Assembly: GCA_036925085.1 (NCBI GenBank)
Contig: JAUPFP010000004.1
Coordinates: 572,001 to 636,000 of the forward strand
Reading direction: 5' to 3'
Origin: Brachycybe producta
Taxonomy: Eukaryota; Arthropoda; Diplopoda; Playtdesmida; Andrognathidae
Length of the DNA stretch: 64,000 bases
The translations under genes were made by a program, and so were the position numbers. Below, piece by piece: positions 1 through 64,000 of this stretch; the first letter of the stretch is position 1, and every line of letters starts with the position of its first letter. Under the pieces are notes generated by a model. The model saw only the letters and a program-made list of their open reading frames with translations. It had not been told where the DNA came from and searched no databases.

Positions 1-3000
1 CAACATTCGTCCTCATTTCTTGCTTTTAATCTGGCTGTTAAAACTTTTGGTCATTAATAAGATTAATTTCATCCCGTGATCAGATGATCACAAAGACACA
101 AACTTCATTTTCTTTGGTTAGTCACTAGTGACCGGTTTTTTGCTTTTGTTTTATGGCAAGTTTTTCAAGTGTCATTTCAAAATTGCTTTAAGTATTTTGT
201 TTCTCTCTTTCCCCCCCTTATATATAATATGCCATCAGGTAAGAAAATTCCTGTCTTCAATTTCAAAGCACTAACTATGATATACCTTAATGTCATTAAA
301 CATGTTGATGGACATAGTATGCATCAGCAAAGTGACAACAATTTCACGAGAATCATGACAAGAGGATAAAGACATAGATATAGTATAGCTCCAAGAATCG
401 GACTACTAACATTTAGAGATGTTGATAGTGGTAATGGAGAGAGAAAACGACAACATTGATCAGGATTCAAGAGGAGTGAAATAGGTATTTCCTGCCTAAA
501 GTTGGAAAATAGGCGACACAAACATGATGCACAAGACACATGCCAAAGGGAAGAAAACGCAAAGAGACAAATTATATATTTCCCCTCTTCTCCCCTATGT
601 TTCCATTCATTTGAAGAATAAAAAAAGACATTTTTGGTCAGTCGTGCAGACTTGAGTAAATGATTCCCCTCAAGTGGTCACAAAGAATGAGAATGTCCAC
701 TAAATGTTTTTGACATTAGGTAGAACTATAATAGTTTACAATAACATCTCTTTTTAGAAAGTCCAAACAAAATAGTTTTGTCTTAAAAGAATTTCTCAAA
801 CTAGTAAAAAAAAATACTTTTAATGGGGGATAATTCAGTTTGAGGCTTAAATGTTGTTAAAAACATTAAAAGCTTCAATTTGAACAAAAATCATTTGGTT
901 TTACGTTACTAAATAAAGATGAAGACCTACAATGAACATACTGTAGATAGACCAACACATGTTGGAGTTCACACACAAAAAAAAAATTATGAAAACTGCA
1001 GCTGCAAAACCCCCTGTGACCAAAAAACCACTGTTAGATTCATTCAGTTGGGAACTTGGGACTGAAATATACCTTATTACCTCCAGAAGAAAGACCCCTC
1101 CTCACTCAATGCACCACTTCTACCCTCTTCAAAAAAGTTGAAAACCCTCCACTTTCTTTCTTAGGTTTTTCTTATCCAAGTTCAAATCTGCCCCTTAACA
1201 TTTATATGAACAGAAAAATGGTAAAAACTCGTAAAGTAATAAAACAGTCAAGAAAAATCTATTGAGTGAGATAACTTAAAAAAAAAACAGGAAAAAAATC
1301 CCTAACCAACAATTTGATTTTTAAGGTGGCAAATGATGTAGTGTCATCATAGAAAAACAGCTGAAAAGACAAATAAGACTGATTGGTGGCAATTTTTTTT
1401 TCTAAGATAATCCCTCACATCAATTTTAACATTTCATCACTGAAAAGTTTGAAAAAAAAGTGATGAAAAAGCCACTAAAGTTATATTGTAGATAATACAT
1501 TTAAGAATGTAAGAATATAAGAAATTTGGATAATAATGAAAAACACCTGCAGATTCCATCAGCAATTACTTTCAATCAAATAGCATCACTTAACGAATCT
1601 AAAGAAACACTTTTCCATATTTTCTTAGTAAAAATGATTGCATGCATTGATTGGCAATCATCTAATGTCAATCATCCATGTCAACAATATTAACCAAACA
1701 TCACATACATATTACAAACATACTGTCAAGACAGAATGGTTTCATGTATGTGATTTTATGTGATGTGACAGACTCACACAGTAAAGACAAAGATTCCACA
1801 CGCAGAAAATACTAACTAAAACGCAACTGAAAACAATTTATTTATTTTAAATAATCTATTTTAATTGTAATGCCAACTTTCTGCCAAATAAATAGAATCT
1901 AAATTAAAAAAAAATGCCTTTTCAATCGCATTTTCAGGTAACGTTTTCTGCATGTGGGTGAGGAAAAACCGTAGCATAATTATATTGTCAAAAGTAAAAT
2001 ATTTATTCAAATAGAAATCAATAAATCTTAATAAAAATAACCACATCACCTTACAAAGTATAAAATTAATTAAAATTTAGAAAATCTTTTATTAAAATTT
2101 CTCACGTCAGAAAAAAATGAATGTCAAAATCATGAATGATATAATTTCTCTTTTTTTTTCTTCTTTTGCTTATTTTCAACAGAAAAAAATCAAGTCAACA
2201 CCTCATGTAAAACATCTCGATTACAATTTATACAAAGTCTAGAGAATAATACACCAACATAATATATATAACAAAGAATATGGAAGCAAGTCCACCTTTT
2301 AACACATCAAGCATGAATTCAAAAAAAAAGTCCTTTTAAGAAAAATCATAACAAATGCACAGGATTTAAATGGTTGCTAAGCCTATATAAAACTTCATTT
2401 CCCTACAGGTACATTATATGAAGGAAGGAAGGGAAGGACAATACTTTTATATATAAAGTCTAATTCTTGTTTATAGTGTGCAGCTTTACTTGCCCTATAT
2501 GCCTACAATATCGCTCATAGCCATTCACATAAAAAACCAATTTGACTTTTCCCCCATTCTAACTTTTATACCCCCTCATCCACTTTTCGAATTTCTCCCC
2601 TACAATACTGCGTATTCCAATTTAAAACTCGAGTACAGCCCTCGTACCCTCCCATGGAACACCCCTCAATAACACTTATAAACCCCTACTTTAATACTGA
2701 AGGTCTTATGGAAGGAAAAAAAAAACGTCTTGACAAGTTTCCCTCTCTGACCATGGCAAAAGGTGTGTATAATAACCCCATTTTTTTTTAAAAAAAGTGC
2801 AGCAACTGTGGAATGTCATTTTCTCAAATAGAATATATTTTTTCTCTCCATGGCAGACAAGACCCTTATATATATAATTTCAATATATATACGCGTTTCT
2901 TAAAAGATTTAAAAAGAAACAGGGGACATTCCCTCTCTAGTCTCTGCAGAGCCCACTTCCGATCTTTCATCTGAGAATTGAGAAAACATACCAAAATTGT

Positions 3001-6000
3001 CCAGTTCAAAGAGTCTATTGTGTTCATTTTTCTACACAGCATGCAGGGAGATACATAAACATGCGGTTCTCTATATATTTGGGACCATATCTACAATATA
3101 TACGTATAGGCCCAACCAATGAAAATAAACACTTGTTGAAGCAGTCATGCTTGAAATGTCTACCAAGGACACCATGTGCTTATAATATACACTGGTATAA
3201 GTCCATGAATATAAATAAACACAATGTGGAACAAAAAACCAGGCATATACACACCTACAGTATTCTCAAATCTCAACCTTATAGACTGCACCATAACACA
3301 ATATATTTTTGACTCAATAGACAGAAAAAACATATCAATTCAATCAACTGAAGCAGCAATGACCATGTCCAGTTCTAGTTATTGGAACTGGAATCAGACT
3401 GGATAAATGTGATAATCATAATGTCACTTTCACATCACAGCCAAACACAGTAATAATTAAAAATGCTAACACACGTCACAGCTTATCAAAATACATCTGA
3501 AATTGCACCTGAAATCTAAAAACATAAAAGGAAACAATTTCAAACCTATTTCCTATACAAAACGCAAAATGTTGGACACTATGAAAATTATCATGTTGTA
3601 TTTTGTATTGAAAGCACATAGTTATGAACTTATCTCAGTTTAGTTGTACTTCTTTCATATATAACTTATGAAATTCAGCCTATTCAGGTACTATGCCAAC
3701 CGCCCAGCTATATCAGGTCCTAAAGTACTATATTAGAACAGTTGTATTTACTAGTTATGTAGTGATGTGTATTGCAGCATAAATTACATCATAAATTATG
3801 GTGTAGTTACTTTAGTAGAATTGATGTAGTGTGTTTTTGGTGTAAGCTAACTAAATTAGCATAGTGAAAAGAGTTCATGAATAGGTAAAAAAAATAATTT
3901 GGTAGCGCGACTGCAATTTGAAAACATATTACAGTAATCATATCCAGACCAAGCAAACAACAGCTAAACACGCCTTAATTATAAATATTTCATTCAACAA
4001 TCAATATAAATTTAAATGAGTTCACCACTCACTCTATAGCTCAAAACAAGACAAAAAAATAAAGGGATGGTCAACACCAGATGTACAGAAGAAGAAGAAA
4101 AAACAATCTATATTAATAATTCAGCATGTTGACATGACACTGTATTTCTACAACTATTTGAAATGATGAATTATGTTTAATTATTTACATTAGTTTGAAC
4201 CAATTGAAAAGACACCTAAAATTTCACCAACTGTCATTGTGTAAATTTGAATAATTTGCCAATTTAGAATAACATTGCACATTTGCATTTTTTTCTCTCG
4301 CTTAATCTATCCTTTAGTCCATCCAACACAAACATGAGTACAGTAAACAGTAGTACATGCTAAACTAAACCCCCAACTTTTATCCCTCCACCCCTAAGGG
4401 CGCCCAATGCCCCTTGCACTTTTAATTTCGTCATGCATACATATGTCATGTGCCATATTTCAAAACATAATAAATATATTTATGGATTTCGTAATGGCAG
4501 CAGTAGCAACAGCAGCTAGCTAGCTTTATTATCTATCAGCAATCGTCTCACGTCATTTGCACCCGATATGGTTGCATCAATCTCCATACCAGAGAAGGTT
4601 AATGAGTGAGTGCCGCAAATTCAGTGGCCGTGGCTCAAAGTCGACATGCAATCTCATTATAAAAACCCATGTTATTATCGCATCATGCATACATTGACTG
4701 TAGTATGGTAGAAGACCTATACAGAAAAATGTTGTAGACATAAAAAAATACTTCAAAAAAAGAGGCTGTAGGGTAAGGTAGGTAGGTAACCCAACATGAT
4801 GCATCATTTAGCCTACTGCACATCTCTCTTATTTTTGCAACCAATAGAAAACAATTACTATTGCTTTTTTTTAAAACTAACATTTGAGTCAATACTGCGT
4901 GAAGTAATTAAAAACCAGATGCAGTTTCTTTTTTTCATACCTCTAAATCACAAGCCATGCAATGGTGAATGGCACTGAAATAGACTAATAATAAACTAAA
5001 ATATAGAAGAAAAAAATGGGGTTTCATACATGCAATTTAAATAAAAAGAGAGGCCAATGTTAAGTGTATTGACAATTTTAAAATCCATGTACCCATAGAT
5101 GGTAGTGCCTCCTCTAGTCTCTCCACCATCATCATCATCATCATCATCATTATGGACACATCCTTCAAAGTGTGCTTAATGCACTTAATAATATGCCATT
5201 TATGAATTTTTAGTTGCGTGTCCAACATCATGTGTGATCTGATCACAATCCTATTTCTATAGGTTAGAATCTAACCTATGGGACCTATCACTATTATAGC
5301 GTGACAAAGAATGTTCTTGATGTTCTGGAACAAGAACATCTTATCCCAACCAACCTTCTTAACAAACAGATCCAAATCAACCAATAAGTTAAGCAAGTAA
5401 AAGCTATTTTTTTGCACCAAAGTATAGCCGGTCACTGATCCTGGAATTTTTATCCATGCAAAGATTATTTATTGCATATCATTGCATATTACACTATATC
5501 AAACGTTTCTTTTCAGAAAGTTTCATCAAAATTTGACAACCATGACTGGACAATAAACTAAAAAAAAAATTCACATCTGCCCTTGAAAAGGGTTTGCCAA
5601 TTGATTTTTTCCTTCAATTTTGTATATCTATTGTATTCTTTTCTGTGTACATACATATTCAAATATGTTGCATATGGTCATTAATTAATTAAAAATGTAG
5701 CGTAATTGAACAATTTTTTTAATTTTTTACAAGTTTATTTTAGTTATCTACAGCGTGTATTCGGGAAGTGCAGCGACCTAATAAAAAATCACTAAACTCA
5801 GAAAAAAGGGTTATATAAAGTTAAAAACCCATAATCCTATTTATTGAATAATTTGTTTAAAAAGGGTTCATAACAACCGATGAAACTAACAAATTTGATT
5901 TGAAAATTTTCAATTTTCTACTGTGGAAAAATTGCAATGAAGTTCTGAAGTTTAAAATGGAAATGTGAAGTGGATGTGTGGATGTGTTAGTGGGAAAATA

Positions 6001-8439
6001 TTGAATCATAATTTCTTTAAAAACCGACATTTTTTAAAAATTGTGTAAGCTTGAAATCAATGATTCAAGCTTAGGCAATAAAATCTGAATAATGTATTAA
6101 TATTGCACATAGATCTAATAGCTAAAATCTATAAATCATTACAGTAACATTACTGTTTATTGCTCCAATAGATCTACTTCCAAGAATTAACAACATACTT
6201 CAACATAAAAACATAGGTTTTATGAAATAAATTTATCTACTTTTATTAATAATAAAAAAAAGTTTCTAGAAGATGGTGCCAGTTTGATAACAATTGAATC
6301 ATATGAATCATTAAAAGAGTGCTTGCTTATAAAATAAAAATTATCAGTAAGATTACATTGTGATAACTTTGATAAGTTCGATTAAATAGAGAAGATACAT
6401 TAACCATTTATCATCTTACCATAAACATAGTGTTGCAACGTTCATTCATTACAAATGTCAAAATTATGTTTGAATATTATATGATGTATGTTTGTTTCTT
6501 GGGCGACAACAATCAATATTGACAAATAATGACAAATTCATGTTTCTAGGAATTATGATGACGACATTGCTAAAATGTCAAAAATGAAAGTGTAGGTGTT
6601 TAATATTTGATTGAAAGTTAAATAGAGAAAAAGTTTGAAGTTTGTCATGTTGTTTGTCAATGTCTTGTGACTTTTTTCGACAGCACAGTAGTCAGTAGTA
6701 AATTGTTTATGTCTTATATTATTAGTAAATGTGTGTTAATGCAGACATAATGTTGGAAATGTGTATGTTGTTGTATGTCGCGCAGAAATGGTTCTTATTT
6801 TTTCGCTCTTATTTGTTAATAATCGATTTCTCGGTTGAAAATAGAGACAAATTCGTCATGGAAACATTTTCTGTGGCAAGAATGACACGCCACAATGGCA
6901 AAACAAAACTATTCATTCAAATAGAACAAGAAAAAAAATATGTATAAGAAATAAAACTCGTTTTTTTAACTTTATGATAGTCTTCACTAAAACAATTTCA
7001 AGAAGAATCTGTGAACCAAAACGACAAAATAAAATTATAGAAAATATTACATTAAACTGTAAATTTTTAGATTCACAATACTGTATACAGTACATAAACC
7101 TGCAGCATTATTATTAATAAGTTAATAACATATTTTCTAAGTTGCATTGTAAACTGAAACGCTTCTTAATTTGAAATTCGATTCATTCATGCTCTAAGAT
7201 AATAATTCAAGATTCAAACCATAAGCTTATTAACTTAATTTTTTTTAAAAAAAGGGTAGATAATTTTACAATTATATTCTTTCTATATAATGTATACCAA
7301 AATTAGGTCTTGATAATTTTTTTTTGTTCATCTGACAAGTGTTTATCATCCTATTTCTAACAAATACTGATTAGAGGATGAGGTAATTCATTTCAATTGA
7401 TTGATCGATTGATATACCAACTTTATCAAATTAGTTTTTTTTTTTTATCAAAATCTCACCAACTGTTTTTGTGTGTATTTTGCCACATAAAATAGAAATG
7501 ATTGATTGTTCTATTGATACAAATTACATTAATTATTATGATTCAAAACTTCATTGAATAAAAAAAACGATTTTAACAATATAAATTAGATGATCATATT
7601 TAAAAAAAGCTAAAGTTGAATAAAAAAAAACATTGCTCACAACTACAAACAATATTATTACATGTGAATTTGTTGAGAGAGAATCTTTTTTTTTTTGCTA
7701 TTGTATTGTTTAGAAGAACCAAAAAAGCCACGTATGGAACAATGACCTGCCACCCCCTTTTTTCAGATCAGATTTGCTTCTAAAGTAGAATAATTTGCAT
7801 CCATTTGTCAATAGAAAATAGCTACTACTTTGTTACCTTCTTCTTCCAATTGCTATAAGCAAAAAAAAAATATAAGTATTATACATCTTTTGCATATGCA
7901 AATTAATAACAGGTTAAAAATGTTATATTGCTAATGATGTACCCCTCCTCCCTCAAAAACAGATAGAAAAGAGAAAGCATACCCCCATCTTTATAAGCAT
8001 ACACAAAGATGAAAAGGATTACAGAAATTGCCATAATTCAAAGAGAATACAAATGAACACAAAGAAATTGAGCTAGTTTAAAAATAATAATAATACTTTC
8101 TATTTTACAAAGTGTGCCCAAAAGTGCAAATAACCCCCTTATATAAATTATAATACTACATGAGTGACGTATGTACCATACTAATAAGTTAAATCCGAAA
8201 TACAAATGCGTAAAAAGCAAAAAATTGCATACCTGGTAATCTTTGAAAATTTGCATAATTTCATTTATTTCTTAAAAACACCTTTTTGACAGAAATAAAT
8301 TCTACAATAGGGTTTCTTAAAGTAAATCGTTATGATTATGCATTTTCTGTTTTTGCTTCAGACATTTTTTTAATTAATTGTGTTTTTGCTATATAATATA
8401 CATTTTTTTATTTGCATAAAATAAATAATTTTCTTGCAT

Positions 8440-8525
8440 TTTTATTTATTATTTTTTTATTTTATTATTTTATTATTTTATTATTTTATTATTTATTATT
8501 TATTTATTTATCATTTATTTTTATT
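8440..8525. repeat. (TTTTA)n-like simple repeat
   Basis: A repeating TTTTATTA pattern over about 85 bp, then TTTA units. Confidence 0.9.
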
Positions 8526-9624
8526 ATACTTTTTTATTTGCATAAAATAAAATAAACCAACTCGTTTTGATTTTGCATTTTCTGTTATTGCTCTTCTGAT
8601 GGCTGTAGTTATGACTTAGTTACTTCAGACATTTGCTTAATTTTACTTTTGCTATATAATATACATACAGTATTTTAATTTGCATAAAATAAATCATTTT
8701 CGTGTGTCATTTTCACTTTTTGAGATATACTTTTATTTGCATAATTTCTAAAAAAACAACTTGCAAAATTATGAATAAAATAGTTTTCGCTTTACTCATC
8801 ATTATGACCTCATATTTTTTTTTTAATTAAAAATATCAAGAAAAACTAAACGGAAAACGATTGGCCTAGTTTATTAAACATATATTTACAAAAAAAACTA
8901 GATTTTTTTCTGATAGAGCACAAAAGAGGAAATCAAACATCCGTTCACACGCACACATAATACACTAACATTCCAAAGGTTTTTTTTACAATATGGAAAA
9001 GGTTATACACATCAGTGCTGATGATCGAACTGTAATTTTGAACAATAATAAAGAGTGGGTGGGTGTCTCACACACATACAGTATATACACACAAGTTCAA
9101 AAGACTTTTTAAAAAATAGCTGTATATTTAAATACTGTGAATCTAATTATGAAATTTTAGTTTTATTTGAATGAAAAAATGACTAACATTCACACCTGTC
9201 ACGGTTTCTGCATACATGGGATATAGAAGAAGAAGAAGAAAAAAAAAATGTTATGTTCACCCAAGTTATGATTCCCTGATGTCGAAATTAAAAAAAAACT
9301 CAAATACATCCGGGATTTTGTTAACATTTCCTATATATTTTTTTGTAGGTTCCGGTATAACAATTTCCTAAAATCAAAACCTAATGTCACACATACAGTA
9401 CAAACACATGGTGGACACAGGAAAACTCTTTTAAGTTTTCTACCAAATAAAGAAAAACACACAAGGTTGAATTAAAAAATCATAATACCACCACAACCTA
9501 CACATACTTTCAGAAAGAATTATAGTTGTGTTTTTATTGTTTTGTTTCATTTTCTACATATATAGTTTGTGTTTATGCTTTTATGAAAAACTGGTCATGG
9601 TCATCTATGTAAGATACATTGTCA

Positions 9625-9626
9625 TG

Positions 9627-9697
<71 letters not shown>
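9625..9697. repeat. (CA)n(TA)n microsatellite
   Basis: About 11 CA units pass directly into about 25 TA units. Confidence 0.98.
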
Positions 9698-9699
<2 letters not shown>

Positions 9700-11619
9700 T
9701 GTATATATAGAAAACAATGTATAAATGTAATATTATCTATATTTGAAACAAATAGCTGGTATTCATTGAATGTGAATGCATTTCAACCTTTAATGCCACC
9801 AAAAAACCACCATCACCATCACATGCCGGAAGATAATGTAGTAGTATTAAAATTTCATGAAAAGAAAAGTAGCAATACAAGGATGGAATTTCTTATGTTT
9901 TCAAAGAATAGCCTCATCACGATGAACAAAAAAAAATTGTAATAAAAAAGCATGTATGGAAAAGAAAAAAAGAAACATGAAGTAACATCATCACAAAAGT
10001 TCAGCTTCTTCTCATTTTAGACATAGAGAAGCAAGCAAATGGCTATTTCATCTTTATAATCCTCCCTTTTCCTTCTTTTATATGTCACACAAAACACAAT
10101 CGATGATGAATCAAATCAAAAATGGCTGCCAAAATGTGTGTGTGTGTGTTTAGGCGGTAGCCAATTTATAAACAACATCTTAACAAATTTTTGTTTCTGA
10201 AGAGTGAAGACACCAGACAAAAAGGCCAATGAACGCTTATTTTCTATAGGCTATTTTATACCTTTATGTATATTTGTATTTATGTATATATTCTTAACAT
10301 GATGACATTTCCCCTTTTTAACCTAAACCACTTTTACCATCGAACACCCCACCCCCTCTTATTATTTATATGAAATGAAATTAAAATTTATATAAAAACA
10401 AATCTGCAATTTTGACTTCGCCTTTAAATGCTTTCTAATTTTTTTATATTAATTTTTTTATGAAAAATTACAAGTGGTATAAATAAATGGTGACATCATA
10501 TGAATTTGTAATGCAATAGGCATATAAAATTAATGGTTTATGACACACCATAACCACATTTCTTGAGGCTCTCCCTCCTTTTTCTTAAAAAAAGAGCATG
10601 CTTAAATGTTTTAAGCATTAATCCCATAGGGCAACAATATAACTTGGATATAAGTTCAGGTTAGCCCTCTTTTTTGTTGTTGCTGGTTGGTTACAATATG
10701 TATATATACATTATATTAAATCGGTCACTTCAAAAGCATTTCAAGAGAAGATGCCACTCAAATAAAAAGATTTAGACCTTCTACCTTGGCTTAGAAATAA
10801 AACTTCTCTTAAAACTCATCACATATCAATTCAATGCAAAAGCTTTTTATATTACGGCCATTTTAAAATTTTTTTATACTATATATACAGGTATATATAT
10901 TGCCTTCATTTAACACAATCGTCACCATTGTTCCACAAGGTAAACCAGCAAGTTTAACAATAACCATGTACTAAATCTATCCACCCTCATTTGACCAACC
11001 TCACACCCCTCACCTTTTCTCAAGCATTTTTATGATATTTTTTTTTCCTTCCTAAAAAATGTACTTCTCGTGACAACATAAAAATTGCTTATTTCCCTTT
11101 TGTTTCTTAATTAGGAAACAGGACGTTCATTTAAAATAATGCAAAAAAATACCCTTTTTGTCAGAAAAAAAAATGCACTGTACAAATAAATCTCTAGTGA
11201 CTTTATGCATAGTTAGACCTAAATTTGCAAAAAAAAAACCCACACAACTGTTTTGGTTTCAAACTTCTTTTGTTCTAAGTTTTTTTTAATAATTGGTTAA
11301 CCACCCCTTATTTTCTTGAAGAATAATTAACTAAATTGTTTCGAACACAAAAATAAAAAAATATAGAATCTCTTCACATAATTTTTTTTTTCTAAAACAA
11401 AAATTAGAAAGTAGGTAATGAGATGTTCGTGATCTCGAATCTTAGAAAACTTCGAAAATAATAACTGTAGTTTCTATTCGAATTTTTTCCAAGTCAATTA
11501 AAATGGGTTGTGTACTTCTCGAAATTATCCTCTCACCATTATAATTTTTTTTTCTTTAGAAAAAAGTTCAATTTGTAGAGGTTAACACACAAAAACATAA
11601 GAAACAAAAATTATGGTAC

Positions 11620-11682
11620 CTGGGCAATTCTAGCGTAAATATATCCCTGATCCACTTCTGGCATGTGTATTTCGCCCCGATC
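11620..11682 (-). CDS. Second exon of the same unrecognised gene
   Basis: This 63-nt (21-codon) segment has a pyrimidine-rich acceptor (TTTGTTGGATAG) and the donor CCCAG|GTACCA. Its peptide contains GEIHMPEVDQGYIYARIAQ. It is GC-richer than its surroundings and keeps phase 0 at both ends, so it joins the 26.4-kb exon without a frame problem; a skipped exon between them is possible. No downstream exon could be placed between here and position 1, so the gene probably continues beyond the window or in exons too short to see. Confidence 0.5.
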
Positions 11683-14014
11683 CTATCCAACAAAAACAAA
11701 AAAGGCAAACAAAAAATTAAAAAATGGAAAATTATAAAATGTGTTAGAAACTAGAATAGTAGACGGTTTATTACTGAAGCAAAACGTTTGCACAAAACGC
11801 ATAATCACGTTTTTAACCTCTACTCTAATACCATATGAGTGCCATATTTGTGCAATAATAAATAATTAATCAGTTTAATCCAAAAATAAAAATACATAAA
11901 ACTCACAAATTGCATAATTTTTGGAAATGCGAAAAAAATTCTAGCGATTGTAGTTATTAATTGCTTCAGACATTGTGCTTTATCTTTAATATTGCATAAA
12001 ATGAACAATTTGCTTATTCAGATTTTTTGGGGTTTGTTTTCTATTTGCCTTCTTCAAATGCACAATTTCTAAAAACTATCTGAACATTTCGTTCTCTTAA
12101 AGCTTTGGCCTTAGTTGTTACAGATGGTATTTTCTTTATAATATGTTTAACATTAGTAACAAACTTAAAGCAATTTGAAAAATAATCAAATTTTAAGATT
12201 GAAACATAATTTTGAAATAGGCCTACTAAACAGTTTGCTTTTAAAAGATTTCTTCAAGAAAATATTTCTAGCATGTTTCTAGCATATAGTCTAAAATCCT
12301 AGTTCCTAGTTTCTAACAACTTCAGAATTTTTTTTTACATAAACTTACTTCGAAATAACATTTACGTTCATAATAGAAATTCTTGCATATTAACAGTTTT
12401 AAAAAAAATTTACATAGTGAGCTAACTTGTCAAGTTTTAGCTCAGTGGGAGCTAAAAATTCATACAAAAAGACAATCCTTGTTTGAAGTCGTTTCATTTA
12501 CATTGTATGTTAAGGTGAATCCAAAAATAAGATAAGACAGATGATAATCATTATCCATTTCAAGGCGAATTTCTATCTAAATACAAAGAAGTTTTTCTTA
12601 TTAAAAGAAACCTAGCCTAAAATTCTTTGCCAAACTATCCTTGTATTATATCAAATCTAAAAAGCATGACTAACGATTAATTAAAGCGTTCAATTATTTA
12701 GCTCGATTGTTATTTTTTTAAAAAAAAAGTCAAGAAGAATAAAAACTTTTTTCGTGAACTATAATAATAAATCCGGAAGTACATCTTTTTCAAAGGAGTA
12801 TACACCATAACTTTATTATATACTTGTATATTGACTTTTAAAAATTCATGCACACTGCCTCTTGTATATAATTTTAGAGAAGACCAAAAAAATGAAAATA
12901 TATCTTTTTAAAAAAAAATTAAAATTGCTAATATTCCTTGTAGCTATCAATATAATTAAAAAATATAATAGAAAAATACTATGGCTAATTTTACTAAATA
13001 TTGTCTGAAGTTGCAACAAATCATGTTCAACATTTTTATAAAGTTCTATAAACAATATTTTTCTGTCTTTAAAATTTATTAAATTGTTTGTTTGTACAAA
13101 GATGAAGCTTATCACATATTGAAATCTATATTGAAATTAAAACGAGATATTTTTTTTTGTGACTATAAAGTTATGATTTTTTTTGTTGCTCATGAAGATA
13201 CTGGCGGCTTGTGAGGTCCATAATTTATCTTAATGTAGGTAATAAAAAAAAATGTAATTACATCTAGCTTTTGATTATGAGATGAGATCATGAAAGATGG
13301 GGTAAAAAAATTCTGGGGGTTGGAGAGAGGATAGATGAATAATAATAATAATAAAAAAATATTAAGATCTTCATCTTTCGATTATGATGGCATCATATAT
13401 CATATATAGAAGGGGAGATAGAGAAAAAAAATGAGGACTTATTACTGTGATAATTTCATATTTTTTTATTTCATATAATTTGACAGATGAAAATATCACA
13501 TTTAAAGAGGCTTTCTTAAAATGTAAATTTATGGATTATAGACCCAAAAAAAATTATGTATAAAATAGTCTAATAATTTTTGTTTCATTCTTCTTCTATA
13601 CTTTTTTTCTCTTTCCTTGTAATTATTATAAAAAAAATTTATAGACTATATAAAAAAAAGTGCAACAGAAAACTTAAATTTTGCATCAGGAAATGAGCAG
13701 GATCTCATGAAGATGTCCACATTTAATAGAGAGAAAATTGGATGTGTGTATATCAATCAATCTCGAATAAATCTCTTATAAGTCACGTTCATCACGATTA
13801 GTAAATATAATATAATGTATATATAACCTACATGTATTAGTTGGAGTGTTTGTACTAACGTGACTGACTATATTCTAACTACAAGGTATTCCATCATCAT
13901 TGTTCCGGCAATTGGTGTGTAATTGCAGACAGAATGAGAGAGAAAAAAAACTTATGAGATACTATACATGTATAGTATATATTTATAATGAGATGTTGCA
14001 AACGCATGAGGGAT

Positions 14015-14016
<2 letters not shown>

Positions 14017-14095
<79 letters not shown>
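14017..14095. repeat. (TA)n microsatellite
   Basis: About 37 TA units. Confidence 0.98.
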
Positions 14096-14096
<1 letters not shown>

Positions 14097-16162
14097 AAAA
14101 AGACAACCCAACATTGTCAACATATTCCCATTAAAACACTTAAGTTGCCTAGCCTCAGATTTTACATATACAGGCCTTATAAAGATGTATTATATAGGCT
14201 AAGCAAGCCTAGATGATAAATAATAATAAAAAAACATGTATTTTTGTTTAACCATGAATGAGGAATAATTACAGGTAGTACCAACATTGTTACCAAAAAA
14301 ATTGCTAGGACGTGTAGTCTTTAACCTATTTCTAAAAGAACCACAAAAAAAACTTCTCTGCCCAACTAATTTGCACCTGAAAAAACTTAAGACAATTACT
14401 TGTATTACAATGCAGATAGAATTTAAGTATCACATTCATATTGTTAAAAATTGAAAATCATCAAAGTTACCTAAAAATAATAATAAAAAAATCTGGTATA
14501 CCCGCTTCACTAAATTTTATATACTAAAACACCTAAAATCCTACATCAGCAAAATAATAAAATGCAACAGAAATCTTTAAATATTCAGTTTTGAGATATA
14601 ATTTTAAATCGAGAAACCAAGTATTTCTATTTATAGGAAAATGATTCAAAAAGATTATCTTTGAATGTTAGGAGGATGATTCCTCAATGACAACAACTTT
14701 CAAGTATTTTTAAAAGGAACAACTGAAGGATGATAGTGAAGGAAAGTATTCAAATCCTACAATAGCTAAAATGATAAAAGCAGACTAGAAAAGTCCACCT
14801 ATGCTGTATGTAAAGAGTATACAGATTGAATGACATTCTCCCCAAAAACGACATCCCTCCTAAATGATCCTCCTAATCCTCTATGTTCAAAGTAATAATA
14901 ATGCTGAGGGGATAGTGTAGGGCTGTGAGAGTTCTACAGTACATACTGCAATATAGGTATAATTCACAATGTTAGTCCAAGCTCCTTATAATAGCGTATG
15001 TTGAAAAATGAATGGAGCAACAATAGGACTTATGTTATTTTACCGGATTAGAAGGGAAGTTAGAAAAATCCTGCATTTTGACAAGAAAATCGACAATTGT
15101 CCAAGATCTTCAATTGAGATTCAGAAGAAAAAAAAATGTCTTCAACATATTTATACCTTGATTCCTTTACCTTAAAGTACATCAGATCATACATAAAAAA
15201 TAGACCTATGCCCCCTTCTTAATCTCATAATTTCAAACTTAACTTTTTTAAGTATTTGTTAATTGTTTAAAAAAATTGAAAATATTATATATTTATATAA
15301 ATGGTGTTACACAAAAAAAGTTCTAGCCTCATTTTAACAAACAAGTTGCAATTTTCTGAACTTCTTTTTTTGTTTTGTGCCATATTCAACAACATTCAAT
15401 AATGATGGCACACACATGCTTTAATGGAGACCAAAAAGCATGTTTCTCAGTTTTCTTTCAATTCAGCCAAAGGAACCCCAACAAAAAGCATTCCTATTTG
15501 TACCTCAAGGGATTTTTTAGCAATTTGTATAACAAACCCGAAGTCATAAAAAAAGCAAAATGGTTTCAAAACTTCAGAGTGATTATTCCACACCTTCGCT
15601 TCAAGGAGAGTTGATCAAAACAAGTTTTCTCAATTTAAAAATAGGTTTTTTTTCCCTCTTCTTTTTCTTCTTCTGAATGTTTTTTCTTGAGTTTCTACCA
15701 TATAGCAGCATACCTATATACTATACTGTAGTGTGCACTATAATAGAATATACAGAAAAGACAAAACCACAGCCATCTTTTTTTATTCCATTGGGTCAAA
15801 AAACAACAAAAATAAAAAAGTAACTGAAAATTGTGGATTAATAATGGATTAAGAGTGAAAATTGTAAAATAAGGCAATTACACTCTTGAGAAATGAAAAG
15901 AAAAATTGTGAAACTCAAACTTAATAAAAAATACTTCTAAAATTGAAAACTATATCAAGTTTTTTTTTTCTTCAGTGACGAATAAATCTCATGAAAAATA
16001 ATTTCCAACATGTTTACAAATTTGGTCAATGGTTAGTGATATCACACCTAAAAGTATACGAGCAATAAGATATGATAAATTGCATATCTTTTATTTTCAA
16101 TAAAATATATTAAAAACCTATAAAAACTAATTTAAAAAATAAATTGATTTTGAATTTGAAAA

Positions 16163-16306
16163 ATTACTCTGCAAGCAGCCAAGAAAGCCTGTTTCAGAGG
16201 GACAAAAAGTCCAATTTCTCTATGTGAAATGCATTGTCAAAACATAAAAATATAAAACCAATAACAATTGTAATGTGTTCTGGTGCAGCTGAAATAATGC
16301 ATTGTC
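16163..16306 (+). repeat. Interspersed repeat B, copy 1
   Basis: This block aligns by eye with 54,048-54,205. Shared words include GCAAGCA.CCAAGA, AAAAGTCCAATT, ATTGTCAAAA, CCAATAACAATTG and TTCTGGTGCAGCTGAAATAA. The 17-bp TIRs seen around the 54-kb copy are not visible here. Confidence 0.75.
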
Positions 16307-17319
16307 AGAAAATTAATAAGAGCTTCATAATACAAGTTTATTTTCATGCATACAATCCTCTGCAAAAGAGTTCTATTGTCTTACCATCCTAGAAACAAAT
16401 GACAAGTAAAAATCAAAATCTCTTGTTCGAAAAATCTTATTAAAAAAAATATTTTGTTAAGAGACCATGGTGGTCTCCCCACATTCCAAATATAATTCCC
16501 AAAACAGTTTACTTGAAGTTTTTTTTAGGAACAGAGCCTTCTATCATAACCTACTGTATGTTTGAGAGAGAAAAAAATACTATTCAGTCTACTGTTTTAT
16601 TAGCATTGTCATAATATTGTATCAACAAAACATTATTGTAAAACAGAATTGAAAATTTAAGCTAATAAGTTGTGAAATTAAAAACTGGAATTCATAAATA
16701 AAGCAAAAAAACATGCAATCACAAAAACTGGTCAGAGGGAGGCTAGAGTTACTGTACAACTTGCATGATGTAGTAGTAGGTTTACTTTGGCCTTTAACCA
16801 AGTCTCTTTGATTGTAAAACACATTATTCTAATTACCTTATTCAGGAGTACAATTTTTCCTGTAATTCAGTAAAATACTCTTTAAAAACATTTTACGATA
16901 TCTCTACTTTGAACAATTCTGAAATCAAAATGGTCAATCCTACTATAAAAGTACAATTAGCTCAAAAACGATGACAAACGTGACGAACATTTAAAAACAG
17001 TAGAAAGAAAAAGACAAGTTTTACTTTTTATTGGTGCACTTTAATTGTCAATCTCTTATCCCAAGCATTATATCAAAGTGAGGTAGCCTCATCATCATCC
17101 TCATCAATGTATATATTTTTTTTTCAATAGAAAAAAAACAAAAAAAACAAGAAAGATTGGTAAAAAAGGGGGGCTGAAAATGTGAAGAAGAAAAAAAACA
17201 TCCCTTCCACCACCTCATCACATACTAAAGCCACAACCATGAATATTGATTGAATGGGAGGAGGACCCCCTTTTCCAATAAAAAAACAAGCTTTTCCTAT
17301 CGAGAGCAATTAGCAAAAA

Positions 17320-17352
17320 CGATCAAACTCACCTATAGATTGAAAAAAAAGT
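17320..17352 (-). promoter_or_regulatory. Recursive splice site (zero-length exon) candidate
   Basis: On the minus strand a pyrimidine tract (CTTTTTTTTCAATCTATAG) is followed immediately by GTGAGTTTG. That is a complete acceptor abutting a complete donor, with the junction between 17,333 and 17,332. This is the form of ratchet points used to remove long introns stepwise, best known from Drosophila. It lies about 9.1 kb after the 5' splice site and 5.6 kb before the 3' splice site of a 14.7-kb intron on the same strand. Confidence 0.45.
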
Positions 17353-17944
17353 GCTACTATTACCACCACCACTACTACTACTATAAGTCCATCTTCTATA
17401 GACACATTCGTCAAACATGAAAGAAAGAAAAACTAGTACAATTAAAATACAAGTCACGTTAGCCAAAAATAAAAAAAAAATCCTCTGAAAAGTCCCACTC
17501 AAATTCTTGAAACCCCCTCTTCTTAAGTCCACAGTTGCAGTGGTCAGAGAATAAAAAAATGTACCACAATTAAAAACAAAAGAAACAATTTTTTTTCAAC
17601 CAAAATGGATTTGCTGACAAATTATATTGAAACAAGTCCACCACTAACACCATACAATGGGTTTGCAAACAACAGCCAGACTATTTTCTACTTTTGTTGT
17701 TTCATCAAAAAAAAGCAGATGCACATAAGTTCAAAAAATAATATCAAAAAGGAAATAATAAATTATAAATAATACAAAAAAATGTTCTATCCTTACAGCA
17801 ATCGGTGGCCGGTCATAAAAGATGAGCAATTAACAGGTTGATTCAGGCGAATATTTCGCCACATAAGATAGAAAGAAAGTAGTGGATTTTATAATAATGA
17901 TAATAACAGTATATAGTTGAGGTTAATACCTGGCCCATTACTGA

Positions 17945-17962
17945 AATAAATATTAATATTAA

Positions 17963-18018
<56 letters not shown>
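17945..18018. repeat. (TTAATA)n(TA)n microsatellite
   Basis: A few TTAATA units lead into about 25 TA units. Confidence 0.95.
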
Positions 18019-18020
<2 letters not shown>

Positions 18021-18369
18021 ACCCCCACCTCCTCAATATAAATAAACGTTGAAGAAGGAGACGCCAATCATAAAAGAATTAATTCTCAAAGACAAACAAA
18101 CTATTTGGAAAAAGAAGAATGAATGGTTGGACCACCTTGTTGAAAATGATGATGAGTGGGAGGGGTGGGGGACAAGATGGGTGCCATAAAATGCTAATTC
18201 AAAATAAAAAGTGAAATTAATCAGCCCTCTATAATGTCTTAATATAAAAAAGGAAGAATGAACTTCCATACTATGTATGGACACAGTGAACATAATGAAG
18301 ACTATAAAAGAGCCCTTGGCACACAGACCACTTTTCAACAGCAAAATGAAGTCAGGTTGTCGCCAAAAC

Positions 18370-18625
18370 GGATCACCTTGAGTCTTTCTATAAAAAAAAT
18401 ACAGTGAAATTACACAGTTTAACGACCTTCGACTTTATTGTTTAACTGGAAAAGTGGTCAGTGTATTCCAACTCTTTAAGATTCTTTGAAAGACATAATT
18501 TGAGTCTTTTCATAGAAAATACATTGCAACCATATTGCAAACACACAGAACAACCACCTTCGATTTCATTTTGCAGTCAAAAAGTGGTCAGTGTATTTCA
18601 ACCCTTAGACTGTTTGAAGGATAGA
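18370..18625 (+). repeat. Imperfect tandem duplication, period about 132 bp
   Basis: The order TTGAGTCTTTxxATA, CCTTCGAxTTxATT, AAGTGGTCAGTGTATTxCAA, CTxTTTGAA occurs twice. The second GTGGTCAGTGTATT lies 132 bp after the first. Confidence 0.8.
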
Positions 18626-18875
18626 AAAAACTCCTTTTTCTATAAAAAAAAAAAAAGTGGAGAAACTATAAATTTTTTAGAGTTTGCCTAAAACTAAAAA
18701 AAAACATTTGCCATCACAATTGATAACAAATTTACTTTGTGAGTTTCTACTTTTTATATATATCTAATATATATTTATACTCATATAAAGTTTTAATGGC
18801 TAATTTTTTATTGTAGGCAATTTTAAATTCAGATGAGATGTAAAACGAATCAATTATTCAAATGTTATCACAAAC

Positions 18876-18876
<1 letters not shown>

Positions 18877-18912
<36 letters not shown>
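18877..18912. repeat. (GA)n microsatellite
   Basis: About 17 GA units. Shorter GA runs occur at 20,022-20,042, 38,525-38,538, 45,200-45,222 and 54,214-54,234. Confidence 0.95.
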
Positions 18913-18915
<3 letters not shown>

Positions 18916-20681
18916 TACCAACTACTGTAACAAGAATAAATATTATTTGAAGGCTTAATTAAGACACCTGCACAGGTGTTTTTTTTTAGTTAAGTCTTTT
19001 CAATACTTTATTTTCTAGAAAAAAGACCTTAGACATTTAATAAGTTGAAAATGAAGCCTTGGACAGTAAGTTGGATTCTGGTGCAATTAAAATTAAAGAT
19101 GTTTTTTTTTGTCAACCATCATTCATGAACAATGCTTCAAGTATCGGTAAAAGTTATTATAAAATCAATAAAAAAAGGAGACTCAGTCATATATGATTCA
19201 TTGATAAATTTGTAGGACATCACCATTTTATACATGCCTGCATGCATTCAATGTAATAATGAATAACACGAAATGCAGGTATAAAAAAAAGCTTAAGTTG
19301 ATTCACCTGCATCATTTAGGACAACAAAGAACTCAGCAGGAGAGAGATTCTCAGGTATGTTAAGGTCCCAACCAACCAACCACTATATTATTTGTAATGT
19401 ATGTGTAGTAAGTATAATTAGCGTAAAAAAAAGGTACTGATCAATAAAATGTTGTGTCCCATTCTAGATGATGAATATGCATTGACTATTAACACACAAT
19501 AGTTCGTGATAAAGCAAACAACGCCTGTTTTTTGTAGATATTTTTTTTTCTATCAAAAATTGGAAGAAGCAAAAAAAAAAAAAAAATGGGTAAACAACGT
19601 GTGGAAGAAATTTGTTTCGCATCATTTTCATCGCTAAATATTTTTCTGAAGAGTTCGAACAATGAACAACTTTTGGATAGAAAATAACCGGCTATTTATA
19701 TGCATATATAATCATAATAAATGCAATAATAGAGAGAGAAGTTGTGCAGTGAAGGTGGTTATAAGTTATAATGATCAGGGAGGAGGAGATCATTGCAAAC
19801 ACAAAGTCATTACAATTTTTTATGAGTAGCCATGACCAACCCCTAAAAAAATGATTTTCATAAGCTAGGGAAAAAAAATAATAATAATGGAAAATGGCAC
19901 TTTCTAACAAATAGTTGTGCATCATAAAGTTTCATACTAATATATAAAAAATAATGATGACGTCAAGGAGACACACACACATGTTATCCCTATATGTTTA
20001 CCATAATATTATTATACAAAGAGAGAGAGAGAGAGAGAGAGTAATGGACAGTAGTAGACAATTAGTAGGTGCTCCCCACCCCATACCTTTTTTGTTAGAA
20101 CCCCTTTACACTTGAATATAAATATCATTGATTCATTATTTATTCATCATCACATCAGCATAATATTACCTAGATACATAATATTTATATTCAAACAGGA
20201 AAAAAAAAATCTTGGATCGATCATAAATATTGCAAAAAAAAATATACTTTTTAAAAACATTATGCCAGAATTTTTTTTTAATAATTGCAGTATATAAATC
20301 GAGATATAAATATATAACCACCAGATGTCGAAGTTTATAACTTCATTCAAAACGTATTTTATATTGTTTGTACTGATGGTGGTGACATCATCATCAAATA
20401 AATACTCAACTCACTCAGCCTTTTGTCGCCGCACCTACAATATTTTTGTCATCACTCATCATCAGGTGTTTATATCCTGCTGAATGAGGCCGTTATTTGT
20501 TTTTAAAAAAATTTCAAAAAATCATTTTTTTTAAGAAAATAACCCTATTTTTTAAAAATAATAGTTAAATCACAATACTCAATATCTTATCGGATAAAGC
20601 CTTCATTGTTTAAAGAATTATTTTGTTGGCATTTTACACAAATAATTATTTTAAGAGGGGGAGGGGTTAGGTGTAAATACG

Positions 20682-20996
20682 TCTAGAATTCTGGTTATTC
20701 TTTCAGGAGCAAAAATAAAATAAAACTTTTAGAAACTAGAAGATGCAATAATGTTGATACATACGTACATTTTAAAGTAAATTGAAATGACCCAACTCCA
20801 AGCAGACAATATTTTTTTTTTAAATTTCTGTACATAAAAAGTTTATTTTAAAAGATATCAACAATGGAAATACTATTAAGCGATTCAGCTACCGGTCTAG
20901 TTTTTACAATAGAAAATATTGATTTATTCTTCTAGTTTGTAAAACACGTTCAATTTTTAATGTTGCTTCGAAAACACAGAATAACCAAAGTTTGAT
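20682..20996. mobile_element. TIR family A copy
   Basis: It carries the family's two inverted arms: TTAGAAACTAGAAG...AAAGTAAA and AAGTTTATTTTAAAAGATATCAACA...CTAGTTT. They are separated by the core GACCCAACTCCAAGCAGACAATATTTTT. The outer words CTGGTTATTCT and AGAATAACCAAAG are present. Confidence 0.7.
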
Positions 20997-21035
20997 TCTA
21001 GTGGTCTATGTGAGTTACATATTTCACAATGACTT

Positions 21036-21470
21036 AAGCCTGGTTTACACGGGTAGAGTTTTTAGTAGAGTAGAGTAGCGAGGAGAGTAGACTCTACTCG
21101 CTACTCTACCAAAAATGGTTTTAGGACCGTTCACACGATAGAAAAAGAAAAGTTACAACAAATGTCTTGCATAACGTGTTGGACTGAACTGAACTCTACC
21201 AGTCACTCTACTCTACTGAAGAAAGTTGAGTCTACACGGGTATAGTGGGGAGGCTAGTAGAGTGTTTCAAGGTGGAGGGGGTCAGTAGAGTAGAGCTACT
21301 TTGCCACTCTTTGCCTACTCTACTCTACCAGCAAACCAGTACTCTACCAGCAAACCAGTACTCTACTGTAAACTCTACTCTATTGCGATTTTTGCCGGGT
21401 TTCTAAGGGTAGAGTTACTCTACTCTACCCAGTACTCTACTAAAAACTCTACCCGTGTAAACCAGGCTTT
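21036..21470. mobile_element. Foldback/MITE-like element full of CTCTAC repeats
   Basis: The element starts AAGCCTGGTTTACACGGGTA and ends with the reverse complement, extending through GAGTTTTTAGTAGAGTA. The whole 435 bp is dominated by CTCTAC/GTAGAG heptamer-like words in both orientations. No coding frame belongs to it. It lies between two copies of the other TIR family. Confidence 0.8.
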
Positions 21471-21547
21471 ACTAATAAAACAAGCGTTTTCAATTATTGT
21501 AATTTGAAAAATACGAGCTTACATTCTATAATCTGAAAAAAAAACTG

Positions 21548-21870
21548 CTGGTTTAGAAAGTAGAAGGGCTGATCGATCACTTAAAAATATGTCCATGTTG
21601 ATATTTTTTAAAATAAGCGTTTTATGTAAATTTGAAAACGACCTAACTTTAAATGTGTAATTGTAATTGAATTATGAATTATGTGTCATTGTACATTAAT
21701 TGTAACAGACGATTTTTTTTTTAATTTTTGTCTGTAAAAAGTTTATTTTGAAAGATAACAACTTGAAAATATTAAGTGATTCAGCTATGTCCGCTTTCTT
21801 GTTTCTAACACACCTTTAATTTCTCCTTACAGGGAAGAATCACACATGCTGAAAAATCAGCAGAAATTAA
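21548..21870. mobile_element. TIR family A copy
   Basis: Both arms are recognisable: GAAAGTAGAAGGGCTGATCG with ATCACTTAAAAATATGTCC, and AAAAAGTTTATTTTGAAAGA with TATTAAGTGATTCAGCTA. It lies about 80 bp from the CTCTAC-rich element. Confidence 0.65.
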
Positions 21871-23548
21871 AAATCAGATTATTTCTATGATCCTTTTCAC
21901 TAAAATATATATGGCGCTTCTGTTAAATTCCTTACAAAGTGAAATTCCGTAGAATTTTATTATGCATGTGTGTTTCTTCCCTCAGTTTTAAGAAGAAAAT
22001 CAAGTTCCCGAAAACGCAAAATACCTTTTTCATAGGAGTGTAACCCTTAGAAATTTTACCCGAATTCCTTCTCTCTGCTGGAATATAACTGTCCATTTCT
22101 TCAGACTCAATAACATGAAGAAACTCAAAACTTTTAGATGCAATCATTTTCATTAATAAATAACTTTTAAAACTAAAAAAAAGACTGAACTTAACTGTCC
22201 ATGTGTAAAGTTACAACTGAAATTCGAAACTTGATACCAACTCCCTCCTACCTCATATAGAAAAAATAGATACGTGTTATTTTTTTCCAAAAAAAAAAAA
22301 ACTCTTTATCTTTATAATTTTTACAAAACAAAATTTCTATGGCGACGGGTGGGCATAAGACTCAGTAAGGGGGTAAAGATATCAAGATTTACGTCACTTA
22401 TCCTTCCGATAACACTTTTTTGTGTGTGTATCCGATCTGATTTCATTATTAACTTTTTTGGATGAATTTTTTCGAACTTTCACTTGAAGGTTAGAAACTT
22501 CGAAAAGAGAAATTATGTAATTAATACAATAAATACATACAGTACACACACACATATTATAACCCATCTGCTCAAGCCCATCCCAATTCCCACCACAAGA
22601 AAAATGTTTTAATAACCCCATACACAGGTCCCATTTAATAATGCACCTACCTCTCTTTCTCCCTATTAGGTCCTTTATATATATAATTACTAAACAACAA
22701 TGAAATTGGGAGACAAAAAAGATCATTACACAATTATGATTTTGTTTTTCGACTGAAAAATGAAAACTATGTGAGGTTTTCAAATACATAGAGAAGATAT
22801 TTAACAAAAAATAATAATTATGGGTGTCAAGTTAAGATTTTGGTCTTGTTTTAACTTTTTAAACATGAAGAAAAACTTTAATTATTTTACAAAAAAAACA
22901 AGTTGATAACGGAAAGAAATTAAATATAATTTCACTGTTTTTTTCTGCTTTGGTTGTCTATGCTCATTTAGAACCAATTTCGATGGTTTTTGCAACTTTT
23001 ACTTCCAACAGAGTTAAAGGTAGATAGATAGAAAGAGAGTGAGACCCCTATAATTTTCGACATAATTTCTACCCTTAGAAAAGAAAAAAAAAACATCAAC
23101 TAAGTTCTACTAACCCATCCCCCTTTTCCCTCATTTAAGAAAAATGTATGTCTGGTCATTGTTAAAATAGCAATAACAACTGCTAAGTCTACTTACAACA
23201 ACCAAGGAATGGGTGATGATTTTCACCATTTAACAAGACTTACAAACTCTTAAGACCACATTTTGAAGTGTCCATTTTCAAAACAACTATGTACATTCAT
23301 TCAATCTTAAGGATGTCATCTGTTATAACAAGACCTATATAACATTTTTCACTCAAAAAAAAAAAAGTCACAGGATATCATCATATCATCATTCAAACGG
23401 AAGTTACTTGTGGTAGTGATTATAAAATGTTGGAAAACTTTTGGTTGCTAAGGCAGAGTAGGGCCTACTCATTACAACAAAACCAGACACAACTGCTGAG
23501 ACTGGCATTGATACAAGGGTTTCGAATATAAAAATCAAAAACAGTTGT

Positions 23549-23856
23549 AAAGCCTAGTACACACTTGGAAACAAATCATATCGAAACTGTCTAGTGATTG
23601 TCGAGATATATTTGCAAGACTTTGTATGTATCTAGACAGTATTTATACATTATCATGCGTCCATACTTAATTTCTGTTGCACAAGATGTAACATATTTTC
23701 CATTTCGAATGAGAGGCTCGGAAAGCTTGTATCGCAAAATCCCCGGACTTCGGAACATTCTCTCCAGAACGTCTTGCAAATGTATCTCAACAGCCACTAG
23801 ACAACGCCAGACAATAGTGTTGCGCGACTTTGTATCCAAGTGTATATCCTAGGCTT
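23549..23856. mobile_element. TIR element (AAGCCTAG family)
   Basis: The left end AAGCCTAGTACACACTTGGA pairs with the right end TCCAAGTGTATATCCTAGGCTT. The termini resemble those of the 21.0-kb element (AAGCCTGGTTTACAC), so the two may belong to related families. The interior contains repeated words around GCGACTTTGTATCC. A second partial block with the same words follows at about 23,930-24,010. Confidence 0.7.
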
Positions 23857-25739
23857 ACATGTTACATGTTGCACAATAGAAGTTAGGTATGGACACCTGA
23901 TAAAAAGTGATAGTGTATAAGATACAAAGTCTCGCAACTGTATCTTCGAAAGTCGCTAGACAAGTCCCGATACATCGTTGCGCGACTTTGTAGCAAAGTG
24001 AATAACAAGGCAAATTTTCAACCGTTTGAGAGAAAACCACCAACTTTTAATGTAAAGAATAGGAAAGTTGAACAATGTTTCCCATTCAGGATGGGACTTA
24101 TTTTTTAGTGAAAAAAAAACCGTTGGACAACAGCAAGGTTATGATGACGGAATCTTAAAACATTTACTTTCATTAACTTTTTTTCTTATAGTGTGGACGT
24201 GTTTCTGTAACTTTTTTAAACTTAAATCTCAGCAGATGAGTTTGTTTCATTTTGTTGCAATGTGTACTCGGCTCACTGTCACATAAAAAAACTAACTCTC
24301 GTTATTTAGTTTTAGTGAAAGTTTTGTTATTTTTTTTTGGGCTCACTTATAAACAAATGTTGGACATGGGTCATTCTAAAGAAAGTGAACTTTTTCAAGC
24401 AACATAAGACATATTTGATTTTTTTTTCTGTAAAGAGAAAAATGTCAGTTATGCATACAATTATAAGTGTATAATTGGCACACAAATCCCCCCTTTTTTC
24501 TCTTTAAATGTTTTTTCATATTTTTTTGTTGCTTCTGTGTTTATTATAAATACTTTCTTTTTTTTTTAACTTGACTCTTAAGTCGTGTAACTTCATTCTC
24601 AACTAATAAGTAGTTTTATGCTTGTTTTGTATCAACATTCTTCATGAAGCAAGTTAAAAGAAATATATATATATAAAGAAAATCCCATTGTTTTAAAGTA
24701 GAAAGAAAAAATAAGGAGGAGTTTAACTCTCGAGAGTTTTTTTTTGTATCCTCAACTCATATGGACAGACAAAACACACAAGACACAACAACAACAATTC
24801 AGTAATTTCAGTATCTCAGTTGGTTGTATGTTAAATTCAAAACGAGAGAGAGACCGAGTCTTAAGTCTCATTTTGAAAAGTTCAACTAAACTGGTTTTAA
24901 ATCTTTTTCTTTCTCTTTAAACATTATAAACTGATACACTGACCGAAGAAGTGAATGGACACACAGATAGACATAAGAATAAGTTGAAAGAAAAGAAAAA
25001 AGTGCGTGGTCTTTTTTTTTCTGGATGCACCAGAAACTCTCTTCAACTTGATGTTATTAGTTTTAAAAAAAGCCCCTTAGGTCTTACATAAAGTTTTCTC
25101 ACGACATTATATCAAATAATACCACCCATGTTACAGTTTATTATTAAAGAATAGACTGAATGCAGGTTTCTTTTATTTTAAAACTGATCCTTTTTTTTTT
25201 TGGTCTGCTAAGAAGTCAATTTAATACTTAACCTATATGTGGGTTTATATTATGAACACTAAAGTCTATAAGTATACAACTTCATAATCATCTTTTCAAT
25301 ATGAACAGTCAAGCAGTTTTGAATTTTTTTTTAAGCTAAATATTACTTCGATACAAAGTGGAAACTTTTAAATTAAGTCTGAATATTTATTCGAAATTAG
25401 AAGTAAAATCGAATTTGCATACATAATTTTCATAATGATATCTTTTAAAATAAACTTTGTATCATACATTATATTTTTTTTTAAAAAAAGTTTCGATAAA
25501 TTTAAAAATGGCTGCCATTAGTAATGGTTTCGAAAGTGTATAATATGCGTTAAACTTTTTGCAGGACCTACATTAAGATAGAATTTAAATTGGCTTAGAT
25601 ACTAGAATAATGGATGATGAATTGATGATGATGCAAAAAATTAAATGATAATGATGATGATGATATCTTTAAAAATAAATAAATGAAATAAACTTTTTGT
25701 TTTGTGGGATTGACATTTGTATATTCATTTTGTGCTTGA

Positions 25740-25832
25740 CATGCGCTTGACAATGCTTAATGCTGCATGTGGACTTTTATGTTCCTCTGCCATAGGCCTA
25801 TTTGGCTGCTTGCAGAGTACTAATTGTAATTG
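25740..25832 (-). repeat. Interspersed repeat B, partial copy 3
   Basis: In reverse orientation it shares ACTCTGCAAGCAGCCAA, GGCAGAGGAA, AAAAGTCCA.ATGCAGCAT and GCATTGTCAA with the other two copies. The end carrying TGGTGCAGCTGAAATAA is missing. Confidence 0.6.
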
Positions 25833-25959
25833 TAATTAAGTCAGTTTGAAAATTATCTGTTTACAGCATTGTTTTTCTTGCATCTAATTTCTAAGATTTT
25901 TGAATTTTTTCTTTAAATATGCTCCTGAAATAAATGTTTGTATGAAGAATTGTCAATTT

Positions 25960-26135
25960 GGTTTGTTGTTCATCCAGCTTAAAAGTTTAAAACTTGTCAT
26001 TAAAAAGTTTATTTTTAAAGATATCGTCATGAAAACTACCAATGCAACTTCGTTTACTCTTCTAGTTTTAAATGTAATTTTTTATGCTTCAAATAGTTCT
26101 TTACTAAAAAAATTGCATCATGTTCGAAACTGAAA
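25960..26135. mobile_element. TIR family A, one arm
   Basis: Only the right arm is seen: AAAAAGTTTATTTTTAAAGA, TATCGTCATGAAAACTACC, then TTACTCTTCTAGTTTTAAAT. Confidence 0.5.
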
Positions 26136-26396
26136 TTTCCTTCGATTACGAGCCGAATAGCCTCTACATACGAGCTGGAGCTCGTACGGCTCTTTCGCGT
26201 TAATGCGGAGTAACTTACATAGCAACTACACAGGCTTAGCGGCTCCTAGAAAATTGAAGAAAAATTCTCAAAAATATGATTTATGGACACAACCATAATT
26301 CTATAAAATACCACACACACACACATTGAAGTGTCATTGGTGTCTAAATACAACACCAAAATATACCAAAACTTACGAGTGGATATAATAACTTAC

Positions 26397-26612
26397 CCCT
26401 TTGAGATTAATACTGACGTCACAAGGTGTACAGGCATCATGACGTGACATACTATAAGGAATATATCCAGGAATCGTGTAGATACTAGACTGACGAACTT
26501 TAGTCCTATCCAAATGAAGTACATCGCGATTATTATAAAAATCGTCTTCGCGTTCGTGATGATGATGATTATGATGATGAATATAAAATTCTTGAGGATC
26601 AGCGTAACTCAT
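26397..26612 (-). CDS. First coding exon of an unrecognised gene, His-rich N-terminus
   Basis: The exon runs from an ATG in good context (AAACAATGAG) to a strong donor, AAAGGG|GTAAGT, exactly 72 codons. It begins MSYADPQEFYIHHHNHHHH, continues acidic (EREDDFYNNRD), and ends SRHDACTPCDVSINLKG. There is no signal peptide or membrane segment. The His run is encoded by a CAT/CAC-rich stretch. It joins in phase 0 to an exon at 11,620-11,682, which supports a real gene. I do not recognise the family. Confidence 0.6.
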
Positions 26613-27924
26613 TGTTTATCACTTCTTCTTTTCTCCTAATTTTATAGAGTTTGGTTGTCCAAAATTGGCCGCACAACACATTCACCTATATACATATAGA
26701 ATTTGTTTTTTTAAAATATATATATATATATAAAAAAATGACCTTTCTCAAAAAAACGAAAATTAAAAAATCCAGAAATTATTATTAACCATCCAAGTTT
26801 TTTTTTATATCAAAATTTGATAATAAAAAAATTGACTCCTTTCGAAGAGTCTCCAAACTTATAATTCCACCAGTAAAAACCTTTTTATTCTTCTCGTTAT
26901 TTTTATGTCAAACACATTCTGAGAAGAATATGATGATGAAAAAACACAACAACAAATATCGGAAGTTGAATAAGTCCCAACATTGTAGTAATCACAGCAT
27001 TATTTGTTGTTCTCCGACCTTTAAAAAAATATATAAAACAATAAACTTTGCAAAAAAAAAAAAGAGTATTATCCGAAAATTTGTTTCAAAAATATATATA
27101 TAACACGAACACTGAACCAAAACCACGCGTTTGAATTAAAAATAAACAGACTGACTCGTTCACTCACTTTTTTTTATATTAACTGAACTATTTATAAAAT
27201 AGGAGAAAAAGTATGGAGAAGGAGGAGGAGGAGGAGGGTATTGGTCTTTTAAATTTGAACTATAGCAGAAGAAAAAAAAAAGTTTCTAGCCGAGTTTAAA
27301 CTTTGTTTTCCCCTTCACTGATTGGAAACAACTTAAAACTTACAATGTTATATACATACAACCTCACGTTGGCTTTCTGTGAGCCTGGAATGAAGTCACT
27401 CCAGTTAGTGGTGGTGGTGGACGTTCAACAACTTCAAAAATAGGGGAGGGTTTAACACACACACACCGGCGATCAGTCCATATTTACACCTGGAGGTAGA
27501 ACCAGTATACACAACCTATAATAATAATAAAAGATGAAAAAAACACCTTTAAAACATGCAGAATACCAACAAAAAAAAAAGATAATAGTTATTCAATACA
27601 AAAAAAATTGATATGCGTGAATAATTTTATATCAAACAGAAGAAAATGAGATTATGCTGCACTTTAAATAATAATATAAAAAAATAACACTGAACGCTTT
27701 CAACAAACTAACGTACTTAAAAAAAATGGCATGAAAAAACAAATTTAAGGAGTTATAAGCTTATTTGAATTGTAGCCATTTTTTTTGGTTGTTTCTTCCT
27801 TCAGAAAATTTTAAAATTGTTTCTATGTATAGACTTAACATGGTTCAATAGTTATTTTTAGATAAGTTACTACATAATGAAATGAATGTCAACTTTTCAC
27901 AGAAAGAAAGAAGTATTCAAAGTT

Positions 27925-28215
27925 AGTTAAGAAACTAGAATACTAGGTGATTGTGTTAAAAGTAGATTTGCACGGTAATATCTTAAAATAAAACCTATTG
28001 TAGTTTAAAAAATTATCCGAATTCCATTCTTTGTAATTGGTATAAACGTTTTTAGTGAAAAAAAAATGATTTTAAAATTGTCATATCGAAAAAGTTTATT
28101 TTAAAAGATACTGTCATGAAAACAATTTTTCAACGCATGTTATCTAACTATTCTGCGAGTAGTTAGTTTCTAACAAATTTTGAAAATTGTCTTGCAATTT
28201 TATTGCATCAACGTT
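27925..28215. mobile_element. TIR family A, divergent copy
   Basis: A left arm (AAACTAGAATACTAGGTGAT) and a right arm (AAAGTTTATTTTAAAAGATA, CTGTCATGAAAAC, AGTTAGTTTCTAACA) flank an AT-rich core. A further right-arm fragment follows at 28,420-28,500. Confidence 0.5.
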
Positions 28216-29724
28216 TTTGAAGTAAAATATAGGCCTATTTTAGGTGAACCAATTTAGGTAAAATGGTATATTAGCATAAATGTTTTTAGATGAGAATTAC
28301 TTCTTTTATTTCAACGTATAGATGTATAGGCCTGCTGTCATTTAGGTGAAAATACATTTAGAGTACAATGATATTTGGTATTGTTTAGGTAAAGTGTCTT
28401 AGAACCTTTAAAACTGCTAAACAAGTTTATTTTCAAAGATATTGGCATACAATATTTTTAAGAGACACCATTCTAGTTTCTTACAACTTTTGAGTTGCCT
28501 CTAAGTTTTAAAAATGGTTATGACCACATTACAAATGAATATCTATGTTTGAATTACGTTATTAAATTTATCTTTCAAAGTTTGAACCACTTTAAACTAT
28601 TTTCTTTTTTAAGAAGTTTTTAGATAACAAAAAATGGGCACCCACAATGACACAGGTATTTAATGAATTTACAGCTCAGGAAATTGGATTTCTTTAGTCT
28701 TCTTCGAACTGTATTATCAATTCTAACCATAGTCAAATACACACAAGGTGGTCTTCAGTAAAGAGAAAAAAAAATTTTGCATTGTCATTGGAAAATGTTC
28801 AAACAAATTATTTTTAAGAAACTCGGTTAAGAACTTCAGAAAACAATAGGAGAAAATAATAAAAAAAGAAGTTTCAAAAAGAAAAAAAAAAGAATTAATG
28901 GTTAACATAACCAGTAACAACCTAGGTATTCAATATCACATTTCAAAATTAAACTTTGAAAAAAAAAAAAACTGAACAAAAAATGTAACCTAATAAATCG
29001 TCCTGACTACATTTACAAGCAAGATTTAGGAGCGTGGAGCCTGGAGGAACGCCACTGTCCAGGTGTCCACTTACAGTGGACACAACAGGCACGTACTGGC
29101 ACAGGTGACATTGCGGCAAATGTGGCGGTCATTCTAGGCGCCAATGCGCCAAACATTGACTTTTATACAATGCTGAGTGGTGCAACTAACAAGCGTTTTA
29201 TTTAAAGATACGTAGTTCTAAAACAATAACACATACACGTTTGTAATTTAAACTAATTGTAAATAACATAATAAAATATACCTGTAAAAAATTTGAATTA
29301 TATTATTTGTGAAATTAAAAAAAGTTATTGGATAAACAAGCCAGCAGAAGTCCCTCAAAATTGTGATTCCCCAGGATCCACTCTATACTGAAAGGGTTCC
29401 AGGAGGCTCTCGAAACTAAGAAGATTCCCTGAGCATACAGAAACTGTTAAACCCTCGGGAACTTCTTAGAATTGGGTGTCCCTCAAGAGTGTCTCTCGTA
29501 ACTCCAAAATTTTAATTTATGTTTACCAAAATTTAACAGCTACTTAAATTTCAAATGTGTTTACATGTTTGGTACCTATATTGAAATAAATGTTGCTAAT
29601 TTTTGTTATTCGTCACTAGAAAAAAAAATATTTAGGGGGAGCAAAGCACTGACGCCGGATTTTGCCAGCCTAGGATTCCGTAGCTAATACGTGCCTGGGC
29701 GACACAACGAATACAAACGGCACC

Positions 29725-29779
29725 GGAACACTGAAAAACAACCACCAACGTCACATTGGTGGTTGTTTTTCAGTGTTCC
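29725..29779. repeat. Perfect 24-bp hairpin
   Basis: GGAACACTGAAAAACAACCA plus CCAA pairs without mismatch with its complement across a 7-nt loop (CGTCACA). It lies in a short GC-richer block (29,640-29,780). Confidence 0.95.
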
Positions 29780-32700
29780 AGTGTTTTTTGTGACTTTTAT
29801 TTTAGACAAGATATTTTTCTTATTGTTCAAATGCGAGTACATTTTTTTAATTATCCTTGTTTTTTTTAGGGGAAATCCACTAACAAGTGGGTAGGTCATA
29901 ATAAGATCTCCTCCTTTAATATGGAATATATGACCCATTCAGCCCAAAGTCATCATAAGGAAGTACTTAAAAAGTATATATATGGACATTCATGTAGAAA
30001 AGACTGTAACTAAATTGCTAGAAAAACTAACTAACAAAAACACTCTTTTTTGATAAAAGGAAAATAAAACAAATCCCCCCCCCCCAAAAAAAAATGCATA
30101 ACTTTAAAAATTTGTTAGCCCAAGAGGTTCTAATTACACTTTTCAAAACTTATATAAGGAATTGTATTTAAAAAAAACATGGGAGTGAATTGAAAAAAAA
30201 GTAAAGTGTAAAAAACGAAACAACAAAAAAATTAACTTGGCGTTGAAACAGCATCGTAAATAAAGAGTCAAACTGACGTGTGGTTCTCTAGTAAATATAG
30301 TAACTAGAAGAAATAAATACTTTTAAAGAAACTAAACAGGACCTGTAAATTCTCAAAAAAAACCGTGTGTGTTTATTTCTTTACCAATGCGGAAATATGT
30401 TCAAATGTGAAATTCCTATTTTGTTTGCTTGTATTTTTTTCGTCTTCTGAAAATGAATTTTTTTTTTATAAAATGCAACAACGAATGATTTACATTAAAA
30501 ATTACATTTCAAAAAATGTTTGAAAAAAAAATTGTTACAAAATCCAGCCGAGAAAAGTTAAATAGTAAAATACCTAAAAATAATCACTGAACTTTTCATT
30601 TGAAGGTTTAGAGAGAAAAGAAATTTCCCATCTTGAGACCACATGTTTAAAATTTTTCATCATTATACTTGTGTAACAAAACTAACAACTTCTCCCTCAC
30701 TTTTTTTTACTTAAAAAAAAGATGCCATTTATTTGCAAAAAGTGAGAAAAAGAAAATAGGAAGAAAAATAACAAAAATTTTGAGCATAACTTCATATTTA
30801 AAGATTTTTTAAAAAAGATAATGTCGGAAGTATAAATGAAATATATGTATGGACATAGTCCATTTACAAATGAAATGCTTCTAATTGACTTCCTGTTGCT
30901 GGTGCCTATTTAAAAAAATACTATAAGACCATTAAGTTATTTAGCTCACTGTGGTCAAGACTCTTAAAGGCCCAGCTGGACCTCCACATGGAACTTCTAA
31001 AGTTTTAACTGTGTTCATGAACTTGTAGTATCCATAGTATTGCATGTATGAAAACAAAGTCTCATTCACAAAAGTTTTTCCATAAACTTTTCAAAGTTAT
31101 TGACCAAAACAAAAAGTTGACAAAAACAATTTAAAAAACACATTTGAGCTTCCAAATAAAAAATACACAAAGTTAAATACAAAAAGCCCATGAACCAGTG
31201 GGCTTCTGCACAAAAGTCTAGCTCAGTCCATGTGCTGGGCTGAGCCTGGACTAAAAATCTTATGAAAAAAAAAATGCCCATGGACTTTGTAGGCCTCATA
31301 GACCTGGTGGGCTTCATGGGCCTCGTCATGGGCTTTGTGGGCTGAGCTTACACAGAGCCTCATTTTTTTATACAAAATGTAGGTCTCTACTTTCACATAA
31401 TATGATAAGTTGATAACAGTTTTAGTCTCAAATTAAAAAAGAAACTTGGTACATAAACATTCAAATTAGGGGTCTTATTACAAAAAAAAATCACATAATT
31501 GTGACAGTCATACCGTATGATGTCACGTCTTGTGCACACCAGTCAATAACAGTCATATGACTATAATTGTCCTAATTTTTTTAATTTGCTTTTGTGATTG
31601 CTACAAGCTTATGGGCTAAATATAACAATTTACTGTAATATGACAGTCTTAATATTTTCTGTCTGTACTGAGGTCCAAGGGTTCCAAATTAGAAAAACGC
31701 TCTCGAATGACACTTTTTTGTGACTTGGTGCCTTGTTCAGAAGAGGATGCAATGTACTAAATTTCCTTCTTGAATATAATTAAAAAATGACACAAAGTTT
31801 AACATGAATAACAATAGTTCCAAATTACAAAACAAGAGTGTTTTAATTTCATTATTTTTTCAAAAGAAAAAAAAAATTTGTTGAAAAGAAGCAAGCGGTC
31901 AGTGCCCTATAGCAAAAATGTCCTTCCAAAAAGTTCAGATTTGTCTTTCGACACGCTTATTTCAGAGGGTCCCTACGGTGTTCTTAATTTTAAAATGTAT
32001 ATATACAGTATATACATTGGATGCTGTTTGTTAACTTTTTTTTTCATATTTTTTTGTTGGTTTCCTTTTGGTTCAAGAGACCAGAATTTGTTATTAGATA
32101 CGCATAGTCAGAAAAATGAAAAATTAACTTGCAAACAAACCACACACAAGAGAAAGAGATAGAAAGTGGTAGCTTTTTAAAAAAAGTAGAAAAATGTATG
32201 TATATATTGTGTGTATAAGTACAAAATGTCAGTCGTGGTTTTACATTTTTTTAAACTAAACTTTTTCTTCTTCTTTTTTAGTAAAGAAGAAAATAGAGAG
32301 AAGATTGAGGGGGCTCAACCTGGCCGAAACTGAAAAATTCAATTTTAGATTCATGATTTATACTGAAGTTGCGCCCAGTCACTGCGTGTGTCCACCAAAA
32401 AAAAAGCCCTGTTGTCTTCCTAAAATGTGATTGATTCGCGCCCCTTGACTTCAACGCTGTCAGTTTTGAACTCAGTCAAACAAACAACAACTCCTATATA
32501 TTTATGAAAAATACCTTGAATAAAAACAACAACAACAATAGTGAAAATAATTTTTTTTTAAAAAAAATTATGATCTATAGAGACAAAATACACTTAACCC
32601 TTTATGTACCCTATGACACTCTTATTATTTCATAAACAAGTGTTTTATTAAATTTCTATTAAATTTTTAACTTATTGTTGTGACAGACTTTGTGTGTGTC

Positions 32701-33778
32701 ACTGTCTTGTGTATTATGCGACAAAGTAGATAGAAAAAAACAACAAATATTTCATATTTATAAATTATATAAGCAACAAAATAAATCTTTTGCTAATGTT
32801 GTTCTATAAGAACATTTTTTTCTACTGATTACCTACAATTGAAGATAGTCAGCCAACCAGCTATAAATATCATATAACTAGGTCAATTTAATTATAAAAC
32901 AACTTATCATCTTTTATGTATCATTTCAAATGATTTATTATTGTTAAGATGCAATCAAAGATGTCTGACATTTAGGTAAAATGTCAGTCAAGATCAAGGT
33001 GATTCAAATTCAATTTATAGTTACGATAGCTTCAATAAAGAAGGTAGAACTTATAGCAAAAATAACCTATAATTCAGTCCCATTAATTGCAACTTTCTAA
33101 TCGAATTTATATAGCTACATGTATTATCAAATGATAAACAACTAATTAATCATTCATTAGTGAAACCTTGAGAGTCATAATTTAGTGTTGTAATATTTGT
33201 ACGTAGTAGCCGCGACTTTTACGTTCAATAAATTAATTATAAAATATTGATTTTAATGATGCAGAATGATGCACTCCTAAAGAAATGAAGGACCTTACTT
33301 ACATTGTCAGCAAACCTAACAATATTCACAGTAAGTTTCACTGTTAAACGGCGATCACATTGGCAATGTTTAAAGCAAGATTCACTGCAATGTGTCTTTG
33401 AATTAATTGCAATTGCAAATTTTGCAAGATTTGGTAGTGATTTATTTGCACACTGACTTGTACTGCTGATATTTTGCGAGAAATTGTGCAAAATTCGAAG
33501 TAATATTTGGCTCATTTGCACTAAAGCATATTTGCTCTTGCACTAAATCTTGCAAGAAAACAGCCAGAGTGATTATTGATTAACAATGTGATTGGCAATT
33601 AAACTTTAACCCTCTGACCAAGGTTCGAACCCAGAAAAATGCTGTTCAAACATGCTCAATAATAAAAATTGGGGGTTTTCTATGTTGGAGCAGTGCTTAG
33701 AGGAGTCAAGTTTTAAGTTTAAGTGTCACATTTCCTTACTGATTACCACTTGGAATCGAAAACTCAATTTTTGTTTTA

Positions 33779-33985
33779 AAGTTCAACAATCGAAAAGTCC
33801 TTAAAAAGCTTCAGAAGACCTAAAAACGATAATAAATTCCCAAAAAGAAAAAAAAACGACCAAAGACTTATTGTCTTTCCATTTTTAAAACAAGTTCAAC
33901 AATCGAAAAGTCCTAAAAATGCTTTTAGAACATGGGAAGTCCTAAAAGTTCATCATAAATCTCAAAACGTAAAAAAAAGCCTAAA
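33779..33985 (+). repeat. Imperfect direct repeat, period about 114 bp
   Basis: AAGTTCAACAATCGAAAAGT, followed by CCTxAAAAxGCTTxxGAA, occurs at 33,779 and again at 33,893, followed in both by an A-rich tract and further CCTAAAA words. Confidence 0.7.
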
Positions 33986-34463
33986 ATACTTTCAGTGTGC
34001 CCTCACCCGCCTCATACGTACAAAGGCATTTATCTTGACTTTGAAATTAATTACATATTATGTATAAGTACAATAAATTAAAATTCAAAATTTACTAATT
34101 GACGTTTAGATTTACATGAAACAAAAATGAGCAGACAACAACAGAACCTCAGATGTCATAAACAATAGGACATGAAATAATTTTAAGGGCAATAAGTTTA
34201 ACTTTCAGATGAAAAACAAAAAAAAAAACACAACACAAAATATCACCTGTAACAAGAATAGATGACATGACAAAAATATAATAAACTTCACCATAGTTAA
34301 TAAAGGAGTAAAATAAGTCAGAAAAAAAAAGCAAAAGAATGAAACTAGAAAAAAAAGTCAAGTTGAATGTAGTTATGCTTACAAATTTCAAAGTGCATCA
34401 AGAAGCAAGATGTTCACAGCAGGGATTTAATGGATATTTCAAGAAACTTTAAACATTTTTACT

Positions 34464-34464
<1 letters not shown>

Positions 34465-34511
<47 letters not shown>

Positions 34512-34512
34512 G

Positions 34513-34583
<71 letters not shown>
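34465..34583. repeat. (GA)n microsatellite, 119 bp
   Basis: A long purine strand of GA dinucleotides with a few GGG and AAA interruptions. Its long open frames (Glu/Arg or Ser/Leu repeats) are artefacts. It can form a triplex. Confidence 0.98.
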
Positions 34584-34587
<4 letters not shown>

Positions 34588-35488
34588 CCAACAACAACAA
34601 AATCTAAATATATATAAATCTCGAAATTGTCTCAAGAGGTGTCTCAAATGAATAATAACAACTAGAAAACAAATAACCACAGAACTCAATTGTGGAATAA
34701 TGAGCCTGTTTGCATATATGTTGTGCCACCACCTGCTGCACATCAACATGCACTTTCACTACATTAAAAGAAAAAAACAACATGTCTAAAAAAATTTAAG
34801 AAAAGGACCATCTAATGAAATACGTCTTTAAATATTTTACTAAATAAATTTTTCTTTACATTTTCTTTGAAACCATTTGTTTTATGAGTGAAATATATTT
34901 AAGAAAGAAAAAAAATCAACTTTATGAATAAGTAGAAAGAAAAATGATTGGGAACATGTTTGGTGTCACAACAAAGAAAGCTAGGGGCTTTTAATATAAT
35001 GCTCAGAATAATTCATAAAAAATTTGTTAAATTTTGCTAGAAAAGAAAATGGCTACAAATATTGACCAAAAAAACATGTTCAAAACGTCTAGAAAAACAA
35101 TATTTTTTCAACACGTCTAATATAAAAAAATATACAAATATTCATCCAAACTTCATAAATTATAGTTGCTGCATCGGGGAAAATAATGTTTCTTTATTTT
35201 GTAAAGTATCTATAAGGAAGACTGCTCCACCTCTAAGACAACCAGATTCTGGATGTACATGACTTTGGCATTTTCAATTTCAATTTGAATAATAACTTTG
35301 TAAGCACTTCAGAGGGCCTCTAGCAGAGACTATTTAGTCCAAAAGCAGCATAGAAATGCATTGCCAACATAAACTTATATCACCACCTCGTATTATAACA
35401 ATTCCACATGCAAATATAATATTGAGTTGAATGGCTGCATTAGTCTATATACCTTGGTGAATAGCACCTAGGGTATAAATTCTCTAAA

Positions 35489-35561
35489 TCAAAACATTTC
35501 CCAGTAAGTAAATTCCATTGTCGGTTCGACAATGGAATTTACTTACTGGGAAATGTTTTGA
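35489..35561. repeat. Perfect 35-bp hairpin
   Basis: The arms are perfectly complementary over 35 bp, around TTTCCCAGTAAGTAAATTCC and CATTGTCG, with a 3-nt GTT loop. Confidence 0.95.
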
Positions 35562-35562
35562 G

Positions 35563-35641
35563 AAAAAAAATAAGGAGTTTGGCCATTTGTACCTAGGGTG
35601 GTTCACCCTAGGTACAAATGGCCAAAATCCTTATTTTTTTT
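35563..35641. repeat. Near-perfect 38-bp hairpin, adjacent to the previous one
   Basis: The arms pair at 37 of 38 positions, around GGCCATTTGTACCTAGGGTG. The loop is again GTT with a G-C closing pair. The only gap between the two hairpins is one base. Confidence 0.95.
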
Positions 35642-38600
35642 AGAGTGGTCATTTCTACCCATACAGTATATACAGCTTTGTGAAGTGTACTAGCGATTTT
35701 CTTTGGACAAGACCACACTAACATTTTTTTAAGAATGTTAAGGCTGAAGTTAGCCCTATGAAGTATGAACTGCTAACATGGCGTAACCAAGTTCTGTTAT
35801 CAAATATCAGGCCGTAATAAGTCTCATATGATGATATGAGGAGCATATAATGCAAAAACTGCAAAATGTACATGCTGATCTTTACACTCAAGAAAGCCAG
35901 CACGTGCATTAAGATAATTTCTTTCTTAAGTAGGGTAGCTGAAGCTCGCATAGTTTCCGGACAAGTTTACTTTACAGATGACCCACGAACACGTTGTTTC
36001 TTGTTTCTGGATGCTAATTTTCCGTTTTCTTTACAGATAATCCTTTTTTCGTTAGTTTCGGAATGCAGCCATTGTCACTTATTCCAATTATTTGTTTCTT
36101 TCTTTTTAAAAGAAAACTGAATTTCTGAAATCATAAATTTAATGTATAAGATAACAAACATTAAGTCCGTCCTTTCTTTGTAATAGTTGTTCTTCTTTTA
36201 GCAATACAAATTTATTTTTTACGTTTTTTTTAACATAAATAAAATCTGAAATCTGAAACTTTGAATTGAAATATGAAACAACAAGTTTTAAAGTTGGAGA
36301 GAAAATAAACAAAAGAGTTGCCATGTTCCATGTGTATACGTTGAATCGGTGAATTGTTTATGAAATATTCAATAATTTACATATAAATTATGGAGTGGTT
36401 TCACTTGTATTATGAATGTCTAACACGTAAAGTTTCAGTAGCCCAACCTTTTCTGTTGGAAAGGTGGGTTTTTAGTACTACATAACATTGAATGATGACC
36501 CTTTACTATAAACTTTTTTGTACAGATTTCTCTTATGTATCTCCTTAATATACGCTGTAAATACAACAAGAAAAGCTGAGCTTGATCATTGACACAGTGG
36601 TTTACAACTGTTGGCACCTAACAGGCATATGAACTTTTAGAATAAACGGCTTGTCTTACCAACTTACCAGACAACCTTCTCCTTTTTTTCTCTCCCCTTT
36701 ACCTTTTTTTTTACCATCCAACAATGAAAAAAAAGGTAAAGTTTATGAGTTGGTTTTATTTACACACACCGCTGCCTCAAGGTGTTTCTTAAGTGAAAAG
36801 TTGCAAACACACTTTGCATAGAAATGACTTGATCAAATATGAGTTAATGACTTGTAGGAGTGGTCTTGTCTATAAGTTTTGGTAAAAGTTAAAATCAACT
36901 CAGTATGTATTCACTATTCAATGTCTATAGAATTATTGTACATTTTATAATGACACAAACCAACAAAAAAAAAGGTGGAATGTCAATTAATGGTGGTGTT
37001 GTGTAAGAGAGAGTGTGGGTGATCTTACACCAATACCTCATTTGTTTTAATTGTTCTAACAAATATCAGTTGGACATGATATTGAAAACGAAAAGAAGAA
37101 AAAAGTAGCAGAGACAACTTTTGAAAATTGGTATCAATGAGATATCACTTCAATAATGTATATTGCTGAACAAATTGTGACAATCTTTCAACCCTATAAA
37201 TTAACTGCAAGCATGAAAAACTCTTCAAAATATTCTTTCAAAACAGTTTCTATCTTAGATTTATCACTATAGAAATGAGAGGAGTTTTTCTTTTTAAAAA
37301 AAAAAATACCAAATGTCCATCAACTTATACAAAAGTTATGAACAAATTGAATAAAAATAGCCTAAGAGAATAAATAGCAAAAGAAAACACTTAAAAGTTA
37401 TTACTTATTTGCCAATAAACTTGGGCTATATCTCACATCTGATTACTCTTTTGTGACTCCTCTCAATGCAAATATTTGTTTAAAATATTCTCGGCTTTAA
37501 AATAAGAGTGAAGAAGAAGAAGACTTCAATGCAATAGAAATTTACGTTAACTGATTAAAAGAAAAAGGAGGATAAATAAGAAAACATTTAAAACAATTTA
37601 TGGATATTAACAAAGTCAATAGAAATATTTTTTGACAACTCAAAGTAACACATAAAACGATGAAAGAAAAAACGGGCAATTTTTTTATTGGACTATTTTA
37701 TGTGTTGTGGCGTAAAAAAATATGGTCAAAGGACAATTTAGTGCCCCGTTTTCATATTTTATACCGTTGTAAACTGCTATTTTTCTCAAGTTAAAATGTT
37801 CACAGTTTAATAATTTTTATCAATTGGAAAAAGGACCTTAAGAAGTGTTTAAAAGCCATTTAAATTATATAAATGAAGGAAAAGAATTTAATAAAATATT
37901 TCTGAAACCACCTTAAGAAATTGAAAATGTACGGAAAACTAGAAGGGTAAATGAATCTTCTAATCGCATTTTTTTCATTTTGATATTTTTAAAAATATAC
38001 TTTTTATAGCAATTTCAAATTTTTGATTTTCGGCATGGTTTTTTTTTTGTTTCGTCGTTGGGTCAAAAGAGAAAAGTTGGAAAATTTAGTCATTTTTCAA
38101 ACTACCACAAAAATGTACTTCTAAAAATATCAAAGTGAAAATCCCACTTAATTATGTGATTTGATTACTCTTCTAGCTTCTGGCTTAAACACTTTGAAAG
38201 TTTTTTCTTAAAATTATTATCAAAATTTTCCTGACATATTTTCTTACAAAAAATACTTAAATGCATATTGATTAACCCTTGATAAGAGTTTCACAATTAG
38301 TAGTTATATCATATGTTTGTAATAAGATATAATTTTAGAGAAAGGAAAAATAAAACTCTCATTTTTCATATTATCACAAAAAATGTCACATAAATTAAGA
38401 TGAAGAGTAAAAACGAAAACACGAATTTTTAGTCGTGAAAAATCCACCACACCTGTCATCAGGTTACAATTTCAGAATAAATAGTAGATCCTAATAAGAA
38501 ACAGACAAATCTCTCTCCAGATAGAGAGAGAGAGAGAAAAACACGGCAATGTGACACAAAACTACGGCATAGACACCATTCACAGCATGACATTTATATA

Positions 38601-38984
38601 AAGAAAAGAAGCACACCCATGAATGTCAAAAAGACCTACTGTATTTGATCTAGCCATGATTACAATGGACATTACAATGGACATGGCATGGTGGGTGACC
38701 AAAGAGAAAAACGTTTGTATTCAAGATGACCACACCTGGTCAGTCATCATTACTTACTGCCCACGCTGAAATTCGATATGGTTGCTATTGTATTCTTATT
38801 TTTTAAAAAACAACAATATTATAAAGCTATTGAGTGTGGTCAACCACATTACAAGTTCACAATCAAAAATCCATTGAGAAATCTGTGTATCCATCTGTGT
38901 AAAGCAGAATTGTTAATAAAATAATTCAAATTTGTCAGCAACTAAATTAGTTCTAAATTTGAAGTGGTTTTCGAAGTATAAATA

Positions 38985-39328
38985 CCTATCGAAGTCTGAT
39001 TATTCAGTCTTTGTCTTTCAGGTGCAAAGTGAAGAGAAGCTTGATTGTGTTTTAGAAACTAGAAGGGTAGCTCAATCACTTAAGGGTATTTTCTTGTTGA
39101 TATGCTGGTCTCTTTTAAAATAAGCTTTATTTGTGAGTTTAAATATGACCCGACTTTAAGCAGGCGATGCTTGACAGGTGATATTTTTTAATTTTTGTCT
39201 ATAAAATGTAGTAACCATAAGTGATTAAATGAGCTTCCCTTCTAGTTTCTTAAAGCACTTTCTAGTTTCTGTTAGTTTTTTTTTTCAGGAATCACAAAAT
39301 CAGCCGTTCATAAACCATCTTAAGAAGA
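38985..39328. mobile_element. TIR family A copy
   Basis: Near-complete copy: GAAACTAGAAGGGTAGCTCA, ATCACTTAAGGGTATTTTC, core GACCCGACTTTAAGCAGGCGAT, right arm AAGTGATTAAATGAGCTTCC and CTTCTAGTTTC, ending GTTCATAAACCATCTTAA. Confidence 0.75.
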
Positions 39329-40104
39329 AAACTTAATTAACCCTCTGAACATGGTTATTACTGCTAATATTAGTAGAACCTCTTGAACCGGGTTTTTAAT
39401 GTGTTGAAAAACTCTGCTCAGATGGTTCTGAAGTTGTAGTTCAAGTGTTAAAAGTTTCATACTTCAATATATGGGGGACCTGAGAATATCAGCAAAAGGT
39501 TCTCAATGTTCAACAAGGACCCAAATAAACTTAAATGTATCCTCTTGTTAAATAAATTACCAGCTATATATGTATGGTTTTTTTTTAAAAAAATTTCTTC
39601 AGAATGTCATCCATTTGAAACTGATGAAGTGGAATAAGTAGAAAAGACGGATCATCTCATCTTAGGAGGGCTAAAAGGTAGCTTAAACCAATTATTTGTG
39701 AAGAGATGTCTGCAATGCAATAATTAATCTCTCTCATCCATGGTAAAAACGCATCTTTTTTTTTTGTTGCAGATGGTCATCAATAATGACATCAGAAACG
39801 TTTGCATTTTTCAAGGCACTTGCCTCATTATTACCAGTAAATGTTTCATTGCCCCAAAAAAAAAATAACTTCAAGAGGGGGGCATAAAGTTGTATTCATG
39901 CATATCACGTGACATTGGTTTAAGGTTCTTGGGAGTTCTAAGCAGGGGTCCAATTATTGCCAAAATATATTTAGGATTCAGTTCATGTATGGCACACAAA
40001 TGAATACTGTTGCAAAATATAGGGGCCTGTTGTTTGGTAATTTGGTTATAGGATTGACTGTATAGGCTACACACATCTGGGTACAAAATTAAGTTTTTCT
40101 CAAG

Positions 40105-40735
40105 ATGGTTTATAAACAGCTGATCATTTAACTCTGGTTATTCTGTCGTTCAGAAGCAAAATTATGAGAAACTAGATAATGTTTTAGAAACTTTCTAGAA
40201 TGGTAGCTGAATCACAGTATAGTATGTTATTGTTGATATCTTTCAAAATAAACTTTTATTAAATACTTTTTAAAAAAATATCATCATCTACTTAAGGTTG
40301 GGTCATTTTTAAACTCACAAAAAACAAGCTTTAATTTAAAAGATATCAACATGAAAATACTTACAAGTGATTGAGCTAATCACAAAAAAGCTTATTTTGA
40401 ACAAAATAAAGAAAAATTTCAAAGTGGTTTAAAACTAAGACTAGAATGGTAGGCTGGGTAACTGAATTACTTAAGGGTATTTTTATGTTAACATCTTTCA
40501 AAGTAAACTTTTTATAGACAAAAATTAAAAAAAAATCATCCGTTTAAAGTTAGATAATTTTCAAACTCATAAAAAAAACTTATTTTAAAATACTGTATAT
40601 CAACATGAAAATATTTGTAAATGATTGAGCTACCCTTCTAGTTTCTAAAATACTTTCTAATTTACACTTCTGCAAGACAAAAAAATAATCAAAAATTCAA
40701 ATAACAGCTGTTCATAAACCATTCTTAATAATGTA
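40105..40735. mobile_element. Two overlapping TIR family A copies
   Basis: The block opens GATGGTTTATAAACAGCTGA, has two arm pairs (turning points near 40,290 and 40,540), and closes with CAGCTGTTCATAAACCATTC. It is either a tandem pair or one copy inserted in another. Confidence 0.7.
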
Positions 40736-42741
40736 TTTTGAAAAAAACCTACAGTAGAAAACAATCCCAAACACTTTGTATACTTAAAAGTTCAAAAGTT
40801 CATTTGATGATAAGGACCCAGTAAATATAAAAATAATAATAATGTAATGATTGATTTACTGTGTATGTTCTTATTCTGCATTTTCTATCAACTAGTAGCT
40901 CCACTATAACTACACTGTGACTGTACTATTTTTTATTGTGATGTGTCAGAACTTCCAAAAATGGCAACAGAATCAGAGACGGAGACAGAGGGGTTTGAAA
41001 AAAAGTTACTTGTTGACAGCACATCAGCATCATCATCATCTTTTTCCATACATAAAAAGCAAACAAATATGGCTGCCAATTTGTCAGTAAAACGCAGACA
41101 TATCCTTTTTATATACCGGTATGGACATTTGATAGGTTATGTTAATATTTTTTTTGAAGAAAAAAAAAACAGTGTCTTGAAAATCCTCTAAACTTGAAAC
41201 TGAACCCAGTTTGTGGTTTTACTTCAAAAGTAAAGAAGAATTTTTCTATCTTGAAATACAGACATTGCTAGATGATTGATTCAGTCAAAACAAGAGATTT
41301 CCATATGGTTCCTAACTTTTCAGAGGATGTTTCATTTTATGTTATTATAACTTGCATTATATAACAATTTCGATGGTTTCCACACTCACTCCCTCTTTTT
41401 TTTAAAAAAAAATAAAAAGTTTTTCTCTCCTCTTCAAGTTTATAACAACAAGAGAAAAAAATCTTTGTGCCCTTCCAAATATCGGCTCTTTTTTCATGCC
41501 CAATTCCATGCTTCTTTTGTGCTTTAATTCAAAAACAGGTAGGGGGTCCAGTTTAAAAGAGAGGCCACTTTTATACAATGGCTCAATATGATTGTAGCAG
41601 GCATATATGCCTACCATAAGGTCCATCAAAATAAACTTTTCATTTTTTTCTTTTCTTCAAGATATAGCTTGTATATTTTTTGAGGCCATGAAAATAACAC
41701 AAAAAATATAATAATCATAATGATGAAAATTTCTCCCATCATGCAGTTGTCCCATGTTTTTTTTGTGAAGGGGTGCAATGAAAATGGAATGAAGGACAGA
41801 GGGGGTAAAACGACTGACAAAACACCTTTACTCCAGTACCCGGTATAAAAAATAAACCGTGCAAATTTGAACAAAAAAGTTGAACAATAGGCAGAGGGCA
41901 ATTCACTGAAGCTACACATTCAATAGGTTTCCTCAGTAATAACCTCTTTTTTAAAAAATACCCCCTTTTTCCTATCCTGTATCCACATACCCATTTTTTG
42001 TGGTTTGTTCTAAAAAAGAAGCCCACAAATTGTCTTTTTTTTTATAAATATCAGTTTTACAAATGATAATCAAAAAACAGACAAAAACGAACAAAGCTTT
42101 AATGTTTGAAGATGGTCGATTTTTTGTTTAGATGTGCAACAATTGTTTAGAAAAAAAACGTTTTGATAAAACTGAAAACTTTATTTTCTAACCTTCCCAA
42201 AAATATCAAATTTCACGATTTTAACTCAGAAATATAAGAGCAATTGTATCATTCTAAAGTAGCATTTGTACAAAGAAGGCAAAATTGAATTATGGCAGGT
42301 GGTAAGTGAATATAAAAGTGAACAGATGGAAAGAACACCAATAATTCTCATGTGGGCCAAACTGAGCAAGCACGCAAGCAACACCCGTGCCAACAACAAG
42401 CAATGGCCTCCTGAAACCCAGTTAACTATCTAACCGTGACTTTTAGCTACTGTACACGCCCATGTCCTATTGATTATATTATATACAAAATTGTCTGCAA
42501 TGTGGTTGGTGTCACTTCAAAGTCCATACAGACAAAATGGACAGGGTTACAAAATTATGGTGGCTAAAGGTCAGACTGCAAAATTTGCTTTTTGCAGCTT
42601 TAAAGCTAAGCTTTGCATTATTTTTTGTATCTTTTCATGTTATTGCACATTTGCGTTTTAATGCGTCTTTAAAAAGCAAATTGCTGCTGCTTCCTGTTTG
42701 GAACTTCCATTTTGGTTTGATTTTTACAGCAGGTTATAGCG

Positions 42742-43395
42742 TTAAGAGCCTACAGTGAAAAAAAACTTACAAAAATCTTCGCATGTGGGCGCTTCTGTAG
42801 CTGTGACGTCAACATGTGGCAAAAAAATCAATTTTGATACATTTTTGTCCGCCATCTTTTCTCTTATCGATGGATAGAAGTGGGTATATTTTAATAACGA
42901 CTCTTTTTTGGGTAAATATGCACTACTGAAAAAAGGAAGAGCAACTTTTGATCTACAATGGTGAGTAATTTGAGTCATATACAATTAGCGTTCAAATTTT
43001 AGGGTATCATGAAACTTATGGTTAGTGGGAAATTTAGATCCTATAAAATGTATTAACGGAGGAGCTTTTGTCGCCTATGGGATTTAACATGAGCTAAAAA
43101 AAATACGAGATTTTAAAATGAAATTAAAAATAGAAAAACTAATTATAAATTTTTACCAATGTATCACTAGATGAGCAATATTGTTATGTACATATTGCAA
43201 TTTGAATTTTGAAAATCACAATTTCTGTTGCAGAAAACAAAACATTTGTCTGAACCATCTATTTTTTAAAATAGGAATTTTTCTTTCTCATTGGCTTCAA
43301 TGGCTTAGCTGCGGGGCGCCACTAAACGGCGAAAAGTGGAACTATAATTGTCATCTGCTAATATTCAAAATGGCGTCACACATATAGGCTCTTAA
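42742..43395. mobile_element. 654-bp TIR element bounded by TTAA
   Basis: The left end TTAAGAGCCTACAGTG pairs with the right end CACATATAGGCTCTTAA. TTAA at both borders fits the TTAA target site of piggyBac-type elements, although the terminal bases do not identify the superfamily. The interior has no transposase frame. Confidence 0.6.
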
Positions 43396-44698
43396 AATAT
43401 TAACTAACCAATCAGATCTCATTAAAATGAAAAGACAGGTCAGCTTATTATGAGATGGTAGCTACAATCTACAATCTTCTACATATCACTTTTTGAACAG
43501 GCTAGAGATTAGATTAAGTGATGCAAATATGCAGTAAAGCTTTAAATTTTGCTGCTAAAGAAATCAGCAAGCAGTTGCTTTAAAACAAACTTTTTTCCCA
43601 AAATTTTGGCTGTTATTGAAATAGTTTACATTAACATTATAAATCTGAAAATAGAATTACTGTTGAACCACCTTTTAAAATGCAAAATATGTTTTAAATT
43701 TTAATTTCTGTGGAAATTACATGTTATTTTTTCAAAAAGAGACAGTGTGTGAAATTTTCATTCATGAATAAAAAAAATAATACTCAGGGAAACAAAAGGT
43801 GTGCATATGAGACTACCGGTGTGTCCATAGTGGCACACCGGCCGGAAACATATCAAATTTTAAAACATTTAACCGTGAAAAAGCCATATGTTGTTATTCT
43901 CATATATGACAATGTCAGCTTACTAATTTTTCGTTGCTTTCTCAACTGCCCCATAGTGAAATAGACCGTTGTTGGCCATTCAATGGTGGTCACTGGTCAG
44001 TCACGTCTAATTTACAGTGTTTTTTCAGCTTATCCCCCTCTCCCTTCAATTCCAGAAAAGTTTCCACACACAAAAAAAAGTGACCATCATCACCACCTTA
44101 ACGTGTAAAACATTAATTATTCATAGGAGGGTTTCATCAAGCGGCTTTTCCTTTTAAAGTTTTTTTTTTCTTTCTTTAAAAAAATGGTGCAATTTAATTT
44201 TATGATAGTGGTGGTCATCGTGCAAGTGTTGTGCCCTACAATAGATAAAACTGACCAGCAGTTTACTGTTGTTGTTGTTGTTGACCATTCTAGAAAACCT
44301 ATTAAAAAAAACTTTGGTGAAACAAAAAATGTGCCATGTACTTTTATATAACCAAGTTTATGGCCCACAACCACAAATTTTATAGTCCAATTTTCATGGT
44401 TCTGTTTATTGAAAACATGGGTTCGGTTCACATACTCAAGATTTAACTCATTGGAAAACTATTTACAAGTCAACAAGTGTTCTAATAAATTTAATGCCAA
44501 GCATATTAATATACAGGGTGTCAACAAAACATTTCAGCACTGTACAAATTGATTTCATTGCACATTCGCCTTTCCTGTTCTGTTTTTTTTTTTAGAAATA
44601 ACTTTTAAAAAGTAATAAAAGTGCAGTAGAAAACGCTAACAAAATGGAAGAAACAAATATTTTTTCGTGTTTAAATAAATATTCCAAAGAGCTGCTTT

Positions 44699-45105
44699 TG
44701 CTTAAAGTTAAGTTATTTTCAAACTAACCTAACAAGCTTATTTTGAAAGATATCAACATGAAAATAAACTTAAGTGAGTAAGGCTCAATAAACTACCCTA
44801 TTTTGTACACTATATAATGTATATTGAAAACTAAAATATTAAAATGAATAAGCTAGTTATTTCCATAAAACTATTATTGAAAATAAACTTTTTAAATTTA
44901 CAAATTTTACAAAATTTAACGTTTTTTTTTCTTCTTCCGACCAACGTCAAATTTAAATTTGAAGTTTTTAAAATATTACACAATGTTTAGTTTCAAAAAT
45001 ATTCTACTGAAAATGATATTTGTATATCCATTTACTATTCTAGTTTCTAACATACTATCAATATACTTCTGGAACTTGTTTCTAAAATATCCGGAAACCT
45101 TTTCG
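44699..45105. mobile_element. Divergent TIR family A sequence
   Basis: CTTATTTTGAAAGATATCAA followed by CATGAAAATAAACTTAAGTG matches the right arm. A second, weaker arm ends TTCTAGTTTCTAACATACT. The copy is degraded. Confidence 0.4.
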
Positions 45106-46090
45106 AACCATAAGTGGCAATAAAAAAAGGTAAGCTTCATCTTGTAATAGTTACATACTGTAAATGTACCATAAATTTGGTAGCTAGAGGGGCTAATGGA
45201 GAGAGAGAGAGAGAGAGAGAGAAAGGGGGGCTTTTTATTATAAGAAAGTGGGTCAGAAAAACATCATAAACAAGTGATCCATTTAATAGTTGTCCATTTT
45301 TTTTGACTCCCCCACACACCTAACTCACTCTCAATAGGTTTTATATGAAATATCCCAATGTATGCCACTAATGAATAAGTAAACGCATAAAATGTATGTA
45401 ATTAATAATCTCTACAGAAACGAACATCACTTGACTTTTAAAAGGCCAATTTATGTCCTAATTATAGGGTCCAGAAACATACGAAAATATTTGTCAGAAA
45501 TTATTCTTTATTTTTGAATATGTGTTCAACAAGACATTTAAAAAAGAAAATAAGAGAAAATATAAATGCTTAGGTTTGTTTAAACTGGAACAAAACGAGC
45601 CTAAAGGCAAGAAAATTGTTAACACAAATGGTATTTCTTCTTGTTAGTTTGTTACTTTATTAAAAACAGTGAATTTCATATTTAAGAAGTAATATTTTTC
45701 AGGTCAGGTCCTCTTTCCCTCTCTTCTATTTTTTTTATAATATGTGATTGCAAAAGTAGGTTGGAGTAAAAAGATCACAAGACAATCAATCATATTTTCA
45801 TACAAGGATGTAACTTTTTTTAAAAAAAAAGACCTTCTTCAAGATAATTTGATTCTTGCTACCGTAATCATTACATTGGCTTTATCAAAATGATGGGCTC
45901 GTGAGCTCAATGATTTTTAATGTAAGCCTGTGTTAGCATATTCATGTAAATTTTCTAAAGTTGTTTTGATATTGAATTGTTAGCAACATCAGTAACTTAC
46001 AGTAAGGTATAAAAGCTCATAAAGACCACAACTGTGAAAATCAGTATCTGTGTCAGCTTGTGTGCATTATTTTACATGATTGTGTGCACC

Positions 46091-46241
46091 GAATTGAACA
46101 AACGCCAAACTGAATAAGCGCCAACTTGAACTGTCACCAAACTGAATTAGCAAAAAAATTGAACAAACAAGAAACTAAACATAAGCCACAAATTTAACAC
46201 GATATCAGATTGGCGTTTGTTCAATTTGGAGCTTATTCAGT
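46091..46241. repeat. Inverted and short-phrase repeat
   Basis: ATTGAACAAACGCCAA and CTGAATAAGC occur at the left and as complements at the right (TTGGCGTTTGTTCAATTTGG, GCTTATTCAG). Between them the phrases GAAC, GCCAA and CTGAAT recur at roughly 12-16-nt steps. Confidence 0.75.
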
Positions 46242-46291
46242 CGCATCTGTGAGTGTTCGTCGTGCTCGTGCTCTTTGTGTGTTAGTATTCT

Positions 46292-46483
46292 TCATGTATG
46301 TTGTTGTGTTCCAATCTCACACGACAACTTAATCTTGGTTGTGGAGGCTAGCAATGCTTCTAGGTAATGTTGGTTGTAGTATGCTGGCAGTGATTCCAAT
46401 GACTCAATGAAGGATGCTACTTTGGACTGCGGTGCAAAGTGCCAACATGCTTGGACCGGCTTGGTCCTCATTAGTTCTATCAT
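46292..46483 (-). CDS. Candidate terminal exon or old coding remnant
   Basis: Read in the minus direction, a good acceptor (CTTTTTCGTCCATACAG) opens a frame WMIELMRTKPVQACWHFAPQ and onward to a TGA at 46,292, about 64 codons. The block is clearly GC-richer than its surroundings and the peptide is mixed in composition. It shows no similarity to a calpain C-terminus that I can see. It could be the last exon of a gene or part of a mobile element. Confidence 0.3.
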   Translation of the reverse strand: MIELMRTKPVQACWHFAPQSKVASFIESLESLPAYYNQHYLEALLASTTKIKLSCEIGTQQHT

Positions 46484-48263
46484 CCACTGTATGGACGAAA
46501 AAGAACATTTCTTTCTACTAGTAAATAGTTTAGTAAACTGGATGTGGAGGATATTCGAATGTAATCCCCTAATAAGTAATAACTAGCCTCCACCTCCAAG
46601 CCTCAACCTCGTTTGAGATGGGTACAATGAAATTGGTGTACACAAACACACACAGACAGTGTTCGTTTGCGTTTCTTGTGTGTTTGTTTGTATTGTGTGT
46701 GTGTGCGGTTACCTGAAATATTTTAAAAACTACCTTAAATTTGATCTAATGTTTCATTTTGTATCTTCCATATGTAAATCTATGATATTCAAATAAATGA
46801 ATCGAGGTTGAGCTGCATTTACTTGTGCATCATCATTCTCAGTCACTCATTCTCTCTCTCTTCAAAATGACACCTGATCCAAAGAAAAACCTGTAGCCTA
46901 ATTACTCTCTACTTCTCTTTAGGTTGAGATTTTTCTCCTTCATTTCAAAGACCCCCTTCAGGCCTAAATTAACACTGTTCGCAGATGAATTACAAGCATT
47001 CTCTATATCTAATTCTCTCCTATCTTAAAAGAGGATAAACTCCTCCTCTCTTTCTCAATTTCTTCATCCACACCTTCAAACATTTTAGCCCTATTCATCT
47101 GAATATAGAGTTGACTCAAAGAATGTCTTTTTAGACCATAAAAAATTTAAGCAAAAAAAAATGTGCATTTAAGAGAGAAGACCTAAGTAGCTTTTAATAC
47201 TGTGTGGACCATGCGTAACATGTTAAGCATACCTAATTCCTTCTTCACAAAATATAAGTTCAGAATGTCAGAAGAAGCTAGAAGAAAACTAAAAAAAATC
47301 GTCCTAAACTTCCCTTTTTTTTGAACAAAAGTTTCATTCCACATCAAATAGAATAAGAAGAAAAAATGATCATATAATTGCTTTTTTTTACCAACTATAT
47401 GCCACATTACAATTATCTATTATAGGTAAAGGATGTCTTGGAAAACAATTGGAGCACAAATACACAAAACACACAAAAGAAGACCAAAAATCCTTTTCTT
47501 AGAAAATACAATTTTTTTGAATGCACTTCAACAAAAATGTGGGCATAATTACACCTCAATTATCTTTGAAAGTTTTGCTCAAATTTTTTCAAACAAAAAA
47601 AAATTCGACACTGTTGCAATCAATTTAATAAGTGTATATTGTGAATAAACAAAACATTATTGAACTTGAATACTTGTCGGCATTATCTTATTTTTACTTG
47701 AAATAAAATGACATAAAACGTTCGTAAGCCTATTAAAAGTATTGAAATTGATACACTATTAAAAAAAATGGCCGCCAATTTGAGCTATTAAATGTGCTTA
47801 GTTTGTCAAAAAAAAGTTTTTTGTATCTATTTAATTACTTACCAACATTCTACTCGAATTATTTTGGTCGCAAACACAAATCTAAATATTTACTAAACTT
47901 TAAAAAAAAACTAAAAATGTTGTAAACATAAATAAAACTTTCATTTTAGCGCGTTTTTGGACCAACTTCACATTTCATAAAAACAGGAAATACTTTTTTT
48001 TTTACTCAGAATCTAAGAAGAATGTCCCTTAACAAAAGCGCCAAATATTGTATTCCGCGCCACACATTGGCTAAAAAGTACAACTATTTATTGTGTCAAA
48101 TTTCTGAACGCGCAATTTTTAAAATAGAAATGAAATTATATTTCATAAAAAAGAAGGAATTTCTTTTATTATATGTAACAAGATTTTGAATAAACGTTTT
48201 TTTAAAATAAATTACGAAAATAACTCAGTTTCTTAAATCAAGTTCTAAATTATTTTTGCAATC

Positions 48264-48645
48264 TTAAGGTGATTTTAATTTAAAGTGTAAACGCCTCTTG
48301 AACTCTAGAATGATTATTCTCTGTATTTCAGGTACAAAATTGTAGAGAAACTTGAATGTGTTTTAAAAACTAAAAAAGGTAACTCAAACACTTCAACAGT
48401 ATTTTCATAATGATTTCTTTCAAAATAAGCTTTTTATGTGAGTTTGAAAAAGACCCAACTTTAATCAAACGAATTTTTTTTATTCTTATCTATAAAAAGT
48501 TTATTTTGAAAGACATTTACATGAAATTATCCGTAAGTGATTAAGCTACCCTTCTAGTTTCTAAACCACTTTCAAGTTTCTCTTAATTTCGCTCCTGAAA
48601 GAGCTCAGAGTTCGAAAATAAGCTGTTCATCAACCACCTTAATCT
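48264..48645. mobile_element. TIR family A, near full-length copy
   Basis: The borders are TTAAGGTGATTTTAATTT and GTTCATCAACCACCTTAA. Inner arms are present on both sides of the core GACCCAACTTTAATCAAACG. At about 380 bp this is one of the best copies. TTAA sits at both borders. Confidence 0.8.
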
Positions 48646-48779
48646 AAAATCATAAATAATATTTATTTAAACAAAAATGATCGAGAAATCCACCAACTTT
48701 CTAATATTTTTAAATCTAATTTTGTTAAGATGAAACTTAGGATGGTGTCAAAACACCCCCCTCAAACACGGGGTTATTA

Positions 48780-49085
48780 ATATTTCTTTTTGAAAATGTT
48801 TTAGAAAATAGAAGGGTAGCTCAATCACTTTACTAGTAATTGTCATCTTGATATATTTAAAAATAACGCGACCCATCTTCAAGCTGACGATATTTTTTTT
48901 AATTTTTGGTCTATAAAAGTTTATTTTGAAATTTATCAACATGAAAATATTTTTTAAATAATATTAAGTGATTCAGCTATCGTTCTAGTTTCTAACACAC
49001 TTTCAATGTCTTCTTACTGTTCTTGTTCCAGAAACGCAAAAAAACCAGAGTTCGAAATTCACCCTGTTCATAAAACATTGTAAGA
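48780..49085. mobile_element. TIR family A copy
   Basis: Left arm GAAAATAGAAGGGTAGCTCA with ATCACTTTACTAGTAATTG; right arm AAAGTTTATTTTGAAATTTA with AAGTGATTCAGCTATCGTTC and TAGTTTCTAACAC; then CTGTTCATAAAACATTGTAA. Confidence 0.75.
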
Positions 49086-49516
49086 TTTCAATTAATATAT
49101 ATTTTAATTTTATAAAAAACGAAAAAAAAAACAGAAAGCAGAATTCAATATTCAATGGGGTTTATTTTAAACTCAACATAAATATAATAATAAAAGACAA
49201 TATTCACTGTTGTTTTCAGCATGTAACATGCTTAATAAACTTAATAATCTTTTATTTTTATTTAAAAAAAATGGACTAAAATATTTTACGAATAATAAAC
49301 ATGTAAATGGCAATTTTAAAATAAAATAATAAAAAATATTGTATAAATTGATATTTTCTTTGGATTTAAAACATTTTCTTTCTTCATATAAATACAATTT
49401 TAACAAAAAATAATATTCATGAGTATATTGTCATAAGAATGACCTGAAATTCAAACAAGAAATTAATTCATAAAACAATTAATTAGAATTTTTCTATTAT
49501 TATTTGTATTATATAC

Positions 49517-49572
49517 CTCTTCCAATGACAAAGGATTTGTTTTCAACCTCATGTTAAGATTCCTGAACCGAT
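49517..49572 (-). CDS. Candidate further exon of the calpain EF-hand domain
   Basis: The segment lies between a CCTAG acceptor and a GAAGAG|GTATAT donor. Read as 2 + 54 nt it encodes RFRNLNMRLKTNPLSLEE, which sits where classical calpains have RFDxDxSGxIxxxEL (EF-hand 3) but keeps none of the Ca2+-ligand pattern. Its phase does not join exon 14 directly: in phase 0 it meets TGA. A small 3n+1 exon would have to lie between, or this is not an exon. The remaining 3' end of the gene was not found. Confidence 0.3.
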
Positions 49573-49804
49573 CTAGGGATTTATTTAAGAATTAATACTC
49601 TTACTTATTACTTGATTAATCGAAAGTGAGCCTACCGTGAGCAATATATATCCGAACCATGGCTCTTAAAAATATGTCCGAAGTGAGGACAGAATGTTTA
49701 ACAAACCTCAAGACTAAACATTCTAAGACTTTATTGCTCACACTCACACCTGTTTAGAAAAAATACTATGTTTTAGATAAATACAAATGAATATTATTAT
49801 TTTA

Positions 49805-50118
49805 ATGTGGTTTTAAAGTGTAAACACCTCTCGAACTCTGTCAGGTACAAATTGAAGAGAAACTTGAATGTGTTTTAGAAACTAGAAAGGTAGCTCAGTC
49901 ATTCATATGTATTTTCATGTAAATAAACCAATCCGAAATTATCCAAATAAACTTTTAAAGTGAATTTAAAAATGACCTGACATTAAGCAGACAATATTTT
50001 TTTAATTTTTGACTATAACAAGTTTCCTTTAAAAGATATCAACCTGAAAATACTCTTCTAGTTTCTGCAGCACTTTCTAGTTTCTCACTTTATGTTCATA
50101 AACCACCTTAAATAAATG
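49805..50118. mobile_element. TIR family A copy within the 3' part of the calpain locus
   Basis: It starts near GTGGTTTTAAAGTGTAAACA, has GAAACTAGAAAGGTAGCTCA and the core GACCTGACATTAAGCAGACA, and ends GTTCATAAACCACCTTAA. It lies downstream of calpain exon 14 (50,296). Confidence 0.75.
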
Positions 50119-50295
50119 GAAATATTAAAATAGATAACAACCCGTTTCCCATAGTAATGATCGCAAATGATAACTGCTAACTCGACCCGAACTGCTTTGA
50201 TCAAACTTCAGAAAAGCAGACTAGAAAACAGAACGCACACAAAATAAAATATAAAAAATAATCATGATACTTTTGTGAATTTAATCTCAATATAC

Positions 50296-53200
50296 CTGCC
50301 ATAGATGAGCAGTTCTCATAAGTCCTGGAACATCACTCAAATTTACACGGCCACTTATGCAACTCTTGACAATAAATTTAAGGAGGAATTACTCTCGTAT
50401 AATTCATAAATTATATAAGAAATAGAAATCGTATATTAAAAGGATACATCTTTTAGCATTATTAATGCACGACAAAGTTCCAATGAAGGCTTTTCTGGTA
50501 ATGACAACAAAGCTAATTTGCATAGAAAAACAAAAAACATAATTATTATGCAAAGTAATTAATCCTTTAAATTGTTCTGATCAACAGTAAAATACTTTTC
50601 CAATAAAGTCGAAATATCTTTTGCAGTCTATTAGCATCGATTTCTGCAGGAAACTAGAAGAGATATTTAAAAAAATAATTAATATCGGATACTTTTTATG
50701 ATTAAGATGGTTTTTAAAGAGTAAACGTTCTTCGAACTTTGAATATTCATGTCCTTCAAGATTAACATTAAAAGTAACTTGAAAATGTTTTAAAAACTAG
50801 AATTGTAGCCCAAACACTTAAGATATCAACATGAAAATAGTATTAAGTGGTTCAACTACCGTTCTAGTTATTAAATCACATACAATTTTTCCATAGTGTT
50901 TTTTTTCTAAAACGTCAAAAAAAGACTTGGACAATCAGCTGTTCATAAAAGAGCTTAATAATTAATAAGTTACCTTTGAACTGCATTTTGCCAAAATAGC
51001 ACGTCCTTCACGCTAAACCAATTGTACAAATATATAACATATTTTAGAAATAATATGAAAAATGTAATTTACATGTAATTATAAACATACAAGCATACGA
51101 AAGTTGTCTTCACCATTATCAATTGGTATACTTTGCAACACCATGTTGTCGTCATTTACTTCCCTACAGAAAATTATACAATATTGTATTTATTAGATGT
51201 GGATTTACTTTAAAATAATTTTTTGAATAAATTTTCTTCACACAATCATTTTTTCTATTTTTTAAAAACTATTCATGTTTGTAATTATTTTTTTTCCAAA
51301 TAAATTACCATATGGTGCTTTGTTCATCTGTGTAGATTCTGAGCAAAAATTTTGTTTCACAATCTGGAACCTGAGTGCAAGGAATGACAACATAGTCTCC
51401 AGGTCTAAGAGTGAAGAAAGTGACCGTTTCACGAGAACTCGAATGATTTGTAACATCCAGAGGACTATTCTGCATCACAAAAGCCGCGTTCAACCTCGTG
51501 GCCGTATAAGGAACCTACATCCAAATTAAATAAACAATTTATCTCCGTAATTCTAACTAAAATATACTCTATTATTGCGACGAGTTACTTCGTAAACGGC
51601 AAAACCTATTGGATGTAGAGGATTGAGCCTTTTACGTTCAGTTGCACTGTTAGTAGGATCGTAATATTGCATCACCGACACAACCACATGACATTTTTGA
51701 GCTCCGTTCAAAGGAATTTGGACATGGAATTGAGGATTGGAAGTTACAGTGTCTAGAGATTTGTTTTGGAAAAAAAAACTATTGTTTATTAAAAAAAAAT
51801 TAATAATAATTATAATTTTAAAACATATTATACCGATGTGCCCTGGGCCACCTCCTGCATTATAACCCGAGCGCCAACGTCGCCTTGCAATAACTGCTCT
51901 CCATGGTTTTTTACCATGGAGTAGTGGTTCCGACATCCAGTCGTCTGGACCTACATGAACCACATCTAAATGCGTAAATTGCCGTACAAAATCATCAAAC
52001 GACATCCTAGAAAAATGTAATTTTCAAAAGAAGTATTAAATGATGACGGCTTGTATAAATTCTGACAAAAAAAATATACCAAAATTCATCATCATTTTTG
52101 GTTCGAGGTCTGTCCTGCTCTTTGATGCTGTCCCATTCCCACGATCTTTCGCTCCAAGGACCTGACCATTCGCCGCTCCCATTAGCCGTTCTTAACCTCA
52201 CCATTGGCATTTCACCTCCTCTTGTTCTAACCTAATTAGTTTGTAAATATTGAAAAAGAAAATTCATAAATTCATCCTTTATGTTTTGCAATGCAGTGTC
52301 CAAATTGCTTCACTCTTACCTACCCTGACCAATCCCATCACAGAGTAGGCTAAGCGAGTCATTAGGCCGTGACGTAAACGTAATTGCTTTTTACTGCCCT
52401 TTATTTAAACAGCAAAAAAAAAATCAATTCAAATTAATTAAACTTGATGAATGTTACTCCTGGATATAGTTGTTTATAGTTGGTATAGATGTTTTATGAA
52501 CAGCTAATTTTCGAACTCTTGGTTATTCTGCGTTTCAGAAACAACACGAAGAAATTCAAAGTCTGTTAAAAAACTAGAATGATAGCCAAGCCTCTTAATA
52601 GTATTTTCAAGTTAATATATTTTTTAAAAAAAGTTCGGTCATTTTCAAACGAACACAAAAACTTCATTTTAAAAAATTTCAACATGAAAATACCCTTAAG
52701 TGACTGAGCCTTAGTTTTTAAAAACATTTTTAAGTTTCTCTTGAAATTTTGTTCCTGAAATACAGAATAACCAGAGTTAGTGCTGCGTTTACACTTTGAA
52801 ACTATGATAAATTGTTATAAACTTACTGCATGTATGCTTGCAGCCAATATAGTTGCTCTTGGAAGAGCACTGCTCACCAATTGCAGAGTTAAATAGCGGT
52901 CCTGACTAGGAAGGTTGAAATTTTGAACAATACTACCAGTTAAATCCTGCAATGCCTGAGTAGTGGATCCAGATCCCAACTGCTCGTAATTACCATAAAA
53001 TCTACATCGAATTAAAAAAAAACATCATAAAAATTACGAATGCAATTTTCTTTTACAGTAAGAATGAATATAATTATTATATCATCACTTCGTTTTATTA
53101 CAAATCCGTTCACTTTTGAAACAAGTTAATTTGAATTTAATAAACTTGCTTCAAGGCAGATAAAAAAAATTGTTTAAGGTTATTTTTGTTATAATGTATA

Positions 53201-54451
53201 ATTTTTTAATGGCTCATATTTTAACGCAATAAATTGTGTACCACTGGCAACATGGGATGGGCAATGGAATGAGGCATTTACAGGGTACACTTGCAGCTAT
53301 TCAAATAAGGCCAATAACCTAAGTTAAGTGATATTACATATTAAACCTTGGTTTACAAGTTAAGAGTTGAGTAAAGAATTTCTTTGTCGAGGTCTTGCAG
53401 ATTATTATAATTCTTGTAGTACTTAGTAGAAGAGGGTTTTTTTTTTCGAAAGAAAAAAAAACAACAACATAGGTGGGACTTGTATTTTTTTATAAGGCAC
53501 ATCAGCACTATATTTCAGGTAGGTCTGCAAACTCAGGTAATAATTTATTTATTACGAGAGATTTTGATGTGAGATAGGTTCTATACGTTGTGAATATATT
53601 TTACTTTGCGTAGGCTTTCTCGAGGAGTGCTGGCCAAAATTCGGTTGGATCCATGGAATGTAATGTGATGAGACGTCCTGCGTGTGTGGGAAGACGATCG
53701 TCCACCACCACTTCAACCCACTCGCCAAAATGCCAAAAACGAAATCGAAAATGACCATTGTAATTGTTTAATTCAAAATCTTGATCTGATGGAACAACTC
53801 GTTCCAATAGTTTTTTCATCCGAATTAAGCAATTGAGAGCGAAAAGAAGCCACGAATCTCCTATTAAAATTATTCAAAAAAAAAAAAACAGGATTTGAAA
53901 ATTTCTATTCATTTTTAGGATTATACATTACAGTAATAACCATTTAACACGAAATGGAAGGGACTGGGATATGTTTTTGTGTTTTGTTAACGCAAAATTC
54001 GTATTAAAAGGAAATAATGTCATGCTATTTGAATTCGAATTTTTAAAATTATTTTGCAAGCATCCAAGAGGGCCTGTGGCAGAAGGAAAAAAGTCCAATT
54101 GCAGCATGCGACACATATTGTCAAAAATCTAAAGATATAAACCCAATAACAATTGCAATATATGAGTTCTGGTGCAGCTGAAATAATTGCATTTTTAAAA
54201 TAAAATCTTCTGCAAGAGAGAGAGAGAGAGAGAGAATCCCCTATTCCTAGGGACTAAACCGAAAATATATTTCGTGTTATTCGTTTTTTCGTGTTAAATG
54301 GTTTTATTCTTTTCATTTTCTTGGGTGTGTTAAGAATTATATTTGTATAAATAATTACCTAATTCTCCAAGTTCAAGGTTTGCTGTTGAAATATCCTCAC
54401 TTCGAAACCTGGGCCTTGGACAAATTTCCTATTAAATTATTTAAAGAAAAA

Positions 54452-54491
<40 letters not shown>

Positions 54492-55054
54492 CATATGGTT
54501 CACACACTTCAACCACATGGTGCCTCGAGAAATTTATAAATTCTGACCACTAAACAATTGTAGGTGGGCGATAGAAATAAATAAAAGCACCTTTTCGTAT
54601 ACGCCCATGAATTTTCACAACAAAAGTTAAAATATACTTTATGAAAATTGTTTTCTCTTCTTTTGATGTATGCAAACAAACAACCATTGGCCTATACAAG
54701 ACATAAATAGGTACATATTCCAGGCCTATTTATAAATTATTTAGTAGAATTGTAGGAAGATAAATTATAAAGTACAAGGTGTGTCAAATTAATGTGGTCG
54801 ACTACACTTACATGTGGCCTCATCCATGTAACTGGCCAAATTGAAGGCCTGTGTTTTCTGTATAAAGATCGGTCAGTTGCTGGAAAGTCCAGATCTTCAA
54901 ATAGTTCACTTGGATGTTGGTTGATGAGCCTACTTCTTAATGGAGTCCTTGTTGTACCCAAATTACGCGTGGAGTTATTGGAATTATGATGTACTCCATT
55001 GCTGGTGGAGCGCATTTGTCCAACAGCAGGAGCAGCACCTCTCAAATCTTGCAT
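50296..55054 (-). CDS. Calpain-family protein, catalytically dead (pseudoprotease), 14 exons, 3' end not resolved
   Basis: Exons in transcript order: 55054-54812, 54428-54359, 53860-53605, 53001-52827, 52398-52324, 52231-52080, 52006-51834, 51752-51568, 51514-51309, 51163-51091, 51012-50974, 50653-50596, 50512-50448, 50364-50296. All introns are GT-AG, all phases match, and the total is 1,839 nt (613 codons) with no stop. Domain order is that of a classical calpain: short N-terminal region; papain-like core, residues about 60-325 ([66 protein letters not shown]); C2-like domain III, about 326-535 ([30 protein letters not shown]); and the start of a penta-EF-hand domain ([24 protein letters not shown]). 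Catalytic positions read GDSW (Cys to Ser107), RLAY (GHAY in active calpains; His to Leu264) and RTANG (RNPWG in active calpains; Asn to Thr288). The oxyanion Gln is Leu101. Active calpains are Ca2+-dependent cytosolic cysteine proteases; this one should not cleave. Start: ATG at 55,054, but AG|GAATG just before it leaves open an upstream exon. Confidence 0.9.
50700..50966. mobile_element. TIR family A copy filling calpain intron 11
   Basis: It starts ATTAAGATGGTTTTTAAAGA, contains AACTAGAATTGTAGCCCAAA and ATATCAACATGAAAATAGTA, and ends CAGCTGTTCATAAAAGAGCTTAA. The host intron (50,654-50,973, 320 nt) is occupied almost end to end. Confidence 0.75.
52488..52800. mobile_element. TIR family A copy within calpain intron 4
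   Basis: It starts TTTTATGAACAGCTAATTTT with CGAACTCTTGGTTATTCTGC, has both inner arms, and ends near ACAGAATAACCAGAGTTAGT. It occupies most of the 428-nt intron 52,399-52,826. Confidence 0.75.
53938..54303. mobile_element. TIR element inside calpain intron 2
   Basis: The 17-bp perfect inverted ends are AACCATTTAACACGAAA at the left and its complement at the right. The 366-bp element occupies most of the 498-bp intron 53,861-54,358. It contains a block (54,048-54,205) that recurs at 16.2 kb and 25.8 kb, plus a GA microsatellite. No transposase frame is visible. Confidence 0.75.
54048..54205 (+). repeat. Interspersed repeat B, copy 2
   Basis: Same family as 16,163-16,306. This copy lies inside the TIR element of calpain intron 2 and is followed by a (GA)n run. 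Confidence 0.75.
54453..54488. repeat. (TA)n microsatellite in calpain intron 1
   Basis: About 17 TA units just upstream of calpain exon 2. Confidence 0.95.
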
Positions 55055-56082
55055 TCCTAAATACTTTCAAGTATTTATTTTACATATACAGGAATTCCAA
55101 TTTCAGATCCATTCTATTAAAGAAAAAAATAGTAAAAATGAAACAATAGTTTATATTGAATTTTATACATATTTTTTTCTTTTCTAAATGCAAAACTTTC
55201 TAAAAACATAGGTATAAACGTCGAGATTATGAACAACAAAAAATAGGTTCATTCACATCACAAAAATAATATCAAAATAGGTTTATCGACCATGAAGTAC
55301 TTACTATAACTCAAAATTGTCATCTCTATTTTTTTTCCTTTTTTTTAAGAAAAAATTGTTTGAAAATGTTTATATAAATTTTCTTTATATCTTATGCAAC
55401 CTATCATACAAATATTATTGTGTACATGTATATTGTATATGCATTTATTTTTGTTTTGAAAACTTAAACTTGCATGTCACTCGCTGAAGCATGGTTATCT
55501 TATATCTTTTCACACCTGAAAATAACTCTTTTCTTTCTCTTTTTTCATACAGTATCTAAAAACAAAATTATAACTTTCACAAAAATATTATGATGTGCAA
55601 AGAGTCTCAGAAAATCACTGAATTAAAAAGTTGTCTATTCAGAAACGTAACTACAGTGGGTTTTACTTGTCCTGTAGACCAAAGCCTTTCTTCAAGGGGG
55701 GAACATATACCAACATGCAATATTAATGCATAATTACAATCTATTGCAACATTGAAGATTAATTTTCTAAAAAAAAAAAGAATTTTGTCACATAATTTTC
55801 TAATTATTAAATGTAACAAATTTCAAATTGAAATTACATAACACTACAAAAAAAGAGCAAAAAAAAAAGAAAAAAAGAAAAGCACTGAGGGGGCCCTGGA
55901 CCAGAGCCTTGAGTATCCTCGTTATGGCATTGTTTCTTTTATTTTTGCACACAGTATTTAAAATAACCAAATAATAATGGTTTTCATTATTGTATAAAAC
56001 GTATAATAGAATAAATAAATTACAAATAAATAATAAATAAATAATAATAGAATTAGAATTTGAATTAGCTGTTCTGATAATT

Positions 56083-56105
56083 AATAAAAAATAAGAAAAA
56101 GTTAG
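56083..56105 (-). terminator. RNA polymerase III terminator of tRNA-Lys
   Basis: Just after the discriminator base the minus strand reads CTAACTTTTTCTTATTTTTT. The first T5 run lies within 10 nt of the tRNA end and is backed up by a T6 run. Confidence 0.8.
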
Positions 56106-56178
56106 CGCCCAACGTGGGGCTCGAACCCACGACCCTGAGATTAAGAGTCTCATGCTCTACCGACTGAGCTAGCCGGGC
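56106..56178 (-). tRNA. tRNA-Lys (anticodon CTT)
   Basis: The minus strand carries a complete 73-nt cloverleaf beginning GCCCGGCTAGCTCAGTCGG. The acceptor stem GCCCGGC pairs with GTTGGGC (one G-U). The anticodon arm TGAGA-CTCTTAA-TCTCA gives anticodon CTT, and the T arm is GTGGG-TTCGAGC-CCCAC. A-box and B-box promoter elements (TAGCTCAGTCGG, GGTTCGAGCCC) are intact. There is no intron and no encoded CCA, as expected in animals. It appears to be a functional eukaryotic tRNA-Lys gene. Confidence 0.97.
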
Positions 56179-57702
56179 TACACATTTTTCACAACTTAAC
56201 ATTAGAGTAACAATGAAAATACCAAAACATGTACAACTTTTCCACAAAAATGAGAAAAGAATTAATAAAAGTGTATAAATCTCAATTTAGAATTAATTAA
56301 TAATTAATATGAATCATCTGAGATCAATATGCTTATATCTATAACCAATTAATGAGTATTAAAAATAATAAAAAATAATTAAATTCTTCTTCTTGACTAA
56401 AATTGCAAAAAGTCTTAATAAATAATAATACTATTTTCATTCAGAGACTGGTTAGAGGCTAGAAAATTTATACAATTAACCAAGAGTTCTCCTAGAATAA
56501 ATCCTCTAAGCAGTATCATAAGTTGAACAAAAATAACATTTTTTTTTTACTTATTAATTATACAAACTTATTAATGTTGTAATCCAACCATGAAAACAGG
56601 ATGAACTAATTTTTAAACAAAATTAAGAATAAATAAAAAAAAAATGGCAACAAATAAATGACTTAGAAGAAAGAAAGAATAGAATAATGATAAATATTAA
56701 TAACATAAAAAAAATGAAAAACGCCTACAGCAAGTTGAATTATTTATTTTAATTTTTTGCCTGTTGCTAAATTAGATCCCACACAGTGAGAGAAAAAATA
56801 CACACGCATTGATTTAATTATAATTATTGTTATACACCAAAAGTATATATTTTCTGCCTAAGAACTTTGTTGAAAGAAAAATTGGTTATTATTTTTTTTT
56901 TCATTGTCATGATTGCATCCCTTTTCAATAATATACATGTATATAACATTTTGAATTTTCCATTCACGGTAGCTGTAACTTTTGCAAGTGAATTTACACT
57001 CCACTAAACCCTATAAACATTTCTTTCATGAAGGGTTTCTGTCATAAATGTTGGTCTCTAATTACAAAAACTGTAATAAAAAATCGTTTAAATATGTTTT
57101 CAGGCAATTGCAACCTGTTTTAAAATTTTCATGTTTTTTTTTTCTTCTTCTTCACATAACAATTTTATAACAATTTCATAAAAAAACTACTAAAACAATT
57201 GCTGCTCTACTATACCTTGAGTTAGTTAGGGTACATATGACATTACAGTGTTACGATGGTTTTATGTTGTTATAAAATTAGTTTGCATAATTCGTTTTAT
57301 TTTGAGATAACAATTTGTTAAAAAAAAGTATACACCATAAATTAAATATTAATAGAAAATTGTCACATTTCATAAAATCTTAATCATGTGCATCTATTAT
57401 ATTCAGTAGTGTAGGTTAGCTAAGTTATTAGCACCAGAAACAAGTGCCCAACTCCCCCGAAAAAGATGTTTACAATAGTAATGCACATTTTCAGTCAAAG
57501 AACCTGGTTAGAGGCTAGAATTAGAGTTCAAACTACATTTGTAGCAGAATTAAATGCTAATGCTAGTGCTACAAATCAAGTTACTTTTTGTTGTTGCTGA
57601 AAATGCATTTTTTTTCTGGTTGCCTTCTTAATTGTTATAAAATTGTTAATTATTAATCAGGAAACTTAGAAATAAACCATTTTAAATAAAATTAAATCTG
57701 AA

Positions 57703-57778
57703 GTTGGTCTTTTCGAGACCGGCGCCGGAAGCAAACTGCTCCCATTGCACCCCGTGCTCATGATAACTACGCCACTGA
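57703..57778 (-). mobile_element. Fragment of a hAT-like terminus
   Basis: The minus strand starts CAGTGGCGTAGTTATCATGA and continues GC-rich (GAGCACGGGGTGCAATGGGA). CAGTGGCGTAG resembles termini of Tip100/Zaphod-type hAT elements. Only one end is seen, at the edge of a tandem duplication. Confidence 0.4.
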
Positions 57779-58212
57779 TTATACTACACATTTCAAAAGC
57801 AATTACAAGGTAAAACTTAACTACGAATGTATAAATGAAAAAAAGTCCAAACATTTTTAAATATTATATATCTTGTATATTTTCTAAAACTTAAAATTAC
57901 ATTTTAACATAAATTTTAACATTTTTCTCAAAGTTTCAAATATGTTAATTATAATTATATTTTACAATTGTGCGTGTTTCAGACGTGAGCAGTGTCCAAA
58001 AAATTTAATTTAAAAGTTAAGATAATAAATATTAATCAATTCAAAAAATACAGAGATTTCAAGCTTCAGAAATAATATATTCTAATCCGGATTTGTGCAA
58101 TAAATGAGATGCCACTGATTATAAAAAACTTCAAACTTCAAAAGCAATTATAAGACAAAACTACAACGTAAAAAAGTACCAAATGTATTTAAATATTATA
58201 TGTATATATATG

Positions 58213-58307
<95 letters not shown>

Positions 58308-58346
58308 GTATATGTATATATATATACATATATATATATGTATATG

Positions 58347-58440
<94 letters not shown>

Positions 58441-58451
58441 TAATACATATA

Positions 58452-58519
<68 letters not shown>

Positions 58520-58800
58520 GTACATATATATATTAAGTTAAAACTTAAAATGCATTTTAACATTTTGTTTGTCATTTAGTTTTTCTCTTTCATATTATGT
58601 CAAAGTTTCAAATATGTTAATTATAATTACTGTACATATTTTGCAATTGTGCGTGTTTAAGACTTGAACAATTCAAAACATTATAATTTCAAAGTAATGA
58701 TAATAAATATTCATCTATTCTAAAAATAAAAGAGATTTCAAGCTTCAGAATATATATTTTCTAATCCGGATTTTTGGCAATGAATGAGATGCCATTGAGT
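57772..58800 (+). repeat. Tandem duplication of a 340-bp unit, second copy expanded by a TA tract
   Basis: CCACTGATTATA recurs 340 bp apart (57,772 and 58,112), followed in both by CTTCAAAAGCAATTA-like and AATATTATAT words. TTTCAAATATGTTAATTATA, GCAATTGTGCGTGTTT-like and CTAATCCGGATTT recur after the TA tract. The second unit carries the 337-bp TA expansion. Confidence 0.75.
58197..58533. repeat. Long (TA)n / (TATG)n microsatellite
   Basis: About 337 bp of almost pure TA with scattered TG/CA steps. It is self-complementary throughout, so it can form cruciforms. Confidence 0.98.
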
Positions 58801-59092
58801 TAAGTCCATTGACATTGGCAATAAACCTATTACATTATAAGAAAGGTTCTTTTGAATAACACTTGCAATTAACATACCAGAATAAAAAAATCAGAAATAA
58901 AGAAATAAGAAGCCTGAATGTCCAAGTATAAGAAATAATGGCGTGCGTGCAAAATCATCACAGAAAATACAAATAGCTACCACCACTATCCATTGAAACA
59001 AAAAGTGCATAAGAAATTACACAAAAAAAACTAAAGAGAAAAAACAGAAGGGAAAAAAAAAAAAGATTTACAAAAAAATCTGCGGTTTTTAC

Positions 59093-59175
59093 CTCATCAT
59101 TACAAATCCAGTCATATAAAAAGCACACGCGTGGCTTTACACCTGAATTAATCGCATTAGACAGCAAGATTAGGT
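59093..59175 (-). CDS. Candidate internal exon of an unrecognised gene
   Basis: An 83-nt segment sits between a strong acceptor (TATTTTTCAG) and the donor GATGAG|GTAAAAA. Read as 2 + 81 nt it encodes 27 full codons, beginning LILLSNAINSGVKPRV and ending FLYDWICNDE. The peptide has ordinary amino-acid composition, unlike the chance frames around it. Its 5' phase does not join either candidate exon upstream (61.6 and 63.5 kb), and its 3' phase does not fit the first calpain exon. It belongs to an incomplete gene model. Confidence 0.45.
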
Positions 59176-59424
59176 CTGAAAAATATATATAAATAAAAAA
59201 AATATATATATATAAATACAAATAAGATGCTACACGACAGAAATTTTATTATATTGCAGATTATGAATAACTTTCAACCACAACAGATGTTAGAAACTAA
59301 TACTATAAAATATGTATTTGATACAAGGCATGTTAAAAAGCTTCTTAATTTGCAAAATTCAAAACTGGAATAAATAAACTGGAATATGTATTTCATTTAT
59401 TGTAGAGCCTACAGCTTTTTTTAA

Positions 59425-59463
<39 letters not shown>
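59425..59463. repeat. (AAT)n microsatellite
   Basis: About 11 AAT units. Confidence 0.95.
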
Positions 59464-59464
<1 letters not shown>

Positions 59465-60330
59465 TAATGCTAGAAGATAAAATAATAAATTATTTAAAAT
59501 GGGAAACACTTGAGGCAATATTATAATTAATCCTTTTCCTGTATATTAAGAAAGGATTGTTAATGCAAAAGCCACACACTGTGAAAATTAACTAAAAAAA
59601 ACTAAAAAAAACACCAAATAATGAAGTTTTTCTTCTTTTCCAATTACACTAACATACAGGATGCTTATTTATACTTCTTATGAATCTTATCAAATATAAA
59701 TATGATACTATAACAGGTGTTTCTCACCTGTGATATTAAAAAGATTAAAAAAAATTTAAACTTTACAAAATAAAATTCTACTTTGTAATTAAAGTTGTGC
59801 AAAATATAAAACTGATGCAACAATAATTTTATTCAGGGCTCATTAATTTGGTAGTAAATGTGCAACATTTATTATTTTTATTTTTATTTCATAAAAGTTG
59901 CACAAATATGATAATTCTATGGTCCATATTATATAGGAAGTGTTTAAATATGGTTTATGATTCTAAGTTGAGAAGAACAGGAAGACATTTGAATCAACAA
60001 GGTCAATCAAATATGAAACGCATATTGTGGGTTATGGGAAAATAATTTTACTTCTCATGGCCAAAAATGTTTATTCTTTTGTTGTAGTCTTAATTCATTT
60101 TTAGCGGCAACTCGCCGGCAAGTACAAAAATATTACAAGACACATAGTGGGGCTATGACCAATCGTGGTTTTTTTTAATACTTTGGTTCCGTGCTCACGA
60201 GTTTGCCCGTGCATATTATAGTATGATGCACTTTTATACTTTTATATCAAAAGTGTAGTAAACATAACGACGTGAGAATAAAAAACACAACACATGAATT
60301 TTTACTCAACACTTTCTACCAATTGATGTA

Positions 60331-60656
60331 CAGAAAGCATGTCAAACTCGCGGCCCACAACGAATATCTTTGCGGCTCAGCCCCTTTCAGATCCAGGATT
60401 ACCGACATTCAACTTGGGTCAGTTTTGAAAGTAATCACTGCGAACAAGATTTCCACCGAAGTACGAAAGATAATGAGCAGAGAAGAGATGCCATGTGTCA
60501 GGAAGAAAACATTCATTTTACCGTTGTCCTTGTTCTTTTTTATACTGTACTTTTCGAAATAAACTTACCTTTCTATAAAAATTGAAATTTTTTTGCGGCC
60601 CACATAAATTTAGACCTGGTTTATTTGGACCGTGTTAGGATTTGAGTTTGACATGC
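60331..60656 (+). mobile_element. Non-autonomous hAT-type element with transposase remnant
   Basis: The ends are inverted: AAGCATGTCAAACTC at the left and its exact complement at the right, each followed inward by GCGGCCCACA or its complement. TTGATGTACA occurs on both sides (60,323-60,332 and 60,657-60,666), which fits an 8-bp hAT target-site duplication plus CA. The plus-strand frame at 60,380-60,500 reads PFRSRITDIQLGSVLKV, resembling the C-terminal region of hAT-derived (ZBED / GTF2I-repeat-like) transposases. At about 330 bp this is an internally deleted copy. Confidence 0.7.
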
Positions 60657-61601
60657 TTGATGTACAATGTACATTTCTATTAGACAATGTTTATATTGTA
60701 CACAATAAACAGTGATAATGAGTTATTGTCATTCTAATCTAGAAAATCATTCATTTCTTATAAAAAAGGTGTTTCTATCTTTCTATGTACTATATGTACT
60801 TCCGCCAATGTGCAAATGTTATACATATTTTGCACAAGTGCTTAGACAATGCACTTAGCTCCAAGTGGCCCAATTTAGGCAATGTGCAGAATGCCAATTT
60901 AACAGATTTATCTCGATTGGTGTACATTCTGAACATCAGTGTTGAGACAAATTACTTTTCAAAGTAATTAAATACAATTACATCAGTGAAAATACTACAT
61001 TTACTAAAAATAATTAATTACTAGCATTATTTATGTTGCTCTAAGTATTTGAATTATTTTCCAATTACCAGAATATACTGTAGTATCATCCAATGCAAAA
61101 ACAACAATTACAAAACTGGATGTAGAAAGTGACACTGAAAATGTAAATCAGTCTGATTGGCAATAATAAGTAATAGTTAACTCAAAATGCAATAAAAAAA
61201 GTAATTAAAAATATTTTAAGTAATTGCATTTTAATTAGAAAAGGTAAAATTAAAGGTTAAATTATAAGGTTTCAAAAGTTAACGCGGTGAATTACTTATA
61301 AAAGTAATTACTGCAACTCATTACTTTTCTGAAATTATTAAGTCCAACACTGTTGAATATTTACTAAAACACTCGTACGGGCAATGTATAAATTTCAGTA
61401 GTCAGTATGTCGATTGACTGATTTAAAATAAACATAAAATACATAAATACTAAACAATTTTATCAAAAAAAAAATTCATATTTAAAGAAAGAAAAGAGCA
61501 TATACATAGTGAATGTATGTAATAAGGATGAAGAAAAAACGTTCACGACTTTTAACCGTAAATTGTATACCAACATGTGTGAGAAGGTAAAAAATGTACA
61601 C

Positions 61602-61742
61602 CTGCAACATTGAAGGGAATGAGGGGGACTTTCTCAAAAGTATGGTTCTCATCAGTGAAAAAAAAAAAGCCATAGCAACAATAATTACTGCATTATTCAT
61701 GTACGTGCTTTTCTCAGAGTAAAGATAATCATCCACATTCAT
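61602..61742 (-). CDS. Candidate exon with a membrane-like segment
   Basis: A 47-codon frame opens at an ATG after a purine-rich leader and ends at TTGCAG|GTGTAC. It encodes MNVDDYLYSEKSTYMNNAV, then a hydrophobic run (IIVAMAFFFSLMRTILL) and a basic tail. It could be a first coding exon of a membrane protein. There is no pyrimidine tract upstream, so it is not a good internal exon. It may be chance. Confidence 0.28.
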
Positions 61743-63496
61743 TTTTTTTTCTTCTTCTTCTTGTTCAAATTATTCTCATACTATAAGAACGTTTGTGTTT
61801 TCATAAAATCACAGAGAATAACATAACAACGAAGTCAACAATTACATCTTATCAGTGTATATTTGCTTCAATATTTTTTTTCTAACTTTTTTATATCCAT
61901 CCATGTTCTTTAAAATACTACATTTTTCACAACTTTTTTTTGGGGCGATTTTTTTGGTTTTAATTCATTTATGTTCACTTCCTAATTTTATGTAAATATC
62001 ACACTTTTTAAAAAAAAAAATAAAAAGGTTTTATAAAACCATAAACAAAATCATATTTATATTTAAAAAATACCTTTTAATGGATGAATAAATTGTATGA
62101 TGTGGGCTCAATTTAAATAACAATAGTTATTTCTGTAGATTAATTATATCAAAAAGCTCATGTTAAGTACAATAATGAAGGGTGGAAACAGCAGGTTATT
62201 GGTGCATTGAAATAATTTAAAAAACTAGTAAGACAAATAATATTAAAAACAGTGAATCGAATTAAATTAATAAAATTATTGTATACCGGATGTAAAACTT
62301 GAAATAGTTTCAAATATGAAATCTAAACTACTTTTTTTGTTATAGGATGTAAGCAATAATATAAGAAATCAATTCATTAGAATATGGAAATAATAAAAAA
62401 AAAATACTCACGGAAATATTAAACTTATAATATAATGAGAAGAAAAAAAAAATGTCAGCCTCATTACAAGTAGATAATTTTAAGAAGTATATAACATCCG
62501 GCATACACATATTTATTAATTATTTTTTTAAAATATTGTTTGTCACAATATTGTTGAAATTTTAAAGTTAGATTAAAATCGCAACAACATTTTAACCATA
62601 TGATAATCACCTAGTTTTTATTGCAATAGGAACTTATTAGAAGTCATCATTTGCATAATTTACCCAAATGTGTCCTGTGTTGTCAGTAGTAAAATCTACT
62701 ACTGTACACCCAATTCATGATGACTGGAAAAACTTGTCAAGTGAATATATATTTTTATGGTTGTATCCATTTTATGTCTGTGATAATGAATGTGTGAAAC
62801 AACTTTTTGGAAACAAATCTTCTAAAATTCTTTTTAAACAAAAAGTTGAATTTTGTATGTTTGAAAAATTTTCTCATAGAACTAAAATAAGAAGAAAAAC
62901 TCTGAAAACATAAATGTACATTGTTAAAAGTAATCTACAGAGTATATATTCTTGCATAAATATCGCAGGTCATAAGTTTATCATTCAGACTTTTAGACAA
63001 GCATGATAACTAGAAATGTAAACAAATATTAATTCAAATTGTTATTTAAAACAACAGTTTGGATTTCCGTAAAGAGTTAGAAAGACAAAAAAAATCTCCT
63101 ACTCTCTACAATAAGAATTCAAAATAGAAAAAAAAGCTGTATTGTTCTAGCAGTCAAACAATAGAAAAAAAACTTCATTATTATATAGAGACAACAGTCA
63201 TAATGAACATTATGTAGGCCAACATGAATTTCATATAGTCTTGTATAGCCAGGTCAAAAAGGTAATGGATACAACTGTATATATATAACCTATACACTTT
63301 TTTGTTGTTGTTACATTATTAAAATGTCAAAGTACAATGTGACCTACATGTTTATAGGGCGTTGTTCATAAATAAACTGTCTATCTTGATATATCATGTA
63401 TTTCTGTATCAGTTTGCAGATTTCAAGATTTCATACAATCTTCAATATACATTATATTTAAAAAAAATCAATAAAACAAAAACAAAATTACTTTAC

Positions 63497-63553
63497 CTCA
63501 TTGAGCCAAATATTCCAAACTTCCATTAAAGAATAAGCAAATGTACAATCCAT
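63497..63553 (-). CDS. Candidate short first coding exon
   Basis: ATG, immediately preceded by in-frame stops, opens 19 codons (MDCTFAYSLMEVWNIWLNE) that end at GAG|GTAAAG. The segment is less AT-biased than its flanks. At this length chance is a serious alternative, and its phase-0 end does not fit the 59.1-kb exon directly. Confidence 0.22.
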
Positions 63554-63804
63554 TCATTAATGTCACACAACATCATAATGGTTTAATTAACTTTTAACTG
63601 CTATAATATAAAAAAGCATACACAATAAAGGAACACTGAACAGCGGAAAACCACCCACTAGATTTAAGGTGCTATTTGCATAACGATATTTACTTATTTA
63701 GATGTTTGTTACACATATTACATACCTAAACATTGTAGCGAAACAATGAAAGAAATTTAAAATGTATTGGATGCCCAGGTGTTTTCAGGTGCACATGGTA
63801 GTAG

Positions 63805-63828
63805 ATAGGTAGGTAGGTAGGTAGGTAA
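63805..63828. repeat. (GGTA)n microsatellite
   Basis: Five to six GGTA units. Confidence 0.9.
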
Positions 63829-64000
63829 GATATATGAGTAAGAGAGAAAGAGAGAGAGATCATAAGACAACTAAATGCAAGTAATGAGAGCTAAGTTTAG
63901 TATGAGCAACTTCCCAATGTTGTTGTTGGTGATGGTGGTGATGGTAACTTGTGTAAGAAACGTCCAGGGTGCATTGCCCTGGATATACATAATGATAAAC

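What the first reader, a model, noticed from the sequence alone, without database searches (positions are those of the whole stretch)
52080..53860. Calpain with all three catalytic residues replaced (Cys to Ser, His to Leu, Asn to Thr)
At the three diagnostic calpain motifs the translated exons read LGDSW (LGDCW expected), [10 protein letters not shown] (GLVKGHAYSV expected) and RLRTANG (RIRNPWG expected). The spacing between the sites is 157 and 24 residues, equal to Cys105, His262 and Asn286 of human m-calpain, so the alignment is secure. The Ser codon is TCG, two changes from TGT or TGC, so a single base error cannot explain it. Mammalian CAPN6 is a known calpain with a substituted catalytic Cys, but loss of the whole triad by these residues in a classical domain layout is unusual and may be undescribed.
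Basis: partly seen in the sequence, partly recalled or inferred. Interest (0 to 1): 0.92.

Follow-up and report, generated by a model that had tools for sequence, protein, structure and literature searches.

The report
Protease-dead calpain gene of a myriapod
This is an intact gene, most likely of a millipede, for a calpain-shaped protein that has lost the residues needed to cut proteins; it belongs to a calpain branch shared across arthropods in which the cutting residues changed several times, which suggests a job other than cutting.

Summary
The locus is a complete 18-exon gene (49417-55054, minus strand; 697 aa), introns GT-AG, no early stop. The catalytic sites read Ser107, Leu264, Thr288 at calpain spacing (157, 24); the oxyanion Gln and the Trp after Asn are lost too. 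Two relatives, one from the millipede Chamberlinius, read T-L-A and T-L-T, so error is very unlikely. No motif-restoring exon was found in the window. The predicted structure of relative P0001 has the whole calpain fold, PEF included. The gene belongs to an arthropod branch: of 120 rows with all three sites readable, 115 lack Cys, 25 lack the whole triad, 4 keep Cys-His-Asn. The tree needs at least 6 changes of Cys state and 5 of full-loss state. So "undescribed" is only partly right: inactive calpains (Drosophila CalpC, a Daphnia protein, CAPN6) are in print. Among the three millipede-type proteins C2-like and PEF domains are better conserved than the core, unlike active vertebrate calpains; but against other arthropods PEF is the least conserved. 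Best reading: a folded, non-cutting binding protein; partner unknown, function inferred.

The parts
49417..55054 (-). whole coding span of the pseudocalpain gene, 18 coding exons, 697 codons plus stop
   Evidence: GT-AG introns, consistent phases, one terminal stop; 496 of 693 aligned residues identical to P0001, 475 of 688 to P0002
54812..55054 (-). exon 1, N-terminal region and start of PC1
   Evidence: ATG matches the starts of P0001 (MQD) and P0002 (MPD)
54359..54428 (-). exon 2, PC1 up to ..LELGELG; oxyanion Gln replaced by Leu101, CBS1 Asp replaced by Asn98
53605..53860 (-). exon 3, PC1 with GDSW: catalytic Cys replaced by Ser107 (TCG, 53855-53853); CBS1 Glu178 kept
52827..53001 (-). exon 4, protease core between the Cys and His sites
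52324..52398 (-). exon 5, PC2 with [10 protein letters not shown]: catalytic His replaced by Leu264 (TTA, 52353-52351); His258 (52371-52369) in place of the branch's usual Asn
52080..52231 (-). exon 6, PC2 with RLRTANG: catalytic Asn replaced by Thr288 (ACG, 52189-52187), Trp by Asn290; CBS2 acids E294, E301, D320, E322 present
51834..52006 (-). exon 7, end of PC2 and start of C2-like domain
51589..51752 (-). exon 8, C2-like domain
51309..51514 (-). exon 9, C2-like domain
51091..51163 (-). exon 10, linker
50974..51012 (-). exon 11, start of PEF domain
50596..50653 (-). exon 12, PEF domain
50448..50512 (-). exon 13, PEF domain, ends with Asp583, first residue (X) of the EF2 loop
50296..50364 (-). 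[not shown]
50142..50220 (-). [not shown]
49636..49749 (-). exon 16, PEF domain, C-terminal half
49517..49572 (-). exon 17, PEF domain, C-terminal half
49417..49443 (-). exon 18, last residues VILMTIYS and stop
   Evidence: same ending as P0002, with small changes in the other members printed

Best explanation
The locus is an intact gene for a pseudocalpain: a folded classical calpain (PC1-PC2, C2-like, PEF) that cannot cut, because nucleophile, base, third triad residue, oxyanion Gln and the neighbouring Trp are replaced. It is the myriapod (most likely millipede) copy of an arthropod calpain branch in which the catalytic residues changed repeatedly; the confidence figure is for this core. 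Two EF loops have altered ligands, so Ca2+ control there is doubtful; the acidic CBS2 site in PC2 is kept and could still bind Ca2+. Shown: gene structure, substitutions, predicted fold of the relative P0001, branch membership, conservation figures. Inferred: lack of activity, selection, binding role, partner.
Against: No activity, binding or expression data. No nucleotide relatives, so no dN/dS; selection is inferred from protein conservation. The conservation shift rests on three rows of one lineage: against Strigamia, Nymphon, Scylla and Ornithodoros the window's PEF is the least conserved domain (0.48, 0.44, 0.57, 0.47, against 0.54-0.62 for the core), and spiders (10 pairs) and one tick pair show the usual order, core first. 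Of 168 columns at least 95% invariant in 43 active outgroup sequences, 55 are changed in all three millipede-type proteins, not concentrated near the triad (11 of 30 within 8 residues, 44 of 138 elsewhere, p 0.67). PMC7912814 (passage) says triad substitutions do not always abolish activity. No partner identified. In PMC2912385 the calpain 8 C105S mice remained prone to gastric injury, so a dead partner was not enough there. Absence of a Pfam EF-hand match is weak evidence: several vertebrate calpains are listed without one too.
Confidence: 0.9

Rival explanations
1. On mechanism: a cytoskeletal or membrane scaffold that acts alone, without pairing to an active calpain, as reported for CAPN6 (microtubule stability).
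For: C2-like domain mean identity 0.78 among the three, above the core, and the best conserved domain of the window also against Strigamia, Nymphon, Scylla and Ornithodoros (0.59-0.69). [quoted passage not shown] T. brucei calpains are described as mainly microtubule-stabilising (PMC7912814, passage).
Against: Among the three millipede-type proteins PEF is as conserved as the C2-like domain (0.79), which this reading does not explain.
Confidence: 0.3
2. On mechanism: a dominant-negative inhibitor, the arthropod stand-in for calpastatin, which occupies substrates or the PEF of active calpains and limits their cutting.
For: PMC3157467 reports speculation that Drosophila CalpC is the equivalent of calpastatin (passage); [quoted passage not shown]
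Against: No sequence evidence for substrate binding in the altered cleft; the core is the least conserved of the three domains within the millipede-type trio.
Confidence: 0.2
3. A decaying gene on its way to becoming a pseudogene.
For: Core less conserved than the other domains within the trio; residues at the triad scattered across the branch.
Against: Complete ORF with 17 in-phase GT-AG introns and about 70% identity over nearly full length to two relatives; coding GC 0.424 against 0.259 in introns; many full-length proteins across arthropods.
Confidence: 0.03
4. Still an enzyme, with Ser107 as nucleophile and a moved base such as His258.
For: Ser/Thr at the nucleophile in all three millipede-type rows; His258 in 8 of 21 full-loss rows, in 4 of 5 full-loss lineages, and in 0 of 95 other readable rows. 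PMC7912814 (passage) says triad substitutions do not always abolish activity.
Against: Oxyanion Gln and Trp replaced; other full-loss rows have Pro, Ala, Gly, Ile or Glu at the nucleophile; the independent-pairs test for His258 is not significant (p 0.125-0.25).
Confidence: 0.02

Closest known systems
Arthropod proteins annotated calpain-9-like, calpain-11-like and similar (for example P0002 Chamberlinius, P0003 Scylla, P0051 Daphnia carinata, P0113 Condylostylus)
   Same: Same gene branch and layout; catalytic Cys lost in 115 of 120 readable rows.
   Different: 66 of 120 readable rows have lost Cys only; the millipede-type rows lost all three plus the oxyanion Gln.
'Classical calpain family C' (Drosophila CalpC, Daphnia, Branchiostoma, lophotrochozoan members), PMC5650170
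   Same: Inactive ecdysozoan PEF calpains; a Daphnia protein (D. carinata, P0051) sits in the branch found here.
   Different: That family has bootstrap 36 in the paper. Drosophila CalpC was not among the rows listed or 34 (each cut at 120), so identity of the two groups is unproven; [quoted passage not shown]
Mammalian CAPN6
   Same: Natural calpain with substituted catalytic Cys (Lys in humans; PMC3731218, abstract in listing) and a non-proteolytic role.
   Different: Described as atypical in PMC3315469; it ends in a C2 domain, not PEF (recalled).
Calpain 8/9 complex (G-calpain), PMC2912385
   Same: PEF calpains in a mixed complex in which a Cys-to-Ser subunit still forms a stable complex with an active one.
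   Different: Both natural subunits are active enzymes; the dead form is engineered.

Membership tests
Classical (PEF) calpain, by descent | CysPc protease core | tested here: met
   PF00648 residues 52-340, E 1.2e-88
Classical (PEF) calpain, by descent | C2-like / CBSW domain | tested here: met
   PF01067 residues 365-497, E 3.9e-28
Classical (PEF) calpain, by descent | C-terminal penta-EF-hand fold | tested here: met
   [not shown]
Classical (PEF) calpain, by descent | Ca2+-binding EF loops | tested here: inconclusive
   No EF-hand Pfam match in 7 branch members scanned at E up to 5, but the outgroup P0164 and several vertebrate rows lack one too. Only EF2 and EF3 were looked at: window EF2 Y is Cys and -Z Asp, EF3 Y is Ser and -Z His (loop positions recalled). 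EF2 Y is gapped in 93 of 141 branch rows.
Active C2 peptidase (enzyme) | Cys-His-Asn triad | tested here: not met
   Ser107, Leu264, Thr288
Active C2 peptidase (enzyme) | Ca2+-dependent proteolysis | not testable with these tools
   needs purified protein
Arthropod calpain-9-like branch | Groups with arthropod members apart from active outgroups | tested here: met
   100/100 for 62 branch rows against 8 outgroup rows; window with P0001 and P0002 100/100. The outgroup held one row known to be arthropod, P0164 (named calpain-A-like, Eriocheir), and no insect CalpA/CalpB; long outgroup branches were flagged.
Classical family C (CalpC-like) | Groups with Drosophila CalpC | not tested
   CalpC sequence not obtained; not among the rows listed
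CAPN5/CAPN6 type | C-terminal C2 domain instead of PEF | tested here: not met
   C-terminal domain of P0001 matches PEF structures; the defining feature is recalled

The most novel reading that the evidence does not exclude
Arthropods carry an ancient calpain branch whose job was never mainly cutting: EF-hand Ca2+ binding was weakened first, then the Cys was lost several times independently, and in millipedes the whole active site, after which their C2-like and PEF domains came under the strongest constraint. It would be a Ca2+-independent PEF partner that does for arthropod calpains what the small subunit or calpastatin does in vertebrates, overlooked because no Drosophila member was recognised.
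Probability: 0.2. Interest if true: 0.7.

Novelty: new member of a known kind. Interest (0 to 1): 0.45.

Why it matters
Dead enzymes that are kept show what an enzyme's fold does besides catalysis. Here one arthropod branch holds rows with an intact triad (sea spider, soft tick, centipede, an amphipod), rows that lost only Cys, and rows that lost everything. That makes it a natural series for asking which calpain functions need cutting and which need only binding.

Tried and rejected
Sequencing or assembly error: rejected, since two relatives lack Cys, His and Asn at the same three columns and at least 7 base changes would be needed. Alternative exons restoring the motifs: none in six frames with loose patterns; a motif split by an intron would be missed. 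Second calpain in the window: none by tblastn with five calpains. Substitutions clustered at the active site: not so (p 0.67). His258 as replacement base: in a scan of window residues 50-697 it was the only residue found in 4 full-loss lineages and in at most 3 other rows, but it was found after the fact and is not significant on the tree. Other genes in the window: ten of the longer ORFs gave no Pfam match above cut-off, two gave weak ones below it; the rest were not scanned. Placing Drosophila CalpC: not possible, its sequence was not obtained; insect CalpA/CalpB also not sampled. Genome-wide paralogues: the genome search did not complete. dN/dS: no nucleotide relatives. The quick and careful trees place Nymphon, chelicerates and myriapods differently, and support for centipede plus millipede-type rows is 84 SH-aLRT and 97/40, so deep order is open; the 70 rows of these trees were picked by hand from 186. 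Rows with a gap at any triad column (21 of 141) were dropped before the counts; rows are protein clusters, some of them isoforms of one species, and in Lepidoptera the alignment near the triad is insecure. Rows P0186-P0194 were not added. The literature was searched; none of the listings showed a paper on this arthropod branch as such, but only open-licence papers are held, most were seen only as title and start of abstract, and passages were read in eight; supplements were not read.

Full report
What is there. On the minus strand at 49417-55054 lies a complete gene of 18 coding exons and 697 codons. All 17 introns are GT..AG, phases agree, and there is one stop, at the end. Start and end match those of two relatives, P0001 and P0002; identity is 496 of 693 and 475 of 688 aligned residues. 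Coding GC is 0.424 against 0.259 in introns.

The substitutions. Ser107, Leu264 and Thr288 stand where human CAPN1 has Cys115, His272 and Asn296. The nearest codons for the expected residues are 2, 3 and 2 base changes away. CAPN1 Gln109 (oxyanion) is Leu101 and Trp298 is Asn290. Of the Ca2+ sites of the core (residue roles recalled), CBS1 has lost Gly101 and Asp106 but keeps Glu185; CBS2 keeps four acids (E294, E301, D320, E322; E301 stands for an Asp). No six-frame match to loose GDCW, GHAY or NPWG patterns exists in the window, and tblastn with five calpains hits only this locus.

Whose gene. The best matches are P0001 (67% in the search, from an unnamed 3,263-base contig) and P0002 from the millipede Chamberlinius hualienensis (68%). 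The three group at 100/100. The centipede Strigamia is next, at 84 SH-aLRT in the quick tree and 97/40 in the careful one. The window is therefore myriapod, most likely millipede.

The branch. Three protein searches (the best 120 rows listed each) return one arthropod set: sea spider, horseshoe crab, spiders, ticks, mites, myriapods, crustaceans, springtails and insects; searches list vertebrate calpains as well, at lower identity. In a careful tree of 70 hand-picked rows with the triad columns left out, 62 branch rows separate at 100/100 from 8 active outgroup rows; a FastTree of 171 rows agrees on the branch, though there Nymphon is joined to it with weak support. Of 141 branch rows, 120 have all three triad columns filled: 66 lost Cys only, 25 lost all three, 15 lost Cys and His, 9 lost Cys and Asn, 4 keep C-H-N (Hyalella, Ornithodoros, Strigamia, Nymphon) and 1 is C-Q-N. 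The fewest changes on the tree are 6 for Cys/non-Cys, 11 for His, 7 for Asn and 5 for full loss; such counts do not tell loss from gain, and Hyalella, nested among Cys-less crustaceans, may be a reversal. The full-loss rows fall in millipede-type myriapods (3), Lepidoptera (18), springtails (2), an ostracod (1) and the beetle Callosobruchus (1).

Where the constraint lies. Mean pairwise identity in the three millipede-type proteins is 0.68 for the core, 0.78 for the C2-like domain and 0.79 for PEF. In 307 active vertebrate pairs of 0.6-0.8 overall identity it is 0.75, 0.67, 0.55; in 313 Cys-less arthropod pairs with His and Asn kept 0.76, 0.79, 0.72; in 128 lepidopteran pairs 0.67, 0.70, 0.64; in 10 spider pairs 0.86, 0.82, 0.77; in one tick pair 0.89, 0.87, 0.82. 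Columns identical in all three number 167 of 289 in the core and 251 of 357 in the rest (p 0.0012 if columns were independent). Against a clean story: the window's PEF compared with Strigamia, Nymphon, Scylla and Ornithodoros is the least conserved domain (0.48, 0.44, 0.57, 0.47), so PEF first diverged and is conserved only within the millipede-type rows; and changes at otherwise invariant columns are not clustered at the triad.

How it most likely works. That it cannot cut follows from the loss of nucleophile, base, third residue and oxyanion Gln; it was not measured, and PMC7912814 (passage) warns that triad substitutions do not always abolish activity. That it is kept for something follows from its conservation. 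The likeliest something is binding through C2-like and PEF domains, perhaps to an active calpain. Calpain 8 with Cys105 changed to Ser still forms a stable complex containing active calpain 9 (PMC2912385, passages), which shows that a dead PEF calpain can be a structural partner, though it did not protect those mice.

What is known. [quoted passage not shown] PMC5650170 (passages) has a Classical family C with inactive Drosophila and Daphnia members, bootstrap 36. PMC3441222 (passages) calls CalpC an inactive protease. PMC4326573 (passages) calls CalpC a recent duplication. That CalpC has all three residues replaced is recalled, not checked. The window gene is therefore a new member of a known kind, pseudocalpains, in an extreme state; the arthropod-wide extent and repeated change are the fresh part, as far as the ten searches named under Tried and rejected show.

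Noticed in passing
window 52369-52371 (residue 258) and branch alignment: Asn258, the usual residue of the branch, is His in 8 of the 116 rows with a readable triad and a residue there; all 8 have lost the whole triad, in 4 of 5 such lineages. Not significant on the tree (p 0.125-0.25).
   Followed up: yes
P0036 (Hyalella) beside P0049 (Trinorchestia): An amphipod row with C-H-N sits next to one with S-H-N inside Cys-less crustaceans; its oxyanion Gln is Arg, so this may be a reversal of the Cys without activity.
   Followed up: partly
Lower Diptera and a flea are listed with P-H-S, but I saw no Drosophila or other higher fly and no bee, wasp or ant among the named rows, which suggests loss or strong divergence there; lists were cut at 120 rows and some rows have no name.
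   Followed up: no
window 20.8-21.8 kb, 39.0-40.7 kb, 44.7 kb, 48.3-50.1 kb, 50.8-50.9 kb, 52.5-52.8 kb: An interspersed repeat family, pieces of about 60 to 330 aligned bases and roughly 67-84% identical, in both orientations; copies lie in three introns of this gene.
   Followed up: partly
window 56105-56178, minus strand: tRNA-Lys (anticodon CTT) about 1 kb upstream of the calpain coding start.
   Followed up: no
window 58200-58540: Long AT-rich dinucleotide tract, flanked by a direct repeat of about 200 bases at 57928-58118 and 58600-58798, 83.5% identical.
   Followed up: no
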